Source: Nitzschia sp. pyKryTriq1 (taxonomy: Eukaryota > Bacillariophyta > Bacillariophyceae > Bacillariales > Bacillariaceae). Taken from it: a stretch of DNA of 64,000 nucleotides. Of the stretch, positions 1 through 64,000 are shown piece by piece. The notes below the pieces were generated by a model. It saw nothing but the letters and a program-made list of their open reading frames with translations, was not told where the DNA came from and did not search any database. Where the stretch lies: the NCBI GenBank assembly GCA_956465555.1, contig OY101116.1, positions 1,054,001 to 1,118,000 on the forward strand, read 5' to 3'. The number at the start of each line of letters is the position of its first letter. The stretch's first letter is position 1. The translations under genes and the position numbers were made by a program.

Positions 1-3000
1 ATGCTCAGAATCTTTGCGGGGGAGCTGGGAAGAAGCACTAGCCGCATCCAAGACGCGTGCCCAACTCACGGCAAGGCTCAACGAGGACGGACCCTTTCAA
101 TCTCTTTTTCGCGTGGCCATCCGCGGCGATTTCTCTGGATACTCTAGCCCATCGACCGCCTCTGCATCCGAAGGTATCGACGCCTTGGTGCAATCACCAT
201 CATGGCTTGTTCCAATGCCTGACGCTGGTAAAAACGAAGACGACGCGTGGACGAGAAACGGGTCGCATGTGTATAATACTGCCAGGACGGAGGACGCATT
301 GGCTAACAACTTTGGTATCGACATTCGTAGTGGTACCTTGAGAGACTGGAACGAAGAGCTCCAAGGTGCCCGAGAAATGGTCAGCACGACCCTCCATGAT
401 CGAATCGAACGAGCCAGAGTAATTTACAAAGTCCTTAACGATTTCGGAGAAGCGGCTCTCTTAGGTGTCAAGGCCATTTGGGAGGGGCAAATTGGACCCA
501 TGAATCCAAATGAGCCTACGCGGTCGCAAGTGTATCTGCACAACAACATCTTTTTCTCGCGCGCAGTTGATGCCGGGGTAGAAACCTTCAAGATAGCCAA
601 GGGGGACAAGGCAGCACGCAAGTCTGCTTCACGTGATGTTCATTGTCTTGGCGTTTTGCATCGCATGGAGCGTGTTCGATTGTACACGCTTGCCACTGTC
701 CTTGTTGATTATCTCGGGACGAGATACGTATGCCAAAGTATTTTGCCGGGAATCTTGAGCGGAGAGAAAACCCACACACTTCTCTACGGAGCCGTGGAGG
801 CCGGATCACCTCTCATTTGGGACAAAGATATGCACGAACTTCTCGAGGATACCCTTGGTAAAAGTCTTATGATAGCCTCTCGCCCGCTACCACGTGTTCC
901 GTTGTCGCCGGAGCGCGTGAAAGAAATCGAAGCCGCAAAAGCCAGATTGCCTTTTCCCATTGAAAAGAAAGAGGAAGAGAAAAAGGACGAAAGCCTGGGG
1001 CCCACGATAGAAGCGTGCGCACCAATCGAAGCAAAGGGTATTCGAGGAAGTGACCAACGAAATTACGTGTTGGATATGACCCGCTTGACCCCTCGTGATG
1101 CTAACTGGATACCGGTGTCGAAAGGCGGTACAGGCAATTGGGAAAGTTTGATCAAGGATGATGGAAAAACTGAACTCATTCCAAAGGATATCGAAGATGA
1201 CGAGTGGACTCTCGCTGTACTTCGCTCCGAGCTCGTTACCAGCTACGCCCAAGTGCTAATGTCTCGCTACATCAACGAAAAGAAGGAAAAGGAAGCAAAA
1301 GAGGCGGAGAAGGATGCCCCTAGGAAAGAAGAGTCACAAGATACATCGAAGACTGACGAGACGACAGACGGTAAGGACAGCACGAATGAAGCCACGACTG
1401 AAGATGGAAAGCCAGAGCCTGAAAAGAAGGAACAAAAGAAGACCGCTCTGAATGAGGAAGATATGGAATACCTGAAGTCGTTGCGTTTTAATGTAAATGT
1501 TTTCCTGCCAGACATCAACTCCCTGGCAAGCATCGATGCTGATGCGTACAAACAAATACAGAAAGACGAGGAAATGGCCAGAAATGCTGCCAAGTTTCTT
1601 TGGGACGAAACGTTACCCCGAATCACCCGCATGATTCGTGACGGCTCTTGGCATCAAGTGCCACACGACGGCAAAGGTCTCACCGAAGCTTTGCACCAAC
1701 ACGGAGTCAACTGTCGATATCTTGGTCGGCTAGCCGCTTTGGCCCAGATCGAGGAGGAAACCGATTGCAAGCGCGAAGAAGTACTGAAGCAAAGCGGCCA
1801 ATTCGACCGCCGAATTATGTCTCACTATTGGTTGGAGTTGCTCGAGTGCGAAATCGTTGCCCGAGCGGCGAAGCACGTTCTGGATGGGTATCTAACAGAA
1901 AACGGTGGTACGGCAGCTCTTAATCCAGCGCAAACGGTAGCTTCATTCTTGAGTGCCCTCGTTTCCGATGGCGAGGAGACGGCAGCCCAAACGGAAAAGC
2001 GCATGGGTAAACGTCTAACCAATGCACCAGATGAGGATGATTTCAATGGACTAACATTCTACGAAGGTGGAGGAGAAGGCGATGCGGTTGCGCGATCTGT
2101 TCGTGGACGATTCGACGTTTGGAAAGATATCGAAGCTGAGGTTGGCCGAAGGTTCCGCTACACCCTCACGCTATACAATCGGCAAGGAAAGAATCCCAGA
2201 GCGAGATACCCAGCCTTGCTTCGTCGCGTTTGTCAGCGCACTGGAGTCCGTATTGCTGCTAAGTCATATTCCCTAGGAGCAAAATGCCTCTGCAGCGTGG
2301 GTGGTTACGGTGGTCAAATGATGGCATCGTATCCCATTTCTCCCGTTGATATCATTGACATTGTGCCCTTGATGAAGCATTCCGCTGCCCATGGTGAAGG
2401 ATTCGTACCCTGTGGATTGGGCGCAACCACTGGGCTCCCTCCTCTGCACATCTCTTTGCCGGACGTAAGAGCAACTTTGGAGGCCGCTCATATTCAGCAC
2501 AATGGACGTGCACTCTCGAGAGCCCTCGATTTGTCTCAAGAAGCGTGCAGTCTCTACCAGAGAGTCACGGAGGCCCCAGCTCATCCAGGCGTAGTTCGTT
2601 GTCTCGATTTGATGGCTTCGATCCTCTTCGATGCCGGCGAACCAGTTCATGGAGCTGCTAATGCATTGAAGGGATTGGGATTGGCCGTGCAAATTGGGGG
2701 ATTCGACAACCCCGAGGTGATTGGAACTCATTTGGTCGTATTTCAAATGCTTGCCACGGCCGGAGAGCTACCAAGGGCTATCAAGCATCTTCGTGCTGCC
2801 ATCTACTTGATGGAACTGCTTGGTGGTCCCAGCCATGTGGAAATCTCAAATGCATATCACAAGGCTGGGACTCTGTATCATGGTATTGGTGATCTTGACA
2901 CTGCCTTGAAATTCTACGAGGAGGCCGCTTCTCGCGAGTCGTCGGATCGACTTTTGGAAGGCATGGTATTCAAGAGTAAATCCACTGTCCTCGCCGGGCT

Positions 3001-3277
3001 TGGAAAGTTCAAGGAGGCAGTCGATACCGAGAAGCATGCATACCAGATCTTTTCCGTGATACTGGGCGAGAATCACCAGCTCACTCGAACCAGCGATGCC
3101 AACCTGAAGAAATTCATGGCCGCGGCTATCCAATATGGCAGCAAGATGGTCGAAGATGCCAAAAAGGAAAAAGAGGAGGCGGCTGCCTTGGCAATTGCTC
3201 GCGAAATCGCAGCCGAAGAAGCGGCCGAAGAGGAAAAGAAAAAGAAAAAGAACAAAAAGAAGAAAGGCAAGAAATGA
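1..3277 (+). CDS. CLU: Clustered mitochondria protein (CLU/CLUH family), 5' partial
   Basis: The frame is open from base 2 to the TGA at 3275-3277, giving 1091 visible residues; the start and the N-terminal ubiquitin-like CLU_N part lie upstream of the window. The central CLU domain is recognisable in the first 250 residues, with family landmarks DWNEELQ, NNIFFSR, YLGTRYVCQS and ILPGIL. A Lys/Glu-rich insert follows at about residues 330-480. The last 300 residues are helical TPR-like repeats (for example NAYHKAGTLYHGIGDLDTAL), and the end is a lysine-rich tail. In animals and yeast CLU proteins are cytosolic, bind mRNAs of nuclear-encoded mitochondrial proteins and keep mitochondria dispersed; the same role here is inferred from homology. 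The gene ends 78 bp from the 3' end of the convergent PTPA gene. No intron is needed in the visible part. Confidence 0.9.
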   Translation, partial: CSESLRGSWEEALAASKTRAQLTARLNEDGPFQSLFRVAIRGDFSGYSSPSTASASEGIDALVQSPSWLVPMPDAGKNEDDAWTRNGSHVYNTARTEDALANNFGIDIRSGTLRDWNEELQGAREMVSTTLHDRIERARVIYKVLNDFGEAALLGVKAIWEGQIGPMNPNEPTRSQVYLHNNIFFSRAVDAGVETFKIAKGDKAARKSASRDVHCLGVLHRMERVRLYTLATVLVDYLGTRYVCQSILPGILSGEKTHTLLYGAVEAGSPLIWDKDMHELLEDTLGKSLMIASRPLPRVPLSPERVKEIEAAKARLPFPIEKKEEEKKDESLGPTIEACAPIEAKGIRGSDQRNYVLDMTRLTPRDANWIPVSKGGTGNWESLIKDDGKTELIPKDIEDDEWTLAVLRSELVTSYAQVLMSRYINEKKEKEAKEAEKDAPRKEESQDTSKTDETTDGKDSTNEATTEDGKPEPEKKEQKKTALNEEDMEYLKSLRFNVNVFLPDINSLASIDADAYKQIQKDEEMARNAAKFLWDETLPRITRMIRDGSWHQVPHDGKGLTEALHQHGVNCRYLGRLAALAQIEEETDCKREEVLKQSGQFDRRIMSHYWLELLECEIVARAAKHVLDGYLTENGGTAALNPAQTVASFLSALVSDGEETAAQTEKRMGKRLTNAPDEDDFNGLTFYEGGGEGDAVARSVRGRFDVWKDIEAEVGRRFRYTLTLYNRQGKNPRARYPALLRRVCQRTGVRIAAKSYSLGAKCLCSVGGYGGQMMASYPISPVDIIDIVPLMKHSAAHGEGFVPCGLGATTGLPPLHISLPDVRATLEAAHIQHNGRALSRALDLSQEACSLYQRVTEAPAHPGVVRCLDLMASILFDAGEPVHGAANALKGLGLAVQIGGFDNPEVIGTHLVVFQMLATAGELPRAIKHLRAAIYLMELLGGPSHVEISNAYHKAGTLYHGIGDLDTALKFYEEAASRESSDRLLEGMVFKSKSTVLAGLGKFKEAVDTEKHAYQIFSVILGENHQLTRTSDANLKKFMAAAIQYGSKMVEDAKKEKEEAAALAIAREIAAEEAAEEEKKKKKNKKKKGKK

Positions 3278-3355
3278 TCATAATCGACCCGACTATTAGA
3301 AAAATAAGTAAGCTCGTGCTATCAACGATAGTCTAGTAGTAGTACTAAATAGTCC

Positions 3356-4762
3356 TTATTTTGCCCAAGGAGCTTTTGTCGGCGCCATTGGATCGTCTCC
3401 ATCATCTGCCCATGGAGCACGGGTGGGCGACATGTCATTTGCAGTGGGGCTACCTGGTGGCCTCGATGCCCATGGAGCTCTCGTAACGGGCATTGGATTG
3501 GGTTTATTGTTATTTTGACCTGTCCCGACCCGAAATGTCTCCCTTGGCGCTCGTCGCTCTGTCAGTTGCGAAGGAGTCCACGTCATTGGAAATAGCTTGG
3601 AGAAGAGAAAGTGTTGGACTACTTGCCTCTTGTCCAATACCTCTCCTTGATATAGTCGGAGCATTCCTCGAGCCACTTTGTCCCACGTTGGCATTGTCTG
3701 ACTGATATCGTACAGCATAGGCGAAGACTCAAAAAATGGAACACCCTGCTTTAACTGTCGAATGTAACGAATACACGCCAAGTAGAGAAACTGGTCCCCG
3801 TATTCTCGAAGGATGTCTTCCTCATTCACTGCTTTCGGTCTAGTCAAAGCATCCAGTCCAGGAGACTTGGCTTGGATGATTGATTGTAACTGACAGGCAC
3901 CAAAGTAGAAAGGAAGACAATGATAGTCGTCCAAACCCCACACTCCATGCGAACCCGCAGGTTCAAGTCGGTAGTCTGTTTGCAGTCGCCGCGTTACTTT
4001 CAAATATTGATCAAATATGGACAGTGTTACGGATCGAAGAGTGAGTAACTTGGGCGGCATGCTGGGTCCCAGGCACTTGACTTTGGATAAGACCAGTAAA
4101 AATACTACAAAGCTCGATTCATGCCCAGTTCCGTACTGTGAAAGGTGATAGGAAGAGTTGCATTGTGTGTGAGGTCATTCTCATCGACAGGAATTCTTCT
4201 CTCTACTAATTGCATATTTTTTTGTCTGTCACAGCTCACTTACGTCAAGTCTGATGGCATGTCCGAAAGAATCATGCAGGTAACACGAAACCTGCTGAAT
4301 GGAATCATCATCACTGGCGGTCGTCGTCCCGGAGGCAGCTTCCCACCCTCGTTGGGAAGCCTCTTCATTAGACAAACCGGAATCTCGACACTGTAGAATA
4401 GCAGTCAGAATAGCCGTGGATCGACTCAGCAGCCGTGCATGCCACTCGCGAAACGCAGGATTTCCAAAGCGAGCCGACTCGGGATTCGTGGGCGGAAAGT
4501 CGTCCACCCAAGTGATCGTTTGTCGAAGTGCACCATGCAAACAGGCCATACTCGTCGGCAATCCTTCTAGGGGATTTGCCGGATCAAACGCAATTTCGCC
4601 TTGGCCTTCCTGCTGTGCTCCAAAAGCACAGGACTTGCCCATGGCCTCCACAAACCCCAACAGTTCCTTCTTTGTCGAAGATTCCATGAACGCTTTCATG
4701 TCCACATCGTTGTAGATTCCACGCCTAGGAGTTTCGGCGTTTCCAGTACCGTCTGTCGCCAT
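3356..4762 (-). CDS. PTPA: Serine/threonine phosphatase 2A activator (PTPA), two exons
   Basis: Two exons, 4762..4244 and 4135..3356, join in phase 0 across a 109-bp GT-AG intron to give 432 residues. PTPA landmarks are clear: WVDDFPP and RFGNPAFREWHARL in exon 1, RLD joined to YGTGHES across the splice, and WGLDDYHCLPFYFGACQL in exon 2. PTPA is an ATP-using peptidyl-prolyl isomerase-like chaperone that activates the PP2A catalytic subunit. The family is usually 320-400 residues. The extra length is a Pro-rich C-terminal tail holding three copies of a T-(R/K)-A-P-W-A motif, the last almost at the stop. The start is the first ATG of the frame, in a good context (CCATGGCGAC). It converges on the CLU gene. 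Confidence 0.93.
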
Positions 4763-6168
4763 GGTTATTGCTTTCAGTTGCTTTACTCTATCAAAGGTGC
4801 AGGGAGGGAAGAGGAAGATAGACGTTCTATTTATTATAACAACGCCCGATCATCACTACCCGTATGAACAGTGAGCACAATACTGTACAACTGTGACATT
4901 ACCGGTCATTTCGGGGCAAACCTCTTCGAGAACCCCAAACATTATCCAACATCACTATGATACCCGAACCTTTCCGGACAGTCATGAATCAATCACGAGT
5001 ACCGTTCCCGCAACCCGAATCCTACTACATAACTATATCGTCTCTCTAACACTTGAGAAGGCAACTGTCAAATCAACTACCCAGTGTATCCAGAATACAA
5101 ACGTCAAGACTACAATCAAGAGATCAATTCTACATCAAATAGATGCTCAAAAGGAGCTCATAAAATAATCTATGCCACAGTTGCAAACACTCAGTACAAA
5201 TACTCCTTATTTTATCACGCACAAACGCCCAGTAATTCGATAGAAGTATATCACAGTGCGGGGCACGGATTATAAGGCGGTGGTGGAAACGACGCGTCTC
5301 CTCCAGGGAGGCTACCTTGGTCAGACTCCAATCAATGCTCTCGTAATCGACGCTGGGGGGATCTTGAATCAAGGTCGGTAGAGTCACAGTGGGATCTGGT
5401 GCTGAGTCTGATGCGGGATCTGTACGCAAGTAAAAGGAGGGACAGGATTGTAGACTGTCCCCCACACTTGATGATAGTCGAACTACTTTGTTGGGATTGA
5501 CCGTATAAAGTGGCGTGTATAAGTAGTAATTACTGTTTTAGGCCAATGTTTTCAGGTGCGACATGAGTTTGGGCCGCTATGGCCTTTTTTCAGGCCTCTA
5601 GTAGATGACGAACAGTAGTGGTAAGTGGTAATAGTACACTTACAGTAATCAAGGGGAAGGTCAAAGAAGATACAGTAGTAAGGGGATGGAGAAGTAAGAG
5701 GATAGAGAATTGTGTCTATCGTTGAATCTATTATATGACTTTCTGATGAGGAGACGAAAGATGATGTCAGGCGAAGATCCACCACGTGTTCACAATGTGA
5801 CGTCATACGTGATACCCCGTACTGATCACAGTGGATTTCGTTTACACGCACGGGGCGCGCGGGCGGACCCGGAGATGGACGCGACGATGGCGGCGACATC
5901 AGGCATAGGGGCGCCATGCATGCAATGCATGCGCAGGACAGACACCAGAGGATCGAATGCACGAATGATGGATCCATCGGATGGAATGAATAGTTTACAC
6001 TACTCGAACTGTACAGTTAGTCAGAACAGTAGGTAATATTCGTAAAATGCAAGGGCCCGTCTAAATAGATAATGAATAGATTACACACCGGTAGGCCAAT
6101 GCTGCCAGGAGTTCCAAGGAACAAAAAAGAAAAGAATGTACCGCGTCTGATGCTGTCTGCAGCTCTCT
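4763..6168. other. Intergenic, no supported gene
   Basis: This stretch lies between the PTPA start and the stop of the SNF2 remodeller. Two minus-strand open frames (5465..5130, 111 codons; 5977..5552, 141 codons) have no family resemblance that I recognise, and their composition looks like random intergenic sequence. A perfect TGACGTCA palindrome lies at 5798-5805. I see no RNA gene or transposon. Confidence 0.5.
5798..5805. promoter_or_regulatory. CRE-type palindrome TGACGTCA
   Basis: Perfect 8-bp bZIP/CREB-type site. In Phaeodactylum, TGACGT/ACGTCA half-sites act as CO2/cAMP-responsive elements. Here it lies downstream of the SNF2 gene and about 1 kb upstream of the PTPA start, so its target is unclear. 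Confidence 0.3.
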
Positions 6169-9100
6169 CTAGTAGAGCAGTTGGGGTTCGGCAGCAGTAG
6201 GAGCTACTTCCATGGACATGTCGGTCACGTCCAGTTCTGTGGCCATTGTTTCGTTCAATTCGTTTTCCAATTTGTCAGTCGTTAGTGGGATTGAACTTGC
6301 GTCACTACTGCCAGAAGAAATCACCACGGGTGAAGTCGATTGAGGAAAGGATTGGCGCCCCGTCAGCAAACGGTCATCATTCCCAAACGACGATTCGGAA
6401 GAAGAATCATCGTCTAGAAGGTCAATGGGACTTGAGGATGTTCCTCGAGCACCCCCCATCGATGCTACTGTTTCCACCACTTTGACCATATCGCTGTTCC
6501 CGGCATTCTTTTCATTGTTCAACTGCTCTGTTGTTACCTTTTCAATAGAGGGTTCCAAATCGGACTGAAAATTCTGTCTGAGAATGGTTACCATAAAACC
6601 AGTCTTGCTCGCAGCACGAAGTAGGGATACCCAGACAAGTTTGTCATCGCTGGGGGGTAGCATTTCTCCATTTAGAGCCTTGATGACATCACCTGGCCGC
6701 AACTGTGTTTGTGAAGGACCACATTGATCAATTTGACAGGTTGCACCCGGGCCCACACGGAGGATAACCCCGAGTGGACCTGGAGGGAGTAACATCGCCA
6801 TTTCTACCAACGATGAGTCCTGGACTGTAAGTGGCACCAACGACTGTGCAACCTTTGGAGCTGATATCGCGCTCTTTGTCAGATTCAACTTTGGTTGAAC
6901 CAAGCGGTCTTCTACTTTGGTGCTCACCGCTTTGAGCACTGTAGCAGAACGCACTTTAGGCCGAAGCACTTTCATAGTATATCCAATAGCAGAACTGGCA
7001 TGAAATCGAGCGATCCAGGTAGGCCTGTCGTTCAAAGGCAACGTCGCCCCATTCAAAGAGACGATGGTATCACCCGGTAGCAGTTTAGACGTCGTAGGAT
7101 CGGTTGCGGTAATCTGGCATCGCCCATTCTTGCTTTCATCAAGGTATATCCCAAGACGACCGGGAGGGCATGAAATCGTCAAAATATCGGCCGCAGGCTT
7201 TGGCGGAGGAGAAGACTTAACGGCAATTTCTTTCACTTTGGACATAGCAGCAGCGGCTGCAGCCCTCCGAGACCCTCTTCCAGACTGAGCAAGATCATTC
7301 TCTTTTGCTTCCATGACATTTTCTCTCTCCTTGTCGATATCAATCGCCGCTCCAAAGTTGAAGGCTAAATCCAAAGGCTTGGGGCAGATTTGACTTCCAG
7401 AAAGATTCGGTGGAATGTAACCATGGGCCGCCTTTGCGTATTCTTCGCACTCAGGCGAACAGTTTATGTAGACTTGATTCTTTCTCGACGAGCTGAAGCC
7501 AAGCTTGTCGAATCGGTCGACCTGCTCTAAAAAGGTCACCCCCTCTTCAGGCAAACAGTCTTCACAGAAACTTCGAGGGCACGCATGGCAAGGGTAGAGC
7601 AGCCCCCCTGCATCGCTTCCATTCTTTTCGCAGCCAACACATCGGTGATGGCTACATGCCATAAACTCTTTTGCGCATCTCATCCCAGCACAATTCAAAT
7701 GCAAAGAACACGGACAACGTGGACAAAGTATCAACTCTCCACCATCACCACATACCTATGCATTTGGGAAAACTCGTTTTGTGAGATGCGGCCTATAGCA
7801 GACAACGACAAGCCACCCAACAATCATTGCAAAAAATACTTACCTGGCAAATGTCCTGGTTCTCAAATGTCGTAACATCCTTCTTCTTTTTCACTTGGAA
7901 CCTCTCCTTCCCGTTGCTACTCAATTCGCGGTCGAATACAGAAGACTCCCCTTTGTCTAAATCGTAGTTGTTTGAAGCAAGAACAGGGACAGTCGACATA
8001 CCATAGCCACTGCCGTTGGAAGCCACCTGCACAATACGATTCTTTCGCTGTCTCTTGGCAGAGAGGCTTGAAATTTCTTGCCACAGGTGGGCAATACCGT
8101 CAAGATTCTTTGGGATTCCTTTCTTCTCTTTCTTTTTCATTTCCATTCGGAGCTGCTTAAAGTCCTTGCCCTCGAATGTTTGGGATTCGGTATACTCACG
8201 CTGTGCTTCAAAAGTGTTCGCCGACAGCTCAGTACCTCCTGTGAGCTTTCCAACACTGTCGTTCTCCAAGCGAGCTCGATTGGTGATATTGTCAATATCT
8301 TCCCAGGTCGGTAGGTCGTTGCTTGCATCCCCGAAGACAGCCTGGGAACCAAACTTGATATCTTTGAAAAGCTCTTCCGTGGATAGATCACGCACGGTGT
8401 CATCGACCATCTGGTCTGTCTCCTTGCTCTCTTGGTTGACAACTTCCAACAACAGCTTTTTCTCGGCTCGTTCAAGCATACGTTCTTCAACGGTTCCACT
8501 ACTCACGAGACGATACACATGCACCGTTTTGGTCTGTCCGATTCGGCTGCGAGACAAAAACAATTCTTCTGGTTAGATATCATAATCGCATCGAAAGCAA
8601 TTCGGCGGTCTGGCTGGCTGCCTACTTACTGTACTCGGCCCATTGCCTGGATATCCGATTGTGGGTTCCCTGTGAAACGGAATCGAGGACGACGGCGAGT
8701 GAGAAAGAGTCTCAGTGACTCGATGGATACAGTGACCGCAAGACTTACAATCGGAATCAAACAAAATGCAAGTGTCAGCCGATTGAAGATTCAATCCCAT
8801 ACCGCCACTACGGGTTGAGACCAGGAACAAAAAGTAAGGACTGTCCGGTTCACTGAACCGCCGAATGTCGTAGTTGCGGCGGGCTCTGGAAACGGCACCA
8901 TCCAGCCGGCAATACTTCCACCCTCGCAGGATGCAATAGTCCTCAATGATATCCAATATCATTGTAAACTGAGAAAAGAGAACACTTCGATGACCCTTTT
9001 TGAAGAGACTCTGAAGCAACATGTCAAGAACGGACAGCTTTCCCGACGCTGATACCAAATCTTCCAGGGTGGTCTGGCTAGGATCGATTTCAGCTCGTTC

Positions 9101-11056
9101 GTCGACCGTAAAGGGGTGATTGCAGCACTTACGCAACTGCATAAAAAGATTTCTGATAACGGTGTGTCGATTTCCACCAACATCCTCATCTTCGCAACGT
9201 TCCAACGCACTCAAGTCCTTTAGTAAGAGTGACTTGTACCAGAAACTCTGCACTTTACTCAAGGGACAATATACTTTCGTCTCAAGCTTTTTTGGCATGA
9301 GCGTTTCCACTTCCGATTTGAGACGACGCAACATGAAGAGGTCCAAAAGCTTTTGGGAGAGTCTTAAAAATCCCTTGTCGATCACATTTTCTTTCAAATC
9401 AAATGCAGCCTCAAAGGGTTTTGACGTAGTAAAGACCTCGGGGTAGAGGAAATTTAACAAGCTCCACAACTCGACCAAGTTGTTTTGTAGCGGCGTACCG
9501 GTCAACAGGAGCGTGTGACCCCGATGAATTTTGCGGACAGCTTGGGCAATCAGGGTTTCATGTCCCTTGACCTTGTGACCTTCGTCTAATACAAGGTAAT
9601 TGAAATGCAGACGTTGATAGGTCGACTTGAGAAGTGGAATTTTGGCTTGCTCGTACGTGGTCAGGATCACGTCGTAGTTGATGGCATTCGTGTTGAGCTC
9701 TGCTTTCATAGCCATCTGGGAATCGGTGCTAGTAGCATGGAAGCGAAAGACTTTGAGCGACGGTCCCCACTTTTGCAACTCGTTCGACCAACTAGACAGG
9801 ACGCTGAGTGGGCAGATGACAAGACCTGGAAGTGAAAAGGTAGAAAGTTTAGACACTATGACGGAACGAACCAGAATTCGAGGCGACTGAAGGAACTTAC
9901 TGGGACCAGTGACTCCTTCCTTTTCTTTTAGGTGCATCAAAAGCGAAATAGTTTGGAGAGTCTTGCCCTGAAATCACACAAAAAAGTTAGACATTATTCA
10001 CAATACTGGTGTCGTAACAAGAAATCGAGTATACCTACCAGCCCCATTTCATCGCCCAGAATGCACGATAGATTCTGCTGATACATTCGCACCATGAAGT
10101 CGAGACCACGCATCTGGTAGTCTCGAAGAGTAGCCTGAATCCCTTCGGGTTGAACCGTGACAGCGGCTGGCTTGAACGAGGTGGGAGTCACTTCGCGCAG
10201 CTCTTCGATGACATCCGGTTCGCAAAAGTTTGCTAGCAGATTCACATGCTTGGCCAAGAAAGCTTTGCGGAGGGTTGTTTTCGGTTGAAATGCAGACATA
10301 ATGCGACGATTGTGAGCACTCCGGGCGACTTCTACCTCCGACGGCTTGTAAACACGTGGTTGCGCTTGGCTTGTCTTTTGTTTCTTAGCCTTGCGCTCTT
10401 TGGGCTTATCGGCATCTTCGTCTGTACCCCAAACATATTCGAGGCCTTTGACCTGGTAGTTGTTCTTGCGCAGCACCGTATGTCCTCCAATGGTGATGGT
10501 TGTCGAAATACGTTCGCGCCCTGATCGACGAGGGGCGGTCATCTCCTCCTCGCTTTCCTCGTCTTGGAGCATCGCGACGTTTTCCGGTACCACTGCCGGC
10601 TTCTCTTCATTCAAGTCGCGATAGCCTGCAGGGGGCAGATCCTTGTCAATCAAGCCCTTTTCCATCAGTGCGAGTGCTTCCGCTCCGGGATGCAAATGCT
10701 CGGAGTTGATTTTCTCGACCACATCTCCGTCGTGAAATTCAATGGAAAACGTCTTTTCCTCTTCCGTTGCGTGGATTTCCGTGATTTTGCCCCAGTAGAA
10801 CGCTGCAAGGACAAAATAGAACGCCACAGACAAACAGTCAGTCAGTGCAGCACAGTATGAGAGAGGTGAATGAAGGACTTGCTAGGTCGACGAGGAGGAG
10901 TCAGTCACTCTGCCTTTCGCATTCTGCATACCAGTACTTACATTCCGAAGGTGGATCGTCACCAGGAAACGGCGCGTATACGACGCTCCCGACCTGCAAA
11001 TGCTCGTCCTTCCAGGACTTCGAGACAAACACATGATTCTTGCTCGACGATGGCAT
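6169..11056 (-). CDS. Chromatin-remodelling ATPase: Tudor-like, SNF2 helicase, PHD fingers, two PDZ-like domains
   Basis: Seven exons (11056..10942, 10802..10039, 9967..9901, 9825..8749, 8669..8630, 8546..7844, 7755..6169) close in frame to 1450 residues with consensus GT-AG sites. Residues about 15-70 resemble a Tudor domain (VGSVVYAPF, FYWGKI, IEFHDGD). The SNF2 ATPase follows at about 265-700: LRDYQ, Walker A DEMGLGKT (split by intron 2), the DEGH box near 396, STRSGGMGLNLQ, and HRIGQTK built across the last helicase splice. Residues 920-1010 hold Cys/His-rich PHD-type zinc fingers (VCGDGGELILCPRC). Residues 1111-1199 and 1248-1327 are two related modules (PPGRLGI, LLPGDTIVSLNG; PPGPLGV, LRPGDVIKALNG) that look like PDZ folds. 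The ATPase resembles the CHD/ISWI side of the SNF2 family. An in-frame upstream ATG at 11110 is an alternative start. The role is inferred to be nucleosome remodelling in the nucleus. Confidence 0.88.
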
Positions 11057-11903
11057 GCTGATTCTTGGGATTCTGCTCAGCGGTGAGTATTCGTACTGTA
11101 CGACATGCAATGCAAAGCTTTGATGAAAGACACACTATTCTCCAATCGATCAGCACCAATGCCGAAGAATGAATCGCACCAGAGTAAAATAATGACAGTG
11201 TACTGATACCCAGGACAGAGAATGAGCCTGTATGGTCGGTGGTCTGGTTCAAAGTTCAAAGTCTGGAAATGTTGTGTTTTGTCGCGGGCGGCGCGTTGCG
11301 GTCGGTCGCGTCTCTGGGTCGCGTCGGCGGCAGTCCATGGATAAAACCGCGCCATTTTTACCGGTACCGTGCGATGTCCGCGTACGTCCGATAGAGTACA
11401 GTACTTGTACAGTACCGCGTTATGAAGTCTCTCGTCTCTCCCGACTACTTAGTAGTAGTAAAGCTAATGGAGTGGAGACAATGATCTTCTACAACTCTAC
11501 TCTACTCTACTACCTCTTTTAGTAAGGGAATCACATCATAGTAGTAGAGTTTATCACTACTAGCTAGTAGAGAGACAGCGACAAAAATACTTGTATTGTT
11601 CGTACTACTCCTTCGGTGTACTAACGGTAGTACCAGTACCGTCAGGGGTCCATAGCTATGGACCCCTGAGTACCGTACCTGCTGTAGTACTCGTACTGAA
11701 GTAGAAGTGCTCGTACTCCCGCGTTGCTGGAGTTCCTCGCGCCGAAAAGAAGGGATTAAGCGCGAGAGACCGACGACGACGAGACTCGATGCTTTTGACA
11801 CGGTCTATCAATACAGCAAAACGCAATCTATTCAACAACAAAAGCATCAACCTAACAGCGATACCTGTATTCGAGTAGCACCTTCCAAGCAGAGCAAGCA
11901 AAA
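11057..11903. other. Intergenic, GTAC/TAGTAG-rich, with a 28-bp palindrome
   Basis: Upstream spacer of the SNF2 gene up to the 3' end of the U6 gene. It is rich in GTAC, TAGTAG and CTACTA motifs and holds one perfect palindrome (listed separately). Short open frames on both strands have no recognisable content. Confidence 0.5.
11642..11669. repeat. Perfect 28-bp palindrome
   Basis: TCAGGGGTCCATAG is followed at once by its exact reverse complement, with no spacer. It is flanked by GTACCGT-like words on both sides. It could extrude a hairpin or bind a dimeric protein; no function is known to me. Confidence 0.85.
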
Positions 11904-11907
11904 AAAA
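11900..11907 (-). terminator. RNA polymerase III T-run terminator of U6
   Basis: Eight consecutive A on the plus strand, read as T8 on the minus strand, directly follow GCAAACC at the U6 3' end. This is the standard Pol III termination signal and supplies the U tail bound by LSm2-8. Confidence 0.9.
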
Positions 11908-12011
11908 GGTTTGCTTCTCTTCGATTTTGCGTGTCATCCTTGCACAGGGACCATGCTAATCTTCTCTGTATAATTAAGCGTTTGTTTAATGCCCAGGCGA
12001 ACCTGGGCAGC
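11904..12011 (-). ncRNA. U6 spliceosomal snRNA
   Basis: Read on the minus strand, the 5' end forms a perfect 8-bp stem (TGCCCAGG/CCTGGGCA) closed by a TTCG tetraloop. Next come the invariant U6 elements ACAGAGAAGATTAGCATGG and GATGACACGCA, and the transcript ends in a run of eight T. ACAGAGA pairs with the 5' splice site, and the AGC region pairs with U2/U4. About 108 nt is normal for U6. A TATA-like element lies some 17-27 bp upstream, as in type 3 RNA polymerase III promoters. The exact 5' nucleotide (12011 or 12009) is uncertain. Confidence 0.96.
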
Positions 12012-12986
12012 AAGAAAGCAGAAGATAAAATATATAAAGACAACTTTTGAAAATGTAGTGGGCAAAAATCAAGCTACCTGTACTGCTGGTGCCGAATTCG
12101 TCTCTCGGCAGTAGTAGAATACTTATTTTTAAGTGTATGGTTCTTGGCAGTACCGGTAGTCTACTACTTGATCATTGGTCAGCTACTGTACAGTAGTTAG
12201 TCTCTGGAGAGGCGTCTCTACTCAATCTACTAGCTAGAAGTAGTAGTAGAGAAACAACAACCTGTACCGGTACTAGTTCGAACCAGCAGGAGTTCGCACC
12301 AGCCACAAACCACCTATTCCTACTAGTCTATATCCTCGTACCAGCAAGGCGTACAAGTGAATCATTGATACAGTACCTAAACTTGTTTTCGCCCTGAAAC
12401 CTTCTAACATGTTTCAATAGTGGTCTATGGCGTACAGTAGGAGAGCAGATGCCCCTGAATACGTCGATGCAGTACCGTACTACTACCGACTTGTTCTACC
12501 TAAAACACAGAGAATCAATACGAGTACGAATACAAAAACTTTTAAAAAATTGGTGCGAAGTTCTAGTACTGTACGTACGTGGTAGTATTCTATAGCAATA
12601 TTGGATGATAAAGCTTGACATGAAAATTGTGGAAAGCATTTTTATGGTAGATTCCGGATATCTCCTCTTAGCACTTTCTTGACGAAATTTAGAGGATGGG
12701 TTCACACACGGAATCATTCTTGAATCAAGTTTGGGTGTATTCTCTTGTTTGTTTCGGCGTAACATGAGTTGCTTCGCGAAGGACTACAACACGACTTGGA
12801 TTTTTTGATTTTTATTGTTTTTTGACTTGGAGGAAAGGAACGAAAGGTCGGTTCAAGGAAGGGGCGGCTGATCTGGTGGTTGTTGTTGGCGCGGTGGCAC
12901 AACATGTACGGACACTAGGATTGACTAACAAACAACACATAGACCACCATGGCGGAAGCCTTTGATCAGCGCCCAAAGCAGAGCTT
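12012..12986. other. Intergenic, no supported gene
   Basis: From the U6 5' end to the stop of the acidic unknown gene. It is A/T- and GTAC-rich with many TAGTAG words. Short open frames carry nothing recognisable. The part next to 12987 is probably 3' UTR of that gene. Confidence 0.5.
12028..12038 (-). promoter_or_regulatory. TATA-like element of the U6 gene
   Basis: TTTATATATTTTATC on the minus strand, roughly 17-27 bp before the U6 start. Its position and sequence fit the external TATA of Pol III U6 promoters. Confidence 0.65.
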
Positions 12987-13805
12987 TTAGCCCACCGTGC
13001 TGCACAGAACTTCTTGGCGATAAGATGCCATAGTTTCTCGTGCACAGGCAACGGCAATATTTGCGACTTTTCTGGAAGTTCCACGGGTGGTGGAAGTGGG
13101 GAAAGAAGCAACCACCTGCTTTTTGGTTTTGCTTGATGATGTGGCCCCAATGATAGCTTGCTTGGCGCTTGTAGCAGCTTGAGCTTTCTTCATAAGCTTG
13201 AGCTTCTTTCGTCTCTTTTTGTTCGAGGTTCGGCTCAGGTTGACCGTTGGAACGGAAGACGAAGAATCCTTTTCTTCGGCTTCTGCTCGAGTCGTCTTGG
13301 TGGATTTAGACCCCGACGATGCGGCGGTCTTTCCACCCGCCTCCTTTCTTGTCGGAGTCCCACGAGAACCTGTTTCAGTGCCTACTGGCTCCTGATCTTG
13401 GGTGTCCTCCTCATCAGCAGCCGTTGAAGAAGCTGCATTCTCTTCCGATAGGCGGGGGACACGAGCCAGCTTGGCAGCGGCGTGTGCCTCATCTAGGTCC
13501 TTCATCAAAATGAAGGGAACCGTGAGAGTAATATTGTCTTTTTGAGCCCCCGCGTCGTCAGAGCCGATCGACGACGTGACCGACTGGTCATCGTCCTGGT
13601 CATCGGCATCTGGCGCTCCATGACTAAAGACATCCTCGCAATAGTCATACGACGCGTCGTCGTCGTCACCACTGCCGCCGGCACCGCCCACAGAAACGTC
13701 ACCACCGTGGACCTCATCCGGTTGCTGGACCACAACGTAATCTTCCATAGAAATGGAAGTCTCCAGTTGGTTATTGGCGATAGCAATCGAAGAGGGCGGC
13801 ATCAT
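12987..13805 (-). CDS. Unknown acidic/serine-rich protein with a basic nuclear-type patch
   Basis: A single frame of 272 residues with tandem ATGs at 13805 and 13802. I do not recognise the family. The N-terminal half is acidic and low in complexity (SGDDDDASYDYCED, DADDQDDDQS). The middle holds a short ordered-looking segment (NITLTVPFILMKDLDEAHAAAKLA). The C-terminal third is Ser/Thr/Lys-rich with a strong basic cluster (NKKRRKKLKLMKKAQAA) that would serve as a nuclear localisation signal or RNA/rRNA contact. There is no membrane segment or signal peptide. The coding bias (long uninterrupted frame, charged blocks) and clean start and stop suggest a real gene. It lies between U6 and the phosphatase gene on the same strand. 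The function is unassigned; a nuclear or nucleolar site is inferred from the basic patch alone. Confidence 0.6.
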   Translation of the reverse strand: MMPPSSIAIANNQLETSISMEDYVVVQQPDEVHGGDVSVGGAGGSGDDDDASYDYCEDVFSHGAPDADDQDDDQSVTSSIGSDDAGAQKDNITLTVPFILMKDLDEAHAAAKLARVPRLSEENAASSTAADEEDTQDQEPVGTETGSRGTPTRKEAGGKTAASSGSKSTKTTRAEAEEKDSSSSVPTVNLSRTSNKKRRKKLKLMKKAQAATSAKQAIIGATSSSKTKKQVVASFPTSTTRGTSRKVANIAVACARETMASYRQEVLCSTVG

Positions 13806-13988
13806 GACAGAATTCTAGTGAGGCTGTTAACCTTTAGCAGTGGGTTAGGAATCGGTGACAATCGGTTGGAGGAATGATGAAATTGATAAATCGTCCCTGG
13901 TATTTCAGAGACCTAGTGTTGTCGTCGAGGGAAAGAAACAATGGGGTTTTGAATACAAAAGTATGTGTCAAGAACGTCAGTTTAGAGA

Positions 13989-14012
13989 ATCATCGATCGA
14001 TCGATCGATGAT
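13989..14012. repeat. 24-bp perfect palindrome built on ATCGATCG
   Basis: ATCATCGATCGATCGATCGATGAT equals its own reverse complement. It lies 184-207 bp upstream of the acidic unknown gene's ATG. It could be chance simple sequence or a dimer binding site. Confidence 0.7.
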
Positions 14013-14430
14013 GATGATTCTTCTTCGATTGCAGTTGGAGTTGAAAGAAGAAGAACTCTTCCAAAACAAGTTCGGAAAAAGATTCCTATTTGAGCCAATA
14101 ATCGCGCGACAGAATCGGGTGTCATCCGTGGCAGGACTCGTTGGAATCGTTCTGATTTGTGTCGTGCATTTGCGTACACTTTGTACTGGTTCCTACGTGA
14201 AGTCATGACGAGGCACGAGATTTCAAACCGTAGGGCGAGATTCGAAATTAGAAGTCCAAGTTCTTTTAGCGATCTGGCTGACGTTAGATATGCACCGGTA
14301 GGTTTCCGGCGCGCTTCAACGTATGACCTGGCATCGTAGAAAACCTACCGATCCTTGCCGGTGCGTGCAACTAACATGTGACGACATGATGTCTTACGTA
14401 TGGCATCTTCCAATCAAAAAAGAATTCTGA

Positions 14431-14438
14431 TGACGTCA
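14431..14438. promoter_or_regulatory. CRE-type palindrome TGACGTCA
   Basis: Perfect bZIP-type site about 630 bp upstream of the acidic unknown gene and 440 bp beyond the phosphatase stop. Its target is unknown. Confidence 0.3.
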
Positions 14439-14875
14439 CAGGAGGAATAGAATTCTTTCTGCCAGTGTGTCGCCGCCGACCCCGACAAAACAAAAGATTC
14501 GGTACCGGTACCAGGTACTGGTACGGATTTTGAAGTCGATGGCCACTATTTCTTTTCCGTCGTCGATCTTGCAAACAAAACGAAAGTTATTGTGGAGCTG
14601 ACGACGACGTAGGAGGATCATCTGACGATTGCAACTAAATATACTCCCATTACAGTCGAAATGATGCTCGTACTGTATGCATCGGAGGGCGGCCATTCTT
14701 ATTGAAATCCAATAGCGAAGCCGTAAAAAACAAAATTTGGGTCTACGAATTTCAGACAATTGTCGAAAGCGTTCGTCGGGGAATGGCGGTAATTTTATGA
14801 CTTTAGAAGTTTATTACTATTGTAGCTCTTCGATGATTCATTCATTCCGAATCGTCATCGAAATCGACACCCTTT

Positions 14876-17800
14876 CTAATCGTAGTGCTTTCGACGGTAT
14901 TTAAAGTATTCCCTCCTGGCACTAACACTGACAAGTCGTTTTTCTGGAAGGATACAAGCGGTCAAACGCCCCCCATAGACGCAACCTTCGAAATAGCGAG
15001 AGTGCGAGAGAAAAATATACATAAATGATTTGACAACAAGTGAGAACATGGCGGCGTTTGATAGCTTCCCCAAAGATCGAGAACCACGACGTACCTGTGT
15101 CCAAACCAATTGCATGCTCGTACTGCTGTAGCCCACGATCAGCATCGTGACCGAATAAAACTGTTTGTGGACCGTCCCATAAACGAGCCCATGGCCAGTT
15201 GTTGAAGAATTTGGATGTCACCGTTCCGTCAGGAAGGATGCTTCTCATGTTCATCATTAACCGTGGGTTTTGCTTCCCAAGACGAATACCGGAAACAAAT
15301 CCTGCATGGACAAACAGAGCTCCAAGCTCGCGGCTTGAAATGTACCAAGGAAGACTGTACATCCACTTCATATCTGCCTTTGTGAGACACGAGGCAATGT
15401 GGAAATGCTCTGACCCAACGACCGGAGGATCGACGCCGCTCTTGATTGCCTGATGCCAACGAATCACTTCAAAATCATGGTTGCCACGGACACCTATGGC
15501 TCCTATCTCGCGTGCCATTTGTACAACAGAAACGCTGTCAGGTCCTTTGCTCACTAGGTCACCCAAAAAGACCACTAGATCGCCGGGTCGATAACCGCAC
15601 TGCCTCAAGAGTTCTTGGAGCTCGTCTATACAGCCATGGACGTCGCCAATTGCAATTACGCGTGGCTGCCTCTCTTTTGCACGTTCCATCACTGCATCAA
15701 CGAGTCTCAAACCCAAGGCACCGCTGTAAGGAGAATTCTCGGCATTTTCTTCGGAGTAGTTCCAGAAGAGTCCATCGTTACCACCACCCAGAAAGAGATC
15801 ATCCTTATTGTGCTCAACGCTTCCAGGCAGGCCAAAGGGGCCATCAACGTCGTCTGATTTGCTCTCGTTTTCCTCCAGAGATTGCAAACTGTGTTCTACG
15901 TCGAAGGGAATCTCGTCGTCATCTGCTTCAGTGTATTCTTCAGTAGAGTCTTCATTTTGATCCTGAACATCTTCACTCTCCCAAGATCCATCGCCAACGT
16001 CGACGTCATCGTCGAAAAGAAACTCTTCCACGACTCGGTTCCGCAGAGCTTCTGGCCATGCCCTTTCTTCACGAGCTGCAGCCGCCATTGCCAATTGCAT
16101 GTCACCTTCGTCCATAGCTGCAGCCAGGGAAGAATTGATTCTATGAGCTTTCCGTTCCATCTCGCCGAAACTCAACGATTCGTTATCTTTCAGAATCAGG
16201 CGAAAATCGCCAGAAATCATCGTCGTCCCGTCGTCCATGTCGGTCAAGACCAATTTCGTAAAGACCACAGCAAAACCTGAGCAATCAGTTGATGATGCAA
16301 TACCCCTCGCAAGTACTCGTTCTAGAACTGGGACTTCTGAAAGTGAATCGCTCGACTCAAGCTCTTCTCGGGATACACCAATACAAAAGACTAGCTCACC
16401 ACCCAAATTCGCCTCAAGTTCCGACTCTTCGTCGTCCGGATCAATAGGAGAAGTACGACTGTAGCTTGTCAGCGTGCCAAACCCCTGCGCTGCGTTTTCC
16501 AAAGAGTTTGTTCCGCGGGCACTGTAGCTCGTTTCTGAAGAAGAATCGCTGGACGCTTGTTCGGCACCTTCATCGCCACTGGAAGCAAAATCTGCGACTT
16601 CGTCGTATTCAATACCGTCATCAGCCCTGTCAGCCATTCCAGCAGCAAAAGATTTGACAATTGTTCTCAGATCCTTGGGACAAACATCCCATTTGCTGGT
16701 GTAGTGCACGAAGTGCTCACAGAAGAGACCCTGCTCCACTTTGGAGATCAACCCAACACTTGGGCCATGAAGCATAGGTCCAAAGTCTCTCGTATTCATT
16801 GAAATGACTTCATGCCAATTAACATTTTGGGCCTCTTTGTGAACATACATCAAATCAACGTAACGCTGTGGTGGGTCGGCGTTGATGGGGACACCACCTA
16901 CCAGCATTTCCATACCTCGCCGGATCATCTTGCGAGGTGTCGAGGACGACTTTCGAGTTCGTTTCAACGGCTTGGTAGTGGTGGCTGAATCACCAGACTT
17001 GGCCTGGTTCCGACGGACTCGTATTCTGTTTCCGGTCGCTAGGCTGTCTGTTTGCTCTGCTGAAAAAGGCAGTTCTTCGTCGTCTCTGGAGGGATCCTCA
17101 TCTTCGTTCATTGACTGGGACGAGCGGTAAAACAAGTCACTCACTGGTAGAACGCCATCAAGACCAGGTGTCAAAGGGGCGGAGAGATCATCACCGGTCA
17201 TATCATCCTCGTCATCAATCGATTGATCCCTATTTCTACCTACTGTTGAAAAATCCGGTGGGAAAAGATCAGCAATGGACGGTAAGCGATCGTCACCGGT
17301 CCCGTTAGATTTGTTTGACGTATTCCTTTTGTCACCCTGGACTTTTGCAGGTTTGCTGGAAGATCTTATATCTCGTCTTTGTGGGCGCGACGGTGCTCGT
17401 CCGTAAGAGCCGCTTGACTTGGGAGAGTTTCCAGCACCAAGGAAATCCTCCCACGAAGACAATCCATTGGAGAGGGAGTCAGCTTTGGCGCTGGACGATG
17501 ATTCGCTTTCAAAAGGAGGCGGGAGTAGGGAGAAGAATGATTCGTCATCCGAAGCTTTATCTTTGGAGGATGTAATATTATCGCGCGTTGCGGTCTCGCC
17601 AGAAGAATCCTTGTCCTTCTGGAATCCCACTGTAGCTTTTGGAAGAAGCGAATCTCGACTTTTCCTTCCTCCGTTTCTTGAAGGCCTTCCATTCGTACTT
17701 TCATTGTTTCTGCGTCTTTTACTTCGACCTCCAGATTTGGCTAGCTTTGAAATGGCCTCTTCTTTTGGATTTGCTGTGGTAGGAGGTTGTGAGAGTGCGG

Positions 17801-18143
17801 ATATTGCCTTGTCGCGGCTGTGGGAGAATGTTTTGGACACATCCTGTTCTGGTCCGTCCGACGGTGTCTTGGGATCACGAGCAGGCGAAATATCGTTTTC
17901 GTCCTCGCTCGTTTCTCCGTCTTTCGTTGAAGAATCAATGGAAGTACTTGTACCGGCACCAAATTTGCACACGTAGTCTCCGGGAGTCCGATGACGTGCG
18001 ACGATGCTTGTTCGTCGAAGTGATGGACGACCAAAAGTTTGAGTGCGAGTACGAGTAGTAGTGGTGAATCCGTCGACGGCGGCTCTTGGATCCGAGCTCA
18101 GGAGCAGCCCGAGTAATATGACCCTTTCAAGCTCCCACCTCAT
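14876..18143 (-). CDS. Large ApaH-like (calcineurin-fold) metallophosphatase with long N-terminal extension
   Basis: Exons 18143..15095 and 14985..14876 join across a 109-bp intron to 1052 residues. The join rebuilds the family ending LDTGCVYGGRLTACIL and SVSARREY, which the unspliced frame loses. Residues about 825-1052 are a PPP/ApaH-type phosphatase with metal-site motifs GDVHG (near 832), GDLVSKGPDS, GVRGNHDFE (near 885), LFVHAGF and LFGHDA. The GDLVxKGP form and the overall length match ALPH/bacterial ApaH more than PP1/PP2A. ApaH hydrolyses Ap4A, and trypanosome ALPH1 removes mRNA caps; the substrate here is not known. Residues 1-430 are Ser/Asp/Lys-rich and disordered. Residues about 430-740 form an unrecognised region (QRYVDLMYVHKEAQNVNWHE, GELVFCIGVSREEL). 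The N-terminus (VILLGLLLSSDPRAAVDGF) looks like a signal peptide, possibly of the plastid bipartite type. Confidence 0.85.
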
Positions 18144-18597
18144 GACTTATTTTGTTTCCTTGTTACTCTCTATGACATGGCGCAGATCTTTGTCATGCCT
18201 CTTTTTCTATCGAAACGAGATGTGATGTCCTTCGTCCTTCCACTTTCCACCTTCCAACAGAACAGAACTACCATCTACCATACTGGTATGCTGTAAACCG
18301 ACGACGCTGATGATGTCAACGATGTGGACAAAGAAGATGCGGAAAATAATGTTCGTCGTTCGTGCGTTCGACCCATGCACGCGTCTTCGCGGCCGTCAAT
18401 TTGATTGGCTGGGAGTTGCCGCCACTTCCTCGAAGTGCGTGTTTGAGCGTTGTTGGAACTTGCTTGCTTTGCCCAACATTCCAGACTCATTCGTACGGTG
18501 TTGTTGTGAGAGAGAAGTCGAATTGATCGATCAACGTGACAAGTTGGTACAGTACTGTACCCACGCCGGTACCTGGTACTGGGGTAGTATGATACCG

Positions 18598-18634
18598 GTA
18601 CCTGGTACCTGGTACTGTACCAGGTACCTGGTAC
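18598..18634. repeat. Imperfect 37-bp inverted repeat of GTACC units
   Basis: GGTACCTGGTAC and GTACCAGGTACC face each other around a single T at 18616. Five further pairs lie outside one mismatch. It is a likely cruciform or hairpin former in the phosphatase/PreP spacer. Confidence 0.8.
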
Positions 18635-18652
18635 TGGTACTGGTACTGGTAC
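18629..18652. repeat. Four tandem TGGTAC units
   Basis: Direct 6-bp repeats that overlap the right arm of the neighbouring inverted repeat. The same GGTAC vocabulary recurs at 14511 and 38230. Confidence 0.85.
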
Positions 18653-19619
18653 TGTAAGTCATGGACCAATAATTATTCAGTAGCATACAAGTTAGTACCG
18701 GTACGAGTAGCAGACAACCACCGGCCGGTACTCCTCGTCTCTCTACCGTTAGTAGCTACTACTAGAGTCCGTCATACTAACTCTTTACAGTAGCTCTCTA
18801 GCTAGTAGAGAGCTGGAGATTGAGTAGTAGATAAGCCCTGTCTCTACTAGAGTAGAGACTACCGAATGTGCTAACTTTCAAACTTGATGGGGGGAGCTAG
18901 TACACCACCACTCTACACGGAGTAGCTCATACTCGAGTACAAACAGGTGGAGAGCAAGCTTTTAGCTACCCGCACTATGACCAATGGCATGGGCTCTGAC
19001 AGGTCTGTATCATAAACTCTAGTAAAAGAAAGGTTTGGACCTGCGTCGATCGTACCTATCTTGATGCTTTCAACGTCCCTGCCACCACGCGGCCGATGTC
19101 ATCGGAAGAGAAAAAGTTCTGAGTTTCCGACGAGTTGGCAGCTGTTATTCTGAGCTGGTCGTTGCCTCTCCTGCCTCGCGGGACGACACGCGACAATTTC
19201 GGACTCAGCATGTGCGCGCGACGGCAGGCCGCAAACAAGAAAATCCAATCGATCCAGCGGCATGTCACAAAATTATTTTCGCGCATCGAAGAGATCTCTG
19301 TCGAAGCCTCATCGAAACCTGAAACCTGACCCGTCCTGCTTCACGACAGCTCAAGAACGTCAAGTAAAAATATAACACACTACTTCCAAGCTCAAGTGCT
19401 TGCTTAGCGTATGTCTCCTAAAGTCCTTTCCGCTGCAAGGTAAGCAGATATAGGTGCAAAACGTGACGATGCTGTACACATTGGCTAGCTGGTGGAGTTT
19501 ATTTTGTGCGAACTCGGATCCGCCGATCATATCATGCATGTGCCACGTTTCATGGACGTCAACGAGATGACTCACACTCTACTCCTTCGATTTTTTCTGG
19601 CAAAAGGCGCTTATCTGCC

Positions 19620-22600
19620 ATGGCCATGGTGGCTTATTTTGGAATGTCTTTCCGCAAAGGTGCAGTGACAGCCTTTTCGTTTGCTACGTTCGCTGGTCGG
19701 TCGACTGGAACGAGGGGGACCAGCACCTTGGCGTCGTCTGCTCATCCGGCCTTTGCTCCCAGGACCCCTCTTCGGCGTACTGGCGTTGATGTCTGCATGA
19801 GCACCGCAGTCGCTGAGAAATCGGATATCGAAAAGGCGATGGATGTGGAGCACCCAGCTTATGAAGTTATCCGAAAGGATTTCGTCCAAGAGTATGGTGC
19901 TGCGACCACGCTTTACCGACACAAAAAGAGTGGTGCCGAATTGCTGAGTGTCGCTAGCGATGACGACAATAAAGTCTTTGGTATTACTTTGCGCACACCT
20001 CCAGAAGATTCGACCGGTGTCCCGCATATTCTGGAACACTCCGTACTTTGTGGAAGTCGCAAGTACAAAACAAAGGATCCTTTTGTTCAGCTTTTGCAAG
20101 GAAGTCTGCAGACCTTCTTGAATGCCTTCACTTACCCTGACAGAACTTGCTACGTGGTTGCTAGTCAGAACGAAAAGGATTTCTACAATTTGGTCAATGT
20201 TTATGCTGATGCTGTCTTTCATCCAAGGGCTATCAGTGATCCCATGGTGCATGCCCAGGAAGGATGGCACTTGGAGCTCGAGAAGAAGGAAGATCCTCTG
20301 ATCTTCAAAGGGGTTGTGTACAATGAAATGAAGGGTGTCTATTCTTCGCCAGACTCTCTATTGAACCGTGCCGCCCAGCGCTCTATTTTTCCTGACACCA
20401 CCTACGGTGTGGATAGCGGCGGTGATCCAAAGGTCATTCCTGATCTCTCGTTTGAGCAATTCGCCGAATTCCACAGCAAGTTCTATCATCCCACCAACTC
20501 TCGCATCTACTTCTCTGGTGATGACGATGTGTACACGCGATTGGAGCTCATGGACGAATACCTTCAGGAGTTCGATTTCTCGCCAGAATCCAAGCCAGGT
20601 AGCGTGGTGGAATGGCAGAAGAAAGTGTACACCGAGCCAAAGAAGGAGCAATACCCCTACCCTGTCGGAGCAGATCAGCCGGAGACTCATATGGTCATGG
20701 TAAACTGGTTAATGAATGACAGACCTTTAACCTCGTTCGAAGAGCTGACCATTGGAATCATGGACCATCTCCTCATGGGAACTTCTTCCTCCATTCTTCG
20801 CAAGACACTTACCGAAAGCGGGCTCGGCGAAGCAATTACTGGCGGAGGCCTCTCTGATGAGCTTCTCCAGGCGACTTTCTCCGTTGGTTTGAAGGGTGTT
20901 AAGCCAGAGGATGCGCCCAAGGTTGAGCAGCTTATCTTCGACACGCTCGACAAAGTCATCGCTGAAGGTTTTGAAGAAGATGATATTGCATCCAGCATGA
21001 ATACAATTGAATTCGAGCTCCGAGAATTCAACACGGGATCATTCCCCAAGGGTCTGAGCTTCATGCTCGGAGCCATGAGCAAGTGGTTGTATGATGAATC
21101 ACCTACGGAGGCACTCAAATTCGAAAAACCGCTGGCCGAACTCAAAGCCAAGATCGCTGAGTCGGGTTCTCAAGTCTTCCAGGATATGATCAAGGAATTT
21201 ATTGTCGATAACAAGCACCGAACTACCGTCGAGCTTGTGCCTTCAAGGACCCTTGAAGCTGAGGAACTAAAAGAAGAGGAGGATCGCCTTGCCGCCATCA
21301 AAGCCAGCCTTTCGGACGAGGAACTCGAAGAAATCATCGAGAAGACAAGGAAACTAAAGGAACTGCAAGCGGCCGAGGACTCGCCCGAGGAAAGAGCGAC
21401 TATCCCGGCTTTGGAGCTCAAAGATCTTAAACGCGAAAACACTGAATATCCGATTGCAGTCTCTGAGAATGAAAGCGGCTCAGGAGTGACTGTCCTACGC
21501 CACGAGCTAGCTTCTACATCTGGTATTGCATACGCAACATTGGGTGTGGATCTCTCTGGTCTTTCGGTCGATGATATCCCGCTGCTCCCAATTTTCACCC
21601 GAATCATGATGGAGACAGGTGCCGGTGAATATGACCAAGTAGCTCTTTCTCGTCAGATTGGAATCCACACGGGAGGAATTTCTGTGAGTACGCTCACTAC
21701 GGCAGTTCACCCAGAGGGCTCGGACGAAGACAAAGTCCTTGACGGCACACACTTACAGACCAAGCTTACTGTCCGTGGAAAAGCTACCAGCGACAAGACA
21801 GATAAGTTGTTTTCTCTCATGGAACTCATCTTGACGGAAGCCAAGATCGACTCGAAGTCGAGAATTGTTGAAATGCTGAAAGAGCAACGCTCACGCCTTG
21901 AGTCCTCGATCCGAGGAAGGTACGTATCGAAGGAACGTAATCCAATTGTCTTCCTTGGATGCTGATTGATTCTCACGGTGTCTTTCGTTTCGTTTCGTCT
22001 CGTATTTTTTAGTGGCCACGCCGCTGCCAACATGAGAATGAAGGCGCGCTACCGAGTTGGTGGATACGTTGACGAAATGATGTCGGGTATCACTCAGTTG
22101 GAGGCTACTAAAGAATTGCTAAAGCAAGCTGAGGAGGACTGGCCAAGCCTATTGGCTCGTCTAGAAAACATGAGGAACGCCATTTTAAACAGCGAAACCT
22201 GCCGAAATGGCATGTTCTTGGACATCACCGGTGATGGTGGCGTCCTCGAGAAGATCCAGCCTTCCGTTGATTCTTTCCTACAGGAGCTCCCGGGCAAGAG
22301 TGATGGAGCCAAGTTGCCAAACTTCTACAAAGAGGAACACCCGTGGGTTCCACGACTGAAGGAGCTGATGGCAGAGCGTGTCCCTATGGAAGATGAGGGC
22401 TTTGTTGTTCCTACCCAAGTATCCTACGTTGGAAAGGGTGGACTTGTCTTCGAGGAAGGAGAGACGGTCACCGGCGCTGCTCAAGTAGTTGCTCGTTTTT
22501 TGAGAACTGGATATCTCTGGGACTATGTTCGTGTCATGGGCGGTGCTTACGGAGGCTTTTGTACATTCTCTCCCTACTCTGGGTTCTTTTCTTTCCTCAG

Positions 22601-22982
22601 TTACCGTGACCCCAATCTATCGAAGACTATCGACGTCTACGATGCTGCGGCAGATGCTGTTCTCGCTGCGGCCGAGCAACTGAAGAACGACCCGGATGCT
22701 CTCGCCCAAGCAATCATTGGTACAATCGGAGATATGGATGGATCCATGAGTCCCGACCAAAAGGGTTACACTTCGCTGCAACGATGGCTCATCAACGAGA
22801 GCGCTGAGTACCGACAAAATTACCGTAACCAAATTCTGGACACCAAACCGGAGGATTTTAAGGCTTTTGGCGAGCGTCTGAAGCAACTGAAGCAACCATC
22901 TGTCGCGGTGGTGAGCTCTCAAGGTGCATTTGAAGCTGCGGCAAAGGATGGAAAGAACATGAAGCTCAAGACCGTCCTGTAG
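19620..22982 (+). CDS. Presequence protease PreP (M16C metallopeptidase)
   Basis: Exons 19620..21919 and 22013..22982 (93-bp intron) give 1089 residues, typical for PreP. The splice restores GSGHAAANMRMKARY. The inverted zinc motif HILEH lies near residue 135, followed by SVLCGSRKY and NAFTYPDRTCY, all hallmarks of M16C. A Glu/Lys-rich hinge (about residues 540-590) joins the two halves that form the closed chamber. PreP degrades cleaved targeting peptides and other unfolded peptides up to about 65 residues in mitochondria and plastids. The N-terminus (MAMVAYFGMSFRKGAVTAF) is a targeting presequence, but I cannot tell mitochondrion from plastid. ATG 19620 is the first in frame, and a second ATG follows two codons later. 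The gene is divergent from the phosphatase. Confidence 0.95.
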
Positions 22983-23567
22983 ATAGTAATTGACACTCAG
23001 AGTAGATTTAGTCTGACTTCATAATGAACGTTCTCCTTGCCTCTGCGCTGCCGAGAGCCCCCTCGTTTGCCTGGACATTTTTTCTGCCGAGGAAATAGGT
23101 GATTGCGTACAACGACTAGAATACGCACGGAAGTCCTGTTCACATTTGACGCGTTCTGCAACAGAAGAGGTCCGCTGTTGTGGTGAAGAAAAGAAGATGG
23201 CACCACCACCTCTTCTTCTTGGGTAATATTTTTAACAACACGCCTCTGTTGCTTCATTTCTACTGAATTGACAATGATTTTGAATTCAGAATGAGGGAAA
23301 GTACGTCGGGGTGCCCGTGCCAGTGCACCATCTTAATAAAAGGTTCTCGGTCCGAAAATGCGGTACTGAACGAGGACGATTGATATACTCGTACTCCGCA
23401 CCTCTGTACGTACACGGGAATATGAAATCTATTAAAGTTCAAGTCGACCATGCTCTACAACTTAACGGTGCTACTACTCGTCGTACTTCGTAGCTCTAGA
23501 GCTATGCAATATATGGTATGTTTGTTTAAAAGTTTCACGAAAAAATTCGAACGAACCCACGGACAGC

Positions 23568-23765
23568 ATGCAGCGAAAATCGCCGATGGCTTCCAGCTTT
23601 CCTGAAAGTACCAATAAGGAAGTCTTGTGGCTTTCCAGCAGTACGTTTAGGGCGAAGATACTTGAAGAGACAGGATTTGAAAGGATCGAGGTCATCAGAG
23701 CTGCGAAGGACGTTGGTATTTGGTATGCCGCTGGCGTTGCACCAGAAGAAGTGCTTACCTTCTAA
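23568..23765 (+). CDS. Doubtful 65-codon open frame
   Basis: ATG to TAA encodes 65 residues with a hydrophilic, helix-prone middle (STFRAKILEETGFERIEVIR) that looks more protein-like than its surroundings. I do not recognise it. It could be a small gene, an exon of a gene whose other parts I cannot find, or chance. Confidence 0.2.
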   Translation: MQRKSPMASSFPESTNKEVLWLSSSTFRAKILEETGFERIEVIRAAKDVGIWYAAGVAPEEVLTF

Positions 23766-23956
23766 CAAGGAACGACGGACTCCGGCGATTTTCGAGGCGG
23801 CCCGCGAGAATGGCCAACCTTTGATCCAAAAAGTGGGCGTCCTTGCGACCCCTCCTTAGCTTTTCTAGTGGCAGATCAGAAAACTGTGACCCGCTTGGCT
23901 CGCAGCGGACGGACGGCCAAAGGTGGACCACAGGTCGGAAGTAGTTAGTACCAGAA

Positions 23957-24025
23957 TCTACGTGAGATACGTAGGGTGGAGCCGCTCAACGCAAATCACG
24001 TAGAAGCTGGTACATTTCTACGTGA
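23957..24025. promoter_or_regulatory. Triple TCTACGTGA module upstream of the qRRM gene
   Basis: TCTACGTGA occurs at 23957-23965 and 24017-24025, with its reverse complement at 23996-24004, all within 70 bp and ending 70 bp before the qRRM ATG. The ACGTG core is a typical bZIP/bHLH target. The same 9-mer also lies upstream of acetolactate synthase (27142-27150). Confidence 0.45.
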
Positions 24026-24095
24026 CCCCGGGATGACAGGCTCGGAATATGTTATCGAGGTGCGAACATAGAGCAAATGGTGGACCAGCGCGACG

Positions 24096-25994
24096 ATGGA
24101 GGGGAGAGAAGACCAAGGGGAACAACATCACCATGGGATGGGGCAACATCCCATGCATCAACAACCGGTGTACGGCTATGCAATGGGGCCATCATGGGGG
24201 GGACAACAGATGATGCATCACGTTCAAATGCATCCGGGGCATGGGTAAGTTGGCCAAGGTAGTAAGATGAACAACAACAAGTCGTCGTCGTTCGTTCGCG
24301 GCGGCGGAGGGAGCCCGGATTTCTTGCCTGTGGGTCGGCGGTCGGCGCGCCGGGTGCGGTCGCCGGTCAGACAATATGCCCTTTTCCTTGTTGTGCGCTG
24401 TCTCGTTTTATTACTTGCGAGTTTGCGCGGTCGGTCGGGAGTCTGTGCTGCGGCGTGCGTAGCAGACCAGAAGAAGCCCATGCCAGTCCCTTGCTTTCTT
24501 CTACGAAATTCGTTCGCGTGTGTTCATCATCATCGTGTGGCGGGAACGTCCGCCTTGAAAAAGTCGAATGACGAGAGGGTGCGAGCCAGCGTCGTTTTGT
24601 GAAAGCCCGATGCGCGCGAGCGTTGAGTTGTACTTAGGGCAAAAACCAGAAGGAGCGTGACGAACTCTCATATCTTTGTAAAGTGGGGTTCCACACGATT
24701 TGTATCACTCCAAATATCGCCTTTCGCCTGTCGGCTTCGGGCCGGCGGGACGAACTTACTCGTAGCGTGGCCGACGAGAGATGCAGCGGTCTTCGAGCCT
24801 AAATCCCTTTTATCGTCTTACTTACAAAAGAGATCTTGCTCTCCTTACCTCTCACATCCCTCCTTGGGACTGTTGTGGTCCTTGTTTAGGTATCCGCATC
24901 TATTACATCATCACATGGACGGTGTCCCGTTGCCTCCGGGTATCCCCGGCTTGGGGGCTTCCACCGATCCATTAGAAGCGGTGTTGGGGCCTTTTCCGTG
25001 TGCTCGACTGCGGAGTCTTCCGTACGATGCCACGCTGGAGGATATCTTAGTGTTGTTTCAGGGTTTGGTGGTTATTGATGTTCTGCTTATGGGGGCCGGT
25101 GAAGCTTTTGTTATTTTTGCTAATCCGATGGATTATCAGATGGCTCTCCAACGGTAAGAATCACAAGTTTTCGTGTGATTGATTTCATGAATCATGATTG
25201 GCACGAAGACGCTGACAGGCACTATCTTTCTCCCCGCAGTGACCGCCAGACTATTGGAAGGAATTATGTGGAGATATATCCGGGGTCTCGTTCTGAGTAC
25301 TACTCTGCCATCGCATCGGTAAGTGCACATTCATTGAGGATCCTTCGCGTTTTTCTCGGTAAAACTCTCAAGTTTTTGTGTGGTTATTTTTCTGCAGCAA
25401 CAATGGCCGGAGCAACAAAGAGATACAGTGCTGTCGCTCAGCGAAAGTATTTTAGGAGGATCTGAGAAAGAACAGAAACCAGTCGGATTGGATACTTCTG
25501 GCAGCGTCTGGGGAAGCGTTGGGATGCCGACACCGATCCAATCGCTCAATGCACCTCAGTTAACCCAATCCGACGGGCGACCAGCTCGAGGCGCAGACCC
25601 ACCTGCTAGTGTCCCCTCCAGCGGTAGCCGTGGAGGTCCCGGAAGAGGCAATAATGCTCCACCGGGATCAGCGCAATACAAGAGATCTGGTGGCGGTATT
25701 CAAGTTGGTGACCACACCGGTTTCTTGAGGATGAGAGGACTTCCTTTCACCGCATCGAAGGAAGAGATTTTCAAATTCTTTGCAGTCTATAATCCGATCC
25801 TCGATACCATTGTCTTGACTTACCGCAGTGACGGACGTGCCACTGGCGAGGCGTACGTTGGCTTTGAAACTCCGGAGGATTCAAAGCGTGCGATGGACTT
25901 GCATCGCAAATCGATGGGGAACCGCTACATCGAATTGTTTCTCAGCAATAAAGAGGAACATGGGCGAGCCTTGACGCGTTTCGGCAACCGTTAA
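24096..25994 (+). CDS. qRRM RNA-binding protein (hnRNP H/F or ESRP-like)
   Basis: Four exons (24096..24244, 24890..25153, 25240..25318, 25398..25994) join in frame to 362 residues. The N-terminus is rich in His, Met, Gln and Gly. RRM1 spans exons 2-3 (CARLRSLPYDATLEDILVLF, then RNYVEIYPGSR). RRM2 is in exon 4 (GFLRMRGLPFTASKEEIFKF, GEAYVGFETPEDSKRAM, NRYIELFLS). The LRMRGLPF and RYIELF signatures mark quasi-RRMs of the hnRNP H/F, GRSF1 and ESRP group, which bind G-rich RNA and regulate splicing. A Gly/Pro-rich linker separates the domains. Intron 1 is 645 nt, far longer than any other intron in the window. A nuclear splicing role is inferred from the family. Confidence 0.88.
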
Positions 25995-26453
25995 GAAGCT
26001 TCTCTCTAGTTCTTTGCGGTTACCGGTTTTGTTTTCTCTGCTATCTGAATTTTCGGACTGGCCGATCTTCCTGGGGACGTATGGGGCGGAAGTTGGTTAC
26101 GATAAATGCTGCGAATTGGTATCCTTGGCGGAGTCTTTTCCTGCAGTGACGAAAGTGTTAAAACTAGAACATGGCGATCGCTATCGCTTAGAATCTTGAA
26201 TGAATACTACTTTTCACATAGTAGAGATTGGTGTATATGCCGTCAGAGCAACATCTCGATGTGGCAGGTATCGTATCCGTAGCAATAGTTAGAATTGGGA
26301 TCTACGAGTGCTATCTCTCTCTAGCTGGGGGGCAACTGTCGTGGCTTCAATCCACTGAAGAGGGAAATATGTATGCTATAAAGCCTCGCTGTGGAGAGTT
26401 AGACTAGCTTTCTCAACCGTAGGACATCCACTAGATATTTTCTCAATGTCTCT
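25995..26453. other. Convergent intergenic spacer
   Basis: Between the 3' ends of the qRRM gene and the small mitochondrial-type protein gene. It is probably 3' UTRs. I see nothing else. Confidence 0.5.
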
Positions 26454-26726
26454 CTAGAATCCACCGAAAATTGCCCCCACGATTGCGAACCCAATTGACA
26501 TTCCAGCGCCCGCTAAGACGTAAGAGGCCAAGCTAGAACCGACCGCTTGTTGATTTTGTCGATTAGGCTCGAAAGGGAGCCCTTGTCTCTGTAGACCGAC
26601 TTGCGAGTTGTGTTCCACCTCAGCAGGAACCTCGTGTGTTCGCAACGATGGGACCCTCGTTTTCCGGGGATCGCGAACTATTGTTCGGCCGGTTTTTGCA
26701 AGTAACACTGCTGATCTCCTCAACAT
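26454..26726 (-). CDS. Small single-span membrane protein, probably mitochondrial
   Basis: ATG at 26726 to TAG encodes 90 residues. The first 20 residues are basic and hydroxylated with no acids (MLRRSAVLLAKTGRTIVRD), like a mitochondrial presequence. A polar middle follows, and the C-terminus is one hydrophobic Gly/Ala-rich helix (LASYVLAGAGMSIGFAIVGA) ending IFGGF. The layout is that of small accessory subunits of respiratory complexes, but I cannot match it to a named subunit. The clean start and stop, amphipathic N-terminus and membrane helix argue for a real gene. It is divergent from acetolactate synthase. Confidence 0.65.
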   Translation of the reverse strand: MLRRSAVLLAKTGRTIVRDPRKTRVPSLRTHEVPAEVEHNSQVGLQRQGLPFEPNRQNQQAVGSSLASYVLAGAGMSIGFAIVGAIFGGF

Positions 26727-27034
26727 TGTTTATTTATTTGGCCAACGGATGAAAATGGATATATTTTGAAGATGATGATTCGTGGTTGCTATCGAAATAA
26801 GGGGTTTTGTCTCTTTTGATGATGGATTGTTGGGTATGTTGACGAAGTCTTTTTTGTCGTCTTACGGTACCATACAAGTACGAGTAGGACACCTTCGTGC
26901 CGGTACCTCATAATATTTATCTCATCTTGCTTTCCTTTGGCCGCGTTAGAGTGAGGACTTATTAGTCGGATGATTCATTCATCGGGTTGAAAAATAAAAG
27001 CGAAGATAGAAGATGATGTGAAGAATCATCATCG

Positions 27035-27055
27035 CATCATCATCATCATCATCAT
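27035..27055. repeat. (CAT)7 microsatellite
   Basis: Seven uninterrupted CAT units in the spacer upstream of ALS, preceded by further degenerate ATC/CAT sequence. Confidence 0.9.
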
Positions 27056-27112
27056 CGAGAAAGGTGGTGGTGTGTCGGTGTGTGCATGATGGCATTGGCG
27101 TGATGTGAATGA

Positions 27113-27120
27113 TGACGTCA
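27113..27120. promoter_or_regulatory. CRE-type palindrome TGACGTCA
   Basis: Perfect bZIP site 520 bp upstream of the acetolactate synthase ATG, with a TCTACGTGA word 22 bp further on. It is a plausible regulatory pair, untested. Confidence 0.4.
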
Positions 27121-27639
27121 ACTTGATACTCTACGCACGGTTCTACGTGAAGTCAGTATGGATACTAATTCCTTCCGTATGATACACGTTTGGGATCAGA
27201 TGATGATGATTGGGCCTGCCTGGCAGTCGCCCGCTCAATATTATGACCGATTATTGGGTCAGTCGTGTCGTGCGTGTAGCTTCTAGTACAAAATGTACGT
27301 GGGTTTCCTCTTCCTTCATTGGCGCAATTTCTGTGGTTGTTGTGCACTCCTCCTTGCTTCCCCGGATTGCGCGCAGAAGCTTACGTAGTTTCGTTTGACA
27401 GCATCTTCTTTTCTCAACCACTGAACTTGAACTGCGAACTGCGAGGACCGGCGGTTCGTACCGATAAGCGATGTTCAAATCGCAAATCGCGGAAACGAAC
27501 CAAAAGTTGTTTCTACTACATAGACTTCGGGATCGTTTTGGCATTTCTTTCCAAGCGCATTATTTACACTTATTTATTCCATCTACGCAAATAAGAGTGA
27601 GGAGAAGATAGCTCCGCCATACAGTAGAAAAGCTTAACA

Positions 27640-30003
27640 ATGAAGTTCCAGAAAGCAGCTCTCCTCGTTTTGCTTGGCTCCACTTCGGCAGCAGCATTTA
27701 CGCCATCACATAAATTCGGCGTCCGATCACGGGCCACGGCTTTGCGAAGTACGGCTGTCAAAGATGAGGATTTATTCAAGGGCCTTGACCGAAACGGAGC
27801 CATCGAAAAAGACGTTGCCGAGCTCATCACAGCCAGTGGCTCGCCTCCCCCGAAACCTTCGCGAGAAGTTTTGGAGGCGAATGCTGCCCGCATCACAAAG
27901 GCTGGTGTTTCCGATTACATGAAGAAATACGAAGGTCTGTCGGGTGCCGCCATTGTCTACCTGAAGCTCCTTGAAAACGGAGTGGAAGTTGTGAACGGGT
28001 ACTCTGGAGGTGCCGTGTTGCCGCTTCTGGACCAATTCCACCCAGATAACCCGCGCCACAAAGTGATCGGTAAGCCACCGATCCGATGGATCACCAACTC
28101 AAACGAGTCATCGGCAGGACACATTGCCGAAGGGTACGCCAAGTCGATGCCCATCAACGGCAAATTCAAGCCCGTTGGTGTTGTCGTTGCCACCTCTGGA
28201 CCCGGTGTCACAAACCTTATCACTCCTCTCCAAGACGGAATCTGTGATGGTGTTCCTATGGTCGTCCTCTGCGGACAAGCAGCGACGAATGCGCCCGAGG
28301 ATGCATTTCAGTCGGCCCCCGCCGTCGAAATGACAAAACCTTGTACAAAATGGAGCTACCAGATCAAGTCCGCGGCCGAAGTGCCATTCGTCATGGACTA
28401 CGCCTTTTATGTGGCTCGGAATGGCCGCCCGGGACCTGTCTTTGTGGATCTACCCAAGGATCTTCAAAACCAGGTTCTCAGTCCAGAAATGATTCAGATG
28501 TACACGGACACAAAGCTTCCCGAGGCTCCCAGTGATTCCATTGGCATGGCTAGTCTTAAGACGGCAATGCGGGACAACGGTGAGATCTTCAAGGCCATTC
28601 GTCTTGGCTACGAAGACAAAGGTCTTTCCTTCGAGATGATCAAGGAAGATGGCGAGCCAAAGCTCGTCCCTGTGGCTTCATCAAAGGATAGATTCAATGC
28701 GGACCATCACACAACGAACCGTGTCATCTGGACCACCAATGCCTTGACGGGAGAACCTGAACCCATCACTAAGGAAGGTAACCTCGATATGAAAGATCGT
28801 ATTACCACCGACATGCTCAACTTCATCAAGCGAGCAAAGAAGCCTGTCATTATTGCCGGACAGGGATGCAACGATAGTGAGGAGGAGTTGAAGTATTTTG
28901 CAGAGAAACTCAGAATCCCCGTCACCACAACCCTTCATGCGCTTGGTTGCTTTGATGAGAGACACGAGCTTGCTCTGAACATGATGGGCATGCACGGACA
29001 CCCTACACCGAATTTCATGGTTCAAGAGGCTGATCTTATTATTAATATCGGTTCTCGTTTCGACGATCGTATTACGGGAAGAATGCCTGATTTTGTGCCA
29101 GGAGCTAGAAAAGCGGCAGAGCTGGGAGTTGGTGGTATCATCCATGTTGACGTTCGTCTGTCGGAGATGGCAAAGCAGATCGAGCCTCATTTCTTTGTGC
29201 ATTCTACTGGAAAGAATTTCCTTACAACCCTGAACGAAGCCCTTAAAAAGGAAACGGATTTGGTCCCCCAGACGGATAAGTGGGTTGCAAAAATGAAGAC
29301 TTTACAGGCGGAATTCCCTGTTAAGGTTCCGCATTTCCCCACTATTGATGGAAAGACGAGGATGTCGGCACAAAGTGTCATCTCGGAGATGGACAGACAA
29401 ATCCTGGCTGCTGGCAAGATGGATGATGCCATCTTCTCAACTGGTGTGGGGATCCACCAGATGGTCGCAGCGCAGTTGATCACATGGACGAAACCGCGGC
29501 AAATGTTGAGCAGTGGCTCCTTGGGAACAATGGGTGTTGCTCTCGGGTACTGCATTGGAGCAAAACTTGCGAACTGCGGCAAGTTGGTGATTGCCGTGGA
29601 TGGTGATGGCTCGTTCAACATGACGTTTACGGAACTGAAAACTGTTGTGGAACAAGGCATTCCCATTAAGATCATGATTTTGGACAACGAAAGTCAAATG
29701 ATGGTCGAATATTGGCAGAAATTGTTTCACGATGAACGTTTGTTGGCTGTCCGAAACATTAACCCTGACTACGTGACCTTGGCAAAGGCCTTCAATATCA
29801 AGTCCGTCTACTGTGACTGCGAAGAGGAGATCGAGGAGAAAATGCGGGAATTCTTGTTTGACTACGACGATGAGCCCGTCCTTTTCCACGCTCGCATCAA
29901 CCGAACACCTTGCTTACCCCTCGTGGCGCCCGGCCAGCCCCTTGATGACATGATTTTGGAAGACATTGATGTTGAAGTGGACCCCGGTGCTGCCCCGAGT
30001 TAA
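27640..30003 (+). CDS. Acetolactate synthase catalytic subunit, plastid-targeted
   Basis: An intronless frame of 787 residues. This enzyme condenses two pyruvates, or pyruvate and 2-ketobutyrate, using thiamine diphosphate, and is the first shared step of Val, Leu and Ile synthesis. The N-terminal TPP domain has GYSGGAVLP, the catalytic Glu in NESSAGHIAEGYAK (near 155), TSGPGVTN and GRPGPVFVDLPKDL. The middle FAD-type domain has KKPVIIAGQG and GSRFDDRITGR. The C-terminal domain has the TPP/Mg motif GDGSFNMTF (near 656) and VEYWQKLF. SAGHIAEGYA and CTKW are closer to fungal than plant enzymes. The N-terminus is a signal peptide ending SAAAF, the diatom plastid-import type. It is longer than usual (about 670) through an insert near residues 310-380. 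The GQVP loop of plant enzymes reads GQAATNAP here. Confidence 0.93.
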   Translation: MKFQKAALLVLLGSTSAAAFTPSHKFGVRSRATALRSTAVKDEDLFKGLDRNGAIEKDVAELITASGSPPPKPSREVLEANAARITKAGVSDYMKKYEGLSGAAIVYLKLLENGVEVVNGYSGGAVLPLLDQFHPDNPRHKVIGKPPIRWITNSNESSAGHIAEGYAKSMPINGKFKPVGVVVATSGPGVTNLITPLQDGICDGVPMVVLCGQAATNAPEDAFQSAPAVEMTKPCTKWSYQIKSAAEVPFVMDYAFYVARNGRPGPVFVDLPKDLQNQVLSPEMIQMYTDTKLPEAPSDSIGMASLKTAMRDNGEIFKAIRLGYEDKGLSFEMIKEDGEPKLVPVASSKDRFNADHHTTNRVIWTTNALTGEPEPITKEGNLDMKDRITTDMLNFIKRAKKPVIIAGQGCNDSEEELKYFAEKLRIPVTTTLHALGCFDERHELALNMMGMHGHPTPNFMVQEADLIINIGSRFDDRITGRMPDFVPGARKAAELGVGGIIHVDVRLSEMAKQIEPHFFVHSTGKNFLTTLNEALKKETDLVPQTDKWVAKMKTLQAEFPVKVPHFPTIDGKTRMSAQSVISEMDRQILAAGKMDDAIFSTGVGIHQMVAAQLITWTKPRQMLSSGSLGTMGVALGYCIGAKLANCGKLVIAVDGDGSFNMTFTELKTVVEQGIPIKIMILDNESQMMVEYWQKLFHDERLLAVRNINPDYVTLAKAFNIKSVYCDCEEEIEEKMREFLFDYDDEPVLFHARINRTPCLPLVAPGQPLDDMILEDIDVEVDPGAAPS

Positions 30004-30193
30004 ACGATCTGGAAGAATGGTTACATTCGCGCGGCTACTGCTTGATACTGGAAGTCGAAATTTGCATTCTTGCGTGGGGCCGAAGGCACAACAAAGAAAA
30101 GCACAACACCCCGATAAATAGATTTCATATGATGTTGCTTTTGAATCATTCTACTTTTTAACTACCAAACATCGTTCCGTTCTGGAATTGATG

Positions 30194-32156
30194 TTATCTT
30201 CGCCCATGTGGCGGATTTTGCTGTTGCTGGTGCCGTTTTAAAAAGTCATTTTCTTCTCTCAGTCGCTGATTCTCCTCTCTCAGCTGATCCATTGCTGCCA
30301 TTTGAGAAGAAAGAGCTGCGTTCAGCTCCTGAGATTGTTGGTGAAATTGTCGAATCATATCCGTGTGTAGGTTGCGAAGGGATTCCTCTAGATGGTCTTG
30401 CAGCTTTTCTACTTCATCGCGAACCACGTCTCGGATTTCTTCCACATTGAGTTGTTGTGTAGGAGCAGGATGGGATATGGGACGGGAGGTCCCTCCTCCT
30501 TTCTCGGGGATATCATCGCCCTGGATCCCGCTANNNNNNNNNNNNNNNNNNNNNNNNNNNNNNNNNNNNNNNNNNNNNNNNNNNNNNNNNNNNNNNNNNN
30601 NNNNNNNNNNNNNNNNNNNNNNNNNNNNNNNNNNNNNNNNNNNNNNNNNNNNNNNNNNNNNNNNNNNNNNNNNNNNNNNNNNNNNNNNNNNNNNNNNNNN
30701 NNNNNNNNNNNNNNNNNNNNNNNNNNNNNNNNNAAAGAACCCTCTTCTCCGTAGGTGGACGATTCGCTTTGCTGGGCCAGAGACTTTTGAGGCGATCCTT
30801 GGTAACTATTTTCCGCTGAAAGGTGATGAGGATGAGGATGATGATTCGAATGTTGGGGTGCCGAAAAAAGACCTGATTGTTTCTGTGGCTGCTGCATCGA
30901 AGGCTGCTGGTACTGATGGTTCGACGGATGCGCATTGAAGCTCGTAGCTTGTTCTAAATCCCTACGCAAATCCTCGATCTCTTTTTGTTCTGCGTTTGAC
31001 TGGGGAGCTTTACCCAACGTTCCCGGTGTAGTTGCATTGGGGGTGTTCTTATTCTTAGGCGGTGGTGAAAATCGCAGACTCTTGACGTCTCCTTGTACAT
31101 AGATGGACGCCAACGGCGTTCCAGTCTGACGAAGATCATACACAACAACTTGACCTGCCATGGTTCCTACTGCACAGGAAATTCCATCTACGTTCAATGT
31201 AAGGCTCGAGATCCCACTGGACAAACTGGCAAGCTCCTGGATCAAAGTGCCTGATCCCTTGTCAAAGAACTGGAGAGCACCATCCGAAGAGGAGGATGCT
31301 AACAACTTGTCATTCGTGTGAGAAAAGGCGACACCAGTAATGGGAGCCTCGTGGCAGCGACTCAGGCCGAAGAAAGGTACCAACTTTTGCAAATTCGTAA
31401 TATCATAGAGAAGCAAGGAGCCATCGTCCGTTCCAATGGCGGCAAGATTTGGTTCCAGGGTCGAGGTACTATAGTGGGTGAACGAGAAATCACCCTGTGG
31501 GGTCCAAGTGGCTGCCGGAATTCCTTCTCTTAGTTTGTAAGAGCGCAAAGCTCTAGACGTCAGACTCAGCACGTAAGTATCAGTGGGATCCAAGGAGACC
31601 TGCCTCGACACCTGCTTGTCGTGAAAGAACTGGCGGACCCTTAGTTTCTTTTTGAGGTCCCAGAGACACACAGCACCACTCGTGTCTCCTATACACAAAT
31701 ATCGCGACTTTCCTCCAAACGCAAGGGAAGTAGCAGCACCGGCGGGGCGATTCCATTGATGATTGTGTTGGAGCGAATCCAAGGTGTTCCCCGATTGAGC
31801 CGCTGTCAGAACGACATTATTGTGCATGTGTTCGTCGGTGGAAACCGCCGAGCACGAAGCGAGCACTGTGAAACGGGCAATGTGTGTATGCATGTGGGGG
31901 CATGATGTCAGAAATGTAACTAGTAGCTACCATGAAACAGCCTTCGATGATTGATCGATTGATTCATTGATACTAGCGAAAGTAACTGCCACCGTAATTT
32001 TTCGTACGTACCTTGTCCATTGTGATTCCACGCAACATCGGCAATCGGAAGATCTCCCTGAGGATAAAATGTAAAAGGGTCGTCACTAGGCTCGTTCAAG
32101 CTGTCCCAGGTGGTCACGGCGTTTCCTGCCAGCACCGCGAGGGGTGTCGATGCCAT
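30194..32156 (-). CDS. NEDD1: NEDD1-like WD40 protein (gamma-tubulin ring recruiter), interrupted by assembly gap
   Basis: Exon 1 (32156..32012) joins exon 2 (starting 31865) across a 146-bp intron, giving WNHNGQVLASCSAVSTDEH. WD40-type repeats follow (SAVCLWDLK-like GAVCLWDLKKK, LLLYDITNLQK, ASSSSDGALQFFD, VVVYDLRQTG). After the 200-N gap the frame continues to the stop with a coiled coil (LRNLHTDMIRQFHQQSQ, LREENQRLREENDFLKR) that closely resembles the NEDD1 C-terminus, which binds gamma-tubulin complexes. NEDD1 recruits gamma-tubulin to spindle poles and microtubules for nucleation. The reading frame differs on the two sides of the gap, so the true gap length is not 200 or the gap hides an intron. 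Start ATG 32156 is the first in frame. It is divergent from RimM with 423 bp between starts. Confidence 0.85.
30534..30733. other. Assembly gap of 200 N
   Basis: Exactly 200 undetermined bases inside the NEDD1 gene, which looks like a fixed-size placeholder. The flanks encode Ser/Gln/His-rich linker sequence, so a collapsed or low-complexity stretch is likely. Confidence 0.95.
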
Positions 32157-32579
32157 GATGTGTGCCAGCAACTACACCGAGAAGCCTGTCCTTTATGGTG
32201 AGTTGCACCACTTCTTTTTATGTGTCATTGTCGCTCAATCCTCAATCGGTTGGTGTTTGATACCGGTAGAATTGCATTCGAACTTTTCGAAGCGAAACAT
32301 CATTCACGCGTCATATCGACGAACGAGAAGTACATACGAACAGACAAATCGGTCTGGCCTTTTGCCGTATGAGCCATCAACCGTCCGCCAATCGCCGCAA
32401 GCAGCTACAAGCAGCCGAAACAAGAAAAAACGACCATGAGCATAACATGATGAAAACAAACATCAACATCACACATGGTACAGTACAGGAAAGGTCTTCG
32501 GAACCATCCTTTTGTAAGGCTCTATCGCTCTGAAAGCAACGAGGAACAGTCGCAGTCAGTGAAGCCTACCAACAGGAAA
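32157..32579. other. Divergent promoter region NEDD1/RimM
   Basis: 423 bp between the two start codons must hold both promoters. I see no clear TATA or repeat. An in-frame ATG at 32475 lies in this stretch, ahead of the preferred RimM start. Confidence 0.5.
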
Positions 32580-33764
32580 ATGAGGCAGGTGACGGCGATG
32601 ATACTGATTAAAAGAATTCCAATTCTTCTTTTCCTGGTTTTTCTCGTGTTCGATGCGTCAATCACTCAAGCTCAGGCATGGCTAATACCGATCGAGTCGT
32701 CGTCTACGCTCGGTTTCAGGCGGAAGACGGCCTGTTTCTCAGGGAATGACAATAATAATGACAGCGTTAACGTTGGTGGTCCACCTGAGAAAAGGGCGTT
32801 AATCTTTGCTTCCTCCTTGTCCACTGCTGCGAGCACATCCAACAACAAGAATCCAGGGAACAAGAAACGGAAAAAGAACAAGTATGCCGAATTCTCCAAG
32901 ATCGAGAGTTCCAGTGGGACACAGGTAGATGTTGATCCTTTTGAAGCTTTGATCCGAGAATCGGAAGAAAAATTACGACAACTTCAAGAAGAAAAGGAAC
33001 AAGCCAGCGCCAAACCTGTCGTCACTCCCGTCACACCCGACGCCGACAAGCGCTTGAATTTTCCCAACAATAAGGACATTGATCCGTATGATCCAATGAC
33101 GTTTGGGTACGTTGAAATTGGCACTGTCTTGGGTCCGCATGGAGTTCATGGTTGGAGTAGGGTGCAGGGATGCACAGATTTTCCGGAACGTTTGACGACA
33201 CCAGGGATGGTCTTGCATTTCAAACCCTTTCGGAAACGAGCGCCTCGAAAAGTTCTCCTCGCCAATGGAAAATCCACTGGACCCGATTCTTTCTTGGTGC
33301 AGTTGGAGGATGTGTACGATAGAAGGCAAGCAGAGAAACTAAAAGGAGGAACACTCTATTACGCGACACAACAGGATCACGTCAAGAAAGAAGAAGATTT
33401 GCTACTTTCTGATCTGGTCGGTCTTCAGGTGCTGCTATTCAATGAAGACGAGGATGATGCAGGCAAGGAGGAGCATATTGTCGGTACGGTAGGGGCTATT
33501 GTGTTGGCGGAGGAGATGTGTGCCATTCCAGGTTTGGGTCAAGATATGCTCGAAGTCATAATGGAGAATCGAAGGGACGACCCAGTGAAACCAGGAGCGC
33601 CCAAGGATTTGGTTCTCATTCCAATGGTGCCCGAGATATGCAAAAAAGTGGACCTCAAGGAACAGCGAGTCTGGATTGATCCTCCTGCGGGGCTACTGGA
33701 TCTCACCTACATTCGAGAAGAAAAAGTACGCATCAAGGGACTGTTAGCTCCTGCCAAAGACTGA
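32580..33764 (+). CDS. Ribosome maturation factor RimM, plastid-targeted
   Basis: 394 residues from ATG 32580 to TGA. The C-terminal 230 residues are RimM: YVEIGTVLGPHGVHGWSRV starts the RimM N domain, then LVQLEDVYDRRQAEKLKGG, and a PRC-barrel part with LLLSDLVGLQV, IVGTVGAIV, LVLIPMVPEI and VWIDPPAGLLDL. RimM binds protein S19 and helps mature the 30S head in bacteria and plastids. The N-terminus is a signal peptide (ILLFLVFLVFDASITQAQA) followed by Trp, compatible with the diatom ASA-F/W plastid signal. A 140-residue Asn/Lys/Ser-rich linker precedes the domain. An upstream in-frame ATG at 32475 would bury the signal peptide, so I prefer 32580 (or 32598). It ends 32 bp from the convergent ELP1 stop. 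Confidence 0.92.
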   Translation: MRQVTAMILIKRIPILLFLVFLVFDASITQAQAWLIPIESSSTLGFRRKTACFSGNDNNNDSVNVGGPPEKRALIFASSLSTAASTSNNKNPGNKKRKKNKYAEFSKIESSSGTQVDVDPFEALIRESEEKLRQLQEEKEQASAKPVVTPVTPDADKRLNFPNNKDIDPYDPMTFGYVEIGTVLGPHGVHGWSRVQGCTDFPERLTTPGMVLHFKPFRKRAPRKVLLANGKSTGPDSFLVQLEDVYDRRQAEKLKGGTLYYATQQDHVKKEEDLLLSDLVGLQVLLFNEDEDDAGKEEHIVGTVGAIVLAEEMCAIPGLGQDMLEVIMENRRDDPVKPGAPKDLVLIPMVPEICKKVDLKEQRVWIDPPAGLLDLTYIREEKVRIKGLLAPAKD

Positions 33765-33796
33765 AAAACGAGAGCTCTGATTGTTAACGTTCATGA

Positions 33797-36700
33797 TTAA
33801 GGGCTACAACCGGAAAGGTAGCCAAAGAACTCGACAAGGCTTGAATATAGCTCAACACATGACAACTCGTCGACCTCCTTTTCGACCGGCAGCTCGACAA
33901 GAATATGAGGATCCTCGTGGCCCTTCTCGCCGACGATTCTCGACTGCTTCTCTGCTTCGAGCTTTTTGGCCCTCGTCGTTACGATTCGCTCGGTCTGGGT
34001 CTTGGCAATAGTAGTCCGCATAACATTGTAACTTTTGTAAACCTCAGTTGCTAGGGACAATTCTTGTACTCGAATGAGATAGCGGATCGTATCAGCAATA
34101 ATTCGGGCGTATTCGTCGCTCGGGCAACTGCTCTTCAGCGTGAAAACCAGGCTATTGAGCTCTTCCTGGCTGCCCGGCTTTCTGCGATTCTTCCCCTTCT
34201 TTTTCTTGCTCTTTTGCTTCTTGCCCTTGTTGAACTTGGATCGATGTCGATTCACTTCGTCGTCACCGGTCATTGAAAATGTTGTCGTGGACTTAACACT
34301 GATGATACTGGAAACCCCGCTCCCAGTACTTGTCGCACTCGTTGCACTTTGAAGACTCGTGTTGGACATATTGGAAGCTGCCGAGAACAAGCTGCCAGTT
34401 TCATCTGCTTCGTTCATGACAGGACCTTCATCAAAGACGTTCTTTTTACGAAGTAGTAGCACTTCACCGTATCTCGAGGTCGTGCTTTGGAAGGTAGAGG
34501 TCTTCTCGTAAAACTCGTCAATGGCGGCGCGGGCGTATTCGATTGCGCCGTCGGTACATCTCTTCACCAAGTCTGGACGGCTGTGTGAGGCAGCTACACG
34601 ATGTGCTTCACTCCAGCATTGAGCGTTGACGAGCATGTCGACGGCACCGAAAAGGTCGTCACCATAGTCAAGAAGGACACGGGCTGCGTCGGAATGTAAA
34701 TCTTGTTTCGATTTGGTAGCAAAATCAGTCTCCTTGGCTATCATCTCCTTTGCAATGTCACGAGCGACCTGTCGCCGTTGTTCCGTGGCATTTGCACGTG
34801 CCTCTTCGGAGGAGCCACCGTTCATCTCGGCCTCGCTTGTGAGGAGCGAAAAGAAAGTTCTCCAGTCACCCGAAGATCTCGCAGCACGCTTTGCATCCTC
34901 GAGCGCAGGAGGGTCTGCACTCAGAAACACTGAAAGTGCTGAAGCCGGTTTTCGGTCCTCAAGTAAGCTGGCTCCTAGCGAAATCAATATTGTCCGAGTC
35001 TTTGCGGAAGCCATCCGAAACAAAGTCAAGCCAAGTCTGTGAAGTTTGTGCTTTTCAATCAATGCCATGCAATTCTCAAATGAGTTCCCGAAAGCCGCAT
35101 CGTCGCTTTCAGGGGGTTCAAACCCTTCTAAGTTTTCTTCAGTCGTGTTGGACTGATAAAGATTGTTTAGCGCAGCCTCATATCGCTTCAGACGAAGATC
35201 GACTTCAAACTTTGCATAATTTGTGGGCAAAGAATTCAAACGCTTCAGCAGAGGCAAGTAAACCTTCGGATCCATCTGAGAATTTCGTGCGACTGCTCGG
35301 GCAATCTCATAATCGTACATCCCGAGAGAAGTTTCAAAAAGTAATTCATACTCCGCCAAGAATGCGAGGTAATGTATTGCATTTTGTGCCTTGTCCGCAA
35401 ATAGAGGTGGCTTTTTTGAGTTTGGGGGATGTTGCTTTAGGGCACGGTCTTTAATCATGCTCAGAGCCTCATCGAGCTTCGGTGGACTTTCTTTAGCGTA
35501 GGTTGACAGCACCGGAAGGAGGAAATGTCCCTCTGGCTTTTCACCCGAGTGTTCCATATCTACCATGATTGTGCGTGATTTGTGGCAAATTTGATTCACT
35601 TTTGTCGAGAAGTCGAACAAGGAACGCTCTTTGCGTTCGAGATGCTCGCGTCGTAGCCATGCAGGGACTGGAAAGCGAGATTGTGTGATATCCCAGTCCT
35701 GAAGCCCCGATAAGAAAAGATTCAAATGATCGATCACTGACACTTGTTCGAAGAAACTCGCAATCCCCTTCTCCGAAAAAAACCAAGGATCGAAATCTAC
35801 AAGGAGATTGAGATCGACTTTGTGCTTTCGCATCATTGTGAAGGCTTGTTCATACTGCCCTTGAGCAATTTTTAACATGACGAATCGAAGTACCAGGGCT
35901 CGTGGATACACGCCTTCAAGATTTCCTCTGGGCATTTGAAGGATAGCCATAGGCTGTGAAGGCAAAATAGCAACGATTCGGGCGCCTCTCTCCACGCTAC
36001 GGGGTTCGTAGCCTTCTAACAAGTGATTTTGATCCATTCCCATGAGAGGATCAAAGCTGTTGATTTCTTTGAGTGGCAAGAAGCGAAGAAAACAGCGTGA
36101 CCCGTTCGTAGCGTAGCATAGGAATTCGTGCGAAATTGAAAGGTAGAATGATGATGCAGAATCAGTTAGCATCATGTCATGGAAGTATAGACGCGATCGT
36201 GTGGACAGGCCAAATACCATCTTGGGGTGACTGTCGTGGTGGGTACCGGCGTATGGAGACGAGTCCTTGATGGCGCAGATCCAAGGGCAAGGCTCCAAAA
36301 GTGGCTCGGCATCTGATGGTTGTACAGTCGATCCCTCCTCCGACAGCTCATACTCGAGCAGCGATCCATCCACCAATTGTAATAAACACCCATTAGCTGT
36401 ATCAGACCAATTGACCATTCGAAGAACTCGATCCTCGAGAACGGTCGTATTCGTGACGTTCGCGACTGCCTCTGGGCCCTGTGCTTCATTGATCAATATC
36501 TCAACCACTGTTTCAGTCTCTTGATTTGCGCTTGCCGGTGCAATGGCCACAACATTCAGTTGCCCATCTGATGATCCACCCACTACTAGAAGTGACCGCA
36601 GTGATTTCCAGTTTACATCCATCGTTTCATTCCAGATGACTTTTACCGTCTTATATGAGGCAGGTCCCTCCTCTCGAAGAAGCAATACTAGTTCTCCATT

Positions 36701-37990
36701 TGAAAGTTGGACCAGGAGACACCCCTCATGTCGAGTCCCGCGACAAAAGCACACATCGGTGATGGGAAAGTCCATGGTTGCATTTCTCATAAACATAGGT
36801 GGAGGGATCAGGGCCTTGTCGAGGGGAGTGATATTGAGAGAACAGCCGTCTACGACAAAGGCTGGGCACTGCTCGTTCATGGCGAAGGTGGTACTTGGAT
36901 CCCATCGCACCTGGTACTCACGCCACTCCATCCCCTTAAGTGAGACATAGAATTCGTAGGCCTTCTCGTCGTTGAATTTCACTGATTGGATAGATTGATT
37001 TGGATACCGAATCTCTTGTTTCATATACCAGTGATAGTTACATCTGTGCCACAACTGCATCTTATCGGTACCATCCTCCTCCCGAAGAGCGACGGCCAGC
37101 AAGTCAGAAGTGAAATTCCACGTCAACGAGGTTACGATTGTCGATGACGCCTCCCGGAGAGCGAATTCTCGGTGTCGCAACCCATTCGATTCAAAAAAGA
37201 TTACTTGATGTGTCTTCTTCCCTTTTCTTTGCACCGCAGCCAAAAGCTGGGAACACCCTGGGCTTGCCCACGATAAACCAGAATCTTGAATGTTTTTCAC
37301 AATCGTCCCACTAGCGTCTTCCGACCGACCAATGGCATGAAGTTCCAACGTCTCTCTTTTGAACATGCGCACTTTACGAACGTTGTCCTCTGCATCGACG
37401 GCGCTCATGGCGCAAAGAGTACCATCCGGTCTCCATGCTACCGAAACCCGTGCATTCTCTGCTGCTGAAGATGCCAGATAGGTTGGAATCGTGATCTCAG
37501 CCATGACTTCGAACTGAGCATTCATCGTCATCAGGACGGACTTTGTTTCGGATTCATCGTCATCGTCCGCCGCCGAAGTGACCATCAGCAAGACTTCACC
37601 ATCCGGACTCCAAGCGGCTGCTTCTAGACCATAGTCAAAGACTCCCACGAGTTCGGCATCACCCGATGAGGGAACCACCGTCACCATGGCACCATATTTC
37701 GAGAGACACACCAATTCTGGATCCACATACGCTAGATTGAACCAGCCGCCGCGGCCACAGGCAGGGTCCAAATCCTGTAAATTCCGCGTCCAGAGCACCT
37801 CTCCGACGGGGTTTATTCTAGATATGATTCCATTTTTCGATAGAATCACAGTCGCTGGGCCCAAATCGACATCGTCTGAGACGGAAAGACAAAGGTCTAC
37901 GACCGAGTCGCCTTCCTCTGTACCATCGTCCGCAGAAGGAGGAACATTCAATTTCCGAGTTCTTTCTCCCAGTTGGACGAGATTCTTCAT
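33797..37990 (-). CDS. ELP1: Elongator complex protein 1 (IKAP/ELP1)
   Basis: An intronless frame of 1397 residues, the usual length for ELP1 (about 1330-1350). The N-terminal half is two WD40-type propellers (LEAAAWSPDGEVLLMVT, VSVAWRPDGTLCAMSAVD, LSWASPGCSQLLAAVQ, VTSLTWNFTSDLLAVAL). The C-terminal half is a TPR/alpha-solenoid (PRALVLRFVMLKIAQGQYEQ, NAIHYLAFLAEYELLFETSL, AARVLLDYGDDLFGAVDMLV). The conserved basic patch for tRNA contact lies near residues 1247-1267 (KFNKGKKQKSKKKKGKNRRK). ELP1 is the scaffold of Elongator, which places cm5-type side chains on wobble uridine of tRNAs. ATG 37990 is the first in frame. It is convergent with RimM. Confidence 0.95.
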   Translation of the reverse strand: MKNLVQLGERTRKLNVPPSADDGTEEGDSVVDLCLSVSDDVDLGPATVILSKNGIISRINPVGEVLWTRNLQDLDPACGRGGWFNLAYVDPELVCLSKYGAMVTVVPSSGDAELVGVFDYGLEAAAWSPDGEVLLMVTSAADDDDESETKSVLMTMNAQFEVMAEITIPTYLASSAAENARVSVAWRPDGTLCAMSAVDAEDNVRKVRMFKRETLELHAIGRSEDASGTIVKNIQDSGLSWASPGCSQLLAAVQRKGKKTHQVIFFESNGLRHREFALREASSTIVTSLTWNFTSDLLAVALREEDGTDKMQLWHRCNYHWYMKQEIRYPNQSIQSVKFNDEKAYEFYVSLKGMEWREYQVRWDPSTTFAMNEQCPAFVVDGCSLNITPLDKALIPPPMFMRNATMDFPITDVCFCRGTRHEGCLLVQLSNGELVLLLREEGPASYKTVKVIWNETMDVNWKSLRSLLVVGGSSDGQLNVVAIAPASANQETETVVEILINEAQGPEAVANVTNTTVLEDRVLRMVNWSDTANGCLLQLVDGSLLEYELSEEGSTVQPSDAEPLLEPCPWICAIKDSSPYAGTHHDSHPKMVFGLSTRSRLYFHDMMLTDSASSFYLSISHEFLCYATNGSRCFLRFLPLKEINSFDPLMGMDQNHLLEGYEPRSVERGARIVAILPSQPMAILQMPRGNLEGVYPRALVLRFVMLKIAQGQYEQAFTMMRKHKVDLNLLVDFDPWFFSEKGIASFFEQVSVIDHLNLFLSGLQDWDITQSRFPVPAWLRREHLERKERSLFDFSTKVNQICHKSRTIMVDMEHSGEKPEGHFLLPVLSTYAKESPPKLDEALSMIKDRALKQHPPNSKKPPLFADKAQNAIHYLAFLAEYELLFETSLGMYDYEIARAVARNSQMDPKVYLPLLKRLNSLPTNYAKFEVDLRLKRYEAALNNLYQSNTTEENLEGFEPPESDDAAFGNSFENCMALIEKHKLHRLGLTLFRMASAKTRTILISLGASLLEDRKPASALSVFLSADPPALEDAKRAARSSGDWRTFFSLLTSEAEMNGGSSEEARANATEQRRQVARDIAKEMIAKETDFATKSKQDLHSDAARVLLDYGDDLFGAVDMLVNAQCWSEAHRVAASHSRPDLVKRCTDGAIEYARAAIDEFYEKTSTFQSTTSRYGEVLLLRKKNVFDEGPVMNEADETGSLFSAASNMSNTSLQSATSATSTGSGVSSIISVKSTTTFSMTGDDEVNRHRSKFNKGKKQKSKKKKGKNRRKPGSQEELNSLVFTLKSSCPSDEYARIIADTIRYLIRVQELSLATEVYKSYNVMRTTIAKTQTERIVTTRAKKLEAEKQSRIVGEKGHEDPHILVELPVEKEVDELSCVELYSSLVEFFGYLSGCSP

Positions 37991-38495
37991 TGTCAAGAAG
38001 AGAACCCTTTGGAATTTTAATAATGTCGGTGGTGTTCAGTAAGGACCCCAATTTGCTTTGAAAGAAACAAGTGGAGATTGCTTGGAATGAAGAAAATCAC
38101 AAATCACCTTGCACCTCGCACCTACTACGAGTATTATCTCGCCTCATCTTTCTCGTGGTGGGCATGAGACGTGACGAGTGACGATGCAGATGTGCACGAC
38201 GCCGATGGGCGGACAGACGAGACCCCTATGGTACCAGGTACCGGTACCCCGGTACCAGAAGCCGGTACTGTGTTTGTATGTACTGTACCAGGTACCGGTA
38301 CGTTACAAGTATGGTACTTCATGACTTCATACCTGTCACAGGTAAAACAGTTCTACGTGGTACGAAGTAACTCGGGTAGACTAGATTGAAGAACGGCAAA
38401 TCGCAACTTTTAGTAATTGAATCTACAGTAAACATTCATCTAGAGATGAGAATATTGGCGCATCCACTTGAAATGGGGTCTACTAGAATTAGTGT
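37991..38495. other. Intergenic between ELP1 and QCR2
   Basis: Contains the ELP1 upstream region, a GGTACC-rich block (38230-38301) and QCR2 3' UTR. No gene is seen. Confidence 0.5.
38230..38301. repeat. GGTACC-rich block with inverted words
   Basis: Repeated GGTACCAGGTACCGGTACC-type words within 72 bp, using the same vocabulary as the 18598-18652 and 14511 blocks. It lies 240-311 bp upstream of the ELP1 ATG. Confidence 0.75.
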
Positions 38496-39989
38496 TTAGA
38501 ATGCCGAGGCAAAGGTGCCTTGGTATGGAAGACTGGCGATGTCTCCAACGGCAGCCAAAGACGGCTTCGTTTTCAGTACAGCAGCAAGAGCGCTGGTGAC
38601 GTCCTTTTCCGTGATTTTGTCGTAGGAAGCAGCCACAGCTGCGGCGTTGGTGAAGCTTCCAGACTCCATGACACCAGCTGTCATGGCAGCAGCAAGCCCC
38701 TTGCTGCCACAGTCCAACGCGAACATGGCCTCAGCCTTCGCAAGGACCTTGGCCTTGCTGACGGCCTCGGCAGTGGCCTTGCTAGTCATCGTTTTGATGA
38801 TTGCAGATTCAATAGATCCAACACCAGCCGACGGGGCACCAGCGTAAACACCCACAAGTCCAGAAGTTTCGAAACCGGTAACACCAGCCTCTGTCCCTGC
38901 AACGGTGAAGAAGTGTTTCAAAACACTTCGCATAGCCGAAGGCACACTTGCATTAAAGGAAAGGGCAACGTGGGCATATCCTGCCGAGGGAGCGGCTAGT
39001 CGGGCTTCTCCTCCCATGTAAGTAGCAGCTGCGGCCGGGGCAGAAGATCCGGCTGGAGATTCGCTCAACAATTCAGCAACCTCCGTACAGAAGGCAGCGT
39101 GGTCCTTCACACCAGTGGCAGCCAAAATAGCTCCATTCAATCCATACCCTCGACTACGGAACGAAGCAATTTCGTACGTGGAAGCGTCGGCGTTGTAGAA
39201 CGGACGTCCCATCGGTGATTGAGGACCATACGCGGCAGCATAGATCTGCTCCGTGAGGACAATTTGAGCACTCTTATTGGCCTCAGTTACTTGGTATCCA
39301 GCAAGAGCCTTGGCATCACGCACATCCCACTTCTCAAAAGTGCAGTCAGTTGCCAACAGGGGCACCAAACCAACCGCATTTGCAGGCTCTACGGTGTATC
39401 CAAGGGTGGCAGAGAACCTATCGGCAGAGGCAAAGGGGACAGCTCCTTCGTTTTCGATTGTCCTGTTGATCATGATCGTAGACAAACCAGATCCACTGTT
39501 AAACGCCAAGCACTTGTTCACCAAAGCAGCTCCTTGTTCACCCAACTCCTCGGATCCAGAGCCGGCCTTGGGGAACGTCATCGTAACGGTGGAAGTCGAG
39601 GCGGCATCCTCCGTAACAACCACGAGCCCGCTAGAAAGGGTAGTAACCGAGGCGTTGGAGGCCTTGGCGGGTTGAGGGGTGGTCGATGGAAGACTAAATT
39701 CAAGGAAATGGGGAAAATGTGAGCACCGATTTCGATGTGATAGTGATGAGAAATCTTCGCTTCGCTTCGAGCTAATCTACGAGCTCTCACGTAACTCCTA
39801 CGTGTGCGTGCTATTACTACGCACACGTCGGTCGACTGCCGACGATGGCGGTTTGGGGGGGATATCGCTACCGCAAACTTACCCCGGGAATTCTTCGGTC
39901 GCTTCTACAAGGGCCGAGAATTGCCGTCTGGCAACATTTCCTTGGCGAGATGCCACCGAAAGTGCTCGTCGGGCCGCTGTGTTCATCAT
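38496..39989 (-). CDS. Ubiquinol-cytochrome c reductase core protein 2-like (M16 family)
   Basis: Exons 39989..39883 and 39693..38496 (189-bp intron) join to 434 residues, the family's usual size. Exon 1 encodes an Arg/Ala/Ser-rich mitochondrial presequence (MMNTAARRALSVASRQGN). The body has the M16 core-protein layout: SSGLVVVTEDA, then MTFPKAGSGSEE, a repeated Ala-rich half (LAAPSAGYAHVALSFNA) and YDKITEKDVTSALAAVLKTK near the end. The zinc motif HxxEH is absent, as expected for structural core protein 2 (QCR2/UQCRC2) and not for the active MPP beta subunit. It would sit on the matrix side of complex III. Core 1 or MPP-alpha are less likely alternatives. It is divergent from MAD2 with 431 bp between starts. 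Confidence 0.85.
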
Positions 39990-40420
39990 GGTGGACAAGG
40001 TATTGTGCCGATTAGATTGGACACACTTTCCCGCAACAAGCGATGCGTGCGGGAGAGGCAACGCCTTTGTTGCGCCTTGCGGGGTGGGGTGTTTCGCCAA
40101 GGCTTCGCGGCGATGATCGATGATGACGACGAGAGCGACGAGCGCGCGCGTGCAGGGATGCGAAGATCGTGAAAAATCGGAACTCCCAACGAGAACTGTT
40201 TCAAGATTCCAGATTCCTTTTGAAAGAGCCGTTATTCTTGTGCCTATGTATGTACGAAAACATCAACGTTCTAACAATCTGTAGTACGACCATGCCACAT
40301 TTTGAGTTTTTTCCATGACAACAACATCAAATCCAAGTGGAACAACAGCAAAACACAACGGGGCATTGCATCGAACCAGTTCAAATAAGAGTCACAAAGA
40401 TCAATAGTAGAAATCTGAAA
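39990..40420. other. Divergent promoter region QCR2/MAD2
   Basis: 431 bp between two start codons. Open frames that cross it overlap QCR2 exon 1 antisense and are not supported. No clear core promoter element is seen. Confidence 0.5.
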
Positions 40421-41152
40421 ATGGCGACCGCTACAGAGAACAAGACCGAGATCACTTTGAAGGGAAGCGTCGACATTGTTTCTGAGTTTTTCTTTACTGC
40501 CATCAACTCTATCCTTTACCAAAGAGGTATGTCGATCTGAGCCCTTGCCCTCGCCGTTGTTATATATTATAAGCTCACCAACGTTGCTATTCAAACCATT
40601 CTTACTGCAGGTATCTATCAGCCTGAAACATTCAAACGAGAAACCAAATATGGTTTGACCGTTCTTACCACGACCGACGCAGGCCTCCTCAAATACTTGA
40701 GTCAAGTGATGGCCCAGGTCGAAGCTTGGCTGCTTAGCGGCGACATTCAACGCTTTGTTGTGGTCGTTAGCGGGGTTGATTCTGGGGAGACTCTAGAGCG
40801 ATGGCAATTCAACGTCTCGCTAGACGAAGATGCGGATGCCGAAAATAGTGGCCCAAATGCGCAGACTGCACCGCCTAGCAAGAAATCGATCAAGGAGATC
40901 CATGGGGAAATCCAAGCAATCATTCGACAAATCACTGCTAGTGTTACTTTTCTCCCTCTTTTGAACGAGCCCTGCTCGTTCGACCTGCTGGTTTACACAA
41001 AGAAGGACGCTGCGCTTCCGTCGAAGTGGGAGGATTCCGATCCATGCTACATCATGAATAGCCAAGAAGTCAAGCTACGAAGTTTTACAACCTCCGTTCA
41101 CCAGATCGATTCTATGGTGGCGTATCGCGAAGCCGACGAGTGGGAGTTGTAA
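40421..41152 (+). CDS. MAD2: Spindle assembly checkpoint protein MAD2
   Basis: Exons 40421..40526 and 40611..41152 join across an 84-bp intron into 215 residues, close to the family's 200-205. It is a HORMA domain nearly throughout: ITLKGSVDIVSEFFFTAINS and ILYQRGIYQPETF (built across the splice), YGLTVLTTTD, LERWQFNV, IRQITASVTFLPLL, CSFDLLVYT, VKLRSFTTSVHQIDSMVAY. MAD2 monitors unattached kinetochores, changes between open and closed forms, and with BubR1/Mad3 inhibits Cdc20-APC/C. A short acidic/Asn-rich loop (residues 112-130) is longer than in human MAD2. The C-terminal safety-belt strand (RSFTTSVHQIDSMVAY) is intact, so the protein should be functional. Confidence 0.98.
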
Positions 41153-41566
41153 ACAGAGAAGTCTCGAGTACTCGATGGTATGATACTGCCACAGTACTCC
41201 ATACTTCAACACTTTTTGCTACCGAAGAAACATTGTAAAATTAGACAACAAGATACATATTGCATACACTGCACTCAGTTTCATGCCAGCAGTACGGGTA
41301 ACATGCACGATGTACTACTTGTTTTACATCGAAGGAAACTGTGATTCAAAATTTATGGCTTTATACAATTGAGGAATCTAAGGGTTGGAATGAAATTGCT
41401 CATTTGCTGGCTTAAAACCCGGTCAACGTGGACATTCAATATATATCCTGATTTGCCATCAAAGCTTTCGAGACGGTTTGCACATCTGCACTATCGGTCG
41501 ATCTGTTCTTTAATTCTCGGCTACATAAACATGTATTCCTGGCCACGAATGAATTCTTCCTTGTTC
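41153..41566. other. Convergent spacer MAD2/IscU
   Basis: Probably 3' UTRs of both genes. AT-rich, and nothing else is seen. Confidence 0.5.
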
Positions 41567-42365
41567 TTAAGCAACCTCTTCCTTCTTGGATGAAGCCTCT
41601 TGTTTTGATTTCCAGTCCTGTACTGCCGCTTTGATAGCATCCTCCGCCAACATACTGCAGTGAAGCTTGACAGGTGGTAGCTTTAGGTGTGCCGCGATAT
41701 CTGCATTCTTAATGCCCAATACTTCGTCGACGTTTTTCCCTTTGACCCATTCCGTCGCCACACTGGACGACGCAATTGCGCTACCGCAGCCGAAAGTCTT
41801 GAATTTGGATTCGATGATATTTCCATTATCGTCCACTTTAATTTGTAGTTTCATCACATCCCCGCAGGCGGGGGCACCGACAAGTCCCTGAGAGTTTTAA
41901 AAGAAAGGAGAAAAATGAGATTTCTTCGGGTTCAGCGTTCTCACGAATGAAGCTTACGTCAGCAAGGCTTCGGACCTCGTACAGTACTGTAGTTGAAGCA
42001 CCAACCAATCTGGCAGATTCTTCGAGAGACCATCATCATCGCAGCGACGGTCTCTTGAAGACAGCATGGCGGAGGGTACCGTACAGTATGTCGACAGTGA
42101 CAAGATGCCTAGAGTACCAAACGACAAGTCGAGGGCTCGAAATTCAAGTCGGCTGCGCAAGCAATGAAAACCAGGCGAGTACAAGTACGCGCGCGAAACT
42201 TACCGTCCCAACGGAGTTATCTTTCTTGTCCAGCGATCCAACGTTTCGTGGGTTTTCGTAGTGTTCAACGATATTGTCATGATAGAGTCTTGTTTGAATA
42301 GTGGGAGCCGCTCTACGGGCGAGGACTCTGGCAGCAGATCGGGCAGTCGAAGTGAGCATCATCAT
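41567..42365 (-). CDS. ISCU: Iron-sulfur cluster scaffold IscU (mitochondrial)
   Basis: Exons 42365..42204 and 41887..41567 join in phase 0 across a 316-bp intron into 160 residues. Exon 1 has a mitochondrial presequence (MMMLTSTARSAARVLARR) and the start of the mature protein (YHDNIVEHYENPRNVGS). Exon 2 carries the three cluster-ligand cysteines in APACGDVMKLQI, FKTFGCGSAIASSS and LHCSMLAEDAI, plus LPPVKLHC, the conserved segment recognised by the HSP70 chaperone. IscU receives sulfur from the NFS1 cysteine desulfurase and assembles [2Fe-2S] clusters in the matrix. A Lys/Glu-rich tail of about 15 residues follows. ATG triplets at 42365 and 42362 are both possible starts. Confidence 0.97.
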
Positions 42366-42846
42366 GGTTGTGTTGTGGTTGTGTTGTGTTGAAAAAGGAA
42401 ACAGGTGGTGGGCTTGCTTCTCGTGTTTTTGTGACAGTGAAGAGGCAGGAGAGAAGGGTCTGCGTTCTACTGTACATTAGTGGGCTTCTTGCGCGTGAAG
42501 GACACGTGCATTGGGGATCACGTGCAAGGTCAATCCCACAAGTGAAACGTGGTACATTTCCTACGGACGGTGAGATTTTGCCACCGCTCCGTAGAACTCG
42601 GCACCTGGTACCAGCAGTCAACAGTCGAACTGGTGTCTGGCCTCCCGTGCGTCTCGACATGCGGATGAAAAGGATCGAAGATCGCAAAATAATGAAAATC
42701 ATCATCATAACGCGAAGACTTTATTACGTATTACGAGCCCACACCAGCTAAAGCAAGTAGGTAGGGACTATACTACTCTTTACTGCTTGCACTGCAACTC
42801 ATCATCTCGATAACACTGTACGAAGAAGTTTTAAAACAATAGAACG
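42366..42846. other. Divergent promoter region IscU/TMEM234
   Basis: 481 bp between the two start codons. Open frames here on both strands have no recognisable content. Confidence 0.5.
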
Positions 42847-43308
42847 ATGGATTGGCTTGGCAGCGACCGCGTGAGCGATTTAGCTTCCATGTTGTTAGTT
42901 GGAGCTTTGTGGGGTTGTACCAACCCGCTCTTGCGCAAAGGCGCCCTCGAAGCAGAACAACAGCAGAAGCAACGCTCTGCCACTACTAAAACGTCCTTTC
43001 TTAAGTCAACGTTAATGGCATTTTTAAATTTCAAAGTCTGGCTTCCTTACTTGCTGAATCAGTCGGGGTCGATTGTGTTTTATAGTTTGCTCGCGAATTC
43101 GGATTTGAGCCTGGCCGTTCCAATCTGCAATGCACTGGCATTGCTATTTTCGTTCGGGACAAGTGCACTATTGGGCGAACCGATCGACAAGCCCTTTCGA
43201 ACCTTTCTGGGAGCTGCACTGGTGTTGGTGGGAGTGACGATTTGCGTTTCGGCGCAAGAAGAAGCAGAAGAAGGAAAACAGACGGGCGACAAAGAGCAGG
43301 AGCTCTAG
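42847..43308 (+). CDS. TMEM234-like small membrane protein (DMT superfamily type)
   Basis: An intronless frame of 153 residues. The N-terminal helix has the family word VGALWGCTNPLLRKG. Three further hydrophobic segments follow (VWLPYLLNQSGSIVFYSLL, SLAVPICNALALLFSFGT, FRTFLGAALVLVGVTICVS), giving four membrane spans. NQSGS and SLAVPICNALA are typical of TMEM234, a half-size relative of drug/metabolite transporters found in animals, plants and algae, whose substrate is not established. The C-terminus is a short Glu-rich soluble tail. It is divergent from IscU. Confidence 0.88.
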   Translation: MDWLGSDRVSDLASMLLVGALWGCTNPLLRKGALEAEQQQKQRSATTKTSFLKSTLMAFLNFKVWLPYLLNQSGSIVFYSLLANSDLSLAVPICNALALLFSFGTSALLGEPIDKPFRTFLGAALVLVGVTICVSAQEEAEEGKQTGDKEQEL

Positions 43309-43808
43309 CGAACGAACCAACGAACGGGCATAGACTGTCCTACCTTGAGTGAACGAACACGCCCGTCTCGGCGACCAAGAATGAAAGAACTTGTAGGCAG
43401 CAAGGTGTATTGGTGGTCCGACGAAGAAGGAACGACGGGAGAGGAAGATACTCACTTTGGACATGACATCTTGAGATTGCTCTATCCACGATTGGATTGG
43501 ATCCATGTCATGCGCGACTGACCGCGAACTCTACTAGACTAGCTGCTACCTCTCTCTACTACTACGGTAGAGAGGATCTTCTTTGGTCGTTGGAGGCAAA
43601 GATCGGCCGGCGTGGCCCAGCTCGACTATCCATTGTGGTAGAGAAACTACAGCAACGAAGTCGTACATGCGACATTCGGGGTGATCATCCGAAAGCACGA
43701 CAAGATTTTCAAATTTCTTCCGCAGTCGATGTTTTTGACTTCCATTTTCATTCCAAACCCATTTGGCAACGGTACTCGTATTTCTCTTATCGATATCACC
43801 TTTGCACC
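43309..43808. other. Spacer TMEM234 / CXC gene
   Basis: Holds TMEM234 3' UTR and the CXC gene's 5' region. The CXC reading frame is open upstream to about 43497 but has no ATG there. No other feature is seen. Confidence 0.5.
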
Positions 43809-45381
43809 ATGAAGGCCACCACAAGCCCAGACGAGATGATCTCCAAGCCTCCTGCAACGCAAGACAGGCCAGCGACAATTGCTTCGGACCACGATGATCG
43901 TGGAAGGCACCATTCGGAAATTCCCGCCACCCGAAAGGAAGAAGCACCGCATCGATTTTCTTTCGTTCCTTCTCGAAGTGACGAAAACGATCATCTTGCT
44001 GGTAATGCAGACGCACCATCCGAACCTCGACTTGTTGCCCTCAAGACACCGCCTCCTGTTCCGCTTCGGCGAGAACCGTCCCGCGGTCCCTTGAAGAAGC
44101 GGCCCACTTCGCCAATCCCGCATCGAGGAGCACCGTCTCACAAACCGTTGGTGGCGCAAGCGAGCCTTCACTCAATGCCTTCTGCACCTCTACTGCGACA
44201 GTCGTCGTCCTCGTTCAGCGTGTATTCGCACCACCAGCATTTCCCGCCACAGCTTTGTTTGACCTCGAGCTGTGGCCGACAGCTCATGTCAGAGCCCCTT
44301 CTTGCAACCCCGAACCATGTTGGCGTGACGCCTCGGTCGGCGTTGGCGCCTGGAAACTCTGATACTGGGCAGCTTCTAGCAGTAGGTGAGCCGTTGAAGA
44401 GGCATCGTCACCAGCACCAGCAGCATGGGAACGCAACTCCAGGCCTCGACTTGTTGGCGGATCAAGTGGTCATGAGCGGACGCCGCGTGGCGCATCCCGT
44501 TCCTGTCACTGCACCTCGATCGACAGAAACAAAGAGGCTGCCGATGCACGCGTCCTACCTCTCCTCCTCATCCGCGTACAATCATCGTCATCATTATCCT
44601 ACACCTCCCGGCGTGCCGCGTTCTGGCACCGGCTATTGGGATCAATCGTCTGGCTACGGGGGATACCACTCGTATCCGCCACCAACTCACCACTATGGGC
44701 GCCCATACGAATACGAGTACGAGTATGTACCTCCTCCCAGGGAAAGTCACGCCCAACGTATTCACACAATTCCTCCGTCTGGTCACAAGAATCATCAATC
44801 GAGACCTCGTGTCGCCGTTCTCAAGAAAGAGGTCGCCAAATATCCTGGTCCCTATCTCCCTCCAGAGGATCCTGTCGCATCACTTCCTGCTCTCTTTGCA
44901 GATGCTCCAACCACGCGCAAATCATGCAAGTGTGGGAACTCCCAGTGTCTCAAGCTCTATTGTGAATGCTTTCATAACGGTGCGCTCTGTGATAGCGAAA
45001 TATGCCGTTGCGCAGACTGCAAGAACAACGACGGTAATAACGAGCCAAAAGGAGCACGGGAGTATGCCATCCTCAAGATCATGGCGAAGCGACCCGATGC
45101 TTTTCACCACAAGGTCAAGCGTCGAACCGGGAACTGGTGCAAATGCAAAAAGAGCAAGTACGTGCCTCTTTCCATGCGTGTGTTTTTGTCGTGTGCACCC
45201 TTTATCTTCTTTTCCTCTGTCCATCGTTCTTACCTGTCGTCCTCTTCGTTGTCTGTCCTCCTATTATACTCCCTATAATCATAGTTGTCTCAAGAAATAC
45301 TGTGAATGTGTCGCACAGGGACGATCTTGCGGAGCGGTCTGCAAGTGCAGTGACTGTAAGAACATTGACAAGAAAGTTTAA
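43809..45381 (+). CDS. Tesmin/TSO1-like CXC (CRC) domain protein
   Basis: Exons 43809..45157 and 45285..45381 join across a 127-bp intron to 481 residues. The splice completes the second CXC half as CKCKKSNCLKKYCECVAQG. The CRC domain (residues about 370-480) has two Cys-rich modules (KSCKCGNSQCLKLYCECF, CRCADCKNND; then CLKKYCEC, CGAVCKCSDCKN) around a conserved linker with the RNP-like ILKIMAKRPDAF. CRC proteins (LIN54, tesmin, TSO1) bind CHR-type DNA (TTYGAA), and LIN54 anchors the DREAM/MuvB cell-cycle repressor. The N-terminal 360 residues are Pro/His/Ser/Tyr-rich and look disordered. The domain sits at the very C-terminus, ending in IDKKV. The start is the first ATG of the frame. Confidence 0.92.
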
Positions 45382-45564
45382 CATGAGCTACCCCCGCAAC
45401 GCTCGTGCTGGAAATCGTCAACGGTTTTGTGGCCGAGTTGTATCTACCTCTACTAGAGAGGTTGTCCTTCAATTTGTCAACGGCCAATGTTCCAGTTGTC
45501 GACACAAAGTCCCAGGTCTAATTTACTACTCCTGATAGAAAAATTTTCTAAGCTACTGATAAAA

Positions 45565-48500
45565 CTATCTCCCAAGCTTGTCGACAACCTCTTGTGCCAT
45601 CTTAATATCAGCTTGAACTTTCTTTCTTCGGTAAAATTGACAAGCGCAGCCATCACCCGTGCACATGATATCCGAATGGACGCTACCGTGAATGCGTTGT
45701 GCCGCGGACCAGAGATCCGCATAGCGAAGTTCCGCCTCGCGCAAGTTCTCCAACTTTTCCATGTAAATGTTAGCCTCACGAGGTAAGCAGTGTTTGCAGA
45801 GGAACCCCTTGGTGGAATCCACCGAGGCCTTGCAGCCAATGCAGGTGGCCGTCTTGACAGTAAACATCATTAGACTTCCCTTACGCGCAGATGGAGTCGG
45901 AATGAAAAGCTTTCGAGTATGGTCACCTTGCAATAGCGTCTTTTCCACATCGTCGATGATGGGCTCGAAGATTCGCTGCAGGGGCTTGGAGAGTTGGTTG
46001 GTCAAGTACCACTTGGCGTCCAAAGCCAAGTTGTTTTCCAAGACGTAAATAGGATCTTCCGCCTTTTCGAAATTCTTGGCACCCTTGGCGCCAGTAATCA
46101 TGACATAGGGCACACGATCACCCATCTGAGGAGCTGATCCTGCGTCACGCTTCTTCATTCGGGCCGCAAGCTCTACGTGAGCTTGCTTCATCTTGTAGTC
46201 CTCTGCCTTTCCTCCCAGACCTAAAGCATACTCAGCACCCTTGTTGAGACTCTTGGTAATGACCAAACGAGAAATGTCCATTTTGTTTTGCAGCAAATCC
46301 GCAATTTGGGATTTGACATAGTTCTTGGCTCCTTCCACATCCTGGTGAATCAAGATCTTATCCAATGACGTTTGAATGACCTCACGGACCAAGGCGCAGT
46401 TATCACGACGAACCGTCTCTAGACCCTTGGTGTCCATCTTATCGAACTTGTCGGGCTTGGTCCACATTAAACCAGCATATCGCTTCTTGTTCATAAGCAA
46501 GTACGGGAAGTATACCTTCTCAAATTCAAGCTCGATGGGGCTGGGAAAGATTTCAGAACAGCGTTCGGCAGCTTCCAAGGCAAGAGGAAAAGTTTCTTCG
46601 ACCGTTTTACATCCAAACTTGACCATGACAGAATCTGTGTCACCGTAAACTACCTGAGCATCGTGCTTGTATCCATTCGCTACCGTGTAGTTTTCCTCCA
46701 CAAATTCTTTGGTCTTTTCCAAGAGGAATCGACCGTACGAGGTGGTGGAAGATGCAATGGGAACACATGGCAGTTGACCCACTGTCGCTCCAGTAAAACC
46801 GTAGACCGAGTTGGCCGAAACCTTCAAGGCCAACTGACGCCCATTCTGGACGGCACGTTCGAATTCGGTGGGTGCATTCTTCATGTCCTTCTTGGCACGC
46901 TTACGGGCGGCCAAGAGCTCAGATAAAATAGTTGGCAAAATTCCTGTTTTGGTTTCCGAGTTGACAAAGACGTGACCGTTCTCGCTCTTTTTGTAAGTGC
47001 TTGGGTCGAGCTTGGAGACATCTGCCGGATTTACCAGAGTCGAATAGCAAAGATTGTAAGCTTGCATGATTGACGGGTACAAAGAGGCGAAATCCAGTGT
47101 GGCAATGGGAACTTGGTAATAGCTCTTGATGGGGTCCAAGACCGTGGCACCTTCGTACGCAACATCATCGGATTGAAATCCAGCCTTTTTGAGTGTAGGC
47201 ACCAACAACTTTTCGTTGCGGCATTTTCGCAAAATCATGGAAAAGACCTTGATTTGCTGCCCACGGGTAATCAAAAAACTCATGGGAACACCCGTCACAC
47301 GAGCCATTTCGATGTAGTTGACCATGACAGAAAGCTTGTCCATGAGACGTTGTGGGAGGGCCGCATCTTTCAGGCAGTAAACGGCGAGGCGGTGACGGTC
47401 TTCGTCGCTACCATTTTGCAAGTCGGAAATGATACTGTGGTGGACATCTTCCTTCTGTTGGCCAAGGTATTCGGCACAAACACTATTGAGCGAGTAGGAG
47501 CTAAGCTTGTGGTTTCGTTGCATGTAAGGAAGCATATCGAAAATGACGCGACCCTCGATGGTCGTCTCAATGTTGTTCCGTTTTCCAAAGGCCGCCGACT
47601 GGAAGGTAGTATCCCGCATCTTGGCTTTGCTTCCACGAATCCGACCCCAATACGCAAAATTCTTGACCACATCTGATTTCTTTTCCAGCGTCGCTGCCCG
47701 ATCCAACAAATAGGGGATGTCGAAATTTTGAACGTTATATCCCGTAATGACATCGGGATCACACGCTTGAAGAAACTTTTGCCATTTCATCAACAGTGCC
47801 CCTTCTTCCTCACTGGAGATGACTTGTGCTCCTACAATGGGTAAACATCCTCGGAGAGTAAAGACATTTTTCACCAGGGGAGTCTTTTCTCCGTAGACGC
47901 TCAGTGTGTTGGCGATTTGAATGACAGGATCCTTTTCTGCCTCGGGAAAATATCCTTTACGGCCTTGGCACTCAATATCGAATGAGAGAGTTCGAATAGG
48001 CGCCACCTTGCTCCACTCGCCTTCGGGTTTGCGGGAGATGACATCTGTGTAGGTAATGTCGATTTCCGCCTGTGAAACGAAAAATATATAGTTAGAAGAG
48101 TCGTCGTTGGCGTAAAAAGACAATATCTTTGCATCGCATCATCGTACCTGGCAGTGGGTCTGCTTCTTGCTGGCATCTCGTACTTGGTAGGTCTTGGCGG
48201 GCAAAGTGAGCCAACCAGCGCCCGAAATATCCTGGTCGATCATGTATCGAAGCACATAGGGCACATTGCACTCAAAGGGACTGTAGAGGTTGTCTCCTGA
48301 CACGGTCACACCCGCCAAGTCCATACCCTCTTCCAAGATACGCTTGAGGGTAGGAATCAAAGTCGGCATGGCGACATGGACTTTGAAGAAGTGAGTATGC
48401 GGGGATTCGTATCCCATAATGGACTTGAAGGATGTGACATAGCTGACCGATCGACAGTACTCCATGAGCTTGGTGCCTCGGGCGGCTCCTTCCAAGCGGT

Positions 48501-49071
48501 TGTTGAGGGAGGCCCGGATATTGGCCAGGTTCTCCTCTGTGTTTTCAAAGGTGGCATTGGCAGGCAGAGCAAAATAGCCATACGGCGTGAATCCGTGGAT
48601 AAAGACTGAAACCGAATTGCCCTGCTCCGTCACACCATAGGCGCGAATGACGGGCACTTGGCCGGTAGAAGAGCCCACCACGCGTTGGCGGTTCTCCTCC
48701 AACTCGCTGGGGTGCTGGTCGAGTGCATTTCCACCGATCATATCCATGTCGAACCACTGCAACGAGACATCTTGAATGTTGTCGTTGACTTGATTCGCAG
48801 GACGCAACCATCGCTGGCGCATCTCTTCCGTAATGTCAGAGAAAACGGAGTCATCCAGCGCGGTGAGATCCTCATCCAGCATGTCCTCAGGAGGTTGTTC
48901 TTCCAGCATGTCGATCTCTTCTTCGTCTGGTTCCGGATAGTAGTCGTCTACGTCTCCTCCCCCGCGAAGACGTTTGACCGGTGGAGCCATGAATTGCAAA
49001 TCTTCCTCATCTTCGGGCACAACTTCGAGTGCCAACGAGGCAGGCGCACGTTTTGTGGGGCTGCTGCTCAT
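45565..49071 (-). CDS. POLD1: DNA polymerase delta catalytic subunit
   Basis: Exons 49071..48148 and 48069..45565 join in phase 0 across a 79-bp intron to 1142 residues. Exonuclease motifs are intact: SFDIEC (Asp339, Glu341), GYNVQNFDIPYLLDR, and YCLKDAALPQRLMDK. Polymerase motif A DFASLYPSI (near 632), motif B LKVSANSVYGFTG and motif C YGDTDSV (near 782) are present. This is the replicative polymerase of the lagging strand, with proofreading. The C-terminal CysA zinc site (CIGCK, CKHC, near 1050) is complete. The CysB site, which in other eukaryotes holds [4Fe-4S] through four Cys, reads LWSAAQRIHGSVHSDIMC then TGDGCACQFYRR: the first two expected cysteines are Ala and Ile. An acidic N-terminal region (residues 20-75) precedes the B-family core. 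Confidence 0.98.
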
Positions 49072-50049
49072 TATTTCTGACTTCTTGAATACTATTGAAT
49101 GAATCACTCTGATGTTTCGATAACACTGAGTTTCAAGACAACAAGAGGTGTAGGAATACAACGATAAAGATGGAGCGAGTTAGTGATGAGCAAACAACTT
49201 TTATAATCCAGGAATGACACCAATGCCGCCGCATCTCCTGCTCCCTCCAACAACAGCGAGCCCGCAAAAAGCTCGAAAGCACGCAGCGCCGCAAAAACTC
49301 ATCAAACTCAACAGATGCCAAACGACGCGAGCACCGCGCAGATCCATGTTTGCGCCAATTTTTTCACAGACACAAAAATCATCGTCCGTCCGTCCGTCAA
49401 CACTCAACACTCAGGGTCAATCGTGGACTGTTCTATCAAACAATCAGACAGGATGATGGAGAAGCAGTCCCACCATGTGGGTCACCGCCCAACGCTCTTT
49501 CCTCTAAGCACCAGTAGCAATCGGCGATATAGATATGAAAATATTCATTACTGAATAGTTTTGTTTAAAAATAACGCTTGGCGATCTTCACTTTTTCGGT
49601 TATCGGGTTTTTTCCGGAAATGTATTTGCCATCATCGTTATATGAATACAAGTAGTAGTCTACCGGTAGGCGGCGTCGAGGAGACTTCTTGTTCGGTGTT
49701 CCTGTTGTACCGGCACCTCTCTGTCTATCGACCAGACAACAGAACTCTATTTACCTACAGCACCGACGCGCTTGTGTACAGGAATACGAGTACACTGGTA
49801 GGAATACAAGACTTGCTTGTGCTTCCACCCCCCTCTTATCTTCTTTCTTCCACAGGTTCAAAGAAAACTTGAGAGCGACACTGCGTCCATCCTTTAGCAG
49901 TAGGAAGGAGAATCATCATCATCATCTCATTGTTGAACAAGTATTAGCAGAAGATAACAGCAACAACCAAGAACTCAAACCCTTTGCTGGGACGAAGAGC
50001 ATACGTATTTCATAAACAACATTAGACTCATTCGGAACGAAGTGACACC
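49072..50049. other. Divergent intergenic region POLD1 / membrane protein
   Basis: 978 bp between the POLD1 start and the next gene's ATG. Several short frames on both strands are unsupported. I see no repeat or RNA gene. Confidence 0.5.
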
Positions 50050-51637
50050 ATGAGACTCTCAACTGCAGCTGGATGGATTGGGTTAATTGGCTCGTCCTTG
50101 TTGGCAGCGTCCGTCGATTCCACCAAAACTGCTGCTTTGAGAACAACAAGGTCCTTGCAAGTGGGTCCATCTTATGCCAATGAAGGCGAAGATCGAGTGG
50201 CTGGAATCGATCGTACCGAAGCCGAATGTATTGTGGGTGCCACTGATGGTGCTGGTGGAGCTGTAGGGTGGACCGAGATCAATTTCTACTATGCAATCCA
50301 CGCGAATGCGGCTCTGGATCAAGAGAAGGAGGATGATTTGCAATCTCTTTTGTACATTATGATTCAGACGGCGATTTTGTGGTGTACGTTGCCGAAAGCT
50401 CCAATTGTGGATGTCAGCCGCGATGGAGGTCGAAAGAACTTTCGGGAGCTCCTGCAAAGTAAAGAATGTGAGTGCGTTGTAAAGATGATGGCCCCATGAA
50501 GATATTGTATTGTTGTCTCGAATAACCATGCTAACAAGAGTGCTTTACATACGTATTGCAGTCCTCGAGTTCCAAAAGGAGCACAGGAGACTGACACCCG
50601 AAGAGTCTCGTCGTCTGGCTATTATCGCTTTCAGCAACAACCCGGTCGACGTCACAATTGATGATTTGTTCACCTTGGAAACTACCCCTTGTCAGTTCAG
50701 TACCTCTCCTGTCTGCACTATGATGGAAGGAAAAATGGGCATTACCGCCAATCTATCAGATAATCTTGATTTGATTATTGCTTCTATCCTAGACGCAATT
50801 CAGGAGGTCATGAACTTGGACTTCCTCGTTGGACTACTTTGCACTGAAGAACCTTGCAGTGTCACAAAGGTTGAGTATTGGGGTGATACCCTCGCTCAAG
50901 TCGAATCCAATGTGGATTTGATCTTGGGAGCAGAAAAGGAAGAAGACGAAGCACGAGACGGTGATGAGACGCCAATCTTTCTTTTTGCAGCCGTTCCGTT
51001 GGTTCTTCTTGCCGCCTTCATGTTTCTGATGGCCCACAACAGGCAAAATCGACAGATATTGACGCCTGCTGAATTTGCCGATCTCGAAGACTACATCATT
51101 ACAGGAACTGGTGACCCACCCCGGTCATTCCACGAAGGCATGTATCACTACACTCGTGCTGGTGCAAGATATCTCTCTACAAATTGTCGGGGCTGTCATG
51201 AAACTCGCAAGATGGGTATGCTGCACTCCTTCTCTGACCTGCATCCTATCAACGAAGACCGCATGTACGATGCAACAGGTCGATCAATTAGCTATTCATA
51301 TGATGAGAATTCGGTGAGCACTGGTGAAGTTGACGTCGACCCATCTTCCCATAGAAAACTCTTCCTTGTTCAGCCTTCTGAAAAAAACCTTGGACAAAAG
51401 GCGTCAACGGTGGATGTGCACCAATGTTCGAGTGCGACATGCCGTATCTGCGCATACAAGCCCAAAGACGTTGCCTTCGTGGTGGCTCCTCGTGACGAAG
51501 AACGAGCATCAATGAGCTACCTACCTGGTGCGTACGCTGTTGACCTCCATAATGATTCTGGCTCCTGGAGTGCTGGGCAAGATTCTGCCTCTTTGGAACA
51601 AGATTCTATCTCGATGGAACAACAAAATTCTATCTAG
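50050..51637 (+). CDS. Unknown type I membrane protein with cytosolic Cys motifs
   Basis: Exons 50050..50467 and 50562..51637 (94-bp intron) join to 497 residues. I do not recognise the family. The N-terminus is a signal peptide (LSTAAGWIGLIGSSLLAASV). The lumenal/extracellular part, residues about 25-275, contains scattered Cys (AECIVG, TTPCQFSTSPVCTMM, LLCTEEPCSV) that may form disulfides. A single membrane span follows near residues 279-299 (FLFAAVPLVLLAAFMFLMA). The cytosolic tail has two small Cys clusters, NCRGCHETRKMG and HQCSSATCRICAYKP, and ends with a short repeated DSASLEQDSISMEQQNS. The topology suggests a surface or endomembrane protein; the function is unknown. It is divergent from POLD1. 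Confidence 0.8.
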
Positions 51638-52681
51638 AGACCTCATATGCTCTGCATCAATGCATCCGACTGTTGGAAAGTCCAAAGAAGAACAGGTTTG
51701 AATGTCAACCTGTACTTCTATACTCCCAAGTCTCTGATATCAATACGATTTCCCTCTAGAGACCAGATTGATTGGTACTTCGTTGTTTCGCGACGGAAGA
51801 TCAATCATCCATTCACTCATAACTTATATCCCATGATAGAGTAAGATCATTTTCATGTTGTTCCAACGAGCTTGTCTATATTTCGTACGAAGTAGTATCA
51901 ATGCTCTAGTAGAGGTTTCCTCCTCTTTCCGAGTACTGTAGAAAGAGTGAATTGATTCTGACTACTACTAGAGTAGACTACTATGAACGGTACTACGTAC
52001 TTGCTCCTTGCCCTACTTGTACATTACCGGCATGATACAGTAGACAGGTACAGTACCGTTATGTACTGCCATCGCTAATTTTTTGGTTGCAGATGACCGG
52101 GTCGGCGGCCAGGCGGTGAGACCTGATGCCTGAGGCGAGACCTGCGAGCGAGGAGCGAGGAGACACGAGCGCGCGAGCGAGCGAGCAGACATCGCACATT
52201 TGACACGTACGAGTACTTCATACTCGTACTGTACATATTTCGTAACGGTACTGTAGTTTGTTTCCAGAGTTCGTGCTCCCCATCCTGGACCTCGTAATGA
52301 TAAGGTCATGCCATCGCCGATAGTCGACAAAACACAAAACCAACTCCCATTTTCATCATCAAACGCACGCCAGCTCGCCTGCGCAAACGTTCGGATCTCG
52401 AAGAAGTCGACAACACTTTCCCTTTCGCACAAAATTTTTAAACATTGGCGTCTACGACAAACCTGGTACATTTTCCACAGCAAATACAAAATTAGACACG
52501 CCACGAATAAATAATACCAGGTACGCGAATTTCCACGACGATATTGTACTAGGGACCTAGTAGAGACAGAAACTACCGGCAAACGTGCCGAACACCGTTC
52601 CAACCCAACGACAATCATCGTCGCACAGCCCCGCAGCGCCGTAAAAAAAAGACACTTTTTTCCCAAAACAAGACTATCATC
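51638..52681. other. Intergenic upstream of histone H3
   Basis: Includes 3' UTR of the membrane protein gene and the H3 promoter. It contains a GAGC-rich block (52130-52188) and several TACTAG/GTAC words. A long antisense open frame overlaps H3 and is rejected. Confidence 0.5.
52130..52188. repeat. GAGC/GCGA-rich low-complexity block
   Basis: Purine-rich sequence made mostly of GAGC and GCGA words, about 500 bp upstream of the H3 ATG. Simple sequence; no function assigned. Confidence 0.6.
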
Positions 52682-53523
<842 letters not shown>

Positions 53524-53893
53524 TCATGAGTCCTGCAGCAGCCTGGCATCTAGTGCAGCGCAGTTGACGATTCGGGGATCGAAACGTTGTCTCTTTACAT
53601 TAGTGTAGAAGATAGAACATCACATCACAAACAATCTTGTTGGGACTTGTACCTCCTACATATTATACAATAAGGGCAATGGAGAGAGGAAATACTATAG
53701 GACGGATAATTTCTTGGTAACGCCCTACATAAGCCCCTATTGTATGTTTCGCTTTCGTCTACAATTATCCGCCCATGGGTGTTGATTGTGTTTGTGTCAT
53801 GGTCTGCGGTGTCACCACCATAGTTACTGGTATTTTGCACATCATGCTTCTCTGTTGAAAGATCGTTCCTATTCGTTTTACCTGTACACGGCT
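53524..53893. other. Convergent spacer H3/TMEM87-like
   Basis: Probably 3' UTRs. I looked for the animal-type histone 3' stem-loop downstream of H3 and did not see a convincing one; with introns present, polyadenylation is likely. Confidence 0.45.
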
Positions 53894-55999
53894 TTAATAG
53901 GTATCTATTTTGACTGGCTCGTCACTGAAAACCACTTCACCATCGTTCTCGTCATCGCTATCGTCCATCGCTGATGGCACCACTCCCATTTCAAATTCAC
54001 CGCCGTCCTCGTTTTCGTCGTCCCCACCAGCTTTCATTGAAGGTAGTTGCATTACAAAGGCATACTCCTTAGCATTCTCTTGAGGTCGCCACAGAATGGC
54101 CACTCCGGTAAGAACGAAAAGGTAATTGAGCTCCATGGAGGCATCCAGGATCCTTTTATAAAGTGGAGACAAAAGAAAGGGTGAGCCGGATCAAATTGGA
54201 CGCGATGCTGTCGACTGGAAACTGGATTCGAAAAATTTGTACGTACCATGCTTGGTCTTCGTCGACAATCCCCTGATCGTAACTGTCTACGATTCCAAAG
54301 ACCGACCACACCACAGCAAACAGGATGGAAAATAGTAGAATCGATCGAAGTCGCAAGTATCGAAGCAATTTTGATGTTTGACTCATGCCCTCCAAATACT
54401 CCATAGTCGCATTCAAGGAGTCAATGATCCACAAATAGAACAGGACATCAATCAAGGCTATCACCAGACTCAAGATGGACACAATGTCGAACAGTTCGTC
54501 CTCTTCTTCTTGGCTGATCTTTTGGACTTCAGTGTACGCAACCACCGTCATGGTGTCTCGGACAAGTGATACGACAATGTAGAGTCCGCCCATATAATTG
54601 ATCCTATTCATCACTGCACCAAGATCGTCTCGAACCACGCCCCATCCGAGAGCGACCATGACAATCAAACATCTAGAAATGCCTCGTTTCAGTACACCCA
54701 CAACGACGCCTTGCAGAAAAGGGAGAATGTTGGATGAGCAACGCGCAACAACTACTCGAGCATAGCAGGAGCCCATGGGCAAACGCCGTTGCTCTCACAA
54801 CTTACCAATATAAAAGGCTGCCCAGAATCGATTTCCTTCCTCGTTCCACACAAAGAGGTCCCCTGTTCGAAAGAACAATTCCAAACATCCCATTGCAATC
54901 GTTCCGAAAATCCAGCCCTGGATTGGAATGTTGCCGTCCTCGTACATCTTCATGGTAATGCCATACCACAACATGAGACCAAAGTACACAAAGAAAAGGC
55001 CCGCAAAAAAGTACATCAAACCGAAGAGATCTCCAGGCAAGTATCCATGGCGCGATTTCCATTCCATACCACCCTCTACAATGACGGGACGCCCGGCATC
55101 ATTGCAGTTGGCAAAGATTACGGCATACTTGCCCGAAGTGCCTTCTTTCTCTTCGAATTTTCCATACTTGAGGTAGTTGTCATAGTCGCCGGTGGCAGGA
55201 ATATTGACAAGTCGGTGCTTTCCTTTAAACTTTTGCCCGTCCATAATCAGTCGACCGTAGGAAGTACCGCTGCACAAACCCAAATCAATAGCATCATTGC
55301 TGCAACAGTATCGTAGGACTCCGTCTTGTGTTCTCGCACCAATACCCAAGTTGATCCAATCGCATCCCGTTCGAGAACTGGAACAGTCCGAAGGCTACGC
55401 AAGAAAAATTCAATGTAACATGATTGATGTAATGAGGGCACCAGTCCAGCAACAACAACCAAAAACTCTGTCGCTCCTTGATTTCGACGCAAGTACGTAC
55501 CAGATTAAAGACAGCAATGTCTATAGCAGATCCTTCCATATCAAAATCTTTCTGATCCAGCTGTCGACGATTCCTGCCTCCTCCTTTGTTGAGACTGTCA
55601 TCGTCTTGGTTGGCGACGTCGTAGACATCATCCGTCCCTTCCGTAAATTCATCGTCGTCGACTACAAAATCGCCAGTTCCGACTGTGAAGAATCGCAGTT
55701 TGGACAAATCAATATAACCCGGAGCGACAAGAAAACCTTCCACATAGTGAATATATTCCGACTAGAAACAGAAAGGAGATAAGAGTGTTTAGTGGTTGTG
55801 GAGAAAGAAAGATTTTGTATGTATTCATTCTTTAAGCTTCTCACGCGAAAACAAAAAGCACGTGTTCGATGATTCGTTTCACCATAGCATTACTTACGGC
55901 TGGTTCTAATAACAGGCTAAAGGGACGAATCTCCGAATACACAGCGGGAAGAATCGCCAGCAGGCAAAAGACGAGGTTCCGGCTAAGTCGAGGCACCAT
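53894..55999 (-). CDS. TMEM87/GPR107-like seven-membrane-span protein (GOST family)
   Basis: Five exons (55999..55898, 55761..55501, 55394..54806, 54709..54247, 54152..53894) close in frame to 557 residues. The N-terminus is a signal peptide (NLVFCLLAILPAVYS). A lumenal domain of about 250 residues follows with paired Cys (SDCSSSRTGCDW, LRYCCSN, GLCSGTS, FANCNDAG). Then come seven hydrophobic spans, starting LFGLMYFFAGLFFVYFGLML and GWIFGTIAMGCLELFFR, with the family words SLGWGVV-like VALGWGVVRDDLG and AILWRPQENAKEYAF. The tail is acidic. GOST proteins (TMEM87, GPR107/108) sit in the Golgi and act in retrograde trafficking or as ion-conducting proteins. An in-frame ATG at 56017 is an alternative start; 55999 has the better context and leaves a cleaner signal peptide. 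Confidence 0.88.
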
Positions 56000-56753
56000 G
56001 GTTCCAAACAATGTCATTGTCGGCGCTGCGCTGCTACCTATCAAATATAGTAATATCCGCCATTGTGCCTGTTGTTTTCCTGTCGTGACTCGTGACCTTC
56101 GACCTTCGCGGGTGCTTTTGCTTTCTTGGCGGGTGAGTTGCACGGCGGGCGCTTCCTTCTTTCCGTTCGTTGCGTTGATACACGATTTGAAAACGACTAA
56201 ATGGACCAATCCTTGCGTCGACCTCAAAACTCAAAAGCAAGTAGTCGAAAAAGCAAAGAGAGCGCTCCGATCTTCTATCTGCGGCCACAACTGCGCCGGT
56301 ACGTGTACGAGTATTGGTGTTAGACGGTACGACCCGATCAGCGCGCGAGAGGCCACGCAAACGCAACACATACCATCCGAAATGAAATACCGGTAATAAT
56401 GAATTCCCGCCATTAATGGTATCGATCTTTCAACCTACTCTCGTGCGGAACTCTTGTGATTGCCTTTTTGTCACACACAACGTTGCTTTCAGTCATTGCT
56501 GCCGACAGGCCTCAAGCCTCACCCTCACAATTTGACTTTCGACAACAACAACGACGACGAGAGGTACTTCGTAGGTTTCAACAACCTTGCGTCTTGCGTA
56601 ATCGTACTGTACAGTACAGGACGTACAACTAACAGTCGCAGTAGACCATCGATCCTACCGTACGAATACATGTGCATGCGAATACATCACGAAACGCAAC
56701 GTGGTACGAGTACTTCCCCCCAAGAATCTTGATCCCATCTGGTACGATCTACG
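56000..56753. other. Divergent intergenic region TMEM87-like / TFIIIC-like
   Basis: 754 bp between start codons with several unsupported short frames. No repeat or RNA gene is seen. Confidence 0.5.
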
Positions 56754-59700
56754 ATGCCACGATCTTCGACGACTCCTCGACGTACCACCCGAAGACAACC
56801 TAAAAAGTCCTACAGAGAACAAGAAAAAGAAGAATCATCAGACGAGCAGCATCACGATGACACTCTTTCTAGTGACGGAGAGGAATTCTCCAAGAGCAAC
56901 CACAGCACCAGCGCCACCAGCAGACAGGAAAAGATGCAGCAAGAGATTGAAGAGCTGGGGGACGAATATGATATTGCTGCCCCCGCGAGAACTTCTTCGG
57001 GACACATGAAACGACGAGTGCCCAAGGCTCAATGGAAGGCTAGGACTCGCAAGCGCAAGCTCTTGGAAAAGGCCGACGAGGAGACCACGGCAGTGGACGA
57101 ACAACAACAACAACAACAACAGCCTCAGCAGCGGCGGTTGCGGGGTTCTCGTGTCGCGTTTGAGGAACAACTGATACAGGAGAGTCGTGTGTTTCCAGCA
57201 ATGCCATCGTCATCCCGAAGACAGGGGGCCGAGGCAGAAGAAGAAATTTCATCCGACGAGGACCGAAAACCGGCTGCCAGGAAGAAATCTTCTTTGAAGA
57301 CGAAGGAACACCTTGATGATCAGGATGAGGATGATGATCACGACGACGAAGACTACGAGGATGGAGAGGAAGAAGAAGATGACGATGACGACGAAGAGGA
57401 CGAGGGGGAGGATAACGACACAGAGGACGACGAAGTAGACGAGGAGAACCCTGAAGAAGAAGAAGAAGAAGAAGAAGATGCATCAAAAGTTCCATCTAGT
57501 CGTCGAAAGAAGCGCAAGGTATCATCACGGATCTCGGGTCGCCGTCGCATGTTTCGCCTCCGAAACTTTCAGAGTCAACGCATGGCTCAGCGCCACGGAG
57601 AGGCTCTGGGAGCACATGCCCGAGGGCAGCCGCGAGAGGCTATTGAATTGCTGAAACTTGTAGCCAAGGATGCTCCATCTGCCCCACAAATCTATTCCTC
57701 TCTCGGAATGGTCTACGAAGATATGCTCAACGAGAGTCGTAGGCGGGGTGGGACGGCTACAAGTACGTCTTCAGGGGAACAAACTAGCAAGCCTAGTGGC
57801 TTCCTAGAAGGGAGTATTCCGGACCCCGTGCTTGCCGAACAACTCGATCTCGCACAAAAGGCGTATGGGAGCTATCACATTGCTGCTATTTTGTGCAAGA
57901 GGGACTATATGCTATGGGTGCGCGCTGCCGATGCTGGCTCTGAGATAGTACGGATACTTGAGCAGGCCATACTATTCCCGAGTCTCGCTCCCGAGGTCGT
58001 GGTGTATAATCGGTCGGAAAAGAAACGATGGCAATCTGAAATATTGAGGGACCTTCGTGCTGCCGACAGACTCCACCCGCCAGGCATCGATGTCCCGTGC
58101 AAGCTTGCCGCAATGCACATTGAAGTAGGAAATCTCAGTGAAGCACTGACTATTTTGACGGATCTCAAGAACCGCAAAGATGGAGCTGGTTCGGGACGCA
58201 GCGAGTTCCAGTCGAGCTATAAAGCGTGGCTCTTGTATGGTGATCTAATGCTGCGCGTTGGCCACGAATGTATTCAGTGGAATCGGGGCGTTCAGTCCAA
58301 TGACAACTACATGTTCCGCCGTTGGCTTCGCAAATATGCTCAAGTTTTTGACTGGCAAGAACGACGGCTGCAAGCACTGAGTTTGGCCCTCGAAGCTGCT
58401 GCCGGAACAAAAAATACTGGACGTTTCATTCAATGGATGAGAGATCGAACTGAGCAAAACCCCATACAAATCGGCAAAGGAGTCATCGATGGCTCCGATT
58501 TATCCACAGTTGCGGTGGATAATCGTGAGGATGACAGCACCAGTGCGCAACTTGAAAAACAAATGTTACTGGCGAAGCACTCGTCAGAAATGGAGGCTTT
58601 CGATAGAACTACCGATGATATGGATCTAGCTTCGAATTCTGCAGCGGCGAAAGATCGAAAGAATACCCGTGATGACCTCTTGAAGGCCCAAGAAGATGCC
58701 GTTGCCACATTGATTCGAGAGTATGATGATGGAGAAAAGCAAGGCCAGTCAGAGAAAGAGCATGACGAAATCCTGACCGATTTTCGCGACTCGATGCCCA
58801 TTTCGGCCTCGTGTCGTGAGGTTTGTAGAATTGCTTCGGAGTTAATGAAGCATTTACATGGTCTTGAGCTCTTCGAGGGAGCCAGACTTGTGGGGGAGTC
58901 GGTGTCGGAATACCTAAAGCAGCGCGCCGCAATGCATGCTAAGCGTGCAGCGGCATCGAAGCGAGCGGAAGCATGGCAGGAGAAGATGTCCCAACCTTCT
59001 TTCCTTTTCCAATCATACGATGAAGTGAGTCAGAAATCAACGAGATCAACGTACTCGGTGTAGCTGTGCCTAACAGAATTCTTTTTTCGCATTGTTGTTC
59101 ATGTTCCAGGGGAGTGAAGACGAACTTAGCAACGAAGGTGATTCATCCCCGATCTTATCGGATGATGAGGATCTTGACAAGGAGGATGGTTCGCAACTCT
59201 TGGAATCTCTTAGGAAGGGAATTCTACCCCCAGAAATCAGGATTCTCCTCGGAATAGCACTCATAGCGGAGGGAGGACGGAATTTCTTAGCTGGAAAATG
59301 TCTTGAGGCCATTGATGACCTACAGCAAGAGTCGAGCTTGTGGTTGGTTTCGGGGGAACGAGAAACAGAGGCATCGGGCCAACCCTTGTGGTATCTTTTT
59401 CACCGAGCAATGACGGAACCCCTTGGACGTACTGCAGCTTATGCATTCTTGGCGGATGTTTTGCGGAAGACTAAAAGGGAACAGGAATGGTCTGTTCACT
59501 TCTCGTCCTTTTTTCGGAAACACTTGTCTACGCTTGATTCGGTCGGACTCAAGGAACAATTGATGGGGCTTCGTGGAGAAATTTCGCCTTTTGTCAACTT
59601 TCGCAAGAATCAGTTATTGAAAATTGTCCTTGCAGCTTGTAGTTTCGACGTCGACGCTGCAGAATCTCCAGGCCAGCAAAGTCCAGTCAATCGTGGGCTT

Positions 59701-61799
59701 ATCGCCACCAATGATTCAGAGAGTGTCAACATCGCTATTGCAGCTATGAAGTCCCTGTCGGAAGTGATTCATCTCATGTGGAAAGTCGACTCCGATGGTA
59801 GCATCCCTTCGATTTGCGCCGAGGTGAGTAAGATTTGGCGACTGACACAGGATGTTCTGGAAATATCTCTAATCCACTTTCTTCATGGCAGGTTATAAAG
59901 GTCAGCTCGAGGTGTTATCGCTGGCTAGCGACGGAAGCCAAGGCCACACTTTCATACAATCAACTTCACACAGTTCTTGGATACGCCAGAACCTTTCTTT
60001 CATTTCTTTGTGGAATCTCAACCATTTTCCCAGACTTCAAAAGCAGCGATGATATTGAGATCCTGAAAGACCAAGATTGGGGCAGCCTGCCAATCAAGTC
60101 TTCTTGGCAAGCGCCTGAGTATCGCCCTGTTTCATTGCGCACCTATAACCTTACGGTTGCGTGCAATGTCTCCTTGTTCTCGGGCTGGGAGCCGGATGAA
60201 TTCACCTTTCAATTGCTTCGGCGTCGACATGGACACAAACACTTTGGGGTTCATTTGCGCGATCGAAGAGTAGCAGGATATTTGAACTCGGCAATGGAAG
60301 AGGAAATCACCCGCCAGTGGGGCGAAGTTCGGAAGTTGTTGCCTTCTTTCCCAGACGTCAAGTTTGATGAGCGGCTCCAGGCTGTCAAGGAATCCGAGTG
60401 GTACAAGACCGAAGTAGAGGACAGGAAAAATACTCTTGAGGGGACCGATATTGCCAGATATGGCGAAGATTCAGCAGAAGAGCTATATCTTGCGTTTTCG
60501 GCTCTCTGTTTGCAGCTTGCCGATTCGGAAGAAAATCCCAAGGTCATCAACCGACTACTCCATTGTTCCCTCAGCATTTTGCTTCCGGTCTCGCAATTTT
60601 GTGTTGACGATAGATTGTGGGATAGTGATATTGGCGAGGCCGCGAGCTCCTTGTCCGGCTTTGATGAATGGAAACTGCTAAAGCGTATGGATCTGGACGA
60701 GGCCATGGATCAACTTACCAAGAAGCACAAACGGAAGAAAGTCAAGTCAGACAAGGTCATTGAAAGAAAAGTCAAAGAGTGGATCCGTGGCACGGACAAG
60801 CCTACTCTTCAGAGCTTCGTGAGCCTTCCAACACAGGCGATGAGAACCGCGTTTTTCGAAGACGCAAAGGAGCCGGCACGAGACGAAAAGGAGGCGGCAG
60901 TTCAGTGCATGAAAAAGGTGCATACTTCGATAGAGAAACTTCGCGCCTGCTATACGGAGTCGGCCATTGAGAAGGCCAGCTTACATATCTCAGTGGCTTT
61001 CTTGGAACTGGCGTCGTTGCCGGGATGTTTTGACCCGTTTTGCTGCTTGCAACAAGCGGCAATGTTTGCGAGTCAGGCGTGCAAGGCCGGCAATAGCGAC
61101 ATGGCATACCGGGAAAAACTTCCGGAGAAGACGGAGTGTACCCCGCTGCAAGCATTGGTCATCCTGGGGCGAGCCGACTGTTTACACTCTGTATATTTTC
61201 CGAACGAAGCCGCGTTCTTGTGCAGTTATGTTGCCTTGATTTGCCGTCTCCACAGAGAAAATGAAGATTGTGAAGAGGCTGACCTTGAATGGAATGTCCA
61301 ATGGAAAATTGTTGCCGTTTATGCCTACAACGTTAGCGTGATGATCCGAACGACAGTCAGCACCGTTTTGGACAAGCAGCAGCAAAAGACATTCTTATCC
61401 ATGTGGGAGCGCGATGTTGTAGAGGAACTGGAGCGTGGTAGATCGGATGGCTGGGTGTGGAAGCGAGCTCTCTCGGGTGGCGGGGGCGGCCTGTTGCCCA
61501 TTGAAGAGAATGACGCCGACGACTTTGAAGCTGACGAGGCAGAGAATAGTCTCGGTGAGCAGGACAACGAGAGCGACAACGAGGACGAGGACGAGGAAAA
61601 TGAGAAAACGGAAGTCCACCACGAGGACGTTATGGAGACGGCCGAAAATCCGACCCTCGCTGATTTCCTTTATGAATTGCCCGTGACCACCATCCCATTT
61701 CCTGAAGTTATGCCTGCAGCCCCCGCCACTAGTGGTCGAAGCAAGAATGGAGGGGAAGAGGATAATGATATGCACGGAATAGTTATGGTATCAGTCTAG
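56754..61799 (+). CDS. TPR protein resembling TFIIIC subunit GTF3C3/TFC4
   Basis: Exons 56754..59024, 59110..59823 and 59892..61799 join in phase 0 (introns 85 and 68 bp) to 1630 residues. The N-terminal 250 residues are basic, then poly-Gln (114-122), then an acidic Glu/Asp block (187-242). TPR-like repeats start near residue 270 (HARGQPREAIELLKLVAKDA, IYSSLGMVYEDML, AYGSYHIAAILCKRDYMLWV, LAAMHIEVGNLSEALTIL). This arrangement, acidic N-terminus followed by TPRs, matches TFIIIC tau131/TFC4 (GTF3C3), which bridges box A binding and TFIIIB recruitment at tRNA genes. It is much longer than yeast (1025) or human (886) versions. The C-terminal third (residues 760-1630) is helical but poorly matched, ending in an acidic tail. 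It ends 68 bp from the flavodoxin stop. Confidence 0.7.
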
Positions 61800-61867
61800 T
61801 GAAAGTTAAAACTGCAACTCATATTCATATCATCTAATCGAAATGTTGGAGGTGCCATTGTTCCTTG

Positions 61868-62725
61868 TTATGGGGAAAGTGTCGTCTTTGGCTCGGTGGT
61901 ATAGTAGCAAGAACGACCATCAGGTGAGATCCACATGGTGCTCTTAGACTTGGCATTGAAATAAGGCGTGAAACCGGTGTTGGCGTGCGATTGAATGGTC
62001 TTATCAAGAATCTGGGAATTTTCTTCCAAGGCGGAAAAGGTTTCTACAGGTTCCACATCAATGACCGTTTGGGCGGGGGCCGAAACGGACCCTCCCTCGA
62101 GAAAGCCTTCCGCTTTCAGCTGAGCAATCCAGTTTTGGACTCGCTCCTCCGACAGTTCTTCCTGATTGACCATATCGCACAAGAGACCGCAGAACTTGTC
62201 ACCACGAATAGCTTTGGAATCTTCGTGTTCGTAACCTTCCTGGGAGGTGTAGCCCATCATTTGGCAGCCCAATCCCTGAAAGACATCGTGCAATTCACCA
62301 GTGGCATCGGCATAGTTTTCAGAGTAAGATTCTTGATCTCCTAGACCAAAAACTCCAACCTTCTTTCCCTGCAAGTCAAGTTCTTGCATGGTCGAGTAGT
62401 AAATTTCGTCCCACCCAGTCCCCGATCGTTCCGTATCGGCGCCGGTGTTCCAAGTGGGGGTGCCTACGATGAGGGACGGGTACCTTCCAAAGTTCTCAGC
62501 CACCGATCCCTCTAGTGTTTCAATATCAAAGGGTCCATCAGCGTCATCGCCGAGCTCCGCCTTGATCATATCGGCGACAGACTCGGTCGAGCCAGTGCTG
62601 GTGCCGAAGAAAATGCCGACTTTGGCCATATCCAATTGCACCTCGCAGCGAGGGACACCGCCAAAGCGGGGAGCAAAGGCTGAGCAAGTAGACAAGATGA
62701 ACGAGGTGGCGATGAAGAGCTTCAT
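61868..62725 (-). CDS. Plastid flavodoxin with C-terminal extension
   Basis: An intronless gene of 285 residues from ATG 62725. The presequence MKLFIATSFILSTCSAFAPRF is a textbook diatom plastid signal with cleavage at the SAFAP motif. The flavodoxin fold (residues about 32-205) has the FMN phosphate loop FFGTSTGSTES, the Trp loop TPTWNTGADTERSGTGWDE, and FGLGDQESYSENYADATGEL with its Tyr. Flavodoxin replaces ferredoxin as the photosystem I acceptor, classically under iron limitation. After GFLEGG come about 80 residues not present in typical algal flavodoxin, ending TPYFNAKSKS, TMWISPDGRSCYYTTEP. The frame is open further upstream but without an improved start, as that would bury the signal peptide. 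A TGACGTCA site lies 271 bp upstream. Confidence 0.94.
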   Translation of the reverse strand: MKLFIATSFILSTCSAFAPRFGGVPRCEVQLDMAKVGIFFGTSTGSTESVADMIKAELGDDADGPFDIETLEGSVAENFGRYPSLIVGTPTWNTGADTERSGTGWDEIYYSTMQELDLQGKKVGVFGLGDQESYSENYADATGELHDVFQGLGCQMMGYTSQEGYEHEDSKAIRGDKFCGLLCDMVNQEELSEERVQNWIAQLKAEGFLEGGSVSAPAQTVIDVEPVETFSALEENSQILDKTIQSHANTGFTPYFNAKSKSTMWISPDGRSCYYTTEPKTTLSP

Positions 62726-63226
62726 GGTGATGATAATGTTTGCTACTCTGCTGAGAAGCTTTTGTGACAACTTTTTTTGGCTACTCGTAAATGCTAAATG
62801 GCCGAAACCCGAAACGAGGAAGTGATGGGTCCTTTGCTCTTCAGTCCTTGCTCGGTGCCGCTCGGTCGATGGAGAGGATCGATGAGAACAGATGGAGCGC
62901 AGAGCGGATCTTCGCGTCTTCTCCATTGTTCTTCGATTTCATTGGACGGCAGATGTCCCTCGAGGTCTGGCGAGGTCTGTCGCGAAAAATCTCCATGACG
63001 TCACAAATCAAGGTTGGTTGGCGCGTTTTGGATTGCATGCATGCGTGAACCGTTGAGCTCCCACTTTTTGATACGATCGACTGCCTCCACCGCGCGATCG
63101 ACCATTGCCAATTGCCATCACTTGCAATTTGGAATACGAAAGAAAACAGAAGCACCATTGTACAACCGACTCGGAACCCTATTCTTCACTTCTTACGATC
63201 CAGTCTTACCTGTACAAACATTCAAG
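62726..63226. other. Divergent promoter region flavodoxin / esterase-like
   Basis: 501 bp between start codons, with a centrally placed TGACGTCA (62996-63003). No other feature is seen. Confidence 0.5.
62996..63003. promoter_or_regulatory. CRE-type palindrome TGACGTCA between two divergent genes
   Basis: Perfect bZIP site about 271 bp upstream of the flavodoxin start and 224 bp upstream of the plus-strand gene. It could serve either or both. In diatoms this type of element responds to CO2/cAMP and light; a role here is inference. Confidence 0.45.
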
Positions 63227-64000
63227 ATGGTGATTTGTAATTGCATATTGAAAATGGTCAGAAGGCCCACGCGTCTCATTATGATATCGGCGGTGGTTTT
63301 CGTATGCCTGGGAACCTTTTACTGGTCGCTCTGGGAAATTCCTTGGCTTGCCGATTCGACAGAAGACCAAGCGGGAGACGATGATGCTTGGGTGGTTAGC
63401 GCCGAGAATGAGCCAAAAGCACCGCTTCGACCATTGCCTCCAGTGTGCATCAAAGAATCCTTTCCCATCGTTCCCAAAAATCGATATTGTTCTTGGAACA
63501 CCACGCTGCAGGACTGCTACGAGACTTTGATGCCGACATTTCACAAGCAACCATCGTGGGTCTTTTTGGGTGACGCTGGGATGGCAAATATTCCCTACTT
63601 TTTATCTGTCCAATGGCCAGTGGGAAATCTGACTATCAACACCAGGCGAAATCCCTGTCAAAATTTGATCTACTATGGTCTGCCGCCACCGAATGATGGT
63701 TGGAAAGCACCCAACTCCGAGCAAGGGGAAGGGCCCGCTGGTCTGGGAAAAGAACGACCATACTGTATGGATTGTACAAACTGTTGGAATGTGGGGATGA
63801 CAAGTGGTACTCAAGCAGATGATTTGTCTGTGGAATATCTTGTGGTCGAGTATGCCCGCGATGTTTCGCTTCCATCTCGGGTCACCAAAACTACACAAGA
63901 AACGGCAGCCTTCTATCTCGGTCGGAAACCACCATCGGTTTGTGTGGCAAGTGCAGGCTTGAACGATGCTGCAATCCAGCCCCCTGTTACACAGGAACTA
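63227..64000 (+). CDS. Type II membrane protein with SGNH/PC-esterase-like motifs, 3' partial
   Basis: The frame is open from ATG 63227 to the end of the window (258 residues visible), so it runs on beyond. Residues about 12-33 form an N-terminal signal anchor (LIMISAVVFVCLGTFYWSLW) after Arg-Arg-Pro, giving type II topology as in Golgi enzymes. The lumenal part has many Cys and Trp (RYCSWNTTLQDCYETL, YCMDCTNCWN). WVFLGDAGM resembles the GDS-type block I, and CVASAGLNDAAI the later Gly/His block, of PC-esterase/TBL or CAS1-like acyl esterases, but the nucleophile Ser is not obvious (GDAGM). The assignment is tentative. A second in-frame ATG at 63254 would still leave the anchor intact. Confidence 0.7.
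   Translation, partial: MVICNCILKMVRRPTRLIMISAVVFVCLGTFYWSLWEIPWLADSTEDQAGDDDAWVVSAENEPKAPLRPLPPVCIKESFPIVPKNRYCSWNTTLQDCYETLMPTFHKQPSWVFLGDAGMANIPYFLSVQWPVGNLTINTRRNPCQNLIYYGLPPPNDGWKAPNSEQGEGPAGLGKERPYCMDCTNCWNVGMTSGTQADDLSVEYLVVEYARDVSLPSRVTKTTQETAAFYLGRKPPSVCVASAGLNDAAIQPPVTQEL

Follow-up and report, generated by a model that had tools for sequence, protein, structure and literature searches.

The window analysed here, i.e. the whole stretch of 64,000 nucleotides of Nitzschia sp. contig OY101116.1, carries on its minus strand a gene for POLD1 (49071..45565). A model of 1142 residues was built for this gene from homology and GT..AG intron boundaries, and its features are collected in Table 1. 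Pfam analysis of exon 1 detected the beginning of the exonuclease domain (27.3 bits, cut-off 23) and POL3_N at 23.8 bits, slightly below the cut-off of 24.1. In exon 2, matches to PF00136 (E 3.2e-146), PF03104 and PF14260 (zf-C4pol, 44.8 bits vs a cut-off of 28.9) were found. The best PDB match was human POLD1 (E 4.8e-279), followed by yeast Pol3 (2.7e-271), with yeast Rev3 far behind at only about 4e-71. The predicted protein is POLD1 by every domain criterion applied.

The 3' end of POLD1 is convergent with a Tesmin/TSO1-like CXC-domain gene (43467-45381, plus strand), in whose second exon an apparent second CXC-like repeat was seen by eye near 45290-45381. An exon of an ISCU-type iron-sulfur scaffold (41567-41896, minus strand; NifU_N, E 1.4e-40) lies about 4 kb from POLD1, probably by coincidence. 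A putative thiamine-pyrophosphate enzyme gene with three TPP_enzyme domains, perhaps an acetolactate synthase, is located at 27628-30003.

Table 1. Positions of the POLD1 exons, intron and cysteine motifs in the window, and of the locus with the last POLE exon in the same genome.
Feature	Position	Strand	Description
POLD1 exon 1	48148..49071	-	308 aa; putative start codon ATG at 49071
POLD1 intron	48070..48147	-	78 nt, GT..AG; predicted by homology, joins the frame of exon 1 to exon 2
POLD1 exon 2	45565..48069	-	834 aa + stop; most of the exonuclease domain, polymerase, CTD
CysA zinc motif	45787..45843	-	four Cys present (CIGC...CKHC)
CysB	45640..45711	-	Ala1098, Ile1101, Cys1111, Cys1116, extra Cys1118, extra His1102; Arg1100 and His1106 kept
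POLE last exon	C3:2016400-2026200 (locus of the same genome)		joined across a GT..AG intron

In order to examine the cysteine motifs, the diatom protein was aligned with human and yeast POLD1; the residue numbers used for CysB follow the inferred gene model. The CysB of the diatom protein reads LWSAAQRIHGSVHSDIMCTGDGCAC; LWSAAQRIHGSVHSDIMCTGDGC is the gap-free counterpart of the human CysB segment, and the alignment to both references runs without gaps from LW through ligand 4. The positions of ligands 1 and 2, which are Cys in human and yeast, are occupied by Ala1098 (GCA, 45702-45700) and Ile1101 (ATT, 45693-45691), exactly as the original prediction had claimed; the alignment and the codon-by-codon reading agree on this point. 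Ligand 3 (Cys1111, TGC, 45663-45661) and ligand 4 (Cys1116, TGC, 45648-45646) retain the standard C-x4-C spacing, so that the motif of this POLD1 is A-x2-I...C-x4-C instead of the canonical [4Fe-4S] pattern C-x2-C...C-x4-C. The additional cysteine noted earlier close to ligand 4 is Cys1118 (TGT, 45642-45640), which comes with a one-residue insertion after ligand 4. Moreover, a His (His1102) directly follows ligand 2, at a position that is Gln in human and Ala in yeast. The description of CysA and the remaining enzyme as normal was likewise borne out, both by the four CysA cysteines, in a motif with 12 of 23 positions identical to human, and by the strong POLD1 domain and PDB matches.

The CysB of the diatom is identical to human at 11 of 23 positions and to yeast at 9 of 23, compared with 14 of 23 between human and yeast. 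Judged by these identities, there is no overall decay of CysB, despite the loss of ligands 1 and 2. The helix between CysA and CysB (20 columns) matches human at four positions and yeast at five, with nine shared by human and yeast. All four CysB cysteines are present in each of the three other POLD1 sequences that were reached, namely the human and yeast PDB chains and a eukaryote-type copy (L019, see below). As two of the four ligands are missing from a strongly matching POLD1 found in a single copy, a canonical four-Cys [4Fe-4S] cluster in this CysB is, on sequence grounds, very unlikely.

The copy number was determined by a search of the genome (40.65 Mb, 20 contigs), which gave one full match to POLD1 and one match to zf-C4pol; eight silicon-transporter matches above the cut-off were also detected, which make a diatom origin very probable. 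Four further polymerase matches, 29-46% identical and located at two places, were taken to be Pol alpha and Pol zeta. No second POLD1 copy was found across the searched genome, and hence no second enzyme able to carry the function was seen.

As the case is built on genome sequence, an artefact was considered, i.e. a sequencing error, a wrongly spliced model, a paralogue or a pseudogene. The conversion of a Cys codon (TGY) to GCA takes three substitutions and that to ATT at least two, and since at least five substitutions are required in total, a read error at these codons is not credible. Additionally, the residues Q, R, G and H between the ligands are identical to those of human and yeast, and the frame is open. 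In order to evaluate splicing, introns of the form GT[AG]...[CT]AG with a length of 30-300 nt were scanned inside 45568-45993. The five candidates share an acceptor at 45683, within the motif, and all of them remove ligand positions 1 and 2; an intron restoring CxxC was not present among the candidates scanned in this interval, and such splicing was dropped as an explanation. Both of the objections anticipated in the original prediction, an alternative splice and an error at these codons, are thus unlikely to account for the observation, and with a single copy found, we consider an artefact of any kind highly improbable.

Pol delta is the main lagging-strand DNA polymerase and Pol epsilon is the leading-strand polymerase. 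CysB was read in four family-B polymerases, alpha, delta, epsilon and zeta. Pol alpha, aligned with the yeast protein, has four CysB cysteines (CDDPACG...CLNRGC). A new observation made here concerns Pol epsilon of this genome, in which likewise only two of the four CysB cysteines are left: Thr stands at ligand 2 and Ser at ligand 3, while its CysA is complete. The Pol epsilon segment DIRCSKTNRVATNTLSRVSACGADF aligns gap-free to human POLE, and no evident replacement ligand was found in it. A CxxC-x8-C stretch of Pol epsilon is a candidate for CysX. In Pol zeta (REV3), four CysB cysteines were recognized by eye (CSRC...CVCIDC). PF14260 spans the REV3 CTD, but its 21.6 bits fall short of the cut-off of 28.9. 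In PDB searches, the REV3 polymerase exon matched yeast Rev3 best, and the CTD exon alone found nothing. Also by eye, the REV3 CTD (2375-2929 of the REV3 locus) contains two Cys beyond the four canonical ones (CNGC, CVC), and a long insert separates the two halves of its CysB.

The primase subunit PRIM2 keeps in the alignment the four cysteines that we take to be its cluster ligands, and MMS19 gave a partial match above the cut-off (positions 93-203 of 262). A general loss of nuclear Fe-S capacity was rejected, given the MMS19 match, the PRIM2 ligands and the REV3 CysB read by eye, and since cluster supply appears to be kept, the change looks local. Among the polymerases and primase read, the observed ligand losses are confined to both elongating replicases, delta and epsilon. 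Because two of its four cysteines are gone and no obvious new ligand is seen, metal loss at CysB seems to be tolerated in Pol epsilon too.

In the human Pol delta structure, Glu1048, Arg1060 and His1066 of p125 contact Glu136, Asp137 and Glu138 of p50 (PMC7048817), and our comparison of the interface covers these named docking residues, three on each subunit. The equivalents of the three p125 residues are all kept in the alignment of the diatom POLD1. The diatom POLD2 has Glu-Asp-Glu at the positions of human p50 136-138, within the sequence LEDESGR, which is identical to yeast. POLD2 occurs once in the genome (PF18018 and PF04042; best PDB matches Pol31/POLD2), as do the B-subunits POLE2 and POLA2, and POLD3 gave one match (PF09507, 45.6 bits over a cut-off of 24.5). 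A search of the genome for POLD4 (p12), run without a positive control, gave no match; POLD4 is reported to be missing from budding yeast (PMC2734569). The original prediction had also suggested that the interface with the B-subunit may be changed. The poorly conserved helix before CysB speaks for such a change, whereas the retained docking residues of both subunits speak against it, as does the fact that POLD2 is expected to serve REV3 as well, whose CysB is complete by eye. A changed interface is the less well supported part of the original prediction.

Other residues of the B-subunit have been connected to CysB in yeast, where Pol31 K358E suppresses the CysB mutant pol3-13 (PMC2734569) and Pol31 T415 and W417 tune CysB binding (PMC8321694). 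At the positions of K358, T415 and W417, the diatom POLD2 has Ala, Ser and Pro, and the human protein has Gln, Thr and Gly. These three sites say little, since human differs there too, lacking K358 and W417, and they were dropped as support for our main reading.

The Pol delta CysB cysteines have been described as invariant, with a conservation that reaches from human to yeast (PMC6613617). What the cluster does is said to be uncertain, the options being a structural glue, a redox sensor or a fidelity element (PMC7720213). In a human POLD1 CTD fragment, replacement of any CysB Cys by Ala was reported to cut iron uptake strongly, and in the full-length protein the third Cys contributes less to iron (PMC6613617). 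All four subunits of human Pol delta assemble with POLD1 C1076S, with POLD2 and POLD4 reduced when PCNA is absent, and PCNA gives this enzyme back its stability and much of its synthesis; the cluster-less enzyme has a weaker exonuclease and a lower fidelity even with PCNA (PMC6613617). In yeast, as reported in the same paper, the small subunits no longer bind in vitro once the CysB cluster is lost (PMC6613617).

The diatom POLD1 shares with human POLD1 and yeast Pol3 the family B polymerase and exonuclease domains, CysA, the docking residues and the POLD2/POLD3 partners; it differs in the Ala and Ile at ligands 1 and 2, the His after ligand 2, and the inserted residue and extra Cys after ligand 4. 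With yeast pol3-13 (C1074S) and human C1076S it has in common a CysB that lacks a ligand while the rest of the catalytic subunit is normal. However, these are single-ligand laboratory mutants with defects, whereas the diatom gene is natural, has two other ligands replaced and carries further changes nearby. The zinc-type CysB of Pol alpha and Pol epsilon offers another comparison, as a homologous CTD that docks its B-subunit without an Fe-S cluster at CysB, but the reference proteins have four ligands and a three-helix bundle, whereas the diatom POLD1 is of the delta/zeta type with two canonical ligands. REV3 of the same genome also has a CTD of the delta/zeta type and, unlike POLD1, retains all four CysB cysteines as read by eye.

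With two ligands absent from a strong POLD1 found only once, the alternatives named in the original prediction, a cluster either lost or rebuilt, proved to be the right pair. We favour the loss, and assign a probability of about 0.5 to the reading that this is a functional POLD1 without the canonical CysB [4Fe-4S] cluster, whose CysB still docks POLD2 by protein contacts. The salt-bridging residues that remain would allow CysB to dock the B-subunit POLD2 and, via POLD2, also POLD3, and Ala and Ile would fill the cluster side of the CysB fold. PCNA, bound via CysA, which is intact, and via the CTD peptide, would supply the remaining stability of the holoenzyme, as in the cluster-less human Pol delta, and redox control through the CysB cluster would be absent. 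The missing ligands, the kept docking residues, the single copies found and the half-loss in Pol epsilon support the lost-cluster reading, and the assembly of cluster-less human Pol delta offers a precedent by analogy; the absence of the cluster, the continued binding of POLD2 and the part played by Ala and Ile are what we infer. Against it stands the abolished subunit binding in yeast, an in vitro result from which it follows that tolerance of cluster loss is not general, together with the exonuclease and fidelity defects of the human cluster-less enzyme. Moreover, the helix preceding CysB, which lies on p50 in the human structure, matches human at just the 4 of 20 positions given above, and the motif retains three Cys and an extra His, which plain loss would not explain.

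These last residues are the starting point for a rebuilt Cys3His site, in which Cys1111, Cys1116 and Cys1118 together with His1102 or His1106 could hold zinc or a non-canonical Fe-S centre and keep the fold rigid. Three features coincide with the losses (the His after ligand 2, the inserted residue and the extra Cys), and the CysB of Pol alpha and Pol epsilon has been reported as zinc-binding (PMC7544198), which makes zinc plausible at the homologous POLD1 site; a POLD2 that is expected to fit the complete CysB of REV3 would also favour a kept shape. On the other hand, it would not be improbable for a further Cys and a further His to arise by chance in such a short stretch, and Pol epsilon is missing two ligands, with nothing obvious in their place. 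As this loss occurs without a visible replacement ligand, the lost-cluster option is favoured over the rebuilt site, which we regard as a possible, though somewhat doubtful, alternative. The CTD and an 857-residue ORF were modelled with AlphaFold (mean pLDDT 45 with a two-row alignment and 34 with three rows, respectively), and both models were too poor for geometry. The two canonical Cys left at C-x4-C spacing and the presence of cluster machinery (the MMS19 match) would be compatible with weak or transient binding of a [4Fe-4S] cluster by incomplete ligation (two or three Cys and another ligand), with function unchanged. However, human POLD1 contains much less iron when a single CysB Cys is missing (PMC6613617), and here two ligands are gone, namely the CxxC pair, which makes such binding improbable.

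An ordinary relaxed drift of CysB across diatoms or stramenopiles, undescribed so far, overlaps with the other readings, and its odds stand outside their sum. The CysB of Pol epsilon is half lost in the same genome, and the Pol epsilon site can be weak, as a yeast structure has weak density at CysB and was built without a metal there (PMC7308368). Nevertheless, the human Pol epsilon CysB holds zinc in a crystal structure (PMC9581978), and the diatom POLD1 CysB still shows the 11 of 23 identities with human, against 14 of 23 for human and yeast, despite its lost ligands. Drift is on this evidence rather unlikely.

Returning to the lost-cluster reading, the delta and epsilon replicases may function without their usual metal site here, as far as can be judged from the predicted proteins. 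We tentatively propose, with well under even odds, that both gave up the CysB metal while Pol alpha, Pol zeta and primase retain their ligands, which would take the CysB iron-sulfur switch specifically out of bulk DNA synthesis in this diatom and perhaps in its whole lineage, conceivably an adaptation to a scarcity of iron or to oxidative stress. A natural Pol delta that lacks two ligands but keeps its docking residues would separate docking from the role of the cluster, and the half-loss in Pol epsilon suggests that the CysB metals of the elongating replicases are dispensable in an alga. In Toxoplasma, an alveolate, POLD1 levels drop upon depletion of ABCB7L, a transporter for cytosolic Fe-S supply (PMC11481526); unlike there, no direct effect of this type on POLD1 levels is predicted for the diatom.

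The observation concerns one genome. Among the matches listed in the open-licence PubMed Central literature, as represented by titles and the starts of abstracts, none dealt with the loss of CysB in diatoms or other algae, a silence that is weak evidence of novelty. Peptide-pattern scans, with few patterns each, detected no POLD1 in viral contigs, and in genome contigs they detected one, the L019 copy mentioned above (NYXK01000071.1:167963-176933). The gene is of the eukaryote type and apparently has an intron, and its contig is filed under a metagenome-assembled genome of Deltaproteobacteria; the record is for this reason probably at least partly eukaryotic.
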